64,000 nucleotides of DNA. Origin: Methylophilus rhizosphaerae. GTDB taxonomy: Bacteria > Pseudomonadota > Gammaproteobacteria > Burkholderiales > Methylophilaceae. The number at the start of each line of letters is the position of its first letter. The first letter of the stretch is position 1. The notes beneath the pieces were generated by a model. The model worked only from the letters and a program-made list of their open reading frames with translations. It searched no databases and was not told where the DNA came from. The stretch lies in the NCBI RefSeq assembly GCF_900100975.1, contig NZ_FNFX01000003.1:62001-126000 (forward strand). Direction: 5' to 3'. A program made the position numbers and the translations under genes. Shown here piece after piece: positions 1 through 64,000 of the stretch.

Positions 1-1
1 C

Positions 2-529
2 GGTATTGTGGAACTGGAAAATGGCGAGCGGTTACCGGTGGGCTATGCAGACCAGAATGGCCACCCCTATCAATCCATCGGTAAGTTACTGGTAGAGCGG
101 GGTGAAATGCAGGCCAGTGAAGCATCCATGCAGGGTATTAAAAACTGGGGACAGCAGCATCCTGAGCAATTGCAAGGTTTGCTGAATGCCAATCCCAGCT
201 ATGTATTTTTCAAACTGTTACCGGCCGGATTGTCCGGTCCATTGGGCGCACTGGGTGTGCCATTGACAGGGGTGCGCAGTATCGCGGTAGACCCTTTTTA
301 TATCCCGCTTGGTGCACCTGTCTATTTGGCAACTACTTATCCAAACTCGGATAATCCCTTGCAGCAATTGATGGTGGCGCAGGATACCGGGGGGGCGATT
401 AAAGGCGGCGTACGTGCGGATGTCTATTGGGGTGAAGGGGAGTCCGCTGGCAAACTGGCGGGAGCCATGCGTCAGCAGGGGCAATTGTGGGTATGGTTGC
501 CTAAGAATTTCCAGTTGCCACAGCCGTAA
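2..529 (+). CDS. mltA: Membrane-bound lytic murein transglycosylase A, C-terminal part (5' end outside window)
   Basis: The reading frame is open from base 2, so the gene starts upstream and about 175 C-terminal residues are visible. They cover the end of the MltA domain and the 3D domain. The 3D signature is clear: DTGGAIKG, then RADVYWGEG, then a WVWLPK terminus; the aspartates of the DTGG and RAD motifs match the catalytic region of the family. MltA cleaves the beta-1,4 bond between MurNAc and GlcNAc in peptidoglycan to give 1,6-anhydro muropeptides, normally as an outer-membrane lipoprotein (its signal is not visible here). The anhydro products are recycled by AmpD and AnmK, both encoded in this window. 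ubiC starts 5 bases after the stop. Confidence 0.92.
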   Translation, partial: GIVELENGERLPVGYADQNGHPYQSIGKLLVERGEMQASEASMQGIKNWGQQHPEQLQGLLNANPSYVFFKLLPAGLSGPLGALGVPLTGVRSIAVDPFYIPLGAPVYLATTYPNSDNPLQQLMVAQDTGGAIKGGVRADVYWGEGESAGKLAGAMRQQGQLWVWLPKNFQLPQP

Positions 530-534
530 CCAGC

Positions 535-1083
535 ATGCAACGCGTTCGTTTCTGTGATGATGCGGGGTGGCAGCCCAAGCTGACCGGGAAAAATGCGTTG
601 CGATCCTGGTTGCAAGAGCGCGGGTCGCTCACGGCCCGCTTAAAGCGGCAATATGCCGATTTTTCCGTACAACTTGCGCGTGAAGCCTGGCGCAAGCCGC
701 ATCTGGATGAAACACACCTGTTGCGGTTACCCCGGGCAACCCATGCCTGGGTACGTGAGGTGTGGCTGGTCGGTGACGGGCAGCCGCGTGTGTTTGCGCA
801 TAGCGTGATAGCACGTACCGATTTGCGTGGCCCGTGGTATGGCTTGCGCAAGATAGGACGCTTGCCTTTAGGGACCGCATTGTTTGCCAACCCTGAAGTG
901 ACGCGGGGTGTGCTGCATTTTCGCCAGCTCAATGCCTCACATCCTTTGCATAAAGCGTTGTCTGCCAGTTTTCCGGTGTCAAGGCAGCAGCGGCTGTGGG
1001 CACGTCGTTCATTGTTTTGTTTAGGGCGGCATCACTTGCTGGTCACAGAGGTGTTTTTGCCAAGTATGCTGCAACACCCGTAA
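535..1083 (+). CDS. ubiC: Chorismate pyruvate-lyase
   Basis: The 182-residue product matches UbiC in length and pattern: a central WVREVWL strand, the FAHSVI segment, and the LRKIGRLPLG stretch that shapes the active site, followed by a C-terminal LLVTEVFLPSML. UbiC removes pyruvate from chorismate to make 4-hydroxybenzoate, the first committed step of ubiquinone synthesis, in the cytosol. The next gene, ubiA, uses that product, and the two are 25 bases apart on the same strand, so they are probably co-transcribed. The start at base 535 follows the mltA stop almost directly, which suggests translational coupling to it. Confidence 0.93.
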   Translation: MQRVRFCDDAGWQPKLTGKNALRSWLQERGSLTARLKRQYADFSVQLAREAWRKPHLDETHLLRLPRATHAWVREVWLVGDGQPRVFAHSVIARTDLRGPWYGLRKIGRLPLGTALFANPEVTRGVLHFRQLNASHPLHKALSASFPVSRQQRLWARRSLFCLGRHHLLVTEVFLPSMLQHP

Positions 1084-1108
1084 CCATTGTGTTGATAATC
1101 TAAAAAAT

Positions 1109-1981
1109 ATGCCGTCATTCGCTAAATGGAACGCTTATTACCGCCTGACCCGGCTGGATAAGCCGGTAGGTATCTGGCTATTGATGTGGCCTACTTTGTG
1201 GGGTTTGCTGGTTGCCGGGCAAGGTTTTCCTGCCATTACCGTCACCCTGGTGTTTGTGCTGGGTACCATTTTAATGCGTTCAGCCGGTTGCGCCTTGAAT
1301 GATGTTGCGGACCGTCATTGGGATGGCGCGGTCGCACGTACCCGGGCGCGCCCGTTGGCGACGGGTGAAATTTCTGTCAGGGAGGCCTATATCGTCGCCG
1401 GCGTTTTATCCCTGCTGGCGTTTTTGCTGGTGTGCCTGTTGGGCTCGGTGGTGGTGTTATGGTCTTTGCCGGCGTTGTTTCTTGCGGCCAGTTACCCTTA
1501 TACCAAACGTTTTTTTGCGATTCCGCAGGCCTATCTCGGTATTGCGTTTGGCTTTGGGATTCCCATGGCATTCGTGGCCATGCATGGCCACGCACCGGCA
1601 GTGGCATGGTGGTTATTGCTGGCGAATGTCTGCTGGTCCGTGGCTTATGATACGGCTTATGCCATGGTTGACCGTGAAGATGACCTCAAGATCGGTATAC
1701 GCTCTTCGGCCATCACGTTTGGCCGGTTTGAAGTGCTGGCTATCATGCTTTCTTTTGCGGCCATGATGTTAATGCTGGCGAAAGTGGCTGTTGATATTGA
1801 GTTAGGTTGGCCATTCTGGCTCGGCTGGAGTATCGCTATTATGCAACTGGTCCGTCAGTATCAATGGATCAGCACACGCCAGCCAGCGTTATGTTTCAAG
1901 GCGTTCCTGGATAATATCTGGGTGGGTGCCTCCCTGACAACCGGTATGGCGCTGGCGTACTGGTTACGCGGATTTGCGTGA
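1109..1981 (+). CDS. ubiA: 4-hydroxybenzoate octaprenyltransferase
   Basis: The 290-residue integral membrane protein has the usual UbiA length and about eight or nine hydrophobic segments. Both aspartate-rich motifs of the family are visible: NDVADRHWD near residue 65 and YAMVDREDD near residue 190; they bind the prenyl diphosphate through magnesium. The enzyme joins 4-hydroxybenzoate to the octaprenyl chain in the inner membrane, the step after UbiC. The last 18 bases overlap the end of the convergent FimV-like gene on the other strand, so transcripts of the two genes have complementary 3' ends. Confidence 0.95.
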   Translation: MPSFAKWNAYYRLTRLDKPVGIWLLMWPTLWGLLVAGQGFPAITVTLVFVLGTILMRSAGCALNDVADRHWDGAVARTRARPLATGEISVREAYIVAGVLSLLAFLLVCLLGSVVVLWSLPALFLAASYPYTKRFFAIPQAYLGIAFGFGIPMAFVAMHGHAPAVAWWLLLANVCWSVAYDTAYAMVDREDDLKIGIRSSAITFGRFEVLAIMLSFAAMMLMLAKVAVDIELGWPFWLGWSIAIMQLVRQYQWISTRQPALCFKAFLDNIWVGASLTTGMALAYWLRGFA

Positions 1982-3514
1982 GGTAGAAGGTTCGTCCAGC
2001 TCGAACGTGAAGTCTGTCCAGTACTGGAATGGTCCCTGGGTGGCCGGTGCCAGCGTATAGATATCTCCCGACAGTTGTTGCAGTTCACGCAAGTGCTCAC
2101 TCGCGGCGCTGGCGGCAGGGGATGCTTTTGCCGCGGGCGGAGTCGCGGGCAGGTTCTGGGTCTGGCAGGCAATTTCTTTCAGCAGCATCATTTCTTCAAA
2201 TACGCTACGCTCAAATCCCATGCGTGGTACCAGTCGTGTGTTATATACCAGGTCATCAATCAGTGAGATCACTTGTGGCGTGCCCCAGGCTTGCTGCAAG
2301 GCCTTCATGATGCGCGGAAAAGACTCAATTCCCTGCTGTTTGGGGTCAGGATTGCGCTCCACGCTGAGGTTGAAATGTTTGCGGCACTCGCCCGCGACCA
2401 TATCAAATTCTTGCCATTTGTCTTCTTTGGAGAGTAGGTCCAGTAAGTAGAGCCACATCCAGGGAGAGCATTTCGGGTGCTTGGCCAGATGCTCTTTTAA
2501 ATGGTCTATGGCCTGGTTAACGCGACCATGCGTAAACAAGCGCGAAGCATCCTGCATGACCGCATGGGTGGTTTGCTGCGAGCTGACTTTCTGGGGTGCG
2601 CTATTGGTGGTGACTGCATCATCATTGGCATGCAAGGGAACCGCCTGTAGCCTGCTCACCGTAGGGGGCGCCGATGGGTAAGGTGGTTGCGTATGCGGCA
2701 TGGCTGGTGCCGTATGTTTGAAACCATCGGCCTGTTCAGTTGCCGTGGTGGTTCTCACAGCAACAGGTGCGGATTTTCCTTTGGTGATTCCAGCCTTATG
2801 TCTGCTTTTAGCAGATTTAGGCGCTGCTGCATGGCGGCGTAGCCAGTCGGCAAAGAAATAGCCACTGGCGATCAGTGCCAAACCAAACACCAGTACCAGT
2901 GTACGCAGCAAATGATTTTCGTTTTGCAGCTGGATCAGTTGATGCTTTAGTGTTACCAGTATATTGGCTTGTGCAAGATTGCTGGCGTATAAGGCGTCCG
3001 ATTTAGTCTTTAATTGTTTGAAATCCTGTTGCAATACATCAATCTGTTGCTGCAAAGTGGTGTAGGCATCCACCGGGATATCGGAGGTAGTGACAGCTTC
3101 AGCAGACGCCTCTGTTTCTGCAAGAGGCTGGAGCGGATTCAATGCTGGTGCAACTGGCGGTAGCGGAATGGAAACCAGGTTGTCCGGCTGGATGGTGAAA
3201 GTTTGGCTGTTGTGCTGGCAGCGATCCGTCAGGGTGGCGGTCACGGGGGCGGTGATCGCGTTGCTGGACCATAGCATCAGCGCCCCCTGGCGGTTGCCCA
3301 GGGTTGTGTATTCCAGGTGTATGGGCTCGGATGTTGCTGCTTGTTGCAGTACAAAGCAGTCTATGTTGGTATCCGGATGCGCGTCCTGAATCGCGAACTG
3401 GGCTACCAATGGCTGTCCTGGCGCAGATTCAATGTCGAGCGCGCTGATTTCGATGGCATGCAGTGAAGGCGGTAACACAAGAAGAAATAGCAGGATCAAC
3501 CGCCACCAGATCAT
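1964..3514 (-). CDS. FimV-like envelope protein with signal peptide and coiled coil
   Basis: I start the gene at base 3514, giving about 516 residues, because the product then begins with a clean signal peptide (WWRLILLFLLVLPPSLHA). An ATG 48 bases upstream (3562) is also possible. After the signal come a beta-rich domain resembling the FimV N-terminus (EISALDIESAPGQPL), a coiled coil around residue 160-200, a single membrane helix near residue 220 (LLRTLVLVFGLALIASGYFF), a basic and proline-rich linker, and a C-terminal helical repeat region. FimV-type proteins organise type IV pili and cell poles. The family assignment is moderate: the layout fits, but I see no LysM motif. A lone gene, convergent with ubiA. 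Confidence 0.55.
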   Translation of the reverse strand: MIWWRLILLFLLVLPPSLHAIEISALDIESAPGQPLVAQFAIQDAHPDTNIDCFVLQQAATSEPIHLEYTTLGNRQGALMLWSSNAITAPVTATLTDRCQHNSQTFTIQPDNLVSIPLPPVAPALNPLQPLAETEASAEAVTTSDIPVDAYTTLQQQIDVLQQDFKQLKTKSDALYASNLAQANILVTLKHQLIQLQNENHLLRTLVLVFGLALIASGYFFADWLRRHAAAPKSAKSRHKAGITKGKSAPVAVRTTTATEQADGFKHTAPAMPHTQPPYPSAPPTVSRLQAVPLHANDDAVTTNSAPQKVSSQQTTHAVMQDASRLFTHGRVNQAIDHLKEHLAKHPKCSPWMWLYLLDLLSKEDKWQEFDMVAGECRKHFNLSVERNPDPKQQGIESFPRIMKALQQAWGTPQVISLIDDLVYNTRLVPRMGFERSVFEEMMLLKEIACQTQNLPATPPAAKASPAASAASEHLRELQQLSGDIYTLAPATQGPFQYWTDFTFELDEPSTSRKSA

Positions 3515-3776
3515 GGTGGCGATGCGTGAAAGCCCTTTACGCCTGTGTATGCTGAAAAGCATGATGCAGATAAATGTTCAGTTAAAACGTGCGCAGAAAA
3601 CGAATGAATGCGTTAATATATCACCTGATCGTTTTGAATTTCCTGATTATTTAGGGAATTTCCCATAAAAACGTGTTTATTTCTAATAAGTTGCATAATT
3701 CACTTAAAGAAATAGATGCGATCAGTGGTCACGATAAAGATTGCATCACAATAGATGCATTTCCCGGAATAAGTCG

Positions 3777-3806
3777 TTGACAAGCTTTCTCAAGCTGGCA
3801 TATAAT
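3777..3806 (+). promoter_or_regulatory. Sigma-70 promoter of rplM-rpsI
   Basis: A perfect -35 (TTGACA, 3777-3782) and a perfect -10 (TATAAT, 3801-3806) are separated by 18 bases, about 40 bases upstream of the rplM start. A near-consensus promoter suits a highly expressed ribosomal protein operon. Confidence 0.85.
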
Positions 3807-3847
3807 CCGCCCTCTTAATTTATACGCTATGACTCGGTAGTTATAAA

Positions 3848-4276
3848 ATGAAAACATTTTCAGCAAAATCGCATGAAGTACAACGTGATTGGTTCGTGAT
3901 CGACGCCACCGATTTGGTGTTGGGTCGTTTGGCCAGCGCTATTGCCCATCGCCTGCGTGGTAAGCATAAAGCTATTTACACGCCACACGTGGACACAGGT
4001 GATTACATCGTTGTCATCAATGCAGACAAAATTAAAGTAACCGGTAACAAGGCTGGCGACAAACTGTACCACCGTCACTCCGGTTATCCAGGTGGTATCA
4101 CCACCACTTCATTCTCCAAAATGCAGGATCGTTTCCCAGGTCGCGCATTGGAAAAAGCGGTCAAAGGCATGTTGCCAAAAGGTCCTTTGGGCTATGCCAT
4201 GATCAAGAAAATGAAAGTGTATGCCGGTGACAAGCACGAGCACATTGCTCAGCAACCGCAACCATTAACCATCTAA
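3848..4276 (+). CDS. rplM: 50S ribosomal protein L13
   Basis: The 142-residue product has the bacterial L13 length and its landmarks: an N-terminal KTFSAK, the VLGRLAS segment, [25 protein letters not shown] and an ending with AGDKHEH(I)AQQP. L13 is an early assembly protein of the large subunit. It is followed 24 bases later by rpsI, the invariant bacterial pair, and shares the promoter at 3777-3806. Confidence 0.98.
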
Positions 4277-4300
4277 TATATCAGACGATTAGGATAAAGC

Positions 4301-4693
4301 ATGATCGGTAAATACAACTATGGCACAGGCCGCCGCAAAAGCTCAGTGGCTCGCGTGTTCATTAAATCCGGTAGCGGCAACATCGTAGTGAACGACAAGC
4401 CAGCTGACGTTTATTTCTCACGCGAAACTTCCCGCATGATTTTGCGTCAACCACTGGAATTGACTAACAACACAGCGACTTTTGACATTCTGGTCAATGT
4501 GCATGGTGGTGGTGAATCCGGTCAGGCAGGTGCTGTACGTCACGGTATTACCCGTGCCCTGATTGACTACGATGCGGCATTGAAGAGCGCATTGTCTCAC
4601 GCTGGTTTCGTGACACGTGATGCACGTGAAGTGGAACGTAAAAAAGTCGGTCTGCGCAAAGCGCGTCGCCGCAAGCAGTTCTCCAAACGTTAA
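4301..4693 (+). CDS. rpsI: 30S ribosomal protein S9
   Basis: The 130-residue product is S9: an N-terminal [13 protein letters not shown] motif, a central [12 protein letters not shown](V)RHGI segment and the basic C-terminal tail [11 protein letters not shown] that reaches the tRNA anticodon loop in the P site. Second gene of the rplM operon, closed by an intrinsic terminator at 4724-4750. A Shine-Dalgarno-like AGGA lies just upstream of the start. Confidence 0.98.
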
Positions 4694-4723
4694 TTTTTAC
4701 GTTTACACCAAGAGAGTTGTGCA

Positions 4724-4750
4724 AAAAAGGTCGCGTTGGCGGCCTTTTTC
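4724..4750 (+). terminator. Intrinsic terminator after rpsI
   Basis: A GC-rich stem (GGTCGC/GCGGCC with one G-U pair and a four-base loop) is flanked by an A-run and followed by a T-run, 30 bases after the rpsI stop. Confidence 0.8.
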
Positions 4751-4812
4751 ATTTATTGTTTTACTTTTGTATACATTGGTCACAATGTGATCGTTAGTCT
4801 GGTTTAAGGTTT

Positions 4813-5859
4813 ATGGAAAAAATCAAAGTCGGCATTGTTGGCGGCACCGGCTATACCGGTGTGGAGCTATTGCGCCTGTTGGCGCCTCACCCATATGTCA
4901 AGCTGCAGGTGATTACTTCACGTGGTGAGGCGGGTTTGCCCGTGTCCGATATGTTCCCCAGCCTGCGTGGTGTGGTTGACCTGGTATTTAGCGATCCGGC
5001 GACTGTCGATTTAACCCAATGCGATGTGGTGTTCTTTGCAACGCCACACGGTGTGGCCATGAGCCAGGCACCGGTACTGGTGGCAGCCGGTGTGAAAGTG
5101 ATTGATCTGGCGGCCGACTTCCGTTTGCAGGATGTAGCCGTGTTTGAGAAGTGGTACAAGTTGCCGCATAGCTGTACAGATATCCTGAAGCAGGCAGTTT
5201 ATGGGTTGCCAGAGTTGTATGCCGATAACGTTGCCAGCGCGCAAGTGATTGGCAACCCTGGCTGCTATCCCACAACAGTGCTCCTGGGGCTGGCCCCCTT
5301 GTTGGAGAATGACTGGATTGACTATTCGGTGCCCATCATTGCCGATGCCAAATCTGGCGTTTCAGGGGCAGGCAGGAAAGCGGAGGTCAGTACCTTGTTT
5401 TCCGAAGCCAGCGATAACCTTAAGGCATACAGTGTGGCAGGACACAGACATCAGCCGGAAATTCTGGCACAGTTGAAGAAACTCTCTGGTAATGAGGCGG
5501 TCAATCTGATCTTTGTGCCGCATCTGGTCCCTATGATCCGTGGCATGCTGACGACTTTGCATGTGAAATTGAATGCAGAGGGGCAACAACAGTCTTTACA
5601 GCAAGTTTATGAGCAGCGGTATCATAAAGAACTGTTTGTTGATGTGATGCCTGCGGGTGCATTACCGGAAACGCGGTCAGTGCGTGGTTCCAATTGCTTG
5701 CGTATGGCTATCTATCCGCAGACAGAGGGATATGTCACCATCGTTGTGGTACAGGATAACCTGGTCAAAGGCGCTTCTGGTCAGGCAGTGCAGAATATGA
5801 ATTTGATGTTTGGTCTGGAAGCGGATACCGGTTTGCAAGTATTACCGTTGTTGCCATAA
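4813..5859 (+). CDS. argC: N-acetyl-gamma-glutamyl-phosphate reductase
   Basis: The 348-residue product is a full-length type 1 ArgC. The N-terminal Rossmann motif [17 protein letters not shown] is at residues 7-23; the catalytic cysteine sits in NPGCYPTT near residue 155; and the histidine motif VAGHRHQPE is near residue 214. It reduces N-acetylglutamyl phosphate to the semialdehyde with NADPH, the third step of arginine synthesis. The stop codon overlaps the next start (TAATG), so the downstream coiled-coil gene is probably translated with it. Confidence 0.96.
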
Positions 5860-6221
5860 TGATAAGACCGATACGCAGACGACTGAGGAACCATTTCGGG
5901 TTAACGGCTAAGCAGGTTGCAGTGCGCTCCCACCGCCCGTGGTATTTTCAGAGTATCCTGGCGGTCTCCTACGTGTTGATCGGGTTTGCCCTGGCGTATT
6001 GGGTACTCCATGATGACAATAGTGAGTATGTTCGCCAGCGTTTGCAGCAAGTAACTGCGGAAAATATCGAGTTACAGAAAAAACTGATTGCTTCCCAGCG
6101 TGAATTGCAGGTGGAGTTGGCAACAAGCAACAACCTAACCAAGACATTAACCGCCCAGCAAGATGAAAACATCAAATTGAAAGAGGAATTGGTGTTTTAC
6201 AAAAAAATAACCAAGCGCTAG
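5859..6221 (+). CDS. Small membrane-anchored coiled-coil protein (DUF6776-like)
   Basis: The 120-residue product has a basic N-terminus, one membrane helix at about residues 32-50 (SILAVSYVLIGFALAYWVL) and then a long heptad-rich coiled coil to the end. This places a coiled coil in the periplasm anchored to the inner membrane. It sits between argC (start overlapping its stop) and bactofilin, a position conserved in many Betaproteobacteria, where this type of protein is annotated as uncharacterised. A role with the neighbouring bactofilin in a scaffold is only an inference from context. Confidence 0.7.
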   Translation: MIRPIRRRLRNHFGLTAKQVAVRSHRPWYFQSILAVSYVLIGFALAYWVLHDDNSEYVRQRLQQVTAENIELQKKLIASQRELQVELATSNNLTKTLTAQQDENIKLKEELVFYKKITKR

Positions 6222-6289
6222 GTTTGCGCATAATATGGCGGGTGGCAGGTAGTCGCCGGCATTCAAGTTAATTCGGAACAGGAAGTCTC

Positions 6290-6685
6290 ATGTTTTTCAA
6301 AAAAAGCGTTCAAATCGACAGCCATATTGATACTTTGGTCGGCCACGAAACACAAATCCAGGGCAATATGCATTTTGCCGGTGGCTTGCGGGTAGACGGC
6401 CAGATTGCAGGCAATGTGATTGAAAAACGTGAACATCCGAGTACACTGATTATCAGTGAAAACGGGGCGGTTACCGGTGCGGTAGAGGCATCGAAAATTG
6501 TGCTGAATGGTGTGATACGCGGGCCGGTCAAATCTTCTGTCTTTATTGAGTTGCAAAGCAAGGCCAGGATTGAGGGTGATTTGTATTACAAGTCGCTGGA
6601 GATGCATACCGGGGCCGTAATCGAAGGTAAGCTGGTTTATTTAGGCGAGCAGCCAGCTGAAGTTGCGATGCCCGATGAGGCTTGA
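6290..6685 (+). CDS. Bactofilin (polymer-forming cytoskeletal protein)
   Basis: The 131-residue product has the short bactofilin plan: a disordered N-terminus and a right-handed beta-helix of repeated strands (LRVDGQIAGNV, ENGAVTGAVEA, LNGVIRGPV, RIEGDLYYKSLEM, AVIEGKLVY), with glycine-valine turns at regular spacing. Bactofilins assemble into filaments without nucleotide and position cell-wall enzymes. The start is preceded by an AGGAAG Shine-Dalgarno. It lies between the coiled-coil protein and erpA. Confidence 0.92.
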   Translation: MFFKKSVQIDSHIDTLVGHETQIQGNMHFAGGLRVDGQIAGNVIEKREHPSTLIISENGAVTGAVEASKIVLNGVIRGPVKSSVFIELQSKARIEGDLYYKSLEMHTGAVIEGKLVYLGEQPAEVAMPDEA

Positions 6686-6734
6686 AATATCGTATTTCAT
6701 CGCCATATTGTGTTTAAGAATTTGATAGGAGTCT

Positions 6735-7097
6735 ATGATGACCGCAGAAGCCGCTGTAATGGAAATACCAGCCCCGTTAGTATTTACGGATAATGCTGCC
6801 AAGAAAGTAAAAGAACTGATTGATGAAGAGGGTACACCTGACCTGAAATTACGTGTGTTTGTCAGTGGTGGCGGATGCTCGGGCTTTCAGTATGGGTTTA
6901 CCTTTGAAGAAGAGGTCAATGATGATGATACGCAAGTCGATAAAGACGGCGTAACCTTGCTGATTGACCCGATGAGCTTGCAATACCTGATGGGTGCGGA
7001 AATTGATTACACCGATAGCCTGCAGGGCTCGCAGTTTGTGATTCGCAACCCGAATGCCAGTACGACTTGCGGCTGCGGAAGCTCGTTCTCGGTTTAA
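6735..7097 (+). CDS. erpA: Iron-sulfur cluster insertion protein ErpA
   Basis: The 120-residue A-type carrier has all three ligand cysteines: one in GGGCSGFQY near residue 50 and two in the C-terminal CGCGSSFSV. The acidic middle segment and the [12 protein letters not shown] motif favour ErpA over IscA. It delivers iron-sulfur clusters to apoproteins in the cytosol. An AGGAG Shine-Dalgarno precedes the first ATG; a second ATG follows directly, so the start may shift by one codon. A perfect terminator follows at 7120-7150. Confidence 0.93.
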
Positions 7098-7119
7098 TTT
7101 TTTTGAGTACGCAATAAAC

Positions 7120-7150
7120 AAAACGCCGGAAATTCCGGCGTTTTGTTTTT
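7120..7150. terminator. Bidirectional terminator between erpA and gltA
   Basis: A near-perfect inverted repeat (AAAACGCCGGAA against TTCCGGCGTTTT) ends in a T-run on the plus strand and has an A-run on the other side, so it can serve both erpA and the convergent gltA. Confidence 0.88.
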
Positions 7151-7163
7151 TAAGGCATCAGGA

Positions 7164-8453
7164 TTAGCGTTGATGCAGTGGCACAAACTCCCTGCGTTCC
7201 GGGCCCAGATACAACTGGCGTGGACGACCAATTTTCTGTTCAGTATCTGCATTCATCTCGGACCATTGTGAAATCCAGCCTGCGGTGCGTGCGAGTGCAA
7301 AAATGGCCGTAAACATGGAGTTAGGGATGCCCATCGCGCGCATGACGATGCCGCTGTAGAAATCGACGTTTGGATACAGTTTGCGTGAAACAAAATAGTC
7401 ATCTTCCAGCGCAATCTTTTCCAGTTGCATGGCAAGTTTAAACATGGGGTCATCATGCAGGCCCAGCTCATTTAATACTTCATGGCAGGTTTTGCGCATG
7501 ATGGAGGCGCGAGGGTCCATATTGCGATAGACGCGATGCCCGAATCCCATCAGGCGGAAACTATCCGTTTTGTCTTTGGCGCGGTTGATAAACTCGCCAA
7601 TACGGCTGATGTCGCCGATTTCTTCCAGCATGTTGAGCGTTGCTTCATTGGCGCCACCATGAGATGGACCCCACAATGACGCGATGCCGGCCGCAATGCA
7701 GGCAAACGGATTGGCACCGCTGGAACCTACCAGGCGCACGGTGGAGGTGGACGCATTTTGCTCGTGGTCGGCATGCAGGATCAATATCCGTTCAAAGGCT
7801 TTGGCCAGGATTGGGTTGGGCTCGTAGTCTTCACAAGGGGTGGCAAACATCATGTGCATGAAGTTTTCTGCATAGCCCAGTTTGTTTTTGGGTTGTATAA
7901 ACGGCTGCCCCACATTGTATTTATAACTCCAGGCCGCGACTGTTGGCACCTTGGCCAGTAAGCGCATGGCAGCCACTTGGCGCGATTCCGGATTATTCAC
8001 GTCATTGTTATCTGGGTAAAATGCGGCCATAGCGCCTATCACGGCGATCATGACCGCCATGGGGTGTGCATCGCGGCGGAAGCCACGGAATACATCAGCC
8101 ATCTGATCGTGCAGCATGGTGTGCTGACGAATGGCACTGGTGAATGCCTCGCGCTGGTTGTGGTCTGGCAACTCACCATGCAACAGCAGGTGTGAGACTT
8201 CCAGGAAATCGCAATTCTCTGCCAGTTGCTCAATCGGGTAGCCGCGATAGTAAAGCAGGCCCTCTTCGCCATCAATAAAGGTAATGGCCGAATTGCACGC
8301 AGCGGTCGACATGAAGCCGGGGTCGTAAGTGAAGTATCCATACTTGCCAAGATTGCGAATATCAATCACATCGGTGCCCAGAGAGCCTTTTAGAATCGGC
8401 AGCTCAATTGATGCATTATCGTCATCAAAAGTAATGGTCGCTTTGGTAGACAT
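7164..8453 (-). CDS. gltA: Citrate synthase
   Basis: The product from the ATG at 8453 is 429 residues, the size of the hexameric type II citrate synthases. It begins with a small N-terminal beta domain ([20 protein letters not shown]). The catalytic histidine lies in [10 protein letters not shown], the second in GFGHRVYRN, and the aspartate in [13 protein letters not shown]. It condenses oxaloacetate with acetyl-CoA. An upstream in-frame extension of 19 residues to 8510 overlaps the likely -10 (TATAAT on the minus strand, 8500-8505) and is rejected. Its position between erpA and anmK departs from the usual order. Confidence 0.96.
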
Positions 8454-8640
8454 AACGTACTCTGTTTTTTTATCTAGGTTTTTATCTAAGGTTGAATAAA
8501 TTATACGCAATCAACTCTGAATATGTGCGATTACCGAGGTATGCGCGCGGAAAAGTTAGAAAACATACTGAACAACGGTATCTGTTTCAGGCCATGATAC
8601 GGCACCATTGTATTGTTTTTATGAATCACGCCAGCCGTGG

Positions 8641-9768
8641 TTACTTCGGGTAAATCGCTCCTAATATCCTGTGATCCTGCGCGCCCGTGACAGCGGGAAT
8701 ATTGCCAGGCAGGCCATCTATCGTGCGTTGTGCCAGCCAGGCAAATGCCACCGCTTCTACCCAATCCACACCGACTCCCAATGCATCAGTCAATTGCACC
8801 GGGCAGGCGCATCGTTGCCGGAGATCTGACAACAGCAACTGGTTATGTGCACCACCGCCGCATACGTAAACTTCCTCCACATCAGCGCAATACCGTGTCA
8901 CCGCATCGGCAATCGATTGGGCTGTCAATGCCACCAAGGTGCGTGCGATATTGACCGGTGTATCATTAAATGGATGCAGGTACCTTGCTAACCATGCTGA
9001 ATTAAACAGATCCCTGCCTGTGCTTTTCGGTGGCGGCAACGAAAAGTAAGGGTCGGATAACAGCGATTGCAACAAGGCAGTATTCACTTCGCCGCTGGCT
9101 GCCCAGGCGCCACCGGCATCATATGTTTGCCCGGTATGCTGTTGCGTCCAGGCATCCATTAACAGATTACCTGGCCCGGAATCAAAGCCGGCTATTGTAC
9201 CATGCCGTGGTAAATCGCTCAGATTGGCAATGCCACCGATATTGATAATGACGCGATGTTGGTCCGGGCTGGCGAAGACCGCCTGATGAAATGCAGGTAC
9301 CAATGGGGCGCCCTGGCCGCCAGCAGCAATATCCCGGCTACGGAAATCACCGATGACGGTAATACCTGTCAACTCGGCCAGGCGGGCGTGGTTGCCCAGT
9401 TGCAGCGTGTAAGCCTGGCCATTTGCCAGCTCGGGGCAATGACGTATGGTCTGGCCATGGCAGCCAATCGCGGTGATGCTGCCTGCGGCAAGTGCATATT
9501 TATCCAGTAATTGATGCACAGCGCTGGCATATAAGTCTGCCAGTGTATTGGCCATGATGGCGGCATCATGCAACTCATTGTGTGCTGGCGTATGCAGGGC
9601 CAGCAGTGTTTGCCGCACGCTGTCGGGGTATGGCAAAAAATGTTGGCCGGTCTGTGTGCAGGTTTCCCCTGACTGTGAAACCACAACGGCATCGACACCA
9701 TCCAGGCTGGTACCGGACATCAGGCCAATAAACAGGCGAGTGGATGAGGAGGTGGTCGAAGCAGACAT
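8641..9768 (-). CDS. anmK: Anhydro-N-acetylmuramic acid kinase
   Basis: Starting at the ATG at 9768, the product is 375 residues, the family length. The phosphate-binding motif LFIGLMSGTSLDGVD opens the protein; GCHGQTIRH, GDFRSRDIAAGGQGAPLVP and CGGGAHNQ are further family signatures of this ASKHA-fold kinase. It phosphorylates and opens 1,6-anhydro-MurNAc to MurNAc-6-phosphate in cell-wall recycling, after MltA-type enzymes and AmpD. A much longer frame reaches 10227, but it runs antisense through tyrS and is not real. A second ATG at 9786 would add six residues. Confidence 0.95.
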   Translation of the reverse strand: MSASTTSSSTRLFIGLMSGTSLDGVDAVVVSQSGETCTQTGQHFLPYPDSVRQTLLALHTPAHNELHDAAIMANTLADLYASAVHQLLDKYALAAGSITAIGCHGQTIRHCPELANGQAYTLQLGNHARLAELTGITVIGDFRSRDIAAGGQGAPLVPAFHQAVFASPDQHRVIINIGGIANLSDLPRHGTIAGFDSGPGNLLMDAWTQQHTGQTYDAGGAWAASGEVNTALLQSLLSDPYFSLPPPKSTGRDLFNSAWLARYLHPFNDTPVNIARTLVALTAQSIADAVTRYCADVEEVYVCGGGAHNQLLLSDLRQRCACPVQLTDALGVGVDWVEAVAFAWLAQRTIDGLPGNIPAVTGAQDHRILGAIYPK

Positions 9769-9886
9769 AAGGCGTAAGTGTATCATCGCTCTTGCCCCGC
9801 TTACAGAAAAGCCTGGGATTACGTTAAAATAGCAGCTTTTATTTTGTTCACGATGTACAGGGGAACTGTGCATCAGAAAACCGTTT

Positions 9887-11125
9887 ATGACCGCTGTAGC
9901 CCCACCATCAACTGCCACTGAAACCTTGAGCCCGGAAATAGCCCGGGCGCTGGCGATTATCAAAAGAGGCGCTGACGAATTATTGATCGAGCAGGAGCTG
10001 GTCGAAAAACTCAAAACAGGCAAACCGTTACGTATCAAGGCGGGTTTTGATCCAACCGCCCCTGATTTGCATCTTGGGCACACGGTGTTGATTAATAAGC
10101 TGCGCCAGTTGCAGGATCTTGGACACCAGATCTTGTTCCTGATCGGGGATTTCACCGGCATGATTGGCGACCCAACCGGTAAGAGTGCCACCCGTCCGCC
10201 ATTGACCGTTGAACAGGTGAAAGCCAACGCGGATACCTATGCTGCCCAGGTATTCAAGATACTGGATCCTGCCAGAACCGAGATCGTCTTTAATTCCAAA
10301 TGGTTGAACGAACTGGGCGCTGCCGGCATGCTCAAACTGGCAGCCAGCCATACCGTGGCACGCATGCTGGAGCGCGATGACTTTTCCAAGCGTTTCAAGG
10401 GTAACCAGCCCATTGCGATCCATGAATTCCTGTATCCGTTATTACAGGGCTATGATTCGGTGGCATTGCAAGCGGATATTGAGCTGGGCGGCACCGACCA
10501 GAAATTCAACTTGCTGATGGGGCGTGAGTTGCAGAAGCAGGCGGGTATGGCGCAGCAATGTGTGTTGATGATGCCTTTGCTGGAAGGCCTGGATGGCGTG
10601 AATAAAATGTCCAAATCCCTGGGTAACTATATTGGGATCAGCGAAGCGCCGGAAACGATTTTTGCCAAAATCATGTCCATTTCCGATGCGCTGATGTGGC
10701 GGTATATTGATTTGCTGTCGTTTGCGTCATTGGAAACCATCGCCGAATGGAAAACCCGTGTGACCAACGGTGAGAATCCGCGCGATATTAAAGTCGGCTT
10801 TGCACAGGAAATTGTCGCGCGATTCCATGACCAGTCTGCGGCAGACAAGGCGTTGCAGGATTTCCAGACGCGGGCCAAGGGCGGGATTCCCGACGATGTG
10901 CCGGCGATGGAGATTGCCATTGAGGGTGATAGCATAGGTGTTAGTCAATTGCTGAAACTGGCTGGCCTTGTGGAGAGTACCAGCGAGGCCATGCGTGCGG
11001 TACAGCAGGGTGGTGTGAAGCTGGACAGTATCAAGGTGGAAGACAAAAACCTGGCCTTGCAGAAAGGCATCACAGTGGTGGCGCAAGTGGGCAAACGTAA
11101 ATTTGCCAAAGTGACGATCAAATAA
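9887..11125 (+). CDS. tyrS: Tyrosyl-tRNA synthetase
   Basis: The 412-residue product is a TyrZ-like tyrosyl-tRNA synthetase: the class I HIGH-type motif appears as HLGH in [15 protein letters not shown], and the KMSKS motif is present as [14 protein letters not shown]-terminal S4 RNA-binding domain (residues ~345-412) follows. It charges tRNA-Tyr. It is divergent from anmK; a weak promoter (TTACAG at 9801, TAAAAT at 9825-9830) sits in the gap. A strong terminator follows. Confidence 0.96.
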
Positions 11126-11144
11126 ATATTACGTTGCCTGGAAA

Positions 11145-11177
11145 TTAAAGCCGCTTAAACAGCGGCTTTAATTTTTT
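11145..11177. terminator. Terminator between tyrS and rpoN
   Basis: A perfect 11-base stem (TTAAAGCCGCT/AGCGGCTTTAA) with a five-base loop is followed by six T. It lies between the convergent tyrS and rpoN; the plus-strand T-run makes it primarily a tyrS terminator. Confidence 0.9.
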
Positions 11178-11191
11178 AGAGTAACTGACGT

Positions 11192-12736
11192 TTATAGTGA
11201 TTTGCGCAAGTTTGCTGGCGGGATATTCAGCGACTCACGGTATTTGGCAATGGTACGCCTGGCCACCACAATCCCTTGTTGTGCCAAAGTATCGGTAATC
11301 TGGTTATCTGACAGTGGTTTTTTCGGGTTTTCTTCAGCGACCATTTGTTTGATCAATGCGCGGATGGCCGTAGCCGAGCAGGAGCCGCCGGCATCGGTCG
11401 CCACCGAGCTGCCAAAGAAGTATTTGAGTTCATACACACCCCTGGGAGTGAGCATGTACTTGTGGGTAGTAACGCGTGAAACCGTACTTTCATGCAGATC
11501 CAGCTCTTCGGCAATTTCGCGCAATACCAGCGGCCGCATGGCAATCTCGCCATGTTCAAAGAAGTTACGCTGACGGTCTATAATCGCTTGCGAGACGCGC
11601 AGGATCGTCGAGAAGCGTTGCTGGATATTTTTAATCATCCATTTGGCTTCCTGCATCTGGCTTTGCAGGTACTGGCCGGAGCTGTCGCGGTTGCGTTTGA
11701 GGATATCTGCATACATCTGGTTGATGCGCAACTTGGGAATCACGCCGTCATTCAGGGTAGCGACCCAGATACCCTTGATTTTCTTGACGACCACATCATG
11801 CTGGATAAAGTGGTCATGACTGAAGGTCGAAAATGCACTGCCTGGTTTCGGGTTTTGCTGGCGGATTAATTGCTGCGCACCTTTAAGTACGGTTTCATCG
11901 CAGCTGAGCAGTTTGCGCAGTTTGACAAAGTCTTTGTTGGCCAGCAATGCCAAATGGTCTTTGACAATGGCAACGGCGGCCTGTAAGTGTGGCGTATTCG
12001 CTGGCAGGTGCTGCAGTTGCAATAACAGGCACTCGCGTAAATCACGTGCGCCCACCCCGACAGGATCCAGGCTCTGGATTAGTTTCAGTGAGGTTTCCAG
12101 CTCCAGCAGTTCGACTTCCAGCTCCGGTGGCAGCTGGTCAACCGCTTCCTGCAAATCCTGTTCCAGGTAGCCGTCGTCATTGATACTGTCGAGCAACAAC
12201 TTCATCAGGCTCATATCGCGTTGCGATAAGGGCGCCAGTTGAATCTGGTTCATTAAGTGTTCACGCAGGCTGAGGTCGCTGGCATCCTGGCGTGAGAAAT
12301 CGCTGTCCCCATCATCCAGCGTATTCCGCCCGGCTTCATCCCAGTTGCTGGTACTGCCAAATTCTTCGTAATCATCTTCAAATTCCGGCGGGGTGAACTC
12401 TTCATTCAGGTTGGGGAGCTCACCTTCGTTGCCGCTGAGTTCGTCCCTAAGGTCGTCACGCAAGGTCTCTGCGGGCGACGGGATTTCCTGCTGCGTGGCG
12501 ACATCAAATGAGCTGGCATCTTCCGTTGCCGGCTGGTTGGATAAGGCTTCTGTCGCACCTTCGTCAAACTCGCCTTCTTCATTGTCAGCCATTTCCAGCA
12601 GCGGGTTTTCCTGCAGGATGGCTTCCAGTTCCTGGTTGAGTTCCAGTGTCGACAGTTGCAGTAAACGGATGGATTGTTGCAGTTGTGGCGTCAGGGCCAG
12701 GTTTTGCGAGATACGTAATTGCAGGTTTTGTTTCAT
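11192..12736 (-). CDS. rpoN: RNA polymerase sigma-54 factor
   Basis: The 514-residue product has the three regions of sigma-54: a glutamine- and leucine-rich region I (QNLALTPQLQQSIRLLQLS), an acidic region II, and region III ending with the RpoN box (ARRTIAKYRE) that reads the -24 element. The helix-turn-helix segment LHESTVSRVTTHKYM is also visible. Sigma-54 needs an AAA+ activator such as the PilR-type regulator at 46265-47764. It is the last gene of the kdsD-lptC-lptA-lptB operon, 6 bases after lptB. The hpf gene often found after rpoN is absent; tyrS follows instead. Confidence 0.97.
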   Translation of the reverse strand: MKQNLQLRISQNLALTPQLQQSIRLLQLSTLELNQELEAILQENPLLEMADNEEGEFDEGATEALSNQPATEDASSFDVATQQEIPSPAETLRDDLRDELSGNEGELPNLNEEFTPPEFEDDYEEFGSTSNWDEAGRNTLDDGDSDFSRQDASDLSLREHLMNQIQLAPLSQRDMSLMKLLLDSINDDGYLEQDLQEAVDQLPPELEVELLELETSLKLIQSLDPVGVGARDLRECLLLQLQHLPANTPHLQAAVAIVKDHLALLANKDFVKLRKLLSCDETVLKGAQQLIRQQNPKPGSAFSTFSHDHFIQHDVVVKKIKGIWVATLNDGVIPKLRINQMYADILKRNRDSSGQYLQSQMQEAKWMIKNIQQRFSTILRVSQAIIDRQRNFFEHGEIAMRPLVLREIAEELDLHESTVSRVTTHKYMLTPRGVYELKYFFGSSVATDAGGSCSATAIRALIKQMVAEENPKKPLSDNQITDTLAQQGIVVARRTIAKYRESLNIPPANLRKSL

Positions 12737-12742
12737 GACACC

Positions 12743-13489
12743 CTACAGCCTGAAATTTTTACCCAGGTAGACTTCACGTACACCTTCGTTTTGAATAATT
12801 TCATCAGGGGTGCCGGCCGCAAAGATAGCCCCTTCGTTCACAATATAGGCGCGGTCGCAGATATCCAGTGTTTCGCGCACGTTGTGGTCGGTGATCAGGA
12901 TGCCGATATTCTGGCTGCTCAGGTAGCGGATAATTTTCTGGATTTCAATCACTGCAATCGGGTCAATCCCGGCGAATGGTTCATCCAGCAGAATAAATTT
13001 CGGGTCTGTCGCCAGGCAACGGGCGATTTCCACACGCCGCCGTTCACCGCCGGACAAACTCACGGCCTGACTGTTGCGGATATGCTGGATATGCAGCTGG
13101 TCCAGTAAGGATTCCAGCTTCGCTTCGCGCTCTTCCGCCGTGTAGGGGCGGGTTTCCAGGATCGCCAGGATATTATCGGTAACGGACATTTTGCGGAAAA
13201 TGGAAGCTTCCTGTGGCAGGTAGGCCAGCCCCATGCGGGCGCGCTCATGCATGGGCGCGCGACTGACATCGGTACCGTTCAGCGTAATCTGGCCATCATC
13301 CAGGGCAACCAGCCCGACAATCATGTAGAAACTGGTGGTTTTGCCCGCACCATTGGGCCCCAGCAAGCCGATGACTTCGCCACTATGTAATTCTAGTGTG
13401 GTGTTTCTGACCACAGTGCGGCCCTGGTATGCCTTTTTTAAATGGCTGACACGCAAATGGCTGTTGTCTGATAAAGCAGTGGTTTGCAT
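12743..13489 (-). CDS. lptB: LPS export ABC transporter ATP-binding protein
   Basis: The ABC ATPase of about 248 residues has Walker A (GPNGAGKTT), the Q-loop (YLPQEASIF), the signature [13 protein letters not shown], Walker B ([12 protein letters not shown]) and the H-loop (ITDHNVRE). These, with the position after lptA, identify LptB, which powers LPS extraction by LptFGC from the inner membrane. I start at the ATG at 13489, which has an AGG just upstream; an in-frame TTG at 13504 overlapping the lptA stop is an alternative. Confidence 0.95.
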
Positions 13490-13500
13490 ATTGCCTGTCT

Positions 13501-14160
13501 TCAAGGTTGCTCTTTCTTCGTGTCATTGCCAGGCTCTACGGCTGGTTCATTTTTGAACTGTAGCGAACGGTTCATCCGCAGGCCCTGCTGGCTGGCGGGT
13601 TTGTTATCAATGACAGGCGGTGCAGTTTTGTTTTTGGGCTGGATGGTGGCTTTCACACGGCTGTTGGCCGTGCCGTTGGGATTGGCCCTGGTACCGCCAA
13701 TCACTTCTGCATATTCGGCATTGGCGTCATAACTGATGTAGTCGCCCGTCACAATATCTTCCCCGCGCTTGACCCAGGCGCTGGTATACAGCTGCACCTT
13801 GTCCATGCGGGCATTGTATTCAATACGCTGGCCGCTACCCTGCATCCACTCGTTTTTGCCGGTCTGTTTTTGCTTGAACGTGGTGGGATTATTGGGACTG
13901 CCAAAACAGGTGCTATGCTGGAAGCCGTCCTGGTCTTCGCGCACGATCATTTTATCGGCCTTGATTTGCAGGGTGCCCTGATTCAGGATGACATTGCCGG
14001 TATAAACACTGATTTTTTTTGCATCATTGACGCTCACCGTATCGGCTTCCAGCTCAATGGGCTGGTCACGGTCGGAGGCCTCCGCCAGGGCGGCCCCTGA
14101 CCAGCCCAGCATGCATAGTGTCAGGCAGGTGGCATAAAGTAATGGTTTGTGCGTATTCAA
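13501..14160 (-). CDS. lptA: LPS transport periplasmic protein LptA
   Basis: The 219-residue product has a signal peptide ([19 protein letters not shown]) and the OstA/LptA beta-jellyroll repeats ([49 protein letters not shown]). The C-terminal 50 residues are a basic, proline- and asparagine-rich tail beyond the usual domain. LptA forms the periplasmic bridge for LPS. The start codon is TTG, supported by a GGAGAG Shine-Dalgarno 6-7 bases upstream; the first in-frame ATG would cut off the signal. Confidence 0.93.
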
Positions 14161-14175
14161 CTCATCTCTCCAGAA

Positions 14176-14814
14176 TCATGGATTCTTCGTTTTGGCTGTA
14201 TTTTTAGTGGCGCCTGCGCGGGTGGCCGATGTATTTGCCGGTGTCGGCGGGCGCTCGTAATGTACATGAACGCGATTATATAACTCTATGGTGTTGGCTT
14301 TTTTATCCGCGTGCATTCCTGTGCCCCTGATCACGGTGGCGGGCTGCTGGCGGATAGTGACCGGCAGATCGGTATAGGCAATATCGGTGTTCGGCTCTAT
14401 CGTCAGTTTTTCTGTCTGCAAGTGCATTTCGCCTTTGTCGGCGGTTGCCTGGCGGATAACGTTGACCTTATTGATAAACTCTACCTTTTCCCCGTTACCG
14501 GAGACCTTGCCGTGCTGCCCGTAGATTTGTGTATAAGGCATGTTTTGGCCAAACTGGGTGAAGCGCGGCCGTTGCAGGTCGGTCTGGTTGCTCTCCGGGT
14601 AATGGCGCATTTCTGCTGCTGCCAGTACATATTTGATATGGCCGGTGGCATCGGTACGCGTGCTGACAAAGTTGTATAACATGTAATCCGGGTCATGGCG
14701 GTTCAGGCTATTAATGTGCCCCATCTGCTCTTGCACTGTCTGGTTAATCCACAAAGTCAGTAGCGCCAGAAACAGCATTAAAGCAATCGGTAGCAGAATC
14801 GGATGTTTAAGCAT
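14176..14814 (-). CDS. lptC: LPS export system protein LptC
   Basis: The 212-residue product has one N-terminal membrane helix (LLPIALMLFLALLTLWI) and a periplasmic LptA-like beta domain (YVLAAAEMRHYPESNQTDLQ). It ends with a low-complexity alanine-, threonine- and lysine-rich tail. LptC passes LPS from LptBFG to LptA. It lies directly after kdsD with a 20-base gap; kdsC, which is commonly found between these two genes, is missing here. Confidence 0.9.
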   Translation of the reverse strand: MLKHPILLPIALMLFLALLTLWINQTVQEQMGHINSLNRHDPDYMLYNFVSTRTDATGHIKYVLAAAEMRHYPESNQTDLQRPRFTQFGQNMPYTQIYGQHGKVSGNGEKVEFINKVNVIRQATADKGEMHLQTEKLTIEPNTDIAYTDLPVTIRQQPATVIRGTGMHADKKANTIELYNRVHVHYERPPTPANTSATRAGATKNTAKTKNP

Positions 14815-14834
14815 GGAGAATGTCCGCTATCTGC

Positions 14835-15836
14835 CTAAACGACTTTTGCCTTGAGCAGGTCATGCATGTTCAATGCGCCCACCAGTTGCTGCGTTTCATT
14901 GACTGCCAGGAAGCCGTTGATTTTATGTTGTTCCATCAGGCTGACGGCATCTACCGCCATTTGCTGCATACCCAACAGTTTGGGATGTGTATTCATGACG
15001 CTGGTAATCGGTGCATGGCTGTCTGTCATGCCTTGCACAAACAGGCGCCGCAGGTCGCCATCCGTAAATATTCCGACCGGCTTCTGTGCTTTGTCCACAA
15101 TGGCAGTGAATCCCATGCCTTTGCCGGTGATTTCCTGGATGGCGTCCTGTACTGTCGCTTCTTCGCCGATGCAGGGAATGGCATCACCGCTACGCATCAC
15201 ATCTTTGATCCTGACCAGCAGTTTGCGCCCCAGGCTGCCGCCCGGGTGTGAACGGGCAAAATCCTCGGCGGTAAATTCACGCAGGTCGAGCACACATAAT
15301 GCCAATGCATCGCCCAGGGCGAGTGCCGCCGTAGTACTGGCCGTCGGCGCCAGGCCAAGCGGGCAGGCTTCATGGCTGACCGCAGCGCTCAGGTGCACGT
15401 CGGATTCACGCGACAAGGTCGAGTTTTCCGTCCCGGTAATGCTTAAAATACGCGCGCCGATGCGGCGGATGGCGGGCAGGATATTGATGATTTCATCACT
15501 TTCACCGGAATTCGACAGGGCGATCACGACATCTTCGGCTGTGATCATGCCCAGGTCTCCATGGCTGGCTTCGGCTGGGTGCATGAAAAATGCGGGGGTG
15601 CCTGTGCTGGCAAGCGTGGCTGCAATCTTGCCGCCAATATGGCCGGATTTCCCCATGCCGGTCACCACAATGCGGCCCCGGCAAGCAAGTACCAGGTGGA
15701 CTGCTGCCTCAAATGCAGAACCTATGCGGCCGGCCAGTTGGCGGATCTCATCGGCCTCGTGCAGCAGCACAGTGCGTGCCTTGCCCACAATGTCGGGATT
15801 CTCAGCCAGTCTGACGTCTGCATTCGCGATACTCAT
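14835..15836 (-). CDS. kdsD: D-arabinose 5-phosphate isomerase (KpsF/GutQ family)
   Basis: The 333-residue product has an N-terminal SIS domain (VVTGMGKSGHIGGKIAATLASTG; ALSNSGESDEI) and two C-terminal CBS domains (MRSGDAIPCI; IFTDGDLRRLF; HKINGFLAV). It converts ribulose 5-phosphate to arabinose 5-phosphate for Kdo synthesis. It is the first gene of the lpt-rpoN operon, which ties Kdo supply to LPS export. A long plus-strand frame over this gene is an antisense shadow. Confidence 0.95.
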   Translation of the reverse strand: MSIANADVRLAENPDIVGKARTVLLHEADEIRQLAGRIGSAFEAAVHLVLACRGRIVVTGMGKSGHIGGKIAATLASTGTPAFFMHPAEASHGDLGMITAEDVVIALSNSGESDEIINILPAIRRIGARILSITGTENSTLSRESDVHLSAAVSHEACPLGLAPTASTTAALALGDALALCVLDLREFTAEDFARSHPGGSLGRKLLVRIKDVMRSGDAIPCIGEEATVQDAIQEITGKGMGFTAIVDKAQKPVGIFTDGDLRRLFVQGMTDSHAPITSVMNTHPKLLGMQQMAVDAVSLMEQHKINGFLAVNETQQLVGALNMHDLLKAKVV

Positions 15837-16060
15837 GGCGAGCTAGTATAACAAGTGACCGCCCAGGCAATAAAGCAAAACGCGACTTTTTTTATGGATT
15901 ATTTAATAGCAGGCACATTTTTTGCATTAAAATACTTTTTATTAAGGTGTCAGTATCTTTATCCTGACACAATCCTGCTTCATAATAAATCATCGGCCGT
16001 GCCAGGCTTTGCTGAATAACACCGTGCACGACCTGAAAATAATTGCTTTAGCGCTTTTAC

Positions 16061-18037
16061 ATGTTCGACTCTCTCATCCATTTGCTATTGTTGCTCACCA
16101 GCTCGGTATTTGCCGTTGGCTTGTTCCGTATATTGGGATTGCCGGCGATACTGGCTTATTTCATGATTGGTATCGTGCTCGGGCCGCATGCATTGGGTAT
16201 GCTGGAAGATGAAGAGAGCGGGCGCCAGGTCGCCGAGTTCGGCATTGTGTTCCTCATGTTCAGTATCGGCCTGGAGTTCAGCCTGCCCAAGCTGTATGCC
16301 ATGCGTAAAACCCTGTTCGGCCTCGGCGGCGGGCAGGTGATCCTTACCCTGCTGGGCAGCCTGGCGCTGGGCAAGCTGGCAGGGCTAAACCTGGCAACTG
16401 CTTTTATCATAGGCGCGGCGCTGACCATGTCTTCTACCGCCATCGTCTCCAAAATCCTGATGGAGCGCGTAGACCTGAATTCCCGCCATGGCCGCCTGAG
16501 TATAGGCGTGCTGTTGTTCCAGGATCTGGCCGTGATTCCTATCCTGGTCCTGATTCAAACGCTGGGTTCGCACAGCGATAATTGGCTGGATGTGCTCGGC
16601 CTGACGTTACTGAAGTCTTCAATATTGTTGTTCCTGCTGTTCAAGTTCGGCAAGAATATCCTTAACTTCTGGTTTGAGCTGGTGGCCAAGCAGCGTTCGC
16701 GCGAGCTGTTCGTCCTGAATGTGCTGATGGTGACTTTACTGATGTCGGCAGCCACCAATTTTGCCGGCTTGTCCTATGCCCTGGGGGCGTTTGTGGCCGG
16801 GATGCTGATTTCGGAAACCAAATATCGCTACCAGGTGGAGTCTGATATCGCGCCATTCCGCGATATTTTGCTGGGCTTGTTCTTTATCAGCGTCGGCATG
16901 TTACTGGATGCCAGGGTGCTGCTTGAGCATGCCGGGTTGATTGCCTTGTTATTGGGTTTGTTCCTGTTGTTCAAGATGGGGTTGATTGCCCTGCTCACCA
17001 AGTTTTACGGCTTCGAGATGGGGGTAGGCGTGCGTACCGGGATTATCCTGGGGCAGGCCGGCGAATTCAGTTTTGTGGTGCTGGCCCTGGGCCTGCAGAC
17101 CCGGTTGATTGATGGCGAAGCCTTGCAACTGGTATTGTCTGTCGCTGTGCTATCGATGCTGGTGGCACCGTTTATTATCCAGTATAACGGCCGCATTGCG
17201 CGAGCACTGGTGAAAAGCTACACCCGCAACAGCATTAAAGGCGTGGATACCATACAGGAGCATAGCCAGGAGTTGCGAGATCATGTGATTATCTGCGGTT
17301 ACGGACGTAGCGGCCAGTACCTGGGCAGGTTTTTGCGCGAGGAAAACATTCCCTATGTGGCGCTGGATATGGATGCCAGCCGGGTGCAGGAAGCTGCCTC
17401 CGCCGGTGAAAATGTGATTTATGGCGATGCCGGCCGGCGGTCTGTCATGGAGGCTGCTGGCCTGGCGCGTGCCAAAGCCGTCATTATCAGCTATGCCGAA
17501 ACACGCGGTACCATGAAAGTGTTGCATGTCATCCAGGAGCGCCACCCTAACCTGCCGGTGATTGTGCGTACGCATGACGACAGCGAAATGGACGTGTTGC
17601 GCGATGCCGGGGCGGCAGAGGTGGTGCCGGAAATCCTGGAGGGCAGCCTGATGCTGGCCTCACATGCGCTGGTGACCCTGGGCATTCCGTTGAACCGTGT
17701 GGTGAAACGTATCCGCCTGTTCCGCGAAGAGCGCTACAAAATGTTCAAAGGCTATTTCCGTGGTGTCAGTGATGCCGATGCGGTGACGGCTTCCTTGCCA
17801 CAATTGCACTCGGTGGAAATGTATAAAAACTTTTATGCGCATGGCCTGCCATTGAATCAAGTCCCGTTTGAGGATTTTGCCGTGGAAGTAAAACAATTAC
17901 GTCGCCCGAATATGCCGGAGCCGATTGCCCCCAGGCCGGATATCGTGCTGGGTGAAGGTGATGTGCTGGTGCTGCTGGGCAGCAATGCCGCGTTGATCGC
18001 CATGGAAGTCTATTTGATTTCCGGACGCAAACCGTAA
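16061..18037 (+). CDS. Kef-type cation/proton antiporter with RCK domain
   Basis: The 658-residue product has an N-terminal CPA2 exchanger domain of about 12 membrane helices (residues 1-385), including the family motif GAALTMSSTAIVSKIL. A cytosolic TrkA-N domain follows (HVIICGYGRSGQYLGRFL, near residue 410), and then a TrkA-C-like domain near residue 570-655. This is the KefB/KefC/YbaL plan: potassium efflux or monovalent cation/proton exchange gated by nucleotide or glutathione adducts. No KefF or KefG-type ancillary gene is adjacent. The 224-base region upstream holds a GTGTCAG/CTGACAC inverted repeat at 15947-15970. Confidence 0.88.
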   Translation: MFDSLIHLLLLLTSSVFAVGLFRILGLPAILAYFMIGIVLGPHALGMLEDEESGRQVAEFGIVFLMFSIGLEFSLPKLYAMRKTLFGLGGGQVILTLLGSLALGKLAGLNLATAFIIGAALTMSSTAIVSKILMERVDLNSRHGRLSIGVLLFQDLAVIPILVLIQTLGSHSDNWLDVLGLTLLKSSILLFLLFKFGKNILNFWFELVAKQRSRELFVLNVLMVTLLMSAATNFAGLSYALGAFVAGMLISETKYRYQVESDIAPFRDILLGLFFISVGMLLDARVLLEHAGLIALLLGLFLLFKMGLIALLTKFYGFEMGVGVRTGIILGQAGEFSFVVLALGLQTRLIDGEALQLVLSVAVLSMLVAPFIIQYNGRIARALVKSYTRNSIKGVDTIQEHSQELRDHVIICGYGRSGQYLGRFLREENIPYVALDMDASRVQEAASAGENVIYGDAGRRSVMEAAGLARAKAVIISYAETRGTMKVLHVIQERHPNLPVIVRTHDDSEMDVLRDAGAAEVVPEILEGSLMLASHALVTLGIPLNRVVKRIRLFREERYKMFKGYFRGVSDADAVTASLPQLHSVEMYKNFYAHGLPLNQVPFEDFAVEVKQLRRPNMPEPIAPRPDIVLGEGDVLVLLGSNAALIAMEVYLISGRKP

Positions 18038-18115
18038 GACAATATTCCTTTTGCGCCGGATTGGCTGGTCATCACCGGCGAGTCCGGCAATACACAATTT
18101 TCCCGGGTATTCTTT

Positions 18116-19126
18116 ATGGCAAATACTTCAGTGCTGGTAGTAGGTGGCGGCATCGTCGGCTGCCTGACCGCCATGCAATTACGCAAGCAAGGTTATGCGG
18201 TTACAGTGGTTGAACGCAATATCATTGCGGCGCAAACCTCGGGAGAGGCCTCCTGGGCAGGTGCCGGTATCGCCTTCCCCTTACTGCCATGGTTTTACCG
18301 GGATATCGTGAATGAACTGGCACTGGCCGGTGCCCGTGCCTATCCGCAAGTGAGCGCCGAATTATTGGCAGAAACGGGCATTGACCCCGAGTGTATCCGC
18401 AGTGGCATGCTGCTACAGCCACCGTTTGATCTCGAACAAGCGCTGAGCTGGTGTGCACGCTTTGGCCTGGCGGCGGAAAAACAAGGCGAACAGTTACTGA
18501 TCCCGGAAGTGGTACAAATCCGCAATCCCCGCTTGTTGCAAGCCCTGAAAGTGTGGCTGGTCAAACATGGCGTCCAGTTGCGTGAGCAAACGCAATTACT
18601 ACCATTGCAGGAAACACAGTCACCGCTGAGGGGTTGGCAAACCACCACCGGCGAAATGCTGCACGCGGACAAGTTCGTCGTGACTTCAGGTGCATGGAGT
18701 TTTGAATTGCTCAGGCAAACAGCGTTGACGCTGGATATCAAACCCATGCGCGGCCAGATGCTGTTGTACCAAATGACGCCGGAACTCTTGCCACATATTC
18801 TTTATCGGGACGGTTTCTATATGCTGCAACGGCTGGACGGTTATGTACTGGCTGGTAGCAGCCTGGAAGATGTTGGCTTTGATAACGGCACCACTGAAAG
18901 CATGCGCCAGGAGATGCAGGCGAAAGCGGAAGCCATTCTGCCTGCCTTGCGCGGCCAACCTATCGTCAAGCACTGGAGCGGGCTGCGCCCTGGCACGCCG
19001 CATAATATCCCAACCATAGGCCGTCACCCGCAGATTGAGAATTTATACCTGAACACCGGCCATTTTCGTTATGGGGTGACCATGGCACCAGAGTGCGCGC
19101 GGCAGATAGTGGCATTGCTGGAGTAG
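18116..19126 (+). CDS. FAD-dependent amine oxidase, ThiO-like glycine oxidase
   Basis: The 336-residue product is a DAO-family flavoenzyme. The dinucleotide motif VLVVGGGIVGCLTAMQL is at residues 6-22, the substrate-binding middle holds VVTSGAWSFEL, and the C-terminal FAD-contact region reads SGLRPGTPHNIPTIG and NTGHFRYGVTMAPECARQI, the last close to ThiO enzymes. ThiO oxidises glycine to iminoglycine for the thiamine thiazole ring; other DAO amine oxidases remain possible. No other thiamine gene is adjacent. It begins about 80 bases after the Kef gene. Confidence 0.75.
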   Translation: MANTSVLVVGGGIVGCLTAMQLRKQGYAVTVVERNIIAAQTSGEASWAGAGIAFPLLPWFYRDIVNELALAGARAYPQVSAELLAETGIDPECIRSGMLLQPPFDLEQALSWCARFGLAAEKQGEQLLIPEVVQIRNPRLLQALKVWLVKHGVQLREQTQLLPLQETQSPLRGWQTTTGEMLHADKFVVTSGAWSFELLRQTALTLDIKPMRGQMLLYQMTPELLPHILYRDGFYMLQRLDGYVLAGSSLEDVGFDNGTTESMRQEMQAKAEAILPALRGQPIVKHWSGLRPGTPHNIPTIGRHPQIENLYLNTGHFRYGVTMAPECARQIVALLE

Positions 19127-19251
19127 GGGGGAAGGCATTCCTTTGTTTTCCAGGTGGTAGATTAATGTCGTCATTTCTGCGTAGGATGTAGCGCAGATGA
19201 AATCAGGGTTTTCGGCCACCGGTTGGTTGCGCTTCGCAATGGCCTGTGCTG

Positions 19252-19347
19252 CTAGTCGGCCACCCAATCCCCACTCTTCCCGCCACGCTTTTCCAGCATT
19301 CGAACACCTTGTATGGTCATGCCTCTATCCATCGCCTTGCACATATC
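19252..19347 (-). pseudogene. moaC: Displaced 3' end of moaC (host copy)
   Basis: Read on the minus strand, this fragment encodes the last ~31 residues of MoaC in frame, ending [12 protein letters not shown] and a TAG stop at 19252-19254. It matches the 3' end of the intact gene at 26856-27332 with one base change in 89 and a different last codon and stop. It is the original chromosomal moaC tail, cut off when the element integrated. It has no start. Confidence 0.85.
19259..19347. repeat. attL: 89-base direct repeat, left copy
   Basis: It is identical to 26863-26951 except at 19286 (C here, T at 26890). The last 61 bases (19287-19347) are a perfect match and must contain the crossover. Confidence 0.9.
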
Positions 19348-19415
19348 GTATAAGCCGCTTCTTAGCACGTTAAGCTGTTGATTTATATAGAACGGTAAAA
19401 CCCTAAAAACGTATC

Positions 19416-19458
19416 TTGTCCATCAAACGGTTAAATTACTTGGACAGAATTTGGACAG
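19416..19458. repeat. Left integrase arm-type repeats (TTGGACA)
   Basis: Three copies lie 70-110 bases inside attL: an inverted one (TTGTCCA, 19416-19422) and two direct ones (TTGGACAG at 19440 and 19451) spaced by 11 bases, one helical turn. The same motif, again as an 11-base-spaced pair, lies inside the right end at 26733-26751, so these are probably recombinase or excisionase binding sites. Confidence 0.6.
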
Positions 19459-19549
19459 TATCAAAAACTTGATAATGCCATTGGTAGTGTAGCGTCAAGC
19501 TGTGGCGGGAAAATAATAAGGCGAGGGGTGAGAGAGGTATAGACAATAA

Positions 19550-19573
19550 AAAAGCCCCGCAAAGGGGGCTTAC
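19550..19573 (-). terminator. Terminator of the 92-residue element gene
   Basis: On the minus strand an AAGCCCC/GGGGCTT stem is followed by a T-run, about 20-40 bases after the stop of the gene at 19595-19873. Confidence 0.75.
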
Positions 19574-19594
19574 GTTCGTATAAGAGGGTGTCTG

Positions 19595-19873
19595 TTAGGT
19601 CGTCTCTATAACTGCATGCAATTGGCTGAGTAAAGCACGTTCACGGCTAGATAATTCCCACCCCAAACCCTGGCAAAACTCGCCAGCCTTTACAACCAGG
19701 TCATCAGTTAAAGGATCAAACGGATCGGCGGCCCATACGCGGTTAAACCACTCAAGCATAACTCGTTCAGTCTCAGATTGGCATTTTTCAAAGACTGGCC
19801 CCACTCCAGTGGCGTCTACTGATTGCGCCATAACAATCAGGTCGTCTACTCGTGTAATATCTAATTCAGCCAT
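19595..19873 (-). CDS. Unknown 92-residue acidic protein of the element
   Basis: A small acidic protein I do not recognise (begins MAELDITRVDDLIVMAQ). It has a predicted mostly helical make-up, one CQSE and one FCQGLGW cysteine segment, and no signal peptide or membrane helix. The gene looks real: a Shine-Dalgarno (AAGGGAG) lies 8 bases before the ATG and an intrinsic terminator follows. It is the leftmost gene of the element, transcribed towards attL, the position where satellites and islands often carry accessory genes. Confidence 0.65.
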   Translation of the reverse strand: MAELDITRVDDLIVMAQSVDATGVGPVFEKCQSETERVMLEWFNRVWAADPFDPLTDDLVVKAGEFCQGLGWELSSRERALLSQLHAVIETT

Positions 19874-20241
19874 GGTTAAAACTCCCTTGTAGTTTCGATT
19901 GTGGTTAGGCGGTTTGGGTGTTCCCGCACCCTTGCCGCCGCATTTTGTTGACGAAGTATCAACACTGAAATTATATAACAGTTTAATGGTGTTATTTAAA
20001 AATATTGTTTTAAATCAATAACTTGAATTCATGAAGACAAGTTTTCCCAGAAGTGGTTGACACCTTTCCATAGGTAGGCTGGCTTGAATTGGTTGGTGCG
20101 AATAGGGTAGGGGGTACCCCGGGAGGGGGTGGGACCACGAGGGTGACATGGGTGGCGTACCCTTATGTACTGCGTTTATCGCGCCCCTATTTTTTAAACC
20201 GTATGTACTTGTAAATACCAATATTTGATGGGGGCGAAAGA
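19874..20241. other. Intergenic region with divergent promoters of two element genes
   Basis: A 368-base region without a convincing gene, between divergent genes. The part next to the left gene is AT-rich; the middle (20101-20160) is strongly G-rich on the plus strand and holds a perfect 10-base palindrome (GGGGTACCCC, 20111-20120). A 68-codon minus frame here has no ribosome site and odd composition and is not called. Confidence 0.5.
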
Positions 20242-20655
20242 ATGAAAAAGCTACCTAAAAACTTTCGGAAAGTTAATAAACGATGTTTTTATGTATTCTG
20301 TCCAATATGCAAAGAAATCGTTTTGTATCGTAGATTAATCTCACATAATAATTCTAAACACTTAAAGTATTCGGTTGGACATTTATACAAAACATTGCAT
20401 GTTTTACTTGAGACGGAGCCTGAGAAATGGGTTGCAAACATAGCTACTAAAAAAGGGCCGTTAAATGATGCGGTAAGAAAATCCAGGATTTATATTGATT
20501 CTATTAATGAGAATTATAAAAAATTTATTTTCAAAGCAACCCAAGTAGAAATTGAAAATCACCCCCCAAATCAGAATCGAAGGGGGGAATGTCACCAATT
20601 ATTCTTAAAGCTGACAAACCGATTTTTGATAAATCAACGCAAAGAGCAACTATGA
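20242..20655 (+). CDS. Unknown 137-residue protein with C2H2-like zinc finger (element cargo)
   Basis: A basic protein, visibly more AT-rich in its codons (AAA, AAT, TTT, ATA) than the chromosome and than the rest of the element. Residues C20, C23, H35 and H40 form a C-x2-C-x11-H-x4-H pattern (CPICKEIVLYRRLISH), a C2H2-type finger, followed by a helical, lysine-rich body. A G-rich stretch 8-12 bases before the ATG could bind the ribosome weakly. It runs against the replication operon, in the accessory half of the element, so it may be a later acquisition. Function unknown; nucleic-acid binding is inferred only from the finger and the charge. Confidence 0.6.
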   Translation: MKKLPKNFRKVNKRCFYVFCPICKEIVLYRRLISHNNSKHLKYSVGHLYKTLHVLLETEPEKWVANIATKKGPLNDAVRKSRIYIDSINENYKKFIFKATQVEIENHPPNQNRRGECHQLFLKLTNRFLINQRKEQL

Positions 20656-20777
20656 ATGCTACAAAATATGCGAAGTAAAAAGAAACCATTAAGCAAATCG
20701 GAAATCAAGGCGAAACCGCTCGCGCAAAAACCAATGTCGGAATAAGACGGCAGCGTTCATGAAGGAGGCTTTCAAAT

Positions 20778-20906
20778 ATGCAAGTTTTTCCATTCGATCA
20801 AGTGAAAGTGCCGGAAGAGATCAAACGGCAGTTGGGAAAACCTCGTCCGTCCCCACCGATGAAACAGCCGGTGTACCCGGACAAGCCGAAAAAGGGAAAA
20901 CGTTAA
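20778..20906 (+). CDS. Small Pro/Lys-rich protein, 42 residues
   Basis: A short frame starting MQVFPFDQVKVPEEIKRQ and ending in a proline- and lysine-rich tail (KPKKGKR). It is supported by the best ribosome site in this part of the element, AAGGAGG at 20762-20768, 9 bases before the ATG. A longer overlapping frame from 20759 starts on top of that site and has none of its own, so I prefer this one. A 25-codon frame just upstream (20668-20745) encodes a similar Lys/Pro-rich peptide but lacks a clear ribosome site. No homologue recognised. Confidence 0.45.
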   Translation: MQVFPFDQVKVPEEIKRQLGKPRPSPPMKQPVYPDKPKKGKR

Positions 20907-20966
20907 AATCCAAAGGCGCAGGCTTTGAAGTCCGCCCGGAAATCTCATCCTGGTGGAACGGCCTCT

Positions 20967-21281
20967 TTACTTCCTACTTCTGAACTTGCTAGCGAATAAA
21001 GATTCTGTGACGTTGGTACGGTGGGCGTTCCAGCCAGCCATAAACCCTCTAGCTTCCTCTTCAGATTCAAAAATGCCTGCTTCACTAGTGTGAGGGAACC
21101 CGTCGATAAACTCTTCCATTTCCACATGCCAGCGGTCATGCCATTTTGGCTCCCTGTCCGAGAGTATGAAAGCAATTTGCTCGGAGGATAAATGTCCATC
21201 CCCATCGCCGTAGGTTGTTAAATCGCAAGGTTTGACTGGTGGGGTGTAAACAACTCTTTTTGCTATTGCGGTTGGGTGCAT
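20967..21281 (-). CDS. Unknown 104-residue protein downstream of the M41-like peptidase gene
   Basis: A soluble protein of mixed charge, rich in aromatic residues and histidine (DREPKWHDRWHVEMEEF; ARGFMAGWNAHR). I recognise no family. An AGGAG lies 11 bases before the ATG, and the start is only 14 bases after the stop of the M41-like gene, so the two are co-transcribed. Frames in the other phases here are shorter and lack ribosome sites. Confidence 0.6.
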   Translation of the reverse strand: MHPTAIAKRVVYTPPVKPCDLTTYGDGDGHLSSEQIAFILSDREPKWHDRWHVEMEEFIDGFPHTSEAGIFESEEEARGFMAGWNAHRTNVTESLFASKFRSRK

Positions 21282-21295
21282 ACGGTAATGATCTC

Positions 21296-22165
21296 CTATA
21301 GTGTTACGTTGACGAATTTGATATCTGATTTACTAAGTTCTGCGATGCCTCCTGGGGACAGCCTCGCTTGTTTATATGCGGTAACGACCTCTTCAGTTGA
21401 TATCGGTCGCTCGGGGTACACGTTAAATTTAAGCATTAGCCATGCAACATCGTCCGGGAATCCTGGAACGTCCGATAGTTCTACCGTGTTACCGTGGTTT
21501 AGTGTTTTCTGTTGCTCTTTTACGAATTTCTGAATCTGGTGCATATGGTCATAGCTGATAAACCCATCCTCCATGCGTCTATGCTTCAGCATATAAACTG
21601 CCGTGGCTCTTATAGTCGACCACCATCTTTTGTCCTTAAACGCATCCGCTACTATATGGGCCGCTTCTTCTAAAAGAAGGCTAACACCATCGTCATCAAA
21701 GATTTTTCCCTTGTATTTAATAGCGAGTGGGTGCACAAAGCCGTTTGGCGCAGGTTGCTCGGCATAGGGTAAATACTTTGCAATCGTATAAGCTGTTTTC
21801 ATGTCGTTATCGCAATCAGGGCTGACCTTAAATCCAGTAACGCAAAACTCAAAATAATCAGTCCCAACATTTCCTAGCATTGACAGCCACTTTCCGCACG
21901 GGCCATTTTCCACCTCGACCGCGCCATAGCAATCAGTATCGCCCATTTGATAAGGACGGGTTGATACGCGACCGCCTACTAATTTTCGCCCTTGCAGCAC
22001 TTCGAAATAAACATGTATTGCCTCATGAATCGCAGTCATAACTTGGTAGGCTGCTGCAGTTTGCGTTATCCCGATTGCCCGATCATGCGCTAGGCTGCAG
22101 GACAATTGCGAGCGCATTAATTGCTGCCAGTCTGTTGAAGTTTCGTTCATCTGCTGTTGTTCCAT
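21296..22165 (-). CDS. Free-standing M41 (FtsH-like) zinc peptidase domain protein
   Basis: The 289-residue product has the zinc motif HEAIH (H47, E48, H51) in an IHEAIHVYFEVLQGRKL context, then about 70 residues later SPDCDNDMKTAYTIAKYL, which lines up with the NDL-x-x-AT-x-x-A segment that gives FtsH its third ligand (D121 here). There is no AAA+ module, signal peptide or membrane helix, so only a peptidase domain plus an unrelated C-terminal half is present. The start directly follows the upstream stop (TGAATG) and has an AAGGAGC site. It may be an active protease acting on phage or host proteins, or a catalytic relic; the ligands being intact favours activity. Confidence 0.65.
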   Translation of the reverse strand: MEQQQMNETSTDWQQLMRSQLSCSLAHDRAIGITQTAAAYQVMTAIHEAIHVYFEVLQGRKLVGGRVSTRPYQMGDTDCYGAVEVENGPCGKWLSMLGNVGTDYFEFCVTGFKVSPDCDNDMKTAYTIAKYLPYAEQPAPNGFVHPLAIKYKGKIFDDDGVSLLLEEAAHIVADAFKDKRWWSTIRATAVYMLKHRRMEDGFISYDHMHQIQKFVKEQQKTLNHGNTVELSDVPGFPDDVAWLMLKFNVYPERPISTEEVVTAYKQARLSPGGIAELSKSDIKFVNVTL

Positions 22166-22462
22166 TCATCTGCTCCTTTGCCAGTAACTAGTGGCACCTG
22201 TTTTATGTTCGACCCAGCCTGCATGTTTCAGCGCTGCTGCCATCAACTCGCGAGGGACACCAAATGTAGCTGCAATCCGACCTAGCTGTTGGGGTTCCCA
22301 TCTTTCGGGCAAAGGTTGTAACCGATGCCACATAACAAACCTGTCAGCCAGTTGAATAACTTTTTCGGATACCACGGGGGCATCGTTTGACGGTGTTATG
22401 GTTTTACGTACGTCCGTTTCGGTGTTTTCTAGGCGTTTTTTGAAATCGTGTATTAGTGTCAT
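22166..22462 (-). CDS. Unknown 98-residue protein, possible winged helix
   Basis: I start at the ATG at 22462, which has a strong Shine-Dalgarno (AGAGGA) 5 bases away; the open frame extends upstream to 22600 but through the iteron region and without a ribosome site. The C-terminal half (LGRIAATFGVPRELMAAALKHAGW then a TSYWQR strand) looks like a helix-turn-helix with a wing. It is first of three genes after the iterons, coupled to the M41-like gene. The first iteron touches its ribosome site, so binding there could repress it. Confidence 0.55.
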   Translation of the reverse strand: MTLIHDFKKRLENTETDVRKTITPSNDAPVVSEKVIQLADRFVMWHRLQPLPERWEPQQLGRIAATFGVPRELMAAALKHAGWVEHKTGATSYWQRSR

Positions 22463-22464
22463 GG

Positions 22465-22725
22465 TTTCCTCTGTGCATATGCACGGAGATCTGTGCAGCT
22501 CTAGCCCAATACTGGCACGGGTTCCAGCGATATGCACGGAATGCACGGATAAAATCAACAAATCGCTAGCGTTTGTTTTTGGCATATATTTGTAGCCCAA
22601 AAAAATTTTTATCTTCCGATTTGAAAATATATGTGTTCATCTGTGCAGTCGCCTTGAAACCCTTGTATTTACTGGCTTTGCGCTGCACAGAACATCTGTG
22701 CAACATCCGTGCACTACTGTGCAGC
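22465..22725. repeat. Iteron cluster, candidate replication origin of the element
   Basis: Ten copies of the heptamer C(T/C)GTGCA or its complement lie in 253 bases: plus-strand copies at 22471, 22491, 22641, 22696, 22707, 22717 and minus-strand copies at 22480, 22533, 22542, 22684. The extended form is ATC(T/C)GTGCA. Spacing in the runs is 9-12 bases, near one helical turn. The two groups flank an AT-rich stretch (22550-22640). Iterons beside an AT-rich unwinding zone, immediately after a primase-helicase gene, are the usual build of a plasmid or P4-type origin. The last copy overlaps the primase stop. Confidence 0.7.
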
Positions 22726-25083
22726 TTCCCAATCAATCTCACCACCACACACATCTTCGAAAGCTGCCCGACATTGATCTATGGGTGGTAACTCAAACCC
22801 TCGTTTCCGATTGTTCGAAGTGCCTTGCTGCTTTGTCGTGAGTAGCGGGCAATGAGTTTTAAGAGTGATAACAAAATCCCTCAATGATGGTAGCCTTACG
22901 GCTACCCCGATTGACCGTGCCCATTCGATACAGTCTGAAAACAACACATCGGAAGAAACCCAGCCACTCCAATCTAGCGCCGTCTTGGTCGGACGTGCAT
23001 CCGTTAAACGGTCTAACCACCACTTAGGAACCACATCGAGAGATGCAAGCTTTTGGCGCATCAATTCAGAGGACTTAGGACGCTCTCTAACCTCAAAGTC
23101 GGTTAGGTCATGGTGTTGCAAATCAAAAGCTAATGCCTCAAGCCCGCCGCCGTTTATTTCTGCGTCCAGCGCCCTCCAGTATGCGAAATCCCCCTTCCTC
23201 GCCTCTGAAAGTCTCAACACGAATTTTCGACGGTCATCCTCTTCAACGTATGCAGCGTGGGTGTTATTTGATGCTGCAATAATTCGGTGGTAACTAGTTA
23301 TCTGCCGCCCGGGTTGAAATTTCACATTAATTTGAAGGCGTGATTCGGTTTCTACTGCTTTGAGGATGTTTGCGGCTCGACGGTCTCCACTAAAAAACGC
23401 TTCATCGGCAAAAACCACAAGTGAACTTTCCAAAGCCTCGTTAAAGGTTCCAGTTAAAGCCGCATCGGACTGCAAGTGCAAGAAGTGATGGGCATACAAC
23501 CCACCAACAATCTTTGCGGCGAATGTCCCTTTGCCTGTACCTTGTCCCCCTAAGAGCAAAATTGATACGCCGGGCTTCTCAGCAGGCTTCTGGATTAGGT
23601 GGGCCATCCACCCCCAAAGATAATTAAAGTACTCCGTCGAACCGGCGCAAACGATGTCCTTGATAAAGGATTTAATCAATGGGTAACTACCCTGCTGGGA
23701 GGTTACTGACAACCCTCGAAAAATATTTAAATAGCCTGGCGTAGTGCCCGAAGGGTTCAATTCCACGCCATAAAACATATTGGTCTGGGGTGCCCTCCAC
23801 CATGACCGAAACTCTTTAGCTGAATCTGCTTGGGGGTTTGATGCGGCAATAGCGCGCTGAATTAAAAAGCCGCCATCATCACGAGAATAAATGTTTAAGG
23901 GTTTAAGAGTGCTGGCCTCTTTGGCCTGCTCTAAATCGACGATTCCAACCTTAGAACCAAGTGTAATGAGTCCAAAACGAGCGAGGCCGCTTAGTTTCTC
24001 AGTTGCAGTGCCAGGGCGCAGCCAGCCGTTTTCTGTTGCACGCCTAAATAGTGACCCAATCCCTAAAAATGCCTCACCGTTTTTATACCTTGTGCTGGTA
24101 CCTACAAGATAACAAGCCCACTCGCTGTCGTTATGCCCTCTATTCGCTCCGGCGGGCTTGCTTGCAACATCGTCTAAAATCTCTCTTGAAACGGTTTCTG
24201 GCCAATCATTAACAACCACCAGCGAGGCTAACGGCATACCTAATTGATAGAAACTGTCGCGGTCGGGTATACCATCAGGCCATGCAGCTCGCGCCGCGGA
24301 CAACACCATTTCGCGGTTTTCTTTTGTGTATGGGAGAGTGTGAATTGTTTGTTTTCCCAGCACCTCTCCAGGGGGAAACAGGGCCGCTATGTGTCGCGGG
24401 ATTTCACCCATTGGAGCTTCATCATTAATCGTAGAATTAGCCACTCCTAGCGGCAAACTCAAGCCGTTTATGATTTGGTCGATTGAGTATCTTGGTAATT
24501 CGAGATTAGATTCAACCATTCGCACAAGGAACGGTGTACCTTTTTGATGATAAAACCCCGGTAGCCTTAACACACGTGGTAAGTCTTTTACCGCACGATC
24601 AGTTTCGTATTTATCCGCAATTGCAGTTTGAATCTCCGTAAATCTACTAAGCGGAAAAGAGTCGTCTACAAGCCAATAAACATGGTAGTTACCTGGGCTA
24701 CTCTTAATAATAACGTGTGGTTTAAGAACAAGAAGCGGCTCCAATGGTGCACCGTCAGTGTCTGCAAATATGGCGCGAACGCGAGTAATGTCACGGCTTT
24801 GTTGCCCTCCTTCGTTGATTACAATAAATACACCTGCACCGGCATGGTTTAACTCTATTAAAGGTTTTAAGGAGTCAGGGAAGTTGGAGACTTTGAGATT
24901 TCTCGATAGAGCGAGGTTTTGAGGTTTATGGTCGTCAAACGTCCGTGTATGAAACTCTCTAGCCTGCGGTGCCAAAATGGATAAAAATTTGCAGGCTTCA
25001 GCCGTGTCTACTGAGGGTGGGGCAACGTCGTAATGAGATGAGGCTATTGTGGCAGCAGTAGGTGCGTTTGTGGTATAATTCAT
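22714..25083 (-). CDS. Replication protein: AEP primase fused to SF3 (D5-like) helicase
   Basis: The 789-residue product has an N-terminal archaeo-eukaryotic primase domain of the RepB-primase type: the metal motif FADTDG near residue 110, the SSPGNYHVYW motif, and DLPRVLRLPGF near residue 180. A linker of PriCT type follows. Then comes a helicase core with Walker A GGQGTGKGT (near residue 508), Walker B LVVFADEAFF, sensor IIAASNN and an arginine DRRKFVLR; the C-terminal part resembles the D5/poxvirus winged region. This corresponds to the role of the P4 alpha protein: origin binding, unwinding and priming. It starts after a leader hairpin and ends in the iterons. Confidence 0.88.
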   Translation of the reverse strand: MNYTTNAPTAATIASSHYDVAPPSVDTAEACKFLSILAPQAREFHTRTFDDHKPQNLALSRNLKVSNFPDSLKPLIELNHAGAGVFIVINEGGQQSRDITRVRAIFADTDGAPLEPLLVLKPHVIIKSSPGNYHVYWLVDDSFPLSRFTEIQTAIADKYETDRAVKDLPRVLRLPGFYHQKGTPFLVRMVESNLELPRYSIDQIINGLSLPLGVANSTINDEAPMGEIPRHIAALFPPGEVLGKQTIHTLPYTKENREMVLSAARAAWPDGIPDRDSFYQLGMPLASLVVVNDWPETVSREILDDVASKPAGANRGHNDSEWACYLVGTSTRYKNGEAFLGIGSLFRRATENGWLRPGTATEKLSGLARFGLITLGSKVGIVDLEQAKEASTLKPLNIYSRDDGGFLIQRAIAASNPQADSAKEFRSWWRAPQTNMFYGVELNPSGTTPGYLNIFRGLSVTSQQGSYPLIKSFIKDIVCAGSTEYFNYLWGWMAHLIQKPAEKPGVSILLLGGQGTGKGTFAAKIVGGLYAHHFLHLQSDAALTGTFNEALESSLVVFADEAFFSGDRRAANILKAVETESRLQINVKFQPGRQITSYHRIIAASNNTHAAYVEEDDRRKFVLRLSEARKGDFAYWRALDAEINGGGLEALAFDLQHHDLTDFEVRERPKSSELMRQKLASLDVVPKWWLDRLTDARPTKTALDWSGWVSSDVLFSDCIEWARSIGVAVRLPSLRDFVITLKTHCPLLTTKQQGTSNNRKRGFELPPIDQCRAAFEDVCGGEIDWEAAQ

Positions 25084-25098
25084 CCTGGATAATTCCCT

Positions 25099-25121
25099 TG
25101 GTCGGCTCTGCCGACCTTTTT
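25099..25121 (+). terminator. Hairpin with T-run in the leader of the primase gene
   Basis: A perfect 7-base stem (GGTCGGC/GCCGACC, three-base loop) is followed by five T on the plus strand. No plus-strand gene ends here. On the minus strand the same hairpin sits in the mRNA between the 37-residue gene and the primase, 15-35 bases before the primase ATG, where it could act on translation or on antisense transcription. Confidence 0.6.
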
Positions 25122-25125
25122 ATTT

Positions 25126-25239
25126 CTAATACAGATCTGTGTCTGATTCTTCTGGGCTAAATGCGCTGTATTCGGCGTTAACCTCTGCAATAACTTCTTG
25201 CAATAAATCTATCAGAGCTTGAAAGTCGGCATCAGTCAT
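25126..25239 (-). CDS. Small acidic protein, 37 residues, coupled to alpA
   Basis: The frame starts at 25239 with an ATG that shares its A with the alpA stop (TGATG), typical of translational coupling, and ends at TAG 25126-25128 just before the primase leader hairpin. The product (MTDADFQALIDLLQEV...) is strongly acidic and probably an amphipathic helix. No homologue recognised. It may be a small regulatory partner of AlpA or of the primase; this is inference from position only. Confidence 0.5.
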   Translation of the reverse strand: MTDADFQALIDLLQEVIAEVNAEYSAFSPEESDTDLY

Positions 25240-25478
25240 CACTTGCGGGATGAGGCTGGCGTATGAGTATGTCTTGACGAGTTTAGATACGCTTTTAAGT
25301 CATCAACTTTGTATCGGATAGCATTGCCAAGCCTGTAATAGCTGGGGCCTACTCCTTTTGTACGCCAGTAATGAAGCGTCGACCTGGGGATGGGTGTTTG
25401 AGTGCCACCGATAAATACGGCGGTTTGCGCTGTTGTGAGCAGGTCTGAATCTGAAAATAAAGTGCGCTGGGGTTCCAT
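25239..25478 (-). CDS. AlpA-like helix-turn-helix regulator / excisionase
   Basis: The 79-residue product is a MerR-like DNA-binding domain of the AlpA/excisionase type: LLTTAQTAVFIGG, then IPRSTLHYWRTKGVGPSYYRLGNAIRYKVDDLKAYL, the usual order of recognition helix and wing. In P4-type satellites the AlpA homologue controls integrase expression and excision. An AAGGAGA site lies 8 bases before the ATG. The promoter at 25647-25675 leaves a leader of roughly 160 bases. First gene of the replication operon. Confidence 0.88.
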   Translation of the reverse strand: MEPQRTLFSDSDLLTTAQTAVFIGGTQTPIPRSTLHYWRTKGVGPSYYRLGNAIRYKVDDLKAYLNSSRHTHTPASSRK

Positions 25479-25646
25479 ACGCAGTCTCCTTGATGAAGGT
25501 TTATAAACGCTTGATAGCGATTACTCTGCGTACAGCCGGGCAAATAAGGCGGGTTATTTCGGTCTTGTCACGATTGGGGCTAGTAGTATTTAATGGTCTT
25601 CGAGATACCGAGCCAAGCTAAAAATGAACCTACATCCAATGTAACC

Positions 25647-25675
25647 AAGATAGCATACTCTGTCCAATTTGTCAA
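25647..25675 (-). promoter_or_regulatory. Promoter of the alpA-primase operon with embedded TTGGACA site
   Basis: On the minus strand TTGACA (25675-25670), a 17-base spacer and TATCTT (25652-25647). The spacer contains TTGGACAG, the same motif as the arm-type repeats at both element ends, so the protein that binds the ends probably also represses this promoter. Confidence 0.65.
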
Positions 25676-25735
25676 GTTGGGGGAGGTTGTAACTTATTGA
25701 ATACAAAGGTTTTACAAGTATACAACCTTGGGGCT

Positions 25736-26719
25736 TTAACCGATCTTCTGGGCTAGGTCTTCGGCTTTCGGGTGATAATATCTTGCAAGCATTTGCACAT
25801 TTTTATGTCCTGTTACTGCTGCTAACTCGATAAGGTTAGGGAGTTTTTCCGATAGCCTAGTAGTCGCTGTATGTCTGAGATCATGAAACCGCACGTTAAC
25901 CAGCTCCGCCCGTTTCACTCCACGCTGGAAACAATATTCCATTGCAGACCATTTAATTGGAAACACCAAACCTCCAATACTGCGAGGGAGTGTGGTTAAT
26001 TCACTTATGGCTCTCTCAGATAAAGGCACTGTGCGTGATGTTCCGTTCTTTGTGTCTGGTAAAAATGCTGTGCGTTTTATTAAATCAACATAGCGCCATT
26101 CAAGGCCTAACAACTCGCCCCGCCGCATTGCGGTTTCTAATGCGACAATAACCAGGGGGCGCATGTAAATATTCCTGTTTTTAATCGGGCGTAACGCCTC
26201 AAGCAATCGCTTTTCTTCTGCCGCGTCCAATACACGATTTCGTCCTGGGGGCATAGATGGCTTTCTGATAGCCGCAACCGGGTTAATTATTGCGTAACGC
26301 CACTCCTTGATACAGTAATTGAAAACTGACGATAACGCGGCCAAATCGCGTATTACCGTATTGGGCCTACACGTCTTAAGCCTCTCGTCCCGATACTCTG
26401 CCATAACTTTTGGCGTTACGTTTGCAAGCATCATCTGCCCCATGCGTAACCGTTGCACTGCTTTTAGTTTTGCAATTTCGGCGAGATACCCCTTATGGTT
26501 TGGGCTTACCTCTTTCATGTAGAGGTCAAGAATTTCTGAGAATGTGACTTGTTCGGCGGGTGAGCGGCTTACATAAATCCCTCTATCCATTTCGGATTCG
26601 ATACTACGCGCCCACTGTTCCGCGCCTGCACGTGTTCCAAATGATTTAACTTCGGGAGGGAACCCCTTACGAGTAATACGAGCTTGCCAACGCTCGCCAC
26701 GCTTTCTGATTGACGCCAT
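25736..26719 (-). CDS. Tyrosine recombinase (phage-type integrase)
   Basis: The 327-residue product has an N-terminal arm-binding domain (IRKRGERWQARITRKGF), a SAM-like core-binding domain (residues ~57-150) and the catalytic domain with every catalytic residue: R199 (TAMRRGEL), H279 and R282 (FHDLRH), H305 (VTGHKN) and the nucleophile Y314 (RYYHP). It lies beside attR and is transcribed away from it, with two TTGGACA-type sites (26733, 26744) just upstream of its start. It should catalyse integration into the moaC 3' end. The frame is full length and intact. Confidence 0.93.
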   Translation of the reverse strand: MASIRKRGERWQARITRKGFPPEVKSFGTRAGAEQWARSIESEMDRGIYVSRSPAEQVTFSEILDLYMKEVSPNHKGYLAEIAKLKAVQRLRMGQMMLANVTPKVMAEYRDERLKTCRPNTVIRDLAALSSVFNYCIKEWRYAIINPVAAIRKPSMPPGRNRVLDAAEEKRLLEALRPIKNRNIYMRPLVIVALETAMRRGELLGLEWRYVDLIKRTAFLPDTKNGTSRTVPLSERAISELTTLPRSIGGLVFPIKWSAMEYCFQRGVKRAELVNVRFHDLRHTATTRLSEKLPNLIELAAVTGHKNVQMLARYYHPKAEDLAQKIG

Positions 26720-26732
26720 CTTTGTACCTCAC

Positions 26733-26751
26733 TTGGACAAAAGATGGACAA
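26733..26751. repeat. Right integrase arm-type repeats
   Basis: TTGGACAA (26733-26740) and ATGGACAA (26744-26751), 11 bases apart, sit between the integrase start and attR. They repeat the arrangement at 19440-19458 and could also allow the recombinase to control its own promoter. Confidence 0.6.
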
Positions 26752-26855
26752 AACGTGTTTTTAGGTTAGTTCTATGCTGCTCTACACCGTGCCGTACTAA
26801 TAAAAATTCGGCTCATTCGTGAGTACCTTAAAGGGCATGAAATCCTTATACGGCT

Positions 26856-27332
26856 TTACTCCGCCACCCAATCCCCACTCTTCCCGCCATGCTTTTCCAG
26901 CATTCGAACACCTTGTATGGTCATGCCTCTATCCATCGCCTTGCACATATCATAAATCGTCAGCAGGCCGACCTGCACGGCGGTCAAGGCTTCCATTTCC
27001 ACGCCGGTTTGACCGGTGGTTTCGCATTGCACCTGGCAGGTGATTTTGTGCGCCGTCTCGTCTGCCATAAAACTGACATCCACCCGGCTTAGGCTAAGCG
27101 GGTGGCAGAGCGGGACCAGGTCACTGGTTTTTTTGCTGGCCTGGATTGCTGCGATACGGGCGATGCCCAGCACATCACCTTTTTTGGCGTTGCCTTGCAG
27201 GATGGTTTGCAGCGTGGCTGCTTGCATGGTGATGTAGCCCTCGGCAATGGCAATGCGTTTGCTGTGTGGCTTATCGCCGATATCGACCATATGGGCATGG
27301 CCCTGGGCGTTGAAATGCGTTAATCCGGACAT
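26856..27332 (-). CDS. moaC: Cyclic pyranopterin monophosphate synthase (moaC with element-supplied 3' end)
   Basis: From the ATG at 27332 the product is 158 residues and starts [18 protein letters not shown], as MoaC proteins do; an upstream ATG at 27353 would add seven residues. Motifs [11 protein letters not shown] and [23 protein letters not shown] are intact. MoaC turns the MoaA product into cyclic pyranopterin monophosphate in molybdenum cofactor synthesis. The last ~32 codons come from the element's attR, giving [12 protein letters not shown] and TAA in place of the host [12 protein letters not shown] and TAG (see 19252-19347). The protein should stay functional, since these changes are at the extreme tail. 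Confidence 0.95.
26863..26951. repeat. attR: 89-base direct repeat, right copy, inside moaC
   Basis: It matches 19259-19347 with one mismatch (26890) and a perfect 61-base stretch (26891-26951). It lies wholly within the moaC coding region. Confidence 0.9.
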
Positions 27333-27450
27333 GGTGAAATATGATGAACTCAAGCGATGAAGCCGTTATCATAACAAGTTTGGGTCGACGTTCTGTGCTG
27401 ATGCAATAATAATGTCGATTTAAAGCAATTGCTTTGGGTTTTCTGGGTAC

Positions 27451-29001
27451 ATGGCATTTAATTTTCTAAATCATTCTGGCCGTTGCAGTGGCTGGGCGCA
27501 ATGGCTGCTGGCATGCATGTTGGTCATGCAGCCAGGGTGGCCATTGCTTGCGGAGGCAGTGGGGCAGTTTTCCGGTAAGCCTTATGAGCCAGACCTGGAT
27601 TTAACGCTGCCGGCAGATTCTTCCAACCAGTTGCCAGAGCTGGGGGATGCCTCGCAAACCGTGCTATCCGCACGTGATGAAGAGAAAATTGCCAACCAGA
27701 TACTGAAGCAAGTGGCGACCAGTGAAGATGTGCTGGATGATGCCGAAATCACCGATTACCTGCAGGCGCTGGGCAAGCGTTTGGGCGCCAGCAGTCCCGA
27801 CAAGCAGCAGAAATTCCGCTTTTTTGTGGTGCAGGACAAAACCATCAACGCGTTTGCCATGCCAGGCGGCGTGATTGGGGTACATACGGGTTTATTTGTT
27901 TCCGCCAATAGCGAATCCGAACTGGCCAGTGTGCTGGGGCACGAGATCGGGCACGTGACGCAACATCACCTGGCCCGTATGCTGGCGTCACAAAAGTACG
28001 ACATGTTCAAGAATATCGCAGCGACCGCGCTGGCATTGCTGGTGGCGCGGTCGAACCCGGACGCGGCCATGGGCGCGATGGCAACCGCTTCCGCTGCCGG
28101 CATCCAGCGGCAACTGGATTACACCCGTGAACATGAACGCGAAGCAGATCGCGTCGGCCTGACTATCCTGCAGGATGCCGGATTTGATGTGCGCGCCATG
28201 CCGGCATTTTTTACTACCTTGCAACGTGCCACACGCTTTGCCGATGGCAATATGCCCAGCTACTTGCGCACCCACCCGCTGACCAGCGAGCGGATTGCCG
28301 ATATTGGTAACCGGGTGCAGAATCTGCCTTACAAGCAGGTGACCGAGAGTCCGGCATTTTCACTGATGCGGGCAAAAATACGCGCGCTACAGGGCGGGCC
28401 GTCACAGATGGTGGAAGAGTTTAAACACAATATCGCCGAAGGGCGTTTCCAGAACGAGCAGGCCGAGCATTATGGCCTGGCCTACGCCTATTTGCGGGCC
28501 AGCCAGGCAAAAAATGCCCAGCAGGAAGTGCAGTGGCTGGAGCAGCATGGCATGGTGAGCCCCTATCTTGTGACATTGAAAGCGGTCACCCTGGCCAAAC
28601 TGGGCCAGGTGCCGGAAGCGCAGGCACAATTCCTGGAAGGCCTGCAGCGTTACCCTCAGCACCGCATGCTGGCGCAAGGACAGGCCGAGTCGCTGATACG
28701 CAGTAACCAGTGGGCGCAAGCGATCACGTTTATCCAGAAGCAGGTGGTTAATTTTCCGGAAGACCCCAAATTCTACGACTGGCTGGCGGAGGCATATCAG
28801 GCGCAAGGCAAGCAGATGTTGCGACATCAGGCCCTGGGCGAAGCCTATGTGCGCAAATATGATTTGGCGCGCGCCGTAGAGCAGTTCGATATTGCCAGCA
28901 AGGCCAAAGATGGTGATTTTTATCTGCAATCCCGGGTGGAAGCGCGATTAAAAGCACTCCGGTTGCAACAATCTCTGGAAAAAGATGATGATAAAGGGTA
29001 A
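27451..29001 (+). CDS. Periplasmic M48 metalloprotease with TPR-like tail (BepA/YfgC type)
   Basis: The 516-residue product has a signal peptide (WLLACMLVMQPGWPLLAEA), an M48 peptidase domain with zinc motif LGHEIGHVTQHHLAR near residue 165, the downstream ligand segment REHEREADRVG, and a C-terminal half of TPR-like helices (residues ~320-510). BepA-type proteins help assemble or degrade outer membrane proteins such as LptD. Divergent from moaC, with the SoxYZ-like gene 16 bases after its stop, probably in one operon. Confidence 0.88.
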   Translation: MAFNFLNHSGRCSGWAQWLLACMLVMQPGWPLLAEAVGQFSGKPYEPDLDLTLPADSSNQLPELGDASQTVLSARDEEKIANQILKQVATSEDVLDDAEITDYLQALGKRLGASSPDKQQKFRFFVVQDKTINAFAMPGGVIGVHTGLFVSANSESELASVLGHEIGHVTQHHLARMLASQKYDMFKNIAATALALLVARSNPDAAMGAMATASAAGIQRQLDYTREHEREADRVGLTILQDAGFDVRAMPAFFTTLQRATRFADGNMPSYLRTHPLTSERIADIGNRVQNLPYKQVTESPAFSLMRAKIRALQGGPSQMVEEFKHNIAEGRFQNEQAEHYGLAYAYLRASQAKNAQQEVQWLEQHGMVSPYLVTLKAVTLAKLGQVPEAQAQFLEGLQRYPQHRMLAQGQAESLIRSNQWAQAITFIQKQVVNFPEDPKFYDWLAEAYQAQGKQMLRHQALGEAYVRKYDLARAVEQFDIASKAKDGDFYLQSRVEARLKALRLQQSLEKDDDKG

Positions 29002-29017
29002 GGCGTCAGGATTAAGC

Positions 29018-29824
29018 ATGCAGAGAAGAACCCTGTTAAAAGGCTGGCTGGCCGTGGCCAGTTTACCGTTCTGGCTGGCAATGCAGAAAGTGCAGGCTGC
29101 GACCTGGTTTGTGCGTGCATTTGAAGCCAAACGCACCGACCAGGTCATGACAGCGTTACAGGCAAATGCAGTGCCAGTGTCACCCGATATTCAGATTGAA
29201 GCGCCGCAAAAAGCGGAAAATGGCGCAGTGGTGCAGGTGGAAATCGCCAGTGCACAGGCCGCAGGCAGTGTTGCGAATATACGATTGCTGGCAGATGCCA
29301 ATCCTACACCGCTGATTGCCAGTTTTGAGCTGGGTAAACAGGTGCTGCCCAAGCTGGTGACGCGGATCAAGCTGGCGCAATCGGGGGAGCTGATTGCGTT
29401 ATTGCAGCAGCCCGATGGGCAATTCCGGCAACAGCGCCGTTCGATTATTGTGCTGGAAGATGGCTGTGCCGGCAGCGAGCGCGAAGAGCCGTTTAGCAGC
29501 AGCATGAAGATGCGGGCGCGTCCGCTGGCGGATGGCCCGCTGGGCAGCAAGATCACTGAACTCAAGATCATTATTGTGCATCCTATGCATACCGGGCGCA
29601 GTAAAAATGACGATGGGCAGTTGATGCCAGCGCATTTCATGCAATTAATGCAGGTGGTGTTGAATGGCCAGGTCATTATTGATGCGCAGACAGGGACTGG
29701 CGTTTCACGTAATCCTTATTTCACGTTCTACCTGAAAGATGTCAACATGGGGGATGTGATTGCAGTTAACTGGCAGGATAACCGCGGCCTGGAAGGGCAC
29801 GGAGAAACCACCGTCGCGCTATAA
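29018..29824 (+). CDS. SoxYZ-like fusion carrier, degenerate swinging-arm motif
   Basis: Starting at the ATG at 29018 (AGGA 8 bases upstream), the product is 268 residues with an N-terminal twin-arginine-like leader (MQRRTLLKGWLAVASLPF). A SoxY-type domain follows, then a SoxZ-type domain with HPMHTGRSKND and NPYFTFYLKD. It belongs to the fused SoxYZ-related family found with quinoprotein dehydrogenases. The SoxY arm GGCGG is changed here to EDGCAGSE: the cysteine remains but the glycines are mostly lost. It is a paralogue of 57176-57964. Its cargo in methylotrophs is not known to me. Other ATGs at 28985 and 28988 overlap the protease gene. Confidence 0.82.
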   Translation: MQRRTLLKGWLAVASLPFWLAMQKVQAATWFVRAFEAKRTDQVMTALQANAVPVSPDIQIEAPQKAENGAVVQVEIASAQAAGSVANIRLLADANPTPLIASFELGKQVLPKLVTRIKLAQSGELIALLQQPDGQFRQQRRSIIVLEDGCAGSEREEPFSSSMKMRARPLADGPLGSKITELKIIIVHPMHTGRSKNDDGQLMPAHFMQLMQVVLNGQVIIDAQTGTGVSRNPYFTFYLKDVNMGDVIAVNWQDNRGLEGHGETTVAL

Positions 29825-29972
29825 TGGCCAATAATAAATTATATTTATCAGTTGAATTAAAATAATCAATTTTACATATCTAATATGTGTGCTTAAAATG
29901 CACTCATTCGCTGTTGAGAAGCAGCAAATTTTTAATTAACCCGTGTTTTTGAATCATCAAAAGGAGAGCTAC

Positions 29973-30536
29973 ATGTCATTGATTAACACACAAGTACAAC
30001 CATTCAAGGTACAGGCATTTCACAATGGTAAATTCATCGAAGTGACTGAAGAGTCTTTGAAGGGCAAATGGTCTGTATTGATTTTCATGCCGGCAGCGTT
30101 CACTTTCAACTGCCCGACAGAAGTGGAAGATGCCGCTGATAACTATGCAGAATTCCAGAAGGCCGGTGCTGAAGTGTACATCGTGACCACCGATACGCAC
30201 TTCTCCCACAAGGTTTGGCACGAGACTTCTCCTGCAGTAGGTAAAGCGAAATTCCCGCTGATTGGCGACCCGACTCACCAGTTGACACGTGCGTTTGACG
30301 TGCATATTGAAGAAGAAGGCCTGGCATTGCGTGGTACTTTCGTCATCAACGATGAAGGTGTGATCAAAACTGCTGAAGTACACAGCAACGAAATCGCCCG
30401 CGATGTGAAGGAAACCTTGCGCAAGTTGAAAGCAGCCCAGTACACCGCTGCTCACCCAGGCCAGGTTTGCCCGGCCAAATGGAATGACGGTGCTGCCACA
30501 TTGACACCCTCCCTGGACTTGGTAGGCAAAATCTAA
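29973..30536 (+). CDS. ahpC: Alkyl hydroperoxide reductase, peroxiredoxin subunit
   Basis: The 187-residue product is a typical 2-Cys peroxiredoxin: the peroxidatic cysteine is in FTFNCPTEVED near residue 47 and the resolving cysteine in HPGQVCPAKW near residue 166. The start has a strong AAGGAG site; an upstream ATG-less extension is not used. AhpC reduces hydrogen peroxide and organic peroxides, and is re-reduced by AhpF encoded next. A likely -10 (TAAAAT, 29894-29899) lies 75 bases upstream; I could not identify an OxyR site with confidence. Confidence 0.97.
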   Translation: MSLINTQVQPFKVQAFHNGKFIEVTEESLKGKWSVLIFMPAAFTFNCPTEVEDAADNYAEFQKAGAEVYIVTTDTHFSHKVWHETSPAVGKAKFPLIGDPTHQLTRAFDVHIEEEGLALRGTFVINDEGVIKTAEVHSNEIARDVKETLRKLKAAQYTAAHPGQVCPAKWNDGAATLTPSLDLVGKI

Positions 30537-30562
30537 ATCTCTCCGAGATTAGCTTGAGCAAA

Positions 30563-30676
30563 GCCCTGCGTGAGCAGGGCGCTCAGGTAAAGTCACTAGC
30601 AGGTGTTTTCACATGATGGTGGTTTTACCTGAGCGAGTTTCCCCCCAACCATTTTTTGATTGCCATCTGTGATGGC
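30563..30676 (+). other. Structured ahpC-ahpF intercistronic region
   Basis: Three perfect inverted repeats lie between the two genes: a hairpin GCCCTGC/GCAGGGC (30563-30580), a 12-base stem CGCTCAGGTAAA/TTTACCTGAGCG (30580-30591 with 30624-30635), and a hairpin GCCATC/GATGGC (30662-30676). None ends in a clean T-run. In an ahpCF transcript they could stabilise the ahpC part or lower ahpF expression. Confidence 0.6.
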
Positions 30677-30730
30677 GACGGCTTTTTGTTGCCTTAAATT
30701 TAAGCGAAGCCGTATTTTTGGAGAGTAAGA

Positions 30731-32296
30731 ATGTTAGACGATACCTTAAAGACACAACTGCAAACCTACCTCGGTATGCTGCGTCAGCCTATCCGTCTGA
30801 TTGCATCCCTGGATAACAGCGACAATGCTGCGAAAATGCGCGAGCTATTGCAAGAGATTACGGCTTTGTCCGATAAGGTCAGCCTGGATGAAAGCGGCAA
30901 CGATGCGCGCAAACCTTCATTCGTGATTGCCAAAGAGGGCGAAACCCACGGCGTGCGTTTTGCGGCCATTCCGTTGGGCCATGAATTTACTTCATTGGTA
31001 CTGGCTTTGCTGTGGACCGGCGGCCATCCACCTAAAGTGGAGCAGGATGTACTCGACCAGATCAAGGCGCTGGATAGCGACCTGAACTTCGAAGTGTATA
31101 TGAGCCTTTCATGCCATAACTGCCCGGATGTGGTGCAGGCGACCACACTGATGACAGTGTTTAACCCACGCATCAATGTGACGGTCATTGATGGCGCCCT
31201 GTACCAGGACGAAGTCAACGAACGCAACATCATGGCGGTGCCTGCGACTTTCCTTAATGGCGAGATGTTTGCGTCTGGCCGTATGCTGGTGGAAGAGTTC
31301 CTGGCCAAAGTCGATACCGGTGCGGTAGCGAAAGAAGCTGAAAAACTCAACGCAAGGGAACCGTTTGACGTGCTGGTCGTGGGTGGTGGCCCGGCGGGTG
31401 CTTCAGCCGCGATTTACGCCGCACGTAAAGGCATACGTACCGGTATCGTGGCGGATCGTTTTGGCGGCCAGGTCAACGATACGCTGGCGATTGAGAACTT
31501 CATTTCTGTCAAAGAGACCGAAGGACCCAAGCTGGTGGCTGCGCTGGAAGAGCATGTGAAAACCTATGACGTGGATATCATGCCTTTGCAACGTGCCGTT
31601 GGTCTGGCCGAGCCTGCTAAAGCCGGTAACAAGCATGCCGGTTTGATTGAAGTGAAGCTCGAAAGTGGTGCCACCCTGCGCAGCAAGTCTGTGATCCTCG
31701 CGACCGGTGCGCGCTGGAAAAACCTGAATGTGCCTGGCGAAGCAGAGTACAAAAACAAAGGCGTGGCTTACTGCCCGCACTGTGACGGCCCGCTGTTCAA
31801 GGGCAAGCATGTCGCAGTGATTGGCGGTGGGAACTCCGGCGTTGAAGCGGCGATCGACCTGGCTGGCGTGGTTGGCCATGTCACCCTGCTGCAGTTTGAT
31901 ACTGAACTCAAGGCTGATGCCGTGCTGCAACGCAAATTGCGCTCACTAGGCAATGTGACTATCCTGACCAGCGCGCAAACCACTGAAATCACGGGGGATG
32001 GCACACGTGTGAATGGCCTCACTTATACTGACCGCGTCAGTGGTGACAGCAAGCATGTGGCACTGGAGGGTGTGTTTATCCAGATTGGCCTGGTGCCTAA
32101 CAGCGACTGGTTGAAAGGCACGCTGGACCTGAGTAAATATGGGGAAATTGAAATTAATAACCATAATGCCACCTCATTGCCCGGCGTGTTTGCGGCGGGA
32201 GATGTGACGACGGTGCCTTACAAGCAGATCGTCATCGCCATGGGCGAAGGTGCCAATGCTGCACTGGGTGCATTTGATTACCTGATCCGTCAGTAA
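30731..32296 (+). CDS. ahpF: Alkyl hydroperoxide reductase subunit F
   Basis: The 521-residue flavoprotein has the full AhpF build: an N-terminal double-thioredoxin domain with the redox pair in [13 protein letters not shown] near residue 130, then an FAD domain ([22 protein letters not shown]), a thioredoxin-reductase-like CPHC centre ([10 protein letters not shown]) and a C-terminal FAD motif ([16 protein letters not shown]). It uses NADH to reduce AhpC. It follows ahpC across a 190-base structured gap and ends in a strong terminator. Confidence 0.97.
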
Positions 32297-32313
32297 ATGT
32301 TGTAAAAATAAAG

Positions 32314-32340
32314 AACCTGCTTCGGCAGGTTTTTTATTTC
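32314..32340 (+). terminator. Intrinsic terminator after ahpF
   Basis: A perfect 7-base stem AACCTGC/GCAGGTT with a TTCG tetraloop, followed by T5 and ATTT. Confidence 0.93.
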
Positions 32341-32364
32341 GAATGCAGATCAGGAGGCCAACGG

Positions 32365-34008
32365 TCAGGAAACCAATGCGAGTGAAACTGCTTCGGCTAC
32401 TCTAATGCCATCCACCGCCGCCGACAAAATACCGCCGGCATACCCAGCGCCTTCACCACACGGGAACAGGCCTTTGGTATTAATGCTTTGTAGCGTGTCA
32501 TCATCGCGCTTGATACGAATTGGGCTGGAGGTGCGCGTTTCGACCCCGGTCAGGATGCCATCGGCCAGGTCAAAATTCGCGATCTGTTTGGCAAACGCCG
32601 GAATCGCTTCGCGGATGGCGGCAATGGCAAATGCTGGTAAGGCGGAATCCAGGTTGGTGAGGTGTACGCCCGGCGTATAGGAAGGCGTCACTTCGCCAAA
32701 TTCGGTAGAGGGCTTATTGGCCAGAAAGTCGCCGATCAGTTGCCCGGGTGCGGAGTAGTTGCTGCCGCCCAACACAAACGCATGGCTTTCCAGCTGGCGC
32801 TGTAATTCGACACCAGCCAATGGATGGCCTGGGTAATCCACCTCAGGCGTAATGCCGACCACGATACCGGCGTTGGCATTGCGCTCGTTACGACTGTACT
32901 GGCTCATGCCGTTAGTCACTACCCGGTTAGGTTCGGAAGTGGCTGCCACTACGGTGCCGCCAGGGCACATGCAGAAGCTGTAAACGCTGCGGCCATTCTG
33001 TGCATGATGCACCAGGCGGTAATCGGCGGCGCCCAGTTTTTTCAGGATGTCATCGCTATAGCTTCTACCATAGCGGGCCCGGTCAATCAGACTTTGCGGA
33101 TGTTCGATACGAAAGCCAATGGAGAATGGTTTCGCTTCGATGTATATGCCTTTGTTGTATGCCATCTCAAACGTATCGCGTGCACTATGGCCCACGGCCA
33201 GCACCAGGTGATTGGTGGCGAGGTATTCACCTGATTGCAAGGTCACCCCTTGCACTTGCTGGTCCTGGATATCAATTTCAGTGACGCGGCTGTCAAAGCG
33301 GATTTCGCCTCCCAGGCTGATGATGGTGTTACGCATTTCTTCCACCATGCTGACCAGTTTGAAGGTGCCGATATGTGGGTGGCTGACGTAAAGGATTTCT
33401 TCCGGTGCACCCGCTTTGACAAATTCCTGTAATACCTTGCGGCCCAGGTGTTTGGGGTCTTTGATCTGGCTATACAGTTTGCCGTCGGAGAAAGTACCGG
33501 CACCGCCCTCACCGAACTGCACGTTGGATTCCGGGTTTAACCGGCGTTTGCGCCATAAACCCCAGGTGTCCTGGGTACGTTTGCGTACTTCTTTGCCACG
33601 CTCCAGTACAATCGGCCTGAACCCGGCCTGGGCCAGGATAAGCGCGGCGAATATGCCGGCGGGACCGAAGCCGACGACGACAGGGCGCGGCTGTGAAGAT
33701 GTTGCCTGGCTTGTGTTGGCTGTAGCAACAAATGTGTAACCGGTATCCGGTGCGGGTTTGATATGCGGATCTTTTTTAAATCTGGCAAGGATTCTTGCCT
33801 CGTTTTTTACTTCCGCATCGATGTTGTAAACGTATAAAATCGCATGCGATTTACGCGCATCCACGCCGCGTTTGAAAATTTCGAAACGGATCAGGTCACT
33901 GGCGGGGATTTCAAGACGTTTGAGGATGGCCGCCCTGATCTGGTCATCCTGATGTTTAAGCGTGTCAGCTTGCTCGATAGGCAGCTTGATTTCGGTCATT
34001 CGCAGCAT
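32365..34008 (-). CDS. Uncharacterised FAD-dependent dehydrogenase (COG2509 type)
   Basis: The 547-residue product has an N-terminal ferredoxin-like domain (residues 1-95), then the dinucleotide motif PVVVGFGPAGIFAALILAQAG, then a long FAD domain with the family block GGAGTFSDGKLYSQI, CMCPGGTVVAATSEP and the C-terminal FPCGEGAGYAGGILSAAVDG. These signatures fit the conserved but poorly characterised COG2509 family, in which the reaction is unknown. A single gene, convergent with ahpF and divergent from the cyclase gene. Confidence 0.85.
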   Translation of the reverse strand: MLRMTEIKLPIEQADTLKHQDDQIRAAILKRLEIPASDLIRFEIFKRGVDARKSHAILYVYNIDAEVKNEARILARFKKDPHIKPAPDTGYTFVATANTSQATSSQPRPVVVGFGPAGIFAALILAQAGFRPIVLERGKEVRKRTQDTWGLWRKRRLNPESNVQFGEGGAGTFSDGKLYSQIKDPKHLGRKVLQEFVKAGAPEEILYVSHPHIGTFKLVSMVEEMRNTIISLGGEIRFDSRVTEIDIQDQQVQGVTLQSGEYLATNHLVLAVGHSARDTFEMAYNKGIYIEAKPFSIGFRIEHPQSLIDRARYGRSYSDDILKKLGAADYRLVHHAQNGRSVYSFCMCPGGTVVAATSEPNRVVTNGMSQYSRNERNANAGIVVGITPEVDYPGHPLAGVELQRQLESHAFVLGGSNYSAPGQLIGDFLANKPSTEFGEVTPSYTPGVHLTNLDSALPAFAIAAIREAIPAFAKQIANFDLADGILTGVETRTSSPIRIKRDDDTLQSINTKGLFPCGEGAGYAGGILSAAVDGIRVAEAVSLALVS

Positions 34009-34100
34009 AAAAGTCTCGTGGATAGTGGTTATCTATCGATAAGTGTATTTTATTACATTCGCGGTGGTCGTATGATAGATTTAAATTCCGGTTCATTGTC

Positions 34101-35282
34101 ATGTCGATGGTATGGGGTATGTTTAATTACAAGCGACGTATACTGATTCCACTCATCATTGCCGTCATCATCTTGTGTACGTCCATGACGTGGCTGTTTA
34201 TTGCCATGTATCAACTGGTGCATTTCTCCGAGCAGAAAGACCAGGTTGACCGGCAACGTTACAACATTGCTGCGCTGGGCAAGGCGATTACCAATGCCGA
34301 GAGCGGGCAACGTGGGTATCTGCTCACAGGTAACACGCTGTTCCTGGATACGCTGGAACAGGGGCGGGCGGAAACCTTCAATGTGATTGCACATGTGGAG
34401 CAGGAGTCCACCGGTTTTAACGCCGTGCACACGGAGTTGCAGGCACTCCAGCGACTGGTGCACCGGAAATTCGACAGCATGGACCAGGGCATACAGGTGC
34501 AGTTACGTGCCGGTTCTTATGCCGCCCATCTTTCCGTAAGCAAGGATAAAGGGCGTGAATTAATGACCCAGATTAATATCCGGCTACGCGAGCTGGATGG
34601 CATGCTGGCGGAACTGAGGGCAAAATTCGAGCGCGAGATCCGCGAGCGCATGATTGCGGCAGTGATTGGTGCCATGCTGTTATGTCTGCTGATTATACTG
34701 GTCTTGCTGTTTTCGTATCGCAATACTACCCAGTTACTGGAGCAGGTGTGGCAGAGCCAGGCGGTGACTAAAAAACTGAGTCATCAGGCGGATCACGATT
34801 TGCTGACCGATTTGCCTAACCGGCGCAGTGTCTATGAGCACCTGAATAATATTTATGATGTATCCAGGCATGATTCAAAACCTTTTGCCATCTTCTTTAT
34901 GGATCTTGACGGATTCAAGCAGGTCAACGATCAATACGGGCATGAAGTGGGAGATGCCTTGCTGGTCGAGGTCGCCAATATGTTCAGGAAGGTGCTTAGG
35001 CAAACCGATTTCCTGGCGCGGCAGGGCGGGGACGAGTTTGTGCTGGTGGTCAGCAGCTATTTGTACCGCATGGAGCTGGTGCAACTGGCGCAACGCCTGA
35101 TACAGCTATTTTCCCGCCCGGTGATGGTGAAAAACCAGCCACTCAATATTGGCGTCAGTATCGGCATTGCCGAATACCCGCATCATGGCAAGCAGGTGAA
35201 GCAATTGTTGCATGCTGCAGACAAGGCGATGTATGCGTCCAAGAAGAAGGGGAAGAACTGTTACAGTTTTGAAGGTGAGTAA
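34101..35282 (+). CDS. Diguanylate cyclase with CHASE3 sensor domain
   Basis: The 393-residue product has a membrane helix at residues 14-37, a periplasmic CHASE3 domain (NAESGQRGYLLTG is its hallmark), a second helix near residue 195-212, a short linker and a GGDEF domain. The active site reads GGDEF, and an RQTD inhibition site sits five residues upstream, so the enzyme should make cyclic di-GMP and be product-inhibited. No EAL domain. It is a single gene opposite hda. Confidence 0.93.
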   Translation: MSMVWGMFNYKRRILIPLIIAVIILCTSMTWLFIAMYQLVHFSEQKDQVDRQRYNIAALGKAITNAESGQRGYLLTGNTLFLDTLEQGRAETFNVIAHVEQESTGFNAVHTELQALQRLVHRKFDSMDQGIQVQLRAGSYAAHLSVSKDKGRELMTQINIRLRELDGMLAELRAKFEREIRERMIAAVIGAMLLCLLIILVLLFSYRNTTQLLEQVWQSQAVTKKLSHQADHDLLTDLPNRRSVYEHLNNIYDVSRHDSKPFAIFFMDLDGFKQVNDQYGHEVGDALLVEVANMFRKVLRQTDFLARQGGDEFVLVVSSYLYRMELVQLAQRLIQLFSRPVMVKNQPLNIGVSIGIAEYPHHGKQVKQLLHAADKAMYASKKKGKNCYSFEGE

Positions 35283-35286
35283 CTGG

Positions 35287-35892
35287 CTAATGCTCAGGTG
35301 CCAGTTGCAGCATGTTTTTCAGCAAAGGCACCGTGACCGGTTTCTTGGTAGTGAGTGACCATCGGTCCAGGGCATCCATGACCGCCATCAAGGTTGGCAA
35401 GTCCCGGCGTAAGTATTTCAGGCAGTAAGCAATCACTTCGTCCGGTAGTTTCATCCCGCGGTTTCGCGCATGCGCGCGTAGCGCATCGGCCTTTTCGTCA
35501 TCGCTCAATGGCTGGAGCTGGTAGACCAGCCCCCACGCCAGCCGGGTGGCCAGGTCATCACGCAGGCCCATCTGGGTGGGCGCATGATTGCCGGCAGTGA
35601 CCAGGACGCCGCCTTCGGCCTTGATGTGGTTAAACGTGTCAAACAGGAGAATCTGCGATTCTTCGTCCAGCGTATGCACGTCGTCGGCGATATGCGCGCC
35701 CATGGCTTGGGCCGCCAGCAACAGATGGGTTTTGCCACTGCCAGGCGTGCCCCACAAAAACACAAAGCGGGTGGTTGCCTGGCCGGCGAGTACCATGCGT
35801 AAACTGTTCAGGGCCTCATGATTCTGGCCGGCAATAAAGTTGTCAAACCCCGGTGCAGCCGGTGGCTGGATATTGAGCAGCAGTTGTTTCAC
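35287..35892 (-). CDS. hda: DnaA inactivator Hda
   Basis: The 201-residue product resembles the DnaA AAA+ domain without the DNA-binding domain: Walker A LWGTPGSGKTHLLLAA, a DDVHTLD Walker B, and the sensor region RLAWGLVYQLQPLSDDEK. Hda with the sliding clamp stimulates ATP hydrolysis by DnaA to prevent re-initiation. The start is GTG. It is the second gene after the permease at 35918-37084, a pairing (perM-hda) seen in many Proteobacteria. Confidence 0.9.
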   Translation of the reverse strand: MKQLLLNIQPPAAPGFDNFIAGQNHEALNSLRMVLAGQATTRFVFLWGTPGSGKTHLLLAAQAMGAHIADDVHTLDEESQILLFDTFNHIKAEGGVLVTAGNHAPTQMGLRDDLATRLAWGLVYQLQPLSDDEKADALRAHARNRGMKLPDEVIAYCLKYLRRDLPTLMAVMDALDRWSLTTKKPVTVPLLKNMLQLAPEH

Positions 35893-35917
35893 GGCAATAT
35901 TTCAGTCATGTTGAAGG

Positions 35918-37084
35918 TCAGTCGTCCGGCAGCTGAATCATCTGTGAAGGATGGCTGCTCAGGTAGGTTTCACTGTGCAAATAGCTTCTTTTGGTATAGC
36001 GCAACCCAACGGCAATTGCCGCACTGACCGGTAATGCCAGCAGCACGCCGGTGAAGCCGAACAATTGCCCGCCAGCCAGCAAGGCCAGGATCACCAGTAC
36101 CGGATGCAGGCCGATACGGTCACCGACCAGAATAGGCGTCAGGAAAAAACTTTCCACAAACTGGCCGACGCCAAACACCAGCAGCACCGGAATCACTTCG
36201 GTGAAAGAAGCGAACTGCAGGAAGGCCAGCATGATCGCTAATATAAACGCCAGCGAAAATCCCAGGTAGGGCACGAAACTGAGCAAACCGGCAATCATGC
36301 CGACCGACAGCGCCATATCCAGTCCCACCAGCCATAAACCCACACTGTAGAACACGCATAGCGAAAGCATGACGGATAACTGGCCGCGCAGAAATTCTGC
36401 CACCACGCTATCAATGTCTTTGCAGACGGTTTTTACCTGGCCTATCCAGTCGCGCGGAATCAGTTCGCCGATTTTGGTCATCATATCGTCCCAGTCGCGC
36501 AAAAAATAAAACAACACCACAGGCAACAGCAGGATATTGGCCAGCATGCCGATCAGGCTCAACCCTTTCTGGCCAGCGCTCAGCAACATGCTGCCCAGAA
36601 AACTGCTGGCTGTTTGCCAGTGTTCGCTGAACAGTTTCTGCATATCCGCATGATTGACATTGAGGCGGATGTTAAACCGCTGTAATAACCACGGCTCCAC
36701 TTGCTGGTGGAATTGGTCGACCAGTGCCGGTAAACGTTGCACGATTAGCATGGATTGCTGCTGCAATAGCGGGATAATCACCAGCATCAACCCGGTCAGC
36801 ACCAGGATGACGCCTGCCATCACCAGCAAGGTGGCCAGGGTGCGGCCAATTTGCCAGTGACGGTAGCCTGCCTCACTCAAACGGTCCACCAGCGGATCCA
36901 GCATGTAAGCAATCACGGCAGCAGCCAGGAACGGCGATAGTACCGGGTTCAGCAGGTAAAACAGGTAGATGAACAGCGCTGCCAGTATCCACCAGCGATT
37001 GTCGCTGACAAACCGGGTGACGCTGGATGATTGAGGCTGGTGGTTTTCTGGCATAGGCGTAGACGCATCCATCGAATCCGGCAT
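35918..37084 (-). CDS. AI-2E/PerM-family membrane permease
   Basis: The product of about 388 residues has the PerM layout: two N-terminal helices (WWILAALFIYLFYLLNPVLSPFLAAAV region), a long soluble loop, and a group of C-terminal helices with the conserved VESFFLTPILVGDRIGLHPV segment. The start is uncertain (ATG at 37084 or 37072; a TTG at 37099 is less likely). Transported substrate unknown; despite the family name, AI-2 export is not shown for most members. Upstream of hda and divergent from purM. Confidence 0.85.
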   Translation of the reverse strand: MPDSMDASTPMPENHQPQSSSVTRFVSDNRWWILAALFIYLFYLLNPVLSPFLAAAVIAYMLDPLVDRLSEAGYRHWQIGRTLATLLVMAGVILVLTGLMLVIIPLLQQQSMLIVQRLPALVDQFHQQVEPWLLQRFNIRLNVNHADMQKLFSEHWQTASSFLGSMLLSAGQKGLSLIGMLANILLLPVVLFYFLRDWDDMMTKIGELIPRDWIGQVKTVCKDIDSVVAEFLRGQLSVMLSLCVFYSVGLWLVGLDMALSVGMIAGLLSFVPYLGFSLAFILAIMLAFLQFASFTEVIPVLLVFGVGQFVESFFLTPILVGDRIGLHPVLVILALLAGGQLFGFTGVLLALPVSAAIAVGLRYTKRSYLHSETYLSSHPSQMIQLPDD

Positions 37085-37224
37085 AGGTCGAACTGACAAG
37101 ATGCGTTAAAATAATGATTATTTTAAAATTATACTGAATTTCATCGTTGTAACACGGTTTGTTGCAACATCTATGAATGTGCAGTGGATTAACTGTTAAT
37201 CGTATTGAAAGAAACGAGAGTATC

Positions 37225-38271
37225 TTGACGACTTCTTCTGATAAAACTTCTGTCACCTATCGTGATGCCGGCGTGGATATCGAGGCTGGTGATGCACTGG
37301 TTGAGCAGATCAAGCCATTTGCCAAGCGCACCATGCGTCCTGAAGTGATGGGCGGCATCGGCGGCTTTGGTTCATTGTTTGCCATGCCTAAAAAATTCAA
37401 GGAGCCTGTCCTGGTTTCCGGTACTGATGGCGTGGGCACCAAACTCAAACTGGCGTTTCAGTTGAACAAGCATGACACGGTAGGCATAGACCTGGTGGCC
37501 ATGAGCGTCAATGACATCCTGGTGCAGGGTGCGGAGCCACTGTTTTTCCTGGATTATTTTGCCTGTGGCAAGCTGGAAGTCGGTACTGCCGCCGCAGTGA
37601 TTAAAGGTATTGCCCAAGGTTGTGAAGAATCCGGCTGTGCGCTGGTCGGGGGTGAGACGGCTGAAATGCCTGGCATGTATCCGGCAGGTGAATATGACCT
37701 GGCCGGGTTTGCGGTCGGTTGTGTCGATAAAGCCAGTATTATTGATGGCAAGAGCATCAAGGCTGGCGATGTGATGCTGGGTCTGGCTTCCAGCGGTGCG
37801 CACTCCAATGGTTATTCATTGATCCGCAAATTGATTGATAAATCCGGCATTGATATGGAGTCCGATTTCCATGGCCGCAAGTTCAAAGACGTAGTGATGG
37901 CGCCGACCAAACTGTATGTGAAATCCATCCTCAAATTGCTGGAAACCTTGCCGGTCAAAGGCATGGCGCATATCACGGGCGGCGGTATCACCGAGAATAT
38001 TCCACGCGTGTTACCGGCAGGCCTGACCGCAGAAGTACAGAAATCCAGCTGGACCTTGCCACCGTTGTTCCAGTGGTTGCAGGCACAGGGCAATATAGCG
38101 CCACTGGAAATGTACCGTACCTTCAACTGTGGTATCGGTATGGTGGTGATCGTGGCCGCCGAACATGCCGAACAGGCGCAGGCGATATTGGCTTCTGCTG
38201 GCGAAACGGTGTACCGCATTGGCCATATTCGTGCACAACAGGCCGGTGAAGCGCCGACCGTGGTGATGTAA
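37225..38271 (+). CDS. purM: Phosphoribosylformylglycinamidine cyclo-ligase
   Basis: I start at a TTG at 37225, which has a GAGAG site 4-9 bases before it and gives 348 residues, the family length; the in-frame ATG at 37177 has no ribosome site. PurM motifs are clear: [19 protein letters not shown] at the start, [39 protein letters not shown] and [16 protein letters not shown]. It closes the imidazole ring to AIR in purine synthesis. purN, often downstream, is absent; two DUF3108 genes follow at once. Confidence 0.95.
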
Positions 38272-38273
38272 TA

Positions 38274-38963
38274 ATGCTACGTCACCCTTTTGTGGCAAGC
38301 TGCCTGGCCGTTCTGCTGTTAGTGGCAGCGTCCGTCTCGCTGGCAGCGCCCAGGCAGCTCTCCGTGGAGTATGAGCTGTTACAGCAGGGTATTTCCATCG
38401 GCAGTGTCAAAGACCAGCTGACCGTGACCGGCAACAAATACCAGATTGATTCACTGGCGGAAGGTAAAGGCATCTATAAGCTTATGGGTGAGCGCACACT
38501 TTCCAGCCAGGGTGATATCAGCGGCAATACTTTGCGCCCCCTGCACTTTGAATCGCGGCAATCCAGGCATCCTGATAAAGCGCTGGTCAGTGACTTTGAC
38601 TGGGCGAAAAAAGCCCTCGCAATGCAGGTGAAAGGCCGGCAACAGACCGAGAAACTGGCAAAGGGGACCCAGGACCTGCTGAGTATTATGTATTGCTGGA
38701 TGTGGCAAGCACCTAAAGCCAAGCAGATCAAACTGGACGTGGCGAACGGTAAGAAAGTGTCATCGCACGCGTTTATCGTGACCGAAGAGGATGCGCCGCT
38801 GGAAACGGCAGCCGGCAGCTTTAAAGTGATTAAACTGGCGGACAGTGAAGGTGAAAAAATACTGTACCTGGCCAAGGAGAAAGGTTACTTGCCAGTCAAG
38901 CTGGTGGTGCTTGATGATGGCAAACGTATGGAACAGGTGATCACCCGCATCACTGGCCAGTAA
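38274..38963 (+). CDS. DUF3108 secreted protein (first of two)
   Basis: The 229-residue product has a signal peptide (CLAVLLLVAASVSLAAP) and a DUF3108 domain, a beta-rich fold of unknown function, here with YELLQQGISIGSVKDQL and DWAKKALAMQVKG. Its start is 2 bases after the purM stop. The next gene encodes a related domain, so the pair probably arose by duplication. Confidence 0.8.
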   Translation: MLRHPFVASCLAVLLLVAASVSLAAPRQLSVEYELLQQGISIGSVKDQLTVTGNKYQIDSLAEGKGIYKLMGERTLSSQGDISGNTLRPLHFESRQSRHPDKALVSDFDWAKKALAMQVKGRQQTEKLAKGTQDLLSIMYCWMWQAPKAKQIKLDVANGKKVSSHAFIVTEEDAPLETAAGSFKVIKLADSEGEKILYLAKEKGYLPVKLVVLDDGKRMEQVITRITGQ

Positions 38964-38988
38964 CGGGTTTTCAACATCGGAAGCGCGC

Positions 38989-40065
38989 GTGATTAATAGA
39001 CAAAGCCTGCGACACTGGGTACGAACACGCATTTCCTGGCAACTGGCTTTGGCATTATGTATTTCATTGCTGGTGCATCTTTTTTTGCTGGAAGAGGCTG
39101 CCTGGCAAAGCTGGTTTTCCGACGATGTGCCAACGCCTACCTTACTGCAAGCGCAGCTGGAAGTTCCACCGCCCAAACCGGTGCAGGCTGCCGCTGTGCA
39201 TGCCGCCGTACCAAGAAAGTTACCTGCGGCAAAACCAAGAAAAGTACTGCCTGCACCAGTATCTGACAGCCTTCCACAGCCACTAAAAGAACCATCGCCA
39301 GTCGCGGCAGAGCCTGTTGAAGCATCCTCGGTAGAAGAGACAGACGCCATCCGGCAGGCAGAAATTGAGGCCTGGCATGCCACGGATCACACCGGTATTG
39401 CAGAGCCGGAAGAAAGCCTGCCGCCGCCATATCAACGTGTCAGTACGGATTTTTCTGTCTATGTGAATGGTGAGGAAAGGCCGGCTGGCAGTGCAAAGAT
39501 AGAGTATGTGCAGGAAGCGGAAGGGCAATATGCGCTGCGCTGGATTGTTGAAGGCCGTGGCTTGCTGAAATTGCTGTATCCCACACTGGAACAACAAAGC
39601 CATGGCGATATTGACCAGCATGGGTTGAAACCGCGCACTTATCGATATGCATTTGGTGACAGGGCGAGCAAAATATACGAGGCTTCCTTTGACTGGGAAA
39701 CCAATTTCATTACCCTGAAAACAGCCAAAGGCGAGCAACGGCAGAATTTGCCGCGTGATACGCAGGATATCCTCAGCTTCATGTACCAGTTTATGTTTGT
39801 GCCACCCTTGCAGGAGATGCATGTCTCGCTGACCAATGGCCGTCGCCTGGGGGCATACCAGTACGAGTTTGAGGGCGAAGATACCCTGGTCATTGCCGAC
39901 CAAGCCATGCAAGCCGTGCATATTGCCCACACGCGTGGGGAAAGTGACGAGAAAATAGAATTATGGCTGGCGAAGGATTACCGGTATGTGCCGGTCAAGA
40001 TCAGGAAACTGGAGAAAAACGGCATGGTGATTGAGCAAGTTGCCACGCGGTTGGCCACTGAATAA
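38989..40065 (+). CDS. DUF3108 protein with membrane anchor and proline-rich linker
   Basis: The 358-residue product starts at a GTG. It has one N-terminal membrane helix (ISWQLALALCISLLVHLFLL), a periplasmic linker rich in proline, alanine and lysine (residues ~45-115) as in TonB/TolA-type proteins, and a C-terminal DUF3108 domain (VDFSVYVNGEERPAGSAKIEYV type strands; LPRDTQDILSFMYQFMFVP). The same DTQDxLSxMY pattern occurs in the preceding gene. It may span part of the periplasm; function unknown. Confidence 0.8.
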   Translation: MINRQSLRHWVRTRISWQLALALCISLLVHLFLLEEAAWQSWFSDDVPTPTLLQAQLEVPPPKPVQAAAVHAAVPRKLPAAKPRKVLPAPVSDSLPQPLKEPSPVAAEPVEASSVEETDAIRQAEIEAWHATDHTGIAEPEESLPPPYQRVSTDFSVYVNGEERPAGSAKIEYVQEAEGQYALRWIVEGRGLLKLLYPTLEQQSHGDIDQHGLKPRTYRYAFGDRASKIYEASFDWETNFITLKTAKGEQRQNLPRDTQDILSFMYQFMFVPPLQEMHVSLTNGRRLGAYQYEFEGEDTLVIADQAMQAVHIAHTRGESDEKIELWLAKDYRYVPVKIRKLEKNGMVIEQVATRLATE

Positions 40066-40087
40066 TGCAACACTTTGAAAGATATTA

Positions 40088-41368
40088 ATGAATCAAGCAC
40101 TCATGCGCCAGACGGCGACTTTATTAAGCGACCTGCTGAAATTTGAAAGCCCGGCCGATGCCAGGCTCAGCGAATTCTTCCGTCAGCATCGCGAGCTGGG
40201 TACCAAAGACCGCGCCTGGATCGCCGAAACCGCCTATGGTGTGTTGCGTCGCTACCGTTACCTGCGCGAACTGACGATTACAGAGTCGGGTGAACATGAA
40301 GACACGCGCAAACTGATTCTTGCCTGGCTGATTAAGGTGGAAGGCAAAAGCATACGCGACCTTGAAGAGATGCTGGATGAACGCCAGAAAGAATGGGCCG
40401 TACAGATCAAAAGCAGAAATAGCGAAGGTTTTGCATCCGCTGTTTTGGCCGATGTACGTGATTGGTTCTGGCACAAACTGGTCGCGCAATATGGCGAAGC
40501 CGAAGCCATGACCATTTGCCGCAGCATGTTTGAGCAGGCCAGCCTGGATTTGCGCGTCAACACTATCAAAGCCAACCGCGAAGAAGTGCTGTCACGCATG
40601 CTGGGCGAAAACACCGTTAAAGATAATGTGATCGCGCCTACGCCTTATTCCCCTATCGGCATTCGTATGGGCGCGCGGTTGAATATCAGCAAACACATCC
40701 TGTTTACCGAAGGCAAAATTGAAGTACAGGACGAAGGCAGCCAGTTACTCAGTTACCTGGTGGCGCCAAAACGCGGGCAAATGGTGGCCGATTTATGCGC
40801 TGGTGCGGGTGGCAAAACACTGGCACTCGGCGCACTGATGAAAAGCACCGGTCGTCTGTATGCGTTTGATGTGTCTGAAAAGCGCCTCAATAATCTGGGC
40901 CAACGCCTGAAACGCAGCGGCTTATCAAATCTGCAAGCGCAGGTCATCAACAACGAAAACGACTTGAAGCTCAAACGCCTGAATGGCAAATTTGACCGTG
41001 TGCTGGTAGATGCGCCGTGTAGCGGCCTGGGTACTTTGCGCCGCAACCCGGATCTTAAATGGCGCCAGGCGGAAGAAGATGTCGCTGAGTTGAATATCAA
41101 GCAAACCAATATCCTGGCGCGGGCGGCCAAACTCTGTAAAGCGGGTGGCCGCGTGGTATATGCGACCTGCAGCCTGTTGCGTGACGAAAACGAAGCCATT
41201 GCCGAGGCCTTCTTGCAAGCGCATCCCGACTTCAAGTTAATTCCTGCTAATGAAGTATTGGCACAACAGAATATTGCGCTGGATACCGGGGAGTATCTGA
41301 AGCTATTGCCACATTTGCATGGTACGGATGGTTTTTTTGCAGCAGTATTTGAGAAAACTGCCAAATAG
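40088..41368 (+). CDS. RsmB/NOP-family RNA cytosine-5 methyltransferase
   Basis: The 426-residue product has a helical N-terminal NusB-like region, a PUA-like part and a SAM domain with DLCAGAGGKTLALGALM (motif I), VDAPCSGLGTLRRNP (motif IV) and VYATCSLLRDENE (motif VI). Both the PCSG and TCS cysteines needed for catalysis and release are present. It is likely to methylate 16S rRNA as RsmB does, but the exact position is not certain from sequence. Confidence 0.87.
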   Translation: MNQALMRQTATLLSDLLKFESPADARLSEFFRQHRELGTKDRAWIAETAYGVLRRYRYLRELTITESGEHEDTRKLILAWLIKVEGKSIRDLEEMLDERQKEWAVQIKSRNSEGFASAVLADVRDWFWHKLVAQYGEAEAMTICRSMFEQASLDLRVNTIKANREEVLSRMLGENTVKDNVIAPTPYSPIGIRMGARLNISKHILFTEGKIEVQDEGSQLLSYLVAPKRGQMVADLCAGAGGKTLALGALMKSTGRLYAFDVSEKRLNNLGQRLKRSGLSNLQAQVINNENDLKLKRLNGKFDRVLVDAPCSGLGTLRRNPDLKWRQAEEDVAELNIKQTNILARAAKLCKAGGRVVYATCSLLRDENEAIAEAFLQAHPDFKLIPANEVLAQQNIALDTGEYLKLLPHLHGTDGFFAAVFEKTAK

Positions 41369-41438
41369 TTAGGAGCATATTGACTGGAAGGTGACCTGGC
41401 TTGCCGTTATTTTCCAACACCATTTCCAGGGCCGCTTT

Positions 41439-42668
41439 ATGAGAAAACTTGGTTTAAACGGACAGATATTGTTGGCTGCGGTAGGCGCCGTCGCGCTGGG
41501 TCTATTTGCTCATGGCAAACAGGCCGACGGTGCGCTCTATGCCGCCAATCTTGTTGGCACACTATTTATCGACCTGCTGAAAATGGTGATGATCCCGCTG
41601 GTATTTTGTGCGATTGTCACTGGCATTGCCAATCTGCGCCAGCATCGCCAGGTCAACCTGGTATGGAAAACCACATTACTGTTTTTTGCGACCACCACCC
41701 TGATCGCGATTGTGATTGGCCTGGGTGCCAGCCATATTTTCAAACCTGGTGCCGGGCTGCATCTGGCGATGTTTGCCGATGCCATGCAGCAGTTCGAGGC
41801 CAGGCAATTGACGCTGGCGGAATTTTTTACCCAGTTCCTGCACGGCATTTTCATGAATCCGTTCAAGGCACTGGCTGAAGGCAATATTATTGCGATTGTG
41901 GCGTTTGCGCTGGTGCTGGGCATTGCGTTGGTGACGGCGTCCGAGCGCTATCCACATTTACTGGACTTATTTGAGGAAGGTATGGCGGTCAGCATGCAGG
42001 TCATCGGCTGGATCATGCGACTGGCACCGTTCGGGATTGCCGCCTTGCTGTTTAAACTGGTGGCGACGCAGGATGTGGGGATTTTCACCACGCTGACCAA
42101 ATTCATGCTGCTAGTGACAGGCACTACCTTGTTGCATGGACTGGTCGTTTTGCCAGGCTTGCTGTACCTGATTACCGGAAAGAATCCCTTATGGTTTCTG
42201 AAACAGGCGCGTGAGTCTTTATTCACGGCCTTTGCTACCAGTTCGAGTAACGCGACCATGCCGGTAACCATGCGTTGTGCCACACAAAACATGAACGTAA
42301 AGCCGGAAATTGCAGGTTTTGTGGTGCCGCTTGGTGCGACGGTGAATATGGATGGTACGGCTTTATATGAAGCGGCCGCGGCCTTGTTTGTGGCGCAACT
42401 GGCAGGCATAGACTTGTCACTGGGGCAACAACTGGTGGTGTGCCTGACCACCATGATTGCAGCGATGGGGGCGCCGGGGATTCCCAGTGCCGGCATGGTG
42501 ACCATGGTCATGGTGTTACAGAGTGTGGGATTGCCGGCGGAAGCGATTGCGATTCTGTTGCCGATAGACCGTTTGCTGGATACCGTACGTACTGCGGTCA
42601 ACGTGGAGGGAGATATGATAGGTAGCCTGGTGGTACAACATGTCACGGAAACCCGTGCTACGGGCTAA
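41439..42668 (+). CDS. Dicarboxylate/amino-acid:cation symporter (GltP/DctA family)
   Basis: From the ATG at 41439 the product is 409 residues and starts MRKLGLNGQILL, as family members do; a GTG at 41391 would add 16. It has about eight membrane helices, the serine-rich reentrant motif FATSSSNATMPVT near residue 270, and the cation site NMDGTALYEAAAALFVAQ. It takes up C4-dicarboxylates or acidic amino acids with protons or sodium. Followed 5 bases later by the GNAT gene. Confidence 0.9.
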   Translation: MRKLGLNGQILLAAVGAVALGLFAHGKQADGALYAANLVGTLFIDLLKMVMIPLVFCAIVTGIANLRQHRQVNLVWKTTLLFFATTTLIAIVIGLGASHIFKPGAGLHLAMFADAMQQFEARQLTLAEFFTQFLHGIFMNPFKALAEGNIIAIVAFALVLGIALVTASERYPHLLDLFEEGMAVSMQVIGWIMRLAPFGIAALLFKLVATQDVGIFTTLTKFMLLVTGTTLLHGLVVLPGLLYLITGKNPLWFLKQARESLFTAFATSSSNATMPVTMRCATQNMNVKPEIAGFVVPLGATVNMDGTALYEAAAALFVAQLAGIDLSLGQQLVVCLTTMIAAMGAPGIPSAGMVTMVMVLQSVGLPAEAIAILLPIDRLLDTVRTAVNVEGDMIGSLVVQHVTETRATG

Positions 42669-42673
42669 AGGCC

Positions 42674-43201
42674 ATGCTGGAACATCGTCTTGCCTGCTTG
42701 GCGGATAGCCCGCTCATTTGCGCACTGGTCAATGCAGCTTATCGCGGGGAAACCAGTCGTGCTGGCTGGACCACAGAAGCCGATTTATTGACCGGTGTGC
42801 GCACCAGTGAGCGCACCGTGCAAGCCCTCATCGCACGGGAAGATGCTTGCATTCTGCTCGGTGAAGAACCGGGGGGTGCTGTCGTGGCCTGTATCTGCCT
42901 GGAGCGACATCATACTGCGGAAAACGCGGTGCATCTGGGCATGATTGCGGTTTCACCGTTATTGCAGAATCGTGGGTATGGCAAGGCCATGATACTTGCG
43001 GCAGAGAAGCTGGCGCAGGGGCGGTGGCAGGCCAATTATGCAGAGATGCTGGTAATCAGCTTGCGACAGGAGTTGATCGCGTTTTACCAGCGGCTAGGTT
43101 ATTTGCTGACGGAACAGATACAGCCGTTTCCACAGCAGCCGGATATGTGGCAGCCGCAAGTGGAGAATATGCAGTTGATTACTTTGCGCAAGGCATTGTA
43201 A
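42674..43201 (+). CDS. GNAT-family N-acetyltransferase
   Basis: The 175-residue product has the GNAT fold: an N-terminal helix after CLADSPLICALVNAAY, the strand HLGMIAVSPLLQNRGYGKAMI with the acetyl-CoA loop (Q-N-R-G-Y-G), and a C-terminal EMLVISLRQELIAFYQRLGY block that is typical of the family. The substrate cannot be told. It is in a likely operon with the symporter. Confidence 0.88.
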   Translation: MLEHRLACLADSPLICALVNAAYRGETSRAGWTTEADLLTGVRTSERTVQALIAREDACILLGEEPGGAVVACICLERHHTAENAVHLGMIAVSPLLQNRGYGKAMILAAEKLAQGRWQANYAEMLVISLRQELIAFYQRLGYLLTEQIQPFPQQPDMWQPQVENMQLITLRKAL

Positions 43202-43354
43202 TGTTGTTGGGTATTTATCTATCCGACGGAAATCCTTTTCGCACTCTTGGCTAGTGCTTTTCTTTGGTTTGTCCAGATTACAAGTGCCATTGATTACTTT
43301 ACTGGGTTGATTAGAAATAGGATGTTACGAATTTCTTAGGTTGCTCATTATAGG

Positions 43355-43526
43355 AGAGGTGATCTTGACCATTCCTCCAAATCCGCGTAAATTCGGCAAC
43401 CTTATGAACAAGCAATCCTTCACCTCTATTGCAGTGATGAACCGAAAGGCATTGTGGCTGGTCGCCACATCGTGCCGCGGTTGCTGCTTGTCATAAACTT
43501 TTGCAACCGCGGGCTCTCCGCGGTTG
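43355..43526 (+). ncRNA. Candidate structured leader RNA upstream of the EamA gene
   Basis: The 370-base gap before the transporter gene has no frame but several perfect inverted repeats: AGAGGTGA (43355-43362) with TCACCTCT (43420-43427); a hairpin TGTGGC/GCCACA (43453-43469); and a three-part set in which GCAACCGCGG (43503-43512) can pair either with CCGCGGTTGC (43475-43484) or with CCGCGGTTG (43518-43526). Two exclusive pairings look like a switch. No T-run follows, and I do not recognise a known riboswitch class. Confidence 0.5.
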
Positions 43527-43571
43527 GTCTTGCTGTTCCTCCCTCGTTGAGTCCCTTGATCCAGGACTGAT

Positions 43572-44510
43572 ATGAAACAATCACCACATCCATACTACGG
43601 CGCCATACTGGTGCTGCTGTCCTCTATTGTCTTTTCGTCCAAGGCGATTATGGTCAAGCTGGCCTACGTCTATCACGTAGATGCTGCCAGCCTGATTACG
43701 TTGCGTATGGCTTTCGCACTCCCGTTTTTTGCTATGCTGGGCTGGTGGGCAACCCGCCAGGGATCACCTGCAACCCTCACGGCCAAAGACTGGGGATGGT
43801 TAGTGATACTGGCTGTCGTCGGGGGCTACGGTTCCATGTGGCTTAATTTTGAAGGATTACGTTTCGTGTCAGCCGGGCTGGAAAGAGTCATCCTGTTTCT
43901 TTACCCGACCCTAGTCGTGGTGATGAGCGCTGTGTTCCTCAAGCACCACATCACGCGTCGCGAATGGTTCGCCATGGTCATCAGCTATGCGGGCGTGGTG
44001 CTGGTGGTATGGCATGATATTGAGTTATCAGGACTGAATTCAGCGGATACGATGTATGGTGCGTGGCTGGTGTTATTAAGTGCGGTGGTTTACGCAGGTT
44101 ACCTGCTGGGTTGTGGGCAACTGATTCCCAAACTTGGTGCAACCCGCTTTACTGCATTCACCATGAGCCTGGCTGCATTTGCCAGTGCCTGCCAGTTTGG
44201 TGTCAGTGGTTCTTTTGCCGGGATTACGGCTTTGCCCAGCCAGGTCTATGCATTGGCATTGTTGATGGCGATAGTTGCCACGGTATTGCCCGCGATATTA
44301 ATGAATTTGGGCATACACCAGCTTGGCAGCAGGAAGGCGTCACTGATCAGCGCCATTGGCCCGGTCTCGACCATTATATTGGCGTATGTGTTTCTTGGTG
44401 AGCAACTGTCGTGGATACAGGGCGCAGGCACCGCGTTGGTGGTGGCAGGCGTGATTGCCGTGAGCCTGGACCGCACTCCGCAAGTGCGGGCAACGGATGC
44501 GGACGTTTGA
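43572..44510 (+). CDS. EamA-family (DMT) transporter
   Basis: The 312-residue product has ten membrane helices in two EamA repeats (first repeat about residues 8-140, second 158-295; the latter holds AILMNLGIHQLGSRKASLISAIGPVSTIILAY). Such proteins export amino acids or other small metabolites; substrate unknown. The start is preceded by AGGA. It stands alone behind the structured leader at 43355-43526, which suggests regulation by a metabolite. Confidence 0.88.
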   Translation: MKQSPHPYYGAILVLLSSIVFSSKAIMVKLAYVYHVDAASLITLRMAFALPFFAMLGWWATRQGSPATLTAKDWGWLVILAVVGGYGSMWLNFEGLRFVSAGLERVILFLYPTLVVVMSAVFLKHHITRREWFAMVISYAGVVLVVWHDIELSGLNSADTMYGAWLVLLSAVVYAGYLLGCGQLIPKLGATRFTAFTMSLAAFASACQFGVSGSFAGITALPSQVYALALLMAIVATVLPAILMNLGIHQLGSRKASLISAIGPVSTIILAYVFLGEQLSWIQGAGTALVVAGVIAVSLDRTPQVRATDADV

Positions 44511-44532
44511 CTGGCGATAAAAATGGCAGCGA

Positions 44533-45087
44533 TTATGAAGAAGAGAGGCGTTGCCAGTCAAAAAAAGGGCCGGGGTCGGTTTTACGCCCTGGTGCAATAT
44601 CCGAGTGACCGACAATGTGCCTGATCGGGTAACGCTGTTGCAATGCCTGGATCAGCGCTTGCAGGGTCAGATATTGTGCGTCGTTGAAGGCGCTTTCGTC
44701 ACAGCCTTCCAGCTCTATGCCGATGGAGAAGTCATTGCATCGCTCCCGTCCTTGCCATGAAGATACACCGGCATGCCAGGCACGCTGGTGACAGCTGGCA
44801 AACTGGATCAACTCGCCGTCACGCCGGATCAAAAAATGGGAGGATACTTTCAGGTGGGCAATCTCTGCATAGTAGGGGTGCTCTGCCGGGTCCAGCCGGT
44901 TGGTAAACAATTGCATGATGCCTTGGCCGCCGAACTGGTGCGGTGGCAGGCTGATGTTATGAATGACAATCATGTCGATATCGGTACCCTCCGGGCGCGC
45001 ATCCGTATTGGGCGAAAGGATTATCTGGCACGGGTGGGCCATACCGGCTGCGTCAATTTCAATGGGGGAAGGCAATCGTTGTGGCAT
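44533..45087 (-). CDS. ampD: 1,6-anhydro-N-acetylmuramyl-L-alanine amidase
   Basis: The 184-residue product is an amidase_2 domain of AmpD length: the first zinc histidine in MIVIHNISLPP, the HAGVSSWQGRERCNDFSIGIELEG core and the C-terminal HIVGHSDIAPGRKTDPG that gives the second histidine and the aspartate ligand. It frees the peptide from anhydro-MurNAc in the cytosol, upstream of AnmK. It lies close to the PilSR genes, an order seen in other Betaproteobacteria. Confidence 0.95.
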   Translation of the reverse strand: MPQRLPSPIEIDAAGMAHPCQIILSPNTDARPEGTDIDMIVIHNISLPPHQFGGQGIMQLFTNRLDPAEHPYYAEIAHLKVSSHFLIRRDGELIQFASCHQRAWHAGVSSWQGRERCNDFSIGIELEGCDESAFNDAQYLTLQALIQALQQRYPIRHIVGHSDIAPGRKTDPGPFFDWQRLSSS

Positions 45088-45213
45088 ATCAACATTGTAG
45101 GTGAATTTCCCTGAATTGCGTTATGATTCCGCCCGCAGAAGCGTGTTTGTGATGCCCATGCCGGTTTGGCGGAAACTGCATGGAAAACGGATATCCGCCG
45201 GACAGGAACAGTC

Positions 45214-46224
45214 ATGGTTTTCTTACAGTTATTCTTGATGTTGCTGCTGATTCTGGCAGCGGCAGAAATCTTCACTAACGCGCTGGAGCATCTGGGTGAG
45301 CGCCTTGGTATTTCCGAAGGTGTGACCGGCTCCATTTTCGCCGCGGTGGGAACGGCGCTGCCCGAGACGCTAGTGCCGTTACTGGCCATTTTTTCCTATA
45401 CCTCTTCCAGTACAGACAGCCATGCCGGGCATGATATCGGCATAGGCGCGATCCTGGGTGCGCCGCTGATGCTGGGTACACTTTCCATCAGTCTGATGGC
45501 GTTATCCGTCTGGAAGCGCCGCGGTAATTTGGGCCATATCCGTCCGGAGCGTACTGGCCTGGTTCGCGATTTGAATTTCTTCATCCTGGCCTTTATCTTT
45601 GCGACGGTTGCCATGTTTATTCCGCACACCGAAGCGTGGGCACGTTACGGTATCGGCATGCTGATGGTGCTGATTTATTTCATCTATGTACTGATGACGA
45701 TTAAAGCTTCCCGAAACCTGGTAGAAGAAGGGCACGCGACGGAGGCAGAGGATGTGATGCTGTTATCCAGGCTGGGGTTGCCGACCAATATGGTGACTAT
45801 TCTGCTGCAACTGGTGCTGGGTTTAGGCTTGCTCATTGCGGGCGCTAAAGGGTTTATCAATGAAGTGGAAACGGCAGCAGCCATTCTGGGGGTATCGGCA
45901 CTTCTGTTGTCACTGCTGATTATCCCGATTGCGACTGAACTGCCGGAAAAAGTGAACAGTATTTTATGGATACGCAAAGGCAAGGATACGCTGGCATTCG
46001 GTAATATTACCGGCGCCATGGTGTTTCAGGGCACGTTATTGCCGGCCATCGGCATTATGCTGACAGACTGGGCACCCAGGCAGGAAACTGCGCTGGGGAT
46101 TGTGATTACCTTGCTGGCCGCAGTCTGGGTGCGTGCCTGTATTGCCAAAGGTCCTTTGCGCGTATGGCAGTTGCTGGTGAATGGCCTGTTCTACCTGCTA
46201 TATCTGGCTATTGTGCTGAGCTAA
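45214..46224 (+). CDS. Sodium/calcium exchanger (CaCA) family protein
   Basis: From the ATG at 45214 (AGGAACAG upstream) the product is 336 residues with about ten membrane helices. The two alpha repeats of the family are visible: SIFAAVGTALPETLVPLLAIF near residue 42 and IATELPEKVNSILWIRKGKD near residue 240, each with the ion-binding glutamate in LPE. It should exchange calcium or sodium for protons or sodium. A TTG-start extension to 45166 is unlikely. Confidence 0.88.
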   Translation: MVFLQLFLMLLLILAAAEIFTNALEHLGERLGISEGVTGSIFAAVGTALPETLVPLLAIFSYTSSSTDSHAGHDIGIGAILGAPLMLGTLSISLMALSVWKRRGNLGHIRPERTGLVRDLNFFILAFIFATVAMFIPHTEAWARYGIGMLMVLIYFIYVLMTIKASRNLVEEGHATEAEDVMLLSRLGLPTNMVTILLQLVLGLGLLIAGAKGFINEVETAAAILGVSALLLSLLIIPIATELPEKVNSILWIRKGKDTLAFGNITGAMVFQGTLLPAIGIMLTDWAPRQETALGIVITLLAAVWVRACIAKGPLRVWQLLVNGLFYLLYLAIVLS

Positions 46225-46264
46225 ATAGCCCCGAATAAGGCGCTGCAGGGCCGGAAAGAAACCT

Positions 46265-47764
46265 TTATTCTTCCGGCTCGATGTCGTCCATGTCCTGTTC
46301 CTGCTCTTTGGACAACCCCAGTTTTGATAAGCGGTAGCGCAAGGTGCGGAAGCTGATGCCCAGGAGTTTGGCGGCAGCTGTCTTATTGTGATTGGTTTTC
46401 TCCAGCGCCTGCAAGATGGTGCGTTTCTCGATATCTTCAAGATAATCAGACAGGCTGACATCCATAGGCAGCATGGTGCTGCCTGCGGCTAGCGGGGTTG
46501 CCGCGGCAGCCGAAGTATGGCTTGTCAGCACAGTGGGCGTCACCACCGGTTCGCTGGCCGGTGCCTCCCTGGCAGGAATATGCCAGGCCACTGCAAGCTG
46601 GTCGCTCACCGTGGCTGGCAGCTCATCCACAGATAAGTCTTCTGCCGTAATGGTGATGCCGTCACACAGGGCAAGTGCACGCTCCAGCATGTTTTCCAGC
46701 TCACGGACATTGCCATGGAATGGCCGTTGCTGGATATGGATTTTTGCATCCGGGGCAAGCTCGGGCATGCTGATTCCTTGCCCCTGGCATAGCTTGCCGA
46801 GTAAACGTTCAGTCAACTCCGGAACATCTTCCGGCCGTTCTCGCAAGGATGGCATTTTGAGGGGAATCACGTTCAGGCGGTAATATAAATCCTGCCGGAA
46901 CTCACCTTTTTCCATCATGGCATTCAGGTTCTTGTGGGTGGCGGAAATAATGCGTACATCCACCGCCTCTTCTGCCGTGCCGCCGACCACCCGGACTTTT
47001 TTCTCCTGGATCGCACGCAACAGTTTGACCTGCATGGCCAGTGGCAGGTCAGCGACCTCGTCCAGAAATAAAGTACCACCGTTAGCGGCCTGGAATAAGC
47101 CCTGGGTATCCTGGATCGCGCCGGTAAAGGCGCCTTTTTTATAGCCGAAAAACTCGCTTTCCATCAGGGTTTCCGGAATCGCACCACAGTTAACCGCAAT
47201 AAATGCCTGGTCCCGGCGCGAGCTGTTCTGGTGTATCAGCCTGGCAGCCAGTTCCTTCCCGCTGCCGGATTCCCCGCTGATATAGACGGGCGCCTGGCTG
47301 CGTGCCAGTTTGGCGATCATGTTGCGCACATGGCTCATGGCCGGGGAGGTGCCGATTAAATCCACGGTATTGATGCCGCTGACTTCTTTTTGCGAAGACA
47401 GCTTGAGGGCAGACTCTACCAGCGGGCGCAATTGCTTGAGCGAAATCGGTTTGGTGATGTAATCAAAAGCCCCTGCCTTGAGGGCGGAAACTGCATTTTC
47501 AGCGCTGCCGTAAGCAGTAATTACCGCCACTGGCAAACCGGGAAATTGCGCATTGATATGCTGTACCAGTTCAAGACCCAGACCATCCGGCAGGCGCATA
47601 TCCGTCAGGCATAAATCGTAACTGAAGGAGTCCAGCATATGTTTTGCGTCCGTGACATTGCTGGCGCTCTCGGCTTGTATGCCCATACGTTCCAGTGTCA
47701 GCACCACTAGTTCGCGGATATCGGTCTCGTCATCGACCACCAGACAACGATAAGAGTTTGCCAT
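46265..47764 (-). CDS. pilR: Sigma-54 response regulator PilR
   Basis: The 499-residue product has a receiver domain with phosphorylation aspartate in DLCLTDMRLPDG near residue 57, an AAA+ domain with Walker A GESGSGKE, the sigma-54 contact loop GAFTGA near residue 216 and Walker B GTLFLDEVADLP, and a C-terminal Fis-type helix-turn-helix (NHNKTAAAKLLGISFRTLRYRL). It activates RpoN-dependent promoters, classically the pilin gene. It directly abuts pilS. The PilR name rests on the partner's membrane layout and the gene order; no pilin gene is in the window. Confidence 0.85.
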   Translation of the reverse strand: MANSYRCLVVDDETDIRELVVLTLERMGIQAESASNVTDAKHMLDSFSYDLCLTDMRLPDGLGLELVQHINAQFPGLPVAVITAYGSAENAVSALKAGAFDYITKPISLKQLRPLVESALKLSSQKEVSGINTVDLIGTSPAMSHVRNMIAKLARSQAPVYISGESGSGKELAARLIHQNSSRRDQAFIAVNCGAIPETLMESEFFGYKKGAFTGAIQDTQGLFQAANGGTLFLDEVADLPLAMQVKLLRAIQEKKVRVVGGTAEEAVDVRIISATHKNLNAMMEKGEFRQDLYYRLNVIPLKMPSLRERPEDVPELTERLLGKLCQGQGISMPELAPDAKIHIQQRPFHGNVRELENMLERALALCDGITITAEDLSVDELPATVSDQLAVAWHIPAREAPASEPVVTPTVLTSHTSAAAATPLAAGSTMLPMDVSLSDYLEDIEKRTILQALEKTNHNKTAAAKLLGISFRTLRYRLSKLGLSKEQEQDMDDIEPEE

Positions 47765-49381
47765 TTAAACGATTACCTTTTTAATTGTCAGTGAAAATTG
47801 GGTGCCATTTGCAGAACTGGAATAGTTTAGTTTTGCGCCATTGGCTTCGGCAAGTTCGCGCGCAATAAATAATCCAAGGCCGGTGCCAGTTTTTTCCGTG
47901 GTCATAAAGGGTTCAAACAAGTGCGGCTGAATGCTGGGGGCGATGCCATGACCATCGTCCTTGATCAGGATGTGAATAAACTGGCCACTTTTATCACTCG
48001 TGATCTTTAACTGCAGGCTGCCTGGTTGCTGCTGGCAATGGCGCCAGCCGTTTTTACATAAATTCCATAATATCTGGTTGATATGGCGGCGATCAAATAA
48101 CACGGTACTCTGTTTTGCCGGAACGCTCAGGGTAAAGTTGCTGATATCAATTTTCTCTACCGCACAAAATTGTTGATAGAACTCTTGCAAGAAATTATTG
48201 ATGCTGAATTGCTCCTGGTTGGTGCGGTCACGCCGGTTTAATTCCAGTACATCTTTAATGATCTGGTCCAGCCGCTGCACATTGTCGGAAATGATTTGCA
48301 GCATGCGCTCTGCACCAGGTTGCAGGTTGTCCTCCTGCAGTAACTGGGTGGCATGGCTGATCGCGCTTAATGGATTGCGGATTTCGTGGGCAATATTGGC
48401 AGTCAGCCTGCCGAGCGCGGCCAGTTTGACCTGGTGCGCCTGGGTCTGGATTTGTGACCAGTCTTCGATAAAGATGACCACGCCGTTATCTATGTTTTCT
48501 GAAATGGCATGAAAGCGTATGCCCAGGTCACGGTTGTTGATGGCGAATTTTGTCGCATCCTGGGAGGTGAATTTATTGGCTGGCACCGTCAGCAGTAATT
48601 GCGCGATGGCAGGAATCAGCGTGTTTAATGGCGATTGCGAATGCACGGCCCGTTGCAGGTAGGCTTCTTCCAGGCCAAGTAGCGTGCAGGCTTGCTGGTT
48701 GTAATGCCTGAGGCGCTGGTGCTGGTCTATCACCAGTACGCCATTGGGCATTTGCTGGGTGATGAGTGCGTTGGTCCTGGCCAACTGCTCAATATCCTGT
48801 CCACGTTCGGTGGCCAGCTTTTCACTGCGTTGCATGCGTGTGGTCAGGGTCTGCGCCAGCCAGGCCGTTGCAAAACAGCTGACCGACAGCAATACGGCAC
48901 TGCTGTAGTTATTGTATTCATTGCCGAGCAGGTTCTGTTTGAGCAACTGGAGTGTGTTCTCCAGCAAGATGCCTATGGTCGCAATGGCAGCATAAAACAT
49001 GGCAAAGCGGCCGTCACTGATCAGGCCGGCAAAAATGATATTAATGATCAGCAATAAGCCGATGCCGCTTTGATTGTCCTGCAGGAAATGCATCATGCAG
49101 ACAATAAATACAATATCCACACTGGTTTGCACTTTCAGGCGCAAACCATTCTTGGACTGGAGCCGCCGGAAGTCGATACTGACCATCAGGGCATACAGGA
49201 AAAATAGCAAAAGAGCCCAGAAAACCTGGGAGGGTTCTGCAAAGGTATGCCGGAAATACGGCCAGAGCTGGCTGCCCAGCAGCATGCCGGAAGCCGATAA
49301 CCGGTACAGGCTGTACAACCTGAGGTGCTGGATATCAGGGGACTTTTCAGGCAATGGAGTGGAGAGGACAGCAGTCATCAT
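47765..49381 (-). CDS. pilS: Sensor histidine kinase PilS
   Basis: The 538-residue product has six N-terminal membrane helices (residues ~20-185) with little periplasmic loop, a PAS region (QMPNGVLVIDQHQRLRHYN), a HisKA domain with H in ANIAHEIRNPLSAISHATQ, and an ATPase domain with DDGHGIAP and GTGLGLFIARELAE. The N box reads LWNLCKNGWRHC, slightly off the usual form. The six-helix sensor is the PilS plan, in which pilin in the membrane is sensed. Co-transcribed with pilR, whose ATG touches its stop. Confidence 0.85.
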   Translation of the reverse strand: MMTAVLSTPLPEKSPDIQHLRLYSLYRLSASGMLLGSQLWPYFRHTFAEPSQVFWALLLFFLYALMVSIDFRRLQSKNGLRLKVQTSVDIVFIVCMMHFLQDNQSGIGLLLIINIIFAGLISDGRFAMFYAAIATIGILLENTLQLLKQNLLGNEYNNYSSAVLLSVSCFATAWLAQTLTTRMQRSEKLATERGQDIEQLARTNALITQQMPNGVLVIDQHQRLRHYNQQACTLLGLEEAYLQRAVHSQSPLNTLIPAIAQLLLTVPANKFTSQDATKFAINNRDLGIRFHAISENIDNGVVIFIEDWSQIQTQAHQVKLAALGRLTANIAHEIRNPLSAISHATQLLQEDNLQPGAERMLQIISDNVQRLDQIIKDVLELNRRDRTNQEQFSINNFLQEFYQQFCAVEKIDISNFTLSVPAKQSTVLFDRRHINQILWNLCKNGWRHCQQQPGSLQLKITSDKSGQFIHILIKDDGHGIAPSIQPHLFEPFMTTEKTGTGLGLFIARELAEANGAKLNYSSSANGTQFSLTIKKVIV

Positions 49382-49659
49382 GCAGGTTCCGCGCTTGCAA
49401 GGCAGTGTAGTCTGGTGAGAGGTCGTTGCGACTGCATATGATTGTTTTTCTATCGCTTTTGCAAATCTTCATGTGGGTAGCCATCTTTGGCCGACATCAA
49501 GGTTTATTCTAACAGTAATTAAAATTAAAACTGATATACTCCGCCCAACAGGGAGATAAACGATGCATATTTCTTTTATTCCCCCGCACAATTAATCCAT
49601 AGGTAGCAAGTGAGACAGGTACATTCAAGTTTTCATGATCCCGGAAAGTGGGCACTATA

Positions 49660-50241
49660 GTGGCGAGTGCGCAAGAAATATCGGATTTTCTACGCCAGGT
49701 TGAAAAGCGGGCATTCAGGCAAACAGCCTATGCCGTGCGGGATGATCATATTGCGCTGGATATTGTCCAGGATGCCATGCTGAAACTGGCAGACAAATAC
49801 GCGAACAAACCGGTTTCGGAATACCCCATGCTGTTCCAGCGGATTCTGCAAAACACCATGCGTGATTACTGGCGCCGGCAAAAAGTGCGCAATTTGTGGA
49901 CATCTTTGTTTTCCTCGTTCAGCCCGCAGGATGACGAAGAGTTCGACCTGCTGGAAACGCTGGAAGTGGAGGGAGAAGAAGGCCCTGCCGAACAGTTCGA
50001 ACGATCACAAACCATGCGCATCATTGAAAAGGCGATAGAAAAGTTGCCCTCGCGTCAACGCGAGGCTTTTGTCCTGCGTTATTGGGAGGAATTGGATGTT
50101 GCCGAAACCGCAGCCGCGATGGGATGCTCGGAGGGAAGTGTTAAAACCCATTGTTCGCGGGCTGTCAGCACTTTGTCCCAATGGCTGGAACAAGCGGGTA
50201 TCGGTAATCAGAAGTTGCAAAAAAGAGGAGTGAAGCTATGA
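49660..50241 (+). CDS. ECF-type RNA polymerase sigma factor
   Basis: The product of about 193 residues has sigma region 2 (HIALDIVQDAMLKLADKY, then the PMLFQRILQNTMRDYWRRQ segment) and region 4 (LPSRQREAFVLRYWEELDVAETAAAMGCSEGSVKTHCSRA). I use the GTG at 49660, with GGAAAG 11 bases upstream; a GTG at 49648 falls directly on that site. The downstream DUF3619 and DUF3106 proteins form a conserved betaproteobacterial operon with it. DUF3619, a membrane protein, may act as anti-sigma factor. Confidence 0.88.
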   Translation: MASAQEISDFLRQVEKRAFRQTAYAVRDDHIALDIVQDAMLKLADKYANKPVSEYPMLFQRILQNTMRDYWRRQKVRNLWTSLFSSFSPQDDEEFDLLETLEVEGEEGPAEQFERSQTMRIIEKAIEKLPSRQREAFVLRYWEELDVAETAAAMGCSEGSVKTHCSRAVSTLSQWLEQAGIGNQKLQKRGVKL

Positions 50242-50612
50242 GGAACCAACGTCATCCGGAAGACGACCTGCCTACCCCTCTGCGTGAATGTGTGGAATTG
50301 CTGAAAAATGATTCCCGGTCGTTATCTGCGGAAATTGAAGAGCGTTTGACTAAAGCCAGGCATGCAGCACTAAAACAGTTTGCCGAGGCTAAGCAAACGT
50401 CACCGTTTTTCACGGGTATAGTGTCCCGGGTGTCATTCGGGCATCCGCGAATGATGGGAGGCGTGGCAGCTTTATCTGTTTTCCTGGTTGTCGGCATGTT
50501 TATGCTGTCTGCGCGGCACAGCGATGATGCCATGCTGCTGGGAGAAGATTTACCTGTTGAGGCATTTGTCGATAACGGGTTTGAGCCATGGCACTATGCA
50601 GAGAATATATAG
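50238..50612 (+). CDS. DUF3619 membrane protein, possible anti-sigma factor
   Basis: The 124-residue product has a soluble N-terminus (residues 1-70), one membrane helix (MMGGVAALSVFLVVGMFML) and a short outside tail. The start overlaps the sigma factor stop (ATGA) and has AGAGGAG before it, so the two are coupled. A single-pass protein encoded by the sigma partner position suggests an anti-sigma role, which is inferred only from context. Confidence 0.8.
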   Translation: MRNQRHPEDDLPTPLRECVELLKNDSRSLSAEIEERLTKARHAALKQFAEAKQTSPFFTGIVSRVSFGHPRMMGGVAALSVFLVVGMFMLSARHSDDAMLLGEDLPVEAFVDNGFEPWHYAENI

Positions 50613-50667
50613 GTAGCACATCTGAACAGGCCGGTGTGCAGTGACAATTAATTTGGAATAATGAGAA

Positions 50668-51183
50668 ATGATGCAAAATCATTCATTGATAATGACGTGG
50701 ATAGTTTGTTGTTTGAGTGTCAGTATCGGCGTGTGTTCGGCACAGGCCGGTGCGGCTGATGTTTATCCGCAGCCGTCGTTGATGGCAATGGCTGATATTG
50801 GTGCGATCAAGAATGATTTGTCGCCGACAGACCCTGCCGCCAATGTCACCTGGGCCGAGCTCACTGCCCAGCAGCGTACGGTGCTGACACCTTTAAAAAG
50901 TGAGTGGGATACCTTGCGTCCCTGGCAACGTGAAAAAATGCTCGATATTGCCAAAGAGTATCCCAAGATGGATGCACAGAAACAGCAGCGGATTCAGCGC
51001 CAGCTCGTGAAGTGGAGCAGGATGACACCTTATGAACGGGAAAATGCACGCAAACGCTATCAGCAGTTCCAAAGCCTGAGCCCTGAAAAAAAGGATGAAT
51101 TGCGCAGGCAATGGAAGGAGCACAAGCAAAAAGCGGCAGCCAGTGAAGGTTATGATCCCGAATATGATGGTGCAGAGCCCTAA
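50668..51183 (+). CDS. DUF3106 secreted protein
   Basis: The 171-residue product has a signal peptide (TWIVCCLSVSIGVCSAQAGA) and a helical, strongly charged body with the DUF3106 pattern of LTAQQRTVLTPLKSEWDTLRPWQREK followed by MTPYERENARKRYQQFQSLSPE-type repeats. It resembles periplasmic stress-sensing proteins (Spy/CpxP style) in build. Third gene of the sigma-factor operon, ended by the terminator at 51231-51257. Confidence 0.82.
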   Translation: MMQNHSLIMTWIVCCLSVSIGVCSAQAGAADVYPQPSLMAMADIGAIKNDLSPTDPAANVTWAELTAQQRTVLTPLKSEWDTLRPWQREKMLDIAKEYPKMDAQKQQRIQRQLVKWSRMTPYERENARKRYQQFQSLSPEKKDELRRQWKEHKQKAAASEGYDPEYDGAEP

Positions 51184-51230
51184 CGCCATTGCTTTTCTTC
51201 ACAATGTTTTCAGATTGGCATACAAACAAA

Positions 51231-51257
51231 AAAGCCCGCGAATCTCGCGGGCTTTTT
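51231..51257. terminator. Bidirectional terminator
   Basis: A perfect stem (AAAGCCCGCG/CGCGGGCTTT, five-base loop) has an A-run on the left and T6 on the right; it serves the DUF3106 operon and the convergent PBP gene. Confidence 0.93.
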
Positions 51258-51275
51258 TACATCTGGCTGACGCGG

Positions 51276-52394
51276 TCAGTTCGCGTTATCGTTCAGTGAT
51301 TTACTCATGGACAAACCGGTCAATACAATGTCCCCGTTGCCATTTTGGGAAGTGGTGAGGGGCGTGTAATTGTGCTCCATCCATTTTTTGATGCGCCTGG
51401 CATCGCCGATACGGGTCAGTTTGCCGACCGAGTCCAGCAATACCATAATCAATGGCTCACCGGCAATTGTCGCCTGCATGACCAGGCAGCGTCCTGCCTC
51501 ACTGATATAACCGGTTTTGGACAGGCCGATTTCCCAACTGCTGTTGCTGCTTTCGCGCACCAGCGCATTGGTGTTGTGGAAGTGCAGGGGCTGGCGTCTG
51601 CTGCCTACATTCAAATCATAGTCAGACGTGGTTGTGATTTGGCGAATCAGCGGATACTGGTAAGCGGCATGTACCATTTTTGCCAGGTCCATGGCGGTGG
51701 AAACGTTGTTGCTGGTCAGGCCGGTGGAATCTTCGAAATGGGTATTCATCATGCCCAGGCTGGCAGCCTTGGCGTTCATGTCCTGAATGAAGCGTGTTTT
51801 GCCACCAGGATAGTTTGTGGCCAGGGCTGAGGCAGCGCGATTCTCAGAGGCGATTAATGCCAGGTTCAGCATATCTTCACGTGTCATGGTAGTGCCCACG
51901 GGCAGGCGTGAGGACGTACCTTTCAGGTAGTCGACATCCATTTCGGTGATAGAAACTTCATCATTCAGGTTGAGTTTTGCATCCAGCACGACCATGGCAG
52001 TCATGAGCTTGGTTACCGAAGCGATAGGCGTGGGCGTATCCAGGTTCTTGGAGTAGATGATTTCGTGCGTGTTCTGGTTCATGACCAGTGCTTTGGTTGA
52101 AGCGATTGCCAGGTTGCTGTTACTGGATTTCCCGGCGAATGAATCAAACATTTCGGCATCGATCACCGCCTTGCCGGCTTTTCTGGCAGGCGCATGCATT
52201 TTGACCGTGCGCATCGATTTGGTTTTGCTGGCGTTAACGCGATATTTGGACGCAGCGGACGTACCGGATTTTTTCTGCGTGCTGGCGGAGGCCGTCTGTT
52301 TCTTGGAAGGGGATTTTGCAACCGCCTGACTCATCGGTGCAAAAGCGATGGAACTCATCAGTAAAACTTTAAAACACTGTGTGAAAAAACTCAT
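51276..52394 (-). CDS. pbpG: D-alanyl-D-alanine endopeptidase (PBP7/PbpG type)
   Basis: From the ATG at 52394, which has an excellent AGGAAGG site, the product is 372 residues with a signal peptide and a lysine/serine-rich linker (residues 25-90). The S11 peptidase motifs are present: SVTK (SxxK) in PIASVTKLMTAM, SEN in LIASENRAAS, and KTG in GLSKTGYISEAG. There is no PBP5-type C-terminal domain, so it is the PBP7 class, which cuts peptide cross-links. An upstream in-frame ATG at 52448 gives no better start. Confidence 0.92.
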   Translation of the reverse strand: MSFFTQCFKVLLMSSIAFAPMSQAVAKSPSKKQTASASTQKKSGTSAASKYRVNASKTKSMRTVKMHAPARKAGKAVIDAEMFDSFAGKSSNSNLAIASTKALVMNQNTHEIIYSKNLDTPTPIASVTKLMTAMVVLDAKLNLNDEVSITEMDVDYLKGTSSRLPVGTTMTREDMLNLALIASENRAASALATNYPGGKTRFIQDMNAKAASLGMMNTHFEDSTGLTSNNVSTAMDLAKMVHAAYQYPLIRQITTTSDYDLNVGSRRQPLHFHNTNALVRESSNSSWEIGLSKTGYISEAGRCLVMQATIAGEPLIMVLLDSVGKLTRIGDARRIKKWMEHNYTPLTTSQNGNGDIVLTGLSMSKSLNDNAN

Positions 52395-52588
52395 AATCCA
52401 CCTTCCTGAAACCTGATTAATTATTGCCCAGTTATTATTCATCGTCAATCACTTATCGCAATTTTTTAGTGTAAAAAATTAAATATTTACAAGTGCTAGT
52501 CGATGCAAGTGGCCGTTCAATAAGTTTTGGTGGGGCACACAGACTATGGCACAATCATTATCTACTACAATTCTGTTTTTTAAATGCG

Positions 52589-52960
52589 ATGTTAACTGGT
52601 GTGAAATACTTCTTTTCCAAAGACCATACATGGGCCGCGCAATCAGGAGATGGCACCTGGCTGGTCGGGATTACTGATTACGCCCAAAATATGCTGGGGG
52701 ATGTGGTATTTATCGATCCGCCCAAAGTGGGGCAGGCTGTCGAGCAGTTTACAGTGTGTGGCCTGATAGAGTCTGTGAAAACCGGTTCTGATATTTATGC
52801 GCCGCTGAGTGGTGTGGTGCAGGTCGTGAACGAAGAAGCTTTGTCTTCGCCGGAAAAAGTGAATGATCATCCTTATACCACCTGGCTGTTCAAGCTGGGA
52901 GCAGATGCCAGTGGCATTGAGTCGCTGTTGGACCAGGCGGTTTACGAAGCGGAGTTGTAA
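52589..52960 (+). CDS. gcvH: Glycine cleavage system H protein
   Basis: From the ATG at 52589 the product is 123 residues with GcvH landmarks: YFFSKDHTWAAQ at the start, VGITDYAQNMLGDVVFIDPP, and the lipoylation lysine in CGLIESVKTGSD (ESVK motif). A GTG at 52601 is a close alternative. The protein shuttles the aminomethyl group between P and T proteins. No gcvT or gcvP is in the window, so the gene is isolated here; the motif is complete and the gene looks functional. Confidence 0.9.
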   Translation: MLTGVKYFFSKDHTWAAQSGDGTWLVGITDYAQNMLGDVVFIDPPKVGQAVEQFTVCGLIESVKTGSDIYAPLSGVVQVVNEEALSSPEKVNDHPYTTWLFKLGADASGIESLLDQAVYEAEL

Positions 52961-53140
52961 GTTAAACGCCAGATCGTTTCTGGTGCTGGATGGTGAGCGC
53001 GGCCTGGCATTCAAATCGCGGCTGGTCAGGTCGGAAATAACGGCAGTTTTTCTTGCCGGGGCGTGTCCGCTGTTTGACCTTAAAGTCTTTTTAATTCAAA
53101 TACATCGCAGCCGTTTTAATGCTTTTCAGTGCGAATCAGG

Positions 53141-53146
53141 TATAAT
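53141..53146 (+). promoter_or_regulatory. Probable -10 element of the fmdB operon
   Basis: TATAAT, 50 bases before the fmdB start; the -35 region is weak. Confidence 0.45.
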
Positions 53147-53196
53147 TTGCGCTATTCATTAATTTCAGCCAGTTGTCCCCTGGGTCGCATGAATAT

Positions 53197-53469
53197 ATGC
53201 CTATCTACGATTTTCAATGTAGCGAATGTGGTTATCAGCAAGAGCTGATGCGCAAAGTGTCCGCCCCGAATGTGGAGGGGTGTCCGCAATGCCAGCAACA
53301 GACCTTTACTAAAAAGGTGTCTGCGCCAAATTTCCAGCTGACTGGCAGTGGCTGGTACGCGACGGATTTCAAAAACAATCACAATTCCGGTAGTGGCAAG
53401 GTCACTGAATCCGCCAGTGCGAATGCGGCGGATAGTGCCAAGTGCGTACCGGGATGCGCCTGTCACTAA
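53197..53469 (+). CDS. FmdB-family zinc ribbon protein
   Basis: From the ATG at 53197 the product is 90 residues and starts MPIYDFQCSECGYQQELM, the canonical family start; the two CxxC pairs (CSECG near residue 8-11 and CPQCQQ near residue 28-31) form a zinc ribbon. The C-terminal tail ends CVPGCACH. The function is not settled. It is followed by DUF502 and aspS, as in other Betaproteobacteria. Confidence 0.9.
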   Translation: MPIYDFQCSECGYQQELMRKVSAPNVEGCPQCQQQTFTKKVSAPNFQLTGSGWYATDFKNNHNSGSGKVTESASANAADSAKCVPGCACH

Positions 53470-53485
53470 CTGCGAAAGCATCCTC

Positions 53486-54085
53486 ATGAAAAAATATTTC
53501 ATTACAGGTTTACTTGTACTGGTGCCGTTGTTCATTACGGTATGGGTTCTCAAAACGCTGGTGCAGACGCTGGACCAGAGCCTGTTGTTATTGCCGGTTT
53601 CCTGGCGTCCTGAAGCCTGGCTGGGGGTTGATATCCCAGGATTTGGCGTGATCCTGACGGTGGGCATCGTGCTGGCAACCGGCCTGGTGGCGACCAATAT
53701 CTTCGGTCAGCAACTGATTGAGTTATGGGAAGGGCTGCTGGTACGTGTACCAGTCGTGAAGTCCATTTATTCCAGCGTCAAGCAGGTGTCTGACACCTTG
53801 TTTTCAGATTCCGGTAACGCTTTCCGCCAGGCATTGCTTATCCAGTATCCGCGTGAGGGAAGCTGGACCATCGCTTTCCTGACCGGCACGCCTGGTGGCG
53901 ATGTGGCCAATCATCTGCCGGGGGAATATGTAAGCGTGTATGTCCCTACTACACCCAATCCAACTTCCGGCTTTTTCCTGATGCTGCCAAAGGCGGATGT
54001 GATTGAGCTCGACATGAGTGTGGATCAGGCCTTGAAATACATCATCAGCATGGGTACAGTGGCGCCCTTGCCTAAACACCATTAA
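53486..54085 (+). CDS. DUF502 membrane protein
   Basis: The 199-residue product has two N-terminal membrane helices (FITGLLVLVPLFITVWVL; VILTVGIVLATGLVATNIF) and the DUF502 block VRVPVVKSIYSSVKQVSDTLF followed by LPGEYVSVYVPTTPNPTSGFFLMLP. A 47-residue upstream extension of the frame overlaps fmdB and is rejected. Function unknown; conserved with fmdB and aspS. Confidence 0.9.
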   Translation: MKKYFITGLLVLVPLFITVWVLKTLVQTLDQSLLLLPVSWRPEAWLGVDIPGFGVILTVGIVLATGLVATNIFGQQLIELWEGLLVRVPVVKSIYSSVKQVSDTLFSDSGNAFRQALLIQYPREGSWTIAFLTGTPGGDVANHLPGEYVSVYVPTTPNPTSGFFLMLPKADVIELDMSVDQALKYIISMGTVAPLPKHH

Positions 54086-54118
54086 CCGCAACACACCTTC
54101 TAACTTTATAAAATTATT

Positions 54119-55909
54119 ATGATGCGTACACATTATTGCGGTCACCTGAACCGCGAACATATCGGACAAACCGTGACACTGTGTGGCTGGGCCCACCGTC
54201 GTCGCGACCACGGGGGCGTGATTTTCATTGATTTGCGTGATCGCGAAGGCTTGGCACAGATCGTGATTGACCCGGATACCAAAGACGCATTTGCCATTGC
54301 TGAAACCGTGCGTAGCGAGTTTGTCTTGCGCGTGGTCTGTAAAGTACGTGCCCGTCCTGAAGGTACCGTCAACGCTAACCTGCCTACCGGCGAAGTCGAG
54401 ATGCTGGCGACCGAGATTGAAGTGCTGAACGCTTCTTTGACACCGCCATTTATGCTGGATGACGATAACCTGACCGAGACCGTGCGCCTGGAGCACCGTT
54501 ATATCGACCTGCGCCGTCCGGCCATGCAGAAAAACCTGATGCTGCGCTACAAGGTTGCGAAAAACCTGCGTGATTACCTGGATGACAACGGTTTTATCGA
54601 AGTGGAAACACCGATGCTGACACGTTCGACGCCTGAAGGTGCGCGTGACTACCTGGTGCCATCCCGCGTACACCACGGCATGTTCTTTGCGCTGCCACAA
54701 TCTCCGCAGTTATTCAAACAATTGCTGATGGTGTCCGGTTTTGACCGTTACTTCCAGATCACCAAATGCTTCCGTGACGAAGATTTGCGCGCGGACCGCC
54801 AGCCGGAATTCACCCAGGTCGATATCGAAACATCGTTCCTGGAAGAAAACGAAATCATGGATATCGTCGAAGAGATGATCCGTCGCATGTTGAAAAAGCT
54901 GCAAGATGTCGATTTGCCAGCCAAATTCCCACGCATGCCTTTCTCTGAAGCGATGAACCGTTACGGTTCAGATAAGCCGGACATGCGCGTGACGCTCGAA
55001 ATCACTGAACTGAGTGACGTGATGAAAGATGTCGATTTTAAAGTGTTTGCCGGTGCTGCCAATATGGCCGGTGGCCGTGTGGCTGCGATCCGTGTGCCTA
55101 ATGGCGCTGCGATCAGCCGTTCCGAAATTGATGCTTATACCGAATTTGTCAAAATCTACGGTGCCAAGGGCCTGGCTTATATCAAGATCAACGATATCAC
55201 CAAACTCAACGAAGAAGGCCTGCAAAGCCCGATTGTGAAGAATATTCACGTCAGTGCACTACAAGCGATTATCGAGCGCACTGGTGCGCAAAACGGCGAT
55301 ATCGTGTTCTTCGGTGCCGATAAAGCCAAAATCGTCAATGAAGCGTTGGGCGCGTTGCGTACCAAAGTTGGCCACGAAAAAGGCCATGTCGATGGCCGCC
55401 AGTGGGCGCCATTGTGGGTGGTGGATTTCCCGATGTTCGAACACGATGAGGAAGCAGATCGCTGGGTGGCGTTGCATCATCCGTTCACTTCACCTAAAGA
55501 TGGCCACGAAGATCTGCTGGTCAGCAATCCCGGTGCCTGTCTGTCCAAAGCCTACGACATGGTACTGAACGGCTGGGAAGTCGGTGGCGGTTCAGTCCGT
55601 ATCCACAAACAGGATGTGCAATCCAAAGTATTCGATGCACTGAAAATCAGCAAGGAAGAAGCGCAGGAGAAATTCGGCTTCCTGCTGGATGCCCTGCAAT
55701 ACGGCGCGCCTCCGCACGGCGGCCTGGCTTTCGGCCTGGATCGACTGGTGACATTAATGACTGGTGCCGAGTCTATCCGTGACGTGATTGCTTTCCCGAA
55801 AACCCAGCGCGCGCAATGCCTGATGACCAATGCACCAAACGAGGTGGACGAGAAACAGCTGCGTGAATTGCATATCCGCGTGCGCCAGCAAAACGCTGCT
55901 GCGGGTTGA
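54119..55909 (+). CDS. aspS: Aspartyl-tRNA synthetase
   Basis: The 596-residue product is a bacterial-type class II synthetase: an N-terminal OB-fold anticodon domain ([20 protein letters not shown]), motif 2 ([20 protein letters not shown]), the GAD insert (residues ~290-415) and motif 3 ([15 protein letters not shown]). It charges tRNA-Asp. Two ATGs in tandem (54119 and 54122) make the start uncertain by one codon. A terminator follows at 55958-55984. Confidence 0.97.
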
Positions 55910-55957
55910 TATGGACGTGCTTGCAGGGTTAACTAAGCAAGCTGCGCTTTAATTTAG

Positions 55958-55984
55958 AACGCGTCCGTCATGGGCGCGTTTTTT
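55958..55984 (+). terminator. Intrinsic terminator after aspS
   Basis: A 9-base stem (AACGCGTCC/GGGCGCGTT with one G-T pair), a five-base loop and T6. Confidence 0.85.
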
Positions 55985-56015
55985 ATTGTCAACATCGCTT
56001 TTTTTAAGGATTAAT

Positions 56016-56540
56016 ATGATTGAGGCATTGATCCGCACGATTCCGGATTATCCCAAGCCTGGTGTCCAGTTCCGGGATATCACGACCTTGTTACAGGACA
56101 GGCAGGGGTTTGCTGCGGCGATTGATGCTTTGAGTCTGCACTATACCAGTCATGCTTTTGATAAGGTGCTGGCGATTGAATCGCGCGGATTCATTGTCGG
56201 AGCAGCGCTGGCTATTCAATTGGGGGCGGGTTTTGTGCCGGCACGCAAGCCAGGCAAGTTACCGGCGGCAACGATCTCACAATCTTATACACTGGAATAT
56301 GGCATGGATGCGCTGGAGTTGCACAAAGATGCGATCCAGCCTGGCGAGCGGGTGTTGCTGGTCGATGACCTGATTGCGACTGGCGGCACGGCCATGGCGG
56401 CTGTTGCGTTGGTTCGCCAGTTGGGTGGCTTGCTGGCGCACGCTACATTTATTGTTGACTTGCCTGATCTGGGCGGGATGCAGCGATTGCAGTCTGCGGG
56501 CATTCGGGGATTTGCCCTGTGTCAATTTGAGGGGCATTAA
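56016..56540 (+). CDS. apt: Adenine phosphoribosyltransferase
   Basis: From the ATG at 56016 (TAAGGA upstream) the product is 174 residues, typical of Apt: IRTIPDYPKPGVQFRDIT at the start, the base-binding ESRGFIVGAALA and the PRPP loop VLLVDDLIATGGTAMAA. It salvages adenine to AMP. A single gene between terminators. Confidence 0.95.
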   Translation: MIEALIRTIPDYPKPGVQFRDITTLLQDRQGFAAAIDALSLHYTSHAFDKVLAIESRGFIVGAALAIQLGAGFVPARKPGKLPAATISQSYTLEYGMDALELHKDAIQPGERVLLVDDLIATGGTAMAAVALVRQLGGLLAHATFIVDLPDLGGMQRLQSAGIRGFALCQFEGH

Positions 56541-56634
56541 ATTTTGTACTATATTGCCTGTTTAGCATTGTGTGGTTCAGCTGCCCACCCCATATAGATG
56601 ACGCAGCGCTTAATATTTCAATGATTGGGAAATC

Positions 56635-57066
56635 ATGCCTTTAACTGGAATTGATCACGTCAATTTTCGTACTGATCGTGACACTATGCACCTGTTGCGT
56701 GACTTTTATTGTGATGTGCTGGGTTTAACGGTGGGTAAACGTGTGGCGAGCACTACCTATGGCTACTGGTTATATATCGGCAAGCAGGCAGTGGTGCACC
56801 TGGCTGAGTATAAAACCGCAGAGCCACCGCAATTGCATGTGCATGGTACTTATGATCATGTGTCATTCAACTGCAATGACATGCCTGCAATGGAAGCCCA
56901 TTTGCAAGCCCAAGGCATCACTTATACCACGCGTATCCTTGCAAACGGTATCCGGCAGATTAATATGCGTGACCCGGCTGGTAATGGTGTGGAGTTGAAT
57001 TTCTCTGAATATGCCGACCCGAATTATGAAATGCGGCCTTCAGGTGATCCCAGCAAGCAGGTATAG
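56635..57066 (+). CDS. VOC-superfamily (glyoxalase/dioxygenase fold) protein
   Basis: The 143-residue product has two beta-alpha-beta-beta-beta units of the vicinal oxygen chelate fold. Likely metal ligands are the H of GIDHVNFRT (first strand), the H in HVHGTYDHVSFNC and the E in GNGVELNFSEY. The substrate cannot be told; dioxygenases, glyoxalase I and resistance proteins share this fold. Confidence 0.85.
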   Translation: MPLTGIDHVNFRTDRDTMHLLRDFYCDVLGLTVGKRVASTTYGYWLYIGKQAVVHLAEYKTAEPPQLHVHGTYDHVSFNCNDMPAMEAHLQAQGITYTTRILANGIRQINMRDPAGNGVELNFSEYADPNYEMRPSGDPSKQV

Positions 57067-57175
57067 TTTTACCGGTTTGTGATTGGCATCACATATTGGG
57101 ATTGAGTTTTCATTAGAAAATGTTTTTCATGCAAATTAAGTGAACATAACGACAAAACGGAATGTGGGGTCAGCA

Positions 57176-57964
57176 ATGAAAAAACTATGCGTAATACTGA
57201 TGGGAATCTGTGCGTTGAGCCTGGCGACGCTGGCGCAGGCAGAGGCAGACCCAAAACTGTGGGCGGTGGTGAAAGAGGCCTTCTTCCCCAAACGCGATAT
57301 CCAGGAAGTGGATTTTCTTAAAATCGACGCGCCGCGCCGTGCCGAGAGCGGTGCACAAGTGCCGGTGACATTGACTTATGACAAAGCTGCGGCCAATGGC
57401 GTGGTGATCAAGAAGCTATATGTTATTGTCGATGCCAACCCGATTCAACTGGCTTCCACCTATCATTTAACCGACCAGTTAAATGGCTTCCAGATGGCCA
57501 CCAGGATCCGCCAGGAAACAGATTCTTTTGTGCGCTTGATTGGCGAAACTGCCGATGGCAAGTTGTACATGGCCAAACGTGAAATCCGCGCGGCGGGTGG
57601 TTGCGGCGGAACCGTTGATAATAATGAAGCCGAAGTGCGCGCTGCTGCCGGAAAAATTAAAATGAATGTGGCGGCCCCTGACATGGGCCAGCCAGCGACA
57701 GTGACATTTAATATCAAGCACGTGATGCGTACCGGTTTGCAACGCGATCTGGTGTCACAGGGCTATGTGCCGGCGTTTTACATCAATAAAACCACTTTCA
57801 CCTACAATGGCAAGGAGTTGATGACCGTTGACGTGGGTGTGGGGACGAGTGAAGATCCTTACATGAAATTCAGCTTTATTCCGGATGCCCCTGGCAAGCT
57901 GGAAGTGGTGGCGACGGATAACGAAGGCAAGCGCTTTACGCACAGTGTGGACGTATCCAGTTGA
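57176..57964 (+). CDS. SoxYZ-like fusion carrier with intact GGCGG arm
   Basis: From the ATG at 57176 the product is 262 residues: a Sec signal (LMGICALSLATLAQAEA), a SoxY-type domain, the swinging-arm motif AAGGCGG near residue 140, and a SoxZ-type domain ending in TEDPYMKFSF-like strands. It matches the fused SoxYZ-related carriers found with quinoprotein dehydrogenases of methylotrophs, but no dehydrogenase gene is adjacent here. In Sox systems the cysteine carries the sulfur substrate. It is a paralogue of 29018-29824. Confidence 0.85.
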   Translation: MKKLCVILMGICALSLATLAQAEADPKLWAVVKEAFFPKRDIQEVDFLKIDAPRRAESGAQVPVTLTYDKAAANGVVIKKLYVIVDANPIQLASTYHLTDQLNGFQMATRIRQETDSFVRLIGETADGKLYMAKREIRAAGGCGGTVDNNEAEVRAAAGKIKMNVAAPDMGQPATVTFNIKHVMRTGLQRDLVSQGYVPAFYINKTTFTYNGKELMTVDVGVGTSEDPYMKFSFIPDAPGKLEVVATDNEGKRFTHSVDVSS

Positions 57965-58085
57965 TATGATGAGGGTGTGTGATTGATGTTCAAAAGGGCC
58001 TTTAATCAGGTCCTTGTGCTTTATGGGCATCCGGTTTTCTGTCGCAGTGTTAAAATAATTTCCACTTGAGAAGTGAGGAATTAAA

Positions 58086-58505
58086 ATGAAAAGTTTTCGC
58101 AAAGAGTTGTGGTTCAATATCCCGGCACGCATGGACTTCAAGAACATCACTCCCGATGTGGTGGCGTGTGTGCGGGAGAGCGGTGTCAGGGAAGGCCTGG
58201 TATTGATCAATGCCATGCATATTTCCGCCAGCGTGTTTATTAATGATGACGAGCGTGGCCTGCATCACGACTACAAAGTCTGGCTGGAGAGGCTGGCGCC
58301 GCATGAGCCTGTCAGCGGCTATCGTCATAATGATACGGGTGAAGACAATGCTGATGCGCATATCAAGCGCCAGATCATGGGCCGAGAAGTGGTGGTTGCC
58401 ATTACGGGCGGTCAATTGGACTTTGGCCCGTGGGAGCAGATTTTCTACGGCGAGTTTGATGGTCGCCGCAACAAGCGCGTACTGGTCAAGATTATTGGTG
58501 AATAA
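58086..58505 (+). CDS. YjbQ family protein (UPF0047)
   Basis: The 139-residue product is a complete YjbQ domain: [16 protein letters not shown] at the start, the conserved [21 protein letters not shown] block, and [36 protein letters not shown], with the histidines of AMHIS and DAHIK in place. Members show weak thiamine-phosphate synthase activity, but their real role is unclear. A structured element follows at 58516-58589. Confidence 0.9.
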
Positions 58506-58515
58506 GCAGCTGATG

Positions 58516-58589
58516 GGCTCACCGTGACTGCGCTAACGCAGGGGCAGGGAAGCTGGCTCATTGGCCGGTGCTTCCTATCATGGTGAGCC
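58516..58589. ncRNA. Candidate three-way-junction RNA or DNA cruciform
   Basis: A 12-base outer stem (58516-58527 with 58578-58589; one G-T pair) encloses two hairpins: CTGCG/CGCAG (58528-58532 with 58537-58541) and GGAAGC/GCTTCC (58548-58553 with 58570-58575), the second with an inner GGC/GCC. The arms use almost every base. It lies in the convergent gap between yjbQ and the CBS gene, has no T-run, and does not match tRNA, hammerhead or another class I know. Confidence 0.5.
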
Positions 58590-58619
58590 GGTGTCTAATG
58601 CTTTCCCGGCGGACGAGCG

Positions 58620-59051
58620 TTAGCTGTGGATATAGTTTTCCAGTTGCTTGATCAGTTCTTGCTGGTAACTGATAGTTTCTTTCAATATATCGCCGATAGA
58701 CAGCATGCCGAGCATTTTGCCGTTATCTACCACAGGCAAGTGGCGGAAGCGCTTTTCCAGCATGGTGGACATGGCAGATTCCACCAGTTCATCCGGTTTG
58801 CCGGTGATGACTTTTTCTGTCATGACCTCGCTGATCCGGGTGGTTTTGGATGAGCGTCCTTTCAAGACAATTTCCCGTGCGTAGTCACGTTCGGAAAAAA
58901 TACCTACCAGTACGCCATCCCTGATCACTGCCAGGGCGCCTATCTTGTATTCGGCCAGGATGACCAGGGCGTCATATACGGGACGGTTGGGGGCAATGCT
59001 GATAATCCCCTGGTGTGTTTTCTGATTGAGTACTTGTTGAAGAGTCTTCAT
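58620..59051 (-). CDS. CBS-domain protein
   Basis: The 143-residue product is almost only a pair of CBS domains: GIISIAPNRPVYDALVILAEYKIGALAV with VGIFSERDYAREIVL, and EVMTEKVITGKPDELVESAMSTMLEKRFRHLPVVD with LGMLSIGDILKE. Such pairs bind adenosyl nucleotides and act as sensors. No catalytic domain is fused, so a partner is needed. Its start has an AGGAGGAAGC site. Confidence 0.92.
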   Translation of the reverse strand: MKTLQQVLNQKTHQGIISIAPNRPVYDALVILAEYKIGALAVIRDGVLVGIFSERDYAREIVLKGRSSKTTRISEVMTEKVITGKPDELVESAMSTMLEKRFRHLPVVDNGKMLGMLSIGDILKETISYQQELIKQLENYIHS

Positions 59052-59123
59052 CGCTTCCTCCTTTCATCATCACGGATAACTAATATACACCGATGTAGGG
59101 ACGAGCAAAACCATTCATTGCAC

Positions 59124-59151
59124 TTGACATAATTAGGAAACTAATTATAAT
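59124..59151 (+). promoter_or_regulatory. MarR-type operator overlapping the marR promoter
   Basis: TTGACA (59124-59129), a 16-base spacer and TATAAT (59146-59151) form a near-ideal promoter. The spacer and -10 contain a perfect inverted repeat TAATTAG-GAAA-CTAATTA (59130-59147), the usual form of a MarR-family operator, so the regulator encoded just downstream probably represses its own operon. Confidence 0.8.
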
Positions 59152-59161
59152 GTGGCTAACT

Positions 59162-59674
59162 ATGTTACAACTCAGCGACCTCCCTACAGAAGAAATATTG
59201 CAGCGGTTTGCGCAGCGGTATCCGGAAGCGGATGTGACGGCGATTGCCAGTTTCCTCATGTTGCTGCGCGTGGCAACGGATTTGTCCATGGCGCTGGATG
59301 CCTGCCTGAGCAAGCATGATTTGCTGCAGGGGCGCTGGTGGGTGCTGATTTTACTCATGCGCGAGCAGGATTTAACTTCGCAGCCTTCTGTGCTGGCAGA
59401 AAAGTTGGGCGTGACGCGCGCTACCATGACCGGTTTGCTGGATGGCCTGGAGCAGGGGGGGCTGGTGCAACGTGAATCTGTCCCACAGGACAGGCGCAGC
59501 GTGCAGATTAAATTGACAGCAGCCGGCCAGGCCAAGCTGGATGCCGTGATGCCGGATTACTACAGCCGTTTGCGTTTATGCATGCAAGGGCTGTCAGAGC
59601 GTCAGCGTAGCGATTTGCAAAGTATTTTGGGCGTGATAGACCGCGGGTTGTCTGCCTGGGATTTTCATCAGTAA
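59162..59674 (+). CDS. MarR-family transcriptional regulator
   Basis: I start at the ATG at 59162, because the first ATG (59150) overlaps the -10 and cannot be in the transcript; the mRNA should begin only 4-5 bases earlier, so translation is nearly leaderless. The 170-residue product has the MarR winged helix: SVLAEKLGVTRATMTGLLDGLEQGGLV then SVPQDRRSVQIKLTAAG, with the conserved DRR wing. It leads a DUF4440-EamA operon. Confidence 0.9.
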   Translation: MLQLSDLPTEEILQRFAQRYPEADVTAIASFLMLLRVATDLSMALDACLSKHDLLQGRWWVLILLMREQDLTSQPSVLAEKLGVTRATMTGLLDGLEQGGLVQRESVPQDRRSVQIKLTAAGQAKLDAVMPDYYSRLRLCMQGLSERQRSDLQSILGVIDRGLSAWDFHQ

Positions 59675-59711
59675 TTTTTGTATTTTGAACCTTTGATAAA
59701 GGAGTATTGCC

Positions 59712-60086
59712 ATGACTACAGTCACCACTTTGACCGCATTGAATCAACAGTTTGATGCTGCTTTCAACAGCAAGAATACAGCAGCGATCGCTGCCTTGTA
59801 CGCTGATAATGCCACCGTGATGCCTGCGCCGGCAGGGCAGCCGGTAAAAGGCCGCCAGGCAATCGCCGATTTTTTCGGCGGCTTGATCCAGGCCGGTGTG
59901 ATTGAGCACAACCTGACCATGAAAGACGCCATTGTGACTGATACCCTTGCCACCCAAACTGGCAACTGGGCAGCTGCCATGATCGGTGAGGATGGCGTCA
60001 AACAACAGTTTGGCGGCAATGTACAGGTCGTTTTCCAGAAACAGGCAGATGGCCAGTGGCTGGCAGTGACGCATATCTGGAATTAA
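59712..60086 (+). CDS. DUF4440/SnoaL-like (NTF2-fold) protein
   Basis: The 124-residue product has the NTF2-like layout: an N-terminal helix (TLTALNQQFDAAFNSKNTAAIAALYADNA) and curved sheet (AVTHIW at the end). No catalytic residues can be named. It lies between marR and the EamA gene, 37 bases and 15 bases away. Such small proteins often bind small molecules; possibly the ligand or substrate handled by the operon. Confidence 0.85.
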   Translation: MTTVTTLTALNQQFDAAFNSKNTAAIAALYADNATVMPAPAGQPVKGRQAIADFFGGLIQAGVIEHNLTMKDAIVTDTLATQTGNWAAAMIGEDGVKQQFGGNVQVVFQKQADGQWLAVTHIWN

Positions 60087-60101
60087 TGAAACGGATACTT
60101 T

Positions 60102-61022
60102 ATGGATCAACTGGTTAAACAACGTTCTCAGGCACTCACTGCGCTGTTGGTACTCGCTGTTATCTGGGGGTACAACTGGGTGGTGATGAAGAGCGCGCTG
60201 GATTATGTCGGCCCGTTCCAGTTTGCCGCCATGCGCACTTTTTTTGGTGCGCTGGTGTTGTTTCTGGTGCTGTATGTGACGCGGCGATCAATGAAACTGA
60301 TTGCGTTTCCTACCATGCTGGTGCTGGGCCTGTTGCAGAATGTCGGGTTTACCGGCGTGCTGATGTGGGCGCTGGTCGAAGGGGGTGCGGGTAAAACGGC
60401 TGTGCTCACTTACACCATGCCTTTCTGGACCTTGTTGCTGGCGTGGCCGTTGCTGGGTGAGCGCGTGCATGGCTGGCAATGGCTGGCAGTCCTTTCTGCC
60501 GTGCTGGGAATGGTGTTTATTTTTGATCCGTTGCATATCCGGGCCGATGCTTTCAGTATGCTGCTGGCCGTATTGTCCGGTATTTCGTGGGCATTGTCGG
60601 CCATCATGACCAAGCAAGTGCAACGGCGCTATCCCGGACTGGATTTAATGAACCTGACGGCATGGCCGATGTTGCTGGGTTCGTTGCCCATGGTACTGAT
60701 TGCCTGGCTGGTGCCTGCGCCAGCGATACAGTGGGCACCGTACCTGATCGGCGCCGTCTTTTTCAATGTGGTGTTGTGCGGCGCATTGGCCTGGTTGCTG
60801 TGGATATTTGCCCTGCAACGGTTGCCGGCAGGCGTGGCCAGTATGGGTTCCATGCTGGCACCGGTGCTTGGCGTCTTTGCCGCATGGATACAGTTAAATG
60901 AAGTGCCCGACAAGATGGAGATTACCGGCATGTCGCTGATTATCTTTTCACTGGCACTGATTTCCATACTGATGATGCGGCCACCCAGTAAGCCGGTAAC
61001 ACTTTCGCCGCCCGGAAAATAG
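60102..61022 (+). CDS. EamA-family (DMT) transporter
   Basis: The 306-residue product has ten membrane helices in two EamA halves (VIWGYNWVVMKSALDYVGPFQFAAMR near the start; LPAGVASMGSMLAPVLGVFAAWI in the second). The ligand is unknown. It is the third gene of the MarR operon, so expression probably rises when the regulator binds its inducer; the compound may be the exported one. A perfect terminator follows. Confidence 0.9.
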   Translation: MDQLVKQRSQALTALLVLAVIWGYNWVVMKSALDYVGPFQFAAMRTFFGALVLFLVLYVTRRSMKLIAFPTMLVLGLLQNVGFTGVLMWALVEGGAGKTAVLTYTMPFWTLLLAWPLLGERVHGWQWLAVLSAVLGMVFIFDPLHIRADAFSMLLAVLSGISWALSAIMTKQVQRRYPGLDLMNLTAWPMLLGSLPMVLIAWLVPAPAIQWAPYLIGAVFFNVVLCGALAWLLWIFALQRLPAGVASMGSMLAPVLGVFAAWIQLNEVPDKMEITGMSLIIFSLALISILMMRPPSKPVTLSPPGK

Positions 61023-61024
61023 TG

Positions 61025-61057
61025 AAAACAGCCTGACGATGTCAGGCTGTTTTGTTT
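61025..61057 (+). terminator. Intrinsic terminator after the MarR-DUF4440-EamA operon
   Basis: A perfect 13-base stem (AAAACAGCCTGAC/GTCAGGCTGTTTT) with a three-base loop. Confidence 0.93.
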
Positions 61058-61161
61058 GATGAACATCTCTGGCCGGCTGGTAAAGGGCTAGTCCGCCTGT
61101 GGTAAAATTGCGCGATTCACCATATTCAACAACGTTGCAAGAAGAGACACAAGGAAACCAC

Positions 61162-61890
61162 ATGGCGGGACATAGTAAATGGGCCAATATCCAGCACCGA
61201 AAAGGCCGTCAGGATGCCAAACGCGGCAAGATTTTCACCAAGCTGATTAAGGAAATTACAGTTTCGGCCAGGTTGAGTGGTGGTGATCCTGACATGAACC
61301 CGCGTCTGCGTGCCGCAATTGCCGCCGCCAAAGAAGAGAACATGCCTTCAGACAATATCACGCGTGCGATTAAAAAAGGCACGGGTGAACTGGAGGGTGT
61401 GAGTTACGAGGAAATCCGCTATGAAGGTTATGGCATTAATGGCGCGGCCATTATCATTGATTGCCTGACCGATAACCGCCAGCGTGCGGTGATGGATGTA
61501 CGCCATGCATTGACCAAGCACGGTGGCAATCTGGGCACCGATGGCAGTGTGGCGTTTATGTTCAAGCACTGTGGCCAACTGGTATTTGAACCAGGCGTAT
61601 CGGAAGATGCCGTGATGGAAGCCGCCCTTGAAGCCGGGGCAGAAGACGTGATAACGGATGAAGACGGCAGTATCGAAGTGATTACCGCGCCTAACGACTT
61701 TGTCACGGTGAAAGAAGCACTGGAAGCCGCTGGCCTGAAAGCCGTGATGGCACAAGTGACCATGAAAGCACTGAACGAAGTGGTATTTACCGGCGATGAT
61801 GCAGTCAAAATGCAGAAAATCCTCGATATGCTGGAAGACCTGGATGATGTACAGGAAGTGTATACCTCGGCCGTGATCGAAGAAAACTAG
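61162..61890 (+). CDS. yebC: YebC/PmpR-family regulatory protein
   Basis: From the ATG at 61162 (AAGGAAACC site) the product is 242 residues beginning [22 protein letters not shown], the invariant family start. The middle [16 protein letters not shown] and the C-terminal [13 protein letters not shown] block are also typical. YebC proteins act in transcription or on stalled ribosomes. It leads the ruvCAB operon, as in many Gram-negatives. Confidence 0.96.
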
Positions 61891-61910
61891 ATTCCGGCTG
61901 GTTACACATC

Positions 61911-62471
61911 ATGGCGGCACAGCGCATTTTAGGCATAGACCCAGGTTTAAGAGTCACGGGCTTCGGTATTATTGAGGCGGTTGATGGCAAACTTGGCTAT
62001 GTCACCAGCGGCGTGATTAAAACAGCCGCGGCAAAAAAAAGTGCAGATGGCGAGTCGGAAAAAGAGGCGCTGCCCGAGCGCCTGAAAGTCATTCTGGATG
62101 GCTTGTTTGAAGTCATTGAAACTTACCAGCCGACACAAGTCGCGATTGAAAAAGTGTTCGTCAACGTAAACCCGCAATCCACATTGTTGCTGGGGCAGGC
62201 CAGGGGGGCCGCCATTTCAGCGGCCGTAATCAAACAGTTATCCGTTGCCGAATATACTGCCTTGCAGGTCAAGCAATCCGTTGTGGGTAACGGTCATGCG
62301 CAAAAGGAGCAGGTGCAGGAAATGGTCAAGCGCTTGTTGAAACTGCCCGCTAACCCCAGCCCGGATTCTGCCGATGCGCTGGCGTGTGCCATTTGCCATG
62401 CGCATGGCGGGCAAGGCCTGGGCGCGTTGGCAACCACCGGCTTCAGGGTAAGAAATGGAAGATTGATATGA
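61911..62471 (+). CDS. ruvC: Holliday junction resolvase RuvC
   Basis: The 186-residue product has the catalytic acids in [14 protein letters not shown] (D near residue 8), [13 protein letters not shown] (E) and [14 protein letters not shown] (two D). It cuts Holliday junctions in partnership with RuvAB. The stop overlaps the ruvA start by four bases (ATGA). Confidence 0.97.
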
Positions 62472-63043
62472 TTGCGCGTTTGAATGGTCGTTTGCTGGAA
62501 AAATCCCCGCCACTGATTGTGATTGACTGCAATGGCGTCGGTTACGAAGTAGAAGTGCCCATGAGCACGTTTTACAACCTGCCAGAGACTGGCCAACCGG
62601 TGCAATTGCTGACACATATGGTGGTGCGCGAAGATGCGCAGTTGTTATATGGGTTTGGCAGCGAGCAGGAAAAAAATACGTTCAGGCAATTGCTGAAGGT
62701 GAATGGCATAGGCGCCAAATCTGCCTTGTCTATCCTGAGTGGCGTCAGCGTCAATGACCTGATGCTGGCAGTCAGTCAGCAGGAAGTCTCCCTGCTGACG
62801 CGCATTCCCGGCATCGGCAAAAAAACTGCAGAGCGCTTGTTGCTGGAGCTGAAAGATAAGTTCGTCGTGACCGGTTCCATGTCGGCCCAGCCAGCAGCGA
62901 AAGCCGCGACGGATGATATTCTTAATGCACTGGTGGCACTCGGCTACAACGAGCGTGAAGCCGCCGCGACGATCAAGTTGCTGGAACCCGGCGTAGGTGT
63001 CAGTGATGGCATCCGCCAGGCCTTGAAGTACCTGTCCAAATAA
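62468..63043 (+). CDS. ruvA: Holliday junction branch migration protein RuvA
   Basis: From the ATG at 62468 the product is 191 residues: [30 protein letters not shown] in the OB-fold start, the two helix-hairpin-helix motifs ([31 protein letters not shown]) and the C-terminal RuvB-binding domain ([15 protein letters not shown]). It binds four-way junctions. The 28-codon upstream extension overlaps ruvC and is rejected. Confidence 0.97.
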
Positions 63044-63175
63044 TTGCGGTGGGCATCTGCGGTGGCGTGCCATTGCCTGACACCCATGATATGATGACAA
63101 AAAATAACTTCTCCCATAAGCAGCAATGAAGCCTTGCACTGATTGGTTTGCACTGCACTTTCTCACCAGCCACCC

Positions 63176-64000
63176 ATGATAGAAACCGATCGACTTGTTG
63201 CTCCCGCTACTGCCAGCGTTCAGGAAGAAGCGCTGGAGCGTGCCCTGCGCCCCAAGCTGCTGGATGAATATGTCGGGCAGGAAAAGGCCCGTGGCCAACT
63301 CGAAATTTTCATCAACGCCGCCCGTGGAAGACAAGAGGCGCTGGACCATGTGCTATTGTTCGGCCCGCCTGGCCTCGGGAAAACCACATTAGCGCATATT
63401 ATCGCCAAGGAAATGGGCGTCAACCTGCGTATGACTTCCGGTCCGGTGCTGGAACGCGCTGGTGACCTGGCGGCGCTGCTGACTAATCTCGAACCTAATG
63501 ATGTCCTGTTTATCGATGAAATTCACCGTTTAAGTCCGGTGGTGGAAGAGATTCTGTACCCGGCGATGGAAGATTATCGGCTGGATATCATGATAGGCGA
63601 AGGTCCTGCTGCCCGTAGTGTGCGCCTCGATTTGCCGCCATTCACGCTGGTGGGTGCGACCACCCGTGCCGGTATGCTGACCAACCCATTGCGTGACCGC
63701 TTTGGTATTGTCGCCCGCCTGGAATTTTACAGCCATGACGAACTGGCGAGTATCGTGGCGCGTTCGGCCACGTTGCTGGAAGTGGACATGCAGCAGGCAG
63801 GTGCGTTTGAAATTGCACGCCGGGCACGTGGCACGCCACGTATTGCCAACCGTTTGCTGCGCCGCGTGCGCGATTATGCGCAGGTGAAATCTGATGGCGT
63901 GGTGACGGATATCATTGCCGATGCCGCACTGAAAATGCTGGATGTTGACCAGCAAGGCCTGGATGTGATGGACCGCAAGCTATTGCAAGCCGTGGTTGAA
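63176..64000 (+). CDS. ruvB: Holliday junction branch migration helicase RuvB (3' end outside window)
   Basis: The frame is open to the end of the window; 275 residues are visible. The start at 63176 gives [10 protein letters not shown] then [22 protein letters not shown], as in RuvB. Walker A is [20 protein letters not shown], Walker B FIDEIHRL, sensor GATTRAGML and RDRFGI arginine finger region. The last third with the winged-helix domain lies outside. Gap of 132 bases to ruvA. Confidence 0.95.

Follow-up and report, generated by a model that had tools for sequence, protein, structure and literature searches.

A 7.6 kb integrative element in the 3′ end of moaC of Methylophilus rhizosphaerae, probably a minimal phage satellite

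The element and its moaC target

The window, a 64,000-nucleotide stretch of the Methylophilus rhizosphaerae genome, holds a 7.6 kb island (19259-26951) bounded by 89-nt repeats. A direct repeat (19253-19350 and 26857-26954) is 96% identical over 98 nt, and its core (19259-19347 and 26863-26951) is identical at 88 of 89 positions and has no further copy in the 2.76 Mb genome. The copy at 26863..26951 (unstranded) lies within the present 3′ end of the host gene moaC (26856..27353, minus strand; Pfam MoaC, 7.6e-56), which owes its final codons to the element. The distal att copy at 19259..19347 (unstranded) is the former moaC end, now displaced; it has a stop codon of its own (19252-19254) and differs by a His-to-Arg change. 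The insertion point lies in the DMCKA-coding stretch near the moaC 3′ end. In all 13 of the 13 elements compared, the duplicated block spans nucleotides +3 to +73, counted from the Asp codon in the DMCKA motif of MoaC, so the island re-supplies roughly the last 30 moaC codons. The element carries a matching moaC tail, so that insertion rebuilds the gene and displaces the old tail. A tRNA search of the whole window found none, and the target is the end of a protein-coding gene, moaC, as the earlier note had claimed.

Among 21 congeners, 14 have moaC and a ThiO-like neighbor in one locus that lacks any match to the integrase of the island, and each of these carries the moaC tail in a single copy; one congener (G105) has a filled site, and the other six fall in neither class. 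The window flanks, joined across the junction, align straight through to one congener, L042 (1999 columns, 77%). The moaC-ThiO gap ranges from 38 to 894 bp among the 14, which therefore do not represent one uniform empty site. An extra moaC-tail match in L047, considered as a scar, was dismissed as a chance match of 13 nt. G105 is a second species with the same element in the same gene order, and its close relatives do not show it. With its direct-repeat ends, a rebuilt target gene, and an empty site in relatives, the island is a site-specific integrative element of the tyrosine recombinase type. This bears out the proposal of an integrative element between two 89-base repeats, and the prediction that relatives would show an empty site with a single repeat copy.

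The earlier note also placed moaC outside the commonly cited integration sites, and a search of the open-access literature, outside which most subscription papers lie, agrees. In the accessible portions of two sources, moaC stands at one end of the table row for Cupriavidus CMGI-A, without an attachment site (PMC7019866), and is listed simply as a gene (PMC6505155).

Integrase, initiator, and candidate origin

The tyrosine recombinase (25736..26719, minus strand) is assigned by Pfam (Phage_integrase, 4.3e-25), alignment, and tree, and retains the catalytic residues R199, K224, H279, R282, H305, and Y314. In the integrase tree, 19 moaC-adjacent integrases form one clade (94/91), whose hosts include Methylophilaceae, Burkholderiaceae, and others. 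The associated elements measure 5-14 kb and differ in cargo; the other moaC elements carry different primases and defence-like cargo. The earlier note had missed this use of moaC as a landing site by a whole integrase clade. No moaC was found in the best 80 viral contigs with a related integrase.

A 79-aa AlpA-like protein (25239..25478, minus strand; Pfam, PHROGs) passes Pfam HTH_17 (28.7 bits, cut-off 27), has a weak PHROG match to “excisionase and transcriptional regulator” (0.0014) and none to Pfam Phage_AlpA, and is only 30% identical to its counterpart at the same place in G105. It is likely an excision factor or switch; its assignment to AlpA is weak. Thus, of the recombinase, AlpA, and primase-helicase named in the earlier note, the first and last are confirmed by Pfam and AlpA is approximate.

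The primase-helicase (22714..25083, minus strand; Pfam RepB_primase 1.2e-13, DUF5906 9.6e-19) matches solved primase and PrimPol chains and is likely the replication initiator, with residues 695-789 proposed as the origin-binding part. Against the NCBIfam model “phage/plasmid primase, P4 family” it reaches 24.5 bits (cut-off 108.7). Single-protein scans of genomes and viral contigs returned no relatives; a two-row profile retrieved five viral contigs with an N-terminal match of 40-45%.

Just behind the primase gene lies a candidate replication origin (22464..22730, unstranded), also missed by the earlier note, in which ten TGCACRG sites flank an AT-rich core (22550-22640, 73% AT), five to the left and five to the right. 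A first-order Markov model gives a mean of 0.16 such sites and a maximum of 2 in 2000. By their sequence, the repeats beside the initiator gene and the AT-rich core fit an iteron-type replicon, and the layout resembles a SaPI origin, which consists of repeated sites near an AT-rich core together with a matching initiator. G105 has repeats other than TGCACRG at this place, although the G105 motif was picked post hoc and the AT content of the core there reaches only 53-57%. The primase C-terminus (residues 695-789) is 34% identical between the window and G105, compared with 95% for the helicase part. Since repeats and C-terminus both differ, a linked swap is suggested. Agreement with G105 at fourfold sites is 66-76% for the genes of the primase, a 144-aa ORF, and a 289-aa protein, compared with 35% for ThiO, 46% for M48, and 46% for the integrase; horizontal exchange of this inner module is only suggestive because the MoaC body also reaches 63%.

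Other genes and a conserved non-coding block

Conservation with G105 runs continuously from an inner ATG of the 144-aa ORF, which points to a 98-aa protein (22166..22462, minus strand). The 289-aa protein (21296..22165, minus strand) has an HEAIH motif; of 187 genomes from the family, two have it, and these are the two carriers, and of 399 from the order, one does. It is possibly a metallopeptidase, which is unproven: two motifs line up with FtsH-type M41 peptidases at a probability of 4%, and the single M41 gene of the genome is located elsewhere. The protein has no match in phages, plasmids, viral contigs, or solved structures, and the structure predicted for it is too poor to use (mean pLDDT 32). 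Two further proteins with no assigned function, of 104 aa (20967..21281, minus strand) and, at the distal end, 92 aa (19595..19873, minus strand), also occur in G105 (48% over 104 aa and 65% identity, respectively). The slot between them, proposed to hold exchangeable cargo, encodes a 137-aa protein (20242..20655, plus strand) with no family in Pfam, PHROGs, or NCBIfam; the G105 element has no match to this protein and carries two other genes in the slot.

A conserved non-coding stretch (19874..20241, unstranded), identical to G105 in 284 of 355 ungapped columns, may be a promoter, packaging, or transfer site. Its 22-nt core occurs in 2 of 187 family genomes, once in each of the two carriers, and in none of the viral contigs; phages yielded no match to the block as a whole. 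Rfam returned nothing at gathering score across 17000-29000, and promoter-like sites are rarer than in shuffled sequence, with terminator-like sites about equal. Searches with the tested window proteins (Pfam, PHROGs, PADLOC, NCBIfam) gave no match to any family of structural, packaging, relaxase, or conjugation proteins, in keeping with the earlier claim that virion and transfer genes are lacking.

Relation to known elements and likely nature of the island

P4-like satellites carry psu, delta, and sid, and no window protein has a family match to psu/delta/sid-like genes (Pfam, PHROGs, NCBIfam). The description of the island as a very small P4-like satellite or replicating island was in the right region of known things, but P4-like membership does not hold. 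The island also differs from P4-like satellites and SaPI-type PICIs in having no terS/ppi-like match (names partly from the available text of PMC10803314), and, in the accessible account of P4, resembles it in joining primase and helicase in one initiator (PMC7145576). Its int/AlpA-like/prim plan appears nearer to the phage-inducible chromosomal minimalist islands (PICMIs) of Vibrionaceae. As far as the available text of PMC10803314 describes them, PICMIs have an int, alpA, and prim core, and they share with the island a size of 6-8 kb, the absence of capsid and packaging genes, a position where a conserved regulatory or housekeeping gene ends, and extra function-unassigned genes. Of that core, the island has int and prim, and an AlpA-like protein by HTH_17 and not by Phage_AlpA. 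It differs in bacterial class, in its RepB-primase/DUF5906 primase, in having no known helper, and in its site, moaC, whereas integration next to fis is the PICMI hallmark. In SGI1 (in trmE) and the dusA islands, a recombinase likewise targets the island to the 3′ terminus of a conserved protein-coding gene, but these are mobilized by IncC plasmids and differ in target and gene content (accessible part of PMC8409611). The tycheposons and flexible islands of Methylophilaceae are tyrosine recombinase islands of the same bacterial family, yet these start at tRNA genes, and moaC is absent from the portion of that account available (PMC10872708).

The island is probably a minimal phage satellite similar to PICMIs, P4, and SaPIs that would excise, replicate itself, and borrow a helper. 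The small HTH protein would be both the excision factor and the switch. Replication of the excised circle would start once the iterons are bound by the C-terminal region of the primase-helicase and the DNA of the AT-rich core melts, and a helper, most likely an infecting phage, would then package the copies. This reading draws on the rebuilt moaC, the 14 empty congeners, the single moaC integrase clade, and the kept catalytic residues, as well as on the gene order shared with G105, the iteron excess, the linked change of iterons and primase, the PICMI-like plan, and the other primases and defence-like cargo of other moaC elements. Against it counts that no helper, cos/pac site, or virion packaging was seen, with moaC missing from the 80 best viral contigs and the conserved non-coding block missing from viral contigs and phages. 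The weak AlpA assignment and the post hoc choice of the G105 repeat motif, with its less AT-rich core, also count against it. The genome also has no Phage_portal match, a search of one family in a place where a virulent helper would not be found.

An oriT-only integrative mobilizable element, which would excise, replicate, and travel with a conjugative plasmid or ICE by borrowing a relaxase, is unlikely. The size, the integrase, and the absence of its own transfer genes fit the definition in the accessible text of PMC11389934, and the conserved non-coding block could hold an oriT; however, no relaxase family match was obtained among the window proteins tested (Pfam, NCBIfam), and the replication module is of a kind common to phages and satellites. 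It is quite improbable that the island replicates, or integrates as a plasmid, without any dedicated helper and spreads through chance events such as general transduction or transformation, given a compact gene order kept in two species and a PICMI-like plan, even though a self-sufficient primase and origin are proposed, no packaging function was seen, and DUF5906-type relatives that cover roughly one-third to one-half of the protein occur on small plasmids (7.6-9.8 kb). A decayed prophage that lost its structural genes is disfavoured as very improbable, since, despite phage relatives of primase and integrase, the main frames are open, catalytic residues are kept, a second species has the same gene order, and PHROGs found no structural-gene remnant among the ORFs tested.

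If the island is a phage satellite, it could, more tentatively, belong to an undescribed, widespread family in Betaproteobacteria that is defined by its moaC-directed integrase, with replication modules and defence or other cargo freely exchanged and with the origin and the origin-binding end of its initiator swapped as a cassette. The integrase would then read the DNA of the MoaC active-site motif, which can hardly drift, and the cassette swap would perhaps allow escape from incompatibility. moaC would join the protein-gene ends that serve mobile elements as docking sites, one recombinase lineage would predict the position of small islands in several Betaproteobacteria, and an integrase beside moaC offers a simple search key for unnamed satellites and their cargo. 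The two Methylophilaceae copies, in the window and in G105, allow a direct test of whether initiator and iterons match.

Element ends and site occupancy among congeners

Within the window (62001–126000 of its contig, in a genome of 2.76 Mb), sequence comparison identifies a direct repeat at 19259–19347 and 26863–26951 with 88 of 89 positions identical. The right copy constitutes the 3′ end of moaC, which bears out the earlier note's claim of a repeat-bounded block in the 3′ end of this gene, and G+C is 0.40–0.48 in blocks within the element versus 0.50–0.57 in sampled flanks. The left copy reaches its own stop codon, ends in …GDWVAD versus …GDWVAE in the present moaC, and carries a His-to-Arg change; such altered residues are expected if this tail was displaced and freed from selection. 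In Paraburkholderia elongata (L092), the Lys of the DMCKA motif is gone from the displaced moaC tail.

The same note predicted an empty site with a single repeat copy in relatives, and this is the configuration of 14 of the 21 congeners, which have moaC and its ThiO-like neighbour in one locus, a single moaC tail, and no match to the element's integrase. The site of G105 is filled (L063), and its element is counted as the same as that of the window on the basis of gene order, which is identical except in the cargo slot. The empty/filled count leaves out four genomes with the moaC site at contig ends (G120, G139, G087, and G145) and two whose flank has no ThiO match (G130 and G048). In a quick tree of ThiO, M48, and MoaC, some rows of which are gap-rich, the two carriers do not group together. 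G087 is the partner of G105 (1.000), and G066, which has an empty site, is that of the window (0.924). The gene for the element's 289-aa protein was not found in G087, the contig of which stops ~640 bp past moaC (L043; L280 1–640); the sequence there has no match in the G105 element or in the ThiO flank of G105 and is perhaps another insertion. The patchy distribution of the element fits mobility, and losses could contribute too.

Target sequence and the moaC-directed integrases

In 13 elements with both copies, one of them split over two contigs with pairing assumed (L065/L066), the homologous block covers at least positions +3 to +73 counted from the Asp codon of DMCKA, a stretch of 71 nt common to all. 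Residues encoded there are catalytic in E. coli MoaC (Asp128 and Lys131). In our reading, the integrase would target DNA that is kept constant by protein function, by analogy with tRNA-directed integrases. The two moaC tails agree at 88 of 89 positions within each carrier (window and G105) and at 77–79 of 89 between carriers. Each element thus carries a tail matched to its own host, the result either of gene conversion or of a recent transfer within the species. In L064, L067, L070, L092, L093, and L094, the tails differ by 8–16%, so insertion there yields a chimeric moaC.

The integrase has a match at 1e-20 in 40 of 150 family genomes, and moaC adjoins it in 11 of the 30 loci listed, from 11 genomes. 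In the GTDB collection, where at least 475 contigs encode a relative, moaC adjoins the integrase in 10 of the best 80 genome contigs, namely the ten that rank highest by E-value: Ralstonia soli, two Paraburkholderia, bins labelled Burkholderiaceae, Ramlibacter, Proteobacteria, and others, and one Methylotenera, treated as the same record as L064. A bin labelled Chitinophaga with a moaC-adjacent integrase is taken for a binning error. No moaC occurs in the best 80 viral contigs with a related integrase. In a 53-row integrase tree, sampled with a bias to relatives of the query, a single branch with good but not complete support (94/91; 94% of 200 bootstrap trees) separates 19 moaC-adjacent rows from 34 others. 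In 7 of 16 non-moaC loci scanned, the integrase is preceded at a distance of up to 200 bp by a tRNA-Val or tRNA-Arg gene, which makes it likely that this lineage switched its target from tRNA genes to moaC. Three moaC elements (L068, L070, and L071) have a second tyrosine recombinase of 409–411 aa near the distal repeat, together with an AAA ATPase and an outer-membrane-like protein, and are perhaps composites of two elements. A literature search with scant coverage of subscription journals and, for most papers, of the full text turned up no description of moaC in the role of attachment site; in a published table of genomic islands, the row for CMGI-A of Cupriavidus metallidurans has a moaC gene at one boundary (PMC7019866).

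Candidate origin and proposed working

TGCACRG occurs at 10 sites in 22471–22723, five on either side of a 73% AT stretch, versus 15 elsewhere in the 64 kb; when an A is required after the motif, 9 of 11 sites lie in this interval. The corresponding region of G105 (L063 6174–6754) has no TGCACRG; GTGGYCA, a motif chosen after inspection of this sequence, has 7 of its 10 occurrences in the 14 kb locus there, at 6 places, and the core is less AT-rich (53–57%). Primase identity between the two elements is 72% over residues 1–240, 87% over 241–480, 95% over 481–694, and 34% over 695–789. The DNA alignment is broken at 22468–22997, a span covering both the primase end and the repeats, which therefore changed as one block. 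We take residues 695–789 to be the putative origin-binding part.

The integration site, the rebuilt gene, the presence of the same element in two species, and the iteron-like repeats are established at the sequence level. Excision would be controlled by the small HTH protein, the excised element would replicate itself, and a helper phage would package it. P4 and SaPI replication genes, once expressed, drive replication (PMC7145576). The hallmark of PICMIs, the phage-inducible chromosomal minimalist islands of Vibrionaceae, is integration next to fis; the present element lies in moaC and is thus not filed under them, but it may work in an analogous way.

Gene content and cargo

Twelve moaC elements could be bounded, with ends placed manually at the repeats; their lengths range from about 4.7 to 13.7 kb. 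In line with the earlier note, which saw no structural genes, no PHROG structural category matches the 9 window ORFs scanned, nor 10 proteins selected for scanning from other moaC elements. Among selected proteins of these other elements, the replication modules differ: they include AAA_25 with PriCT-1 (L067, also with a true Phage_AlpA), AAA_25 with PriCT-2 (L093), and D5_N with DUF5906 (L097). The AlpA-like proteins of the window and G105 elements share only 30% identity. Defence-like cargo in the same selection comprises PDC-S46 (L070) and SRA-HNH (L069); a type I specificity subunit with PDC-M04A (L095) and a TIR-like protein (L091) are placed only near moaC because a search for the element ends at these two loci found none.

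A non-coding stretch at 19874–20241 (L063 3429–3795) is identical between the two elements in 284 of 355 ungapped columns, versus 185 of 279 nt in the adjoining, less conserved 92-aa gene, and is possibly a packaging, transfer, or promoter site. The 289-aa protein (21296–22165), present in 2 of 187 family genomes, has an HEAIH motif and, further on, an ND motif, which line up with M41 peptidases, at a profile probability of only 4%.
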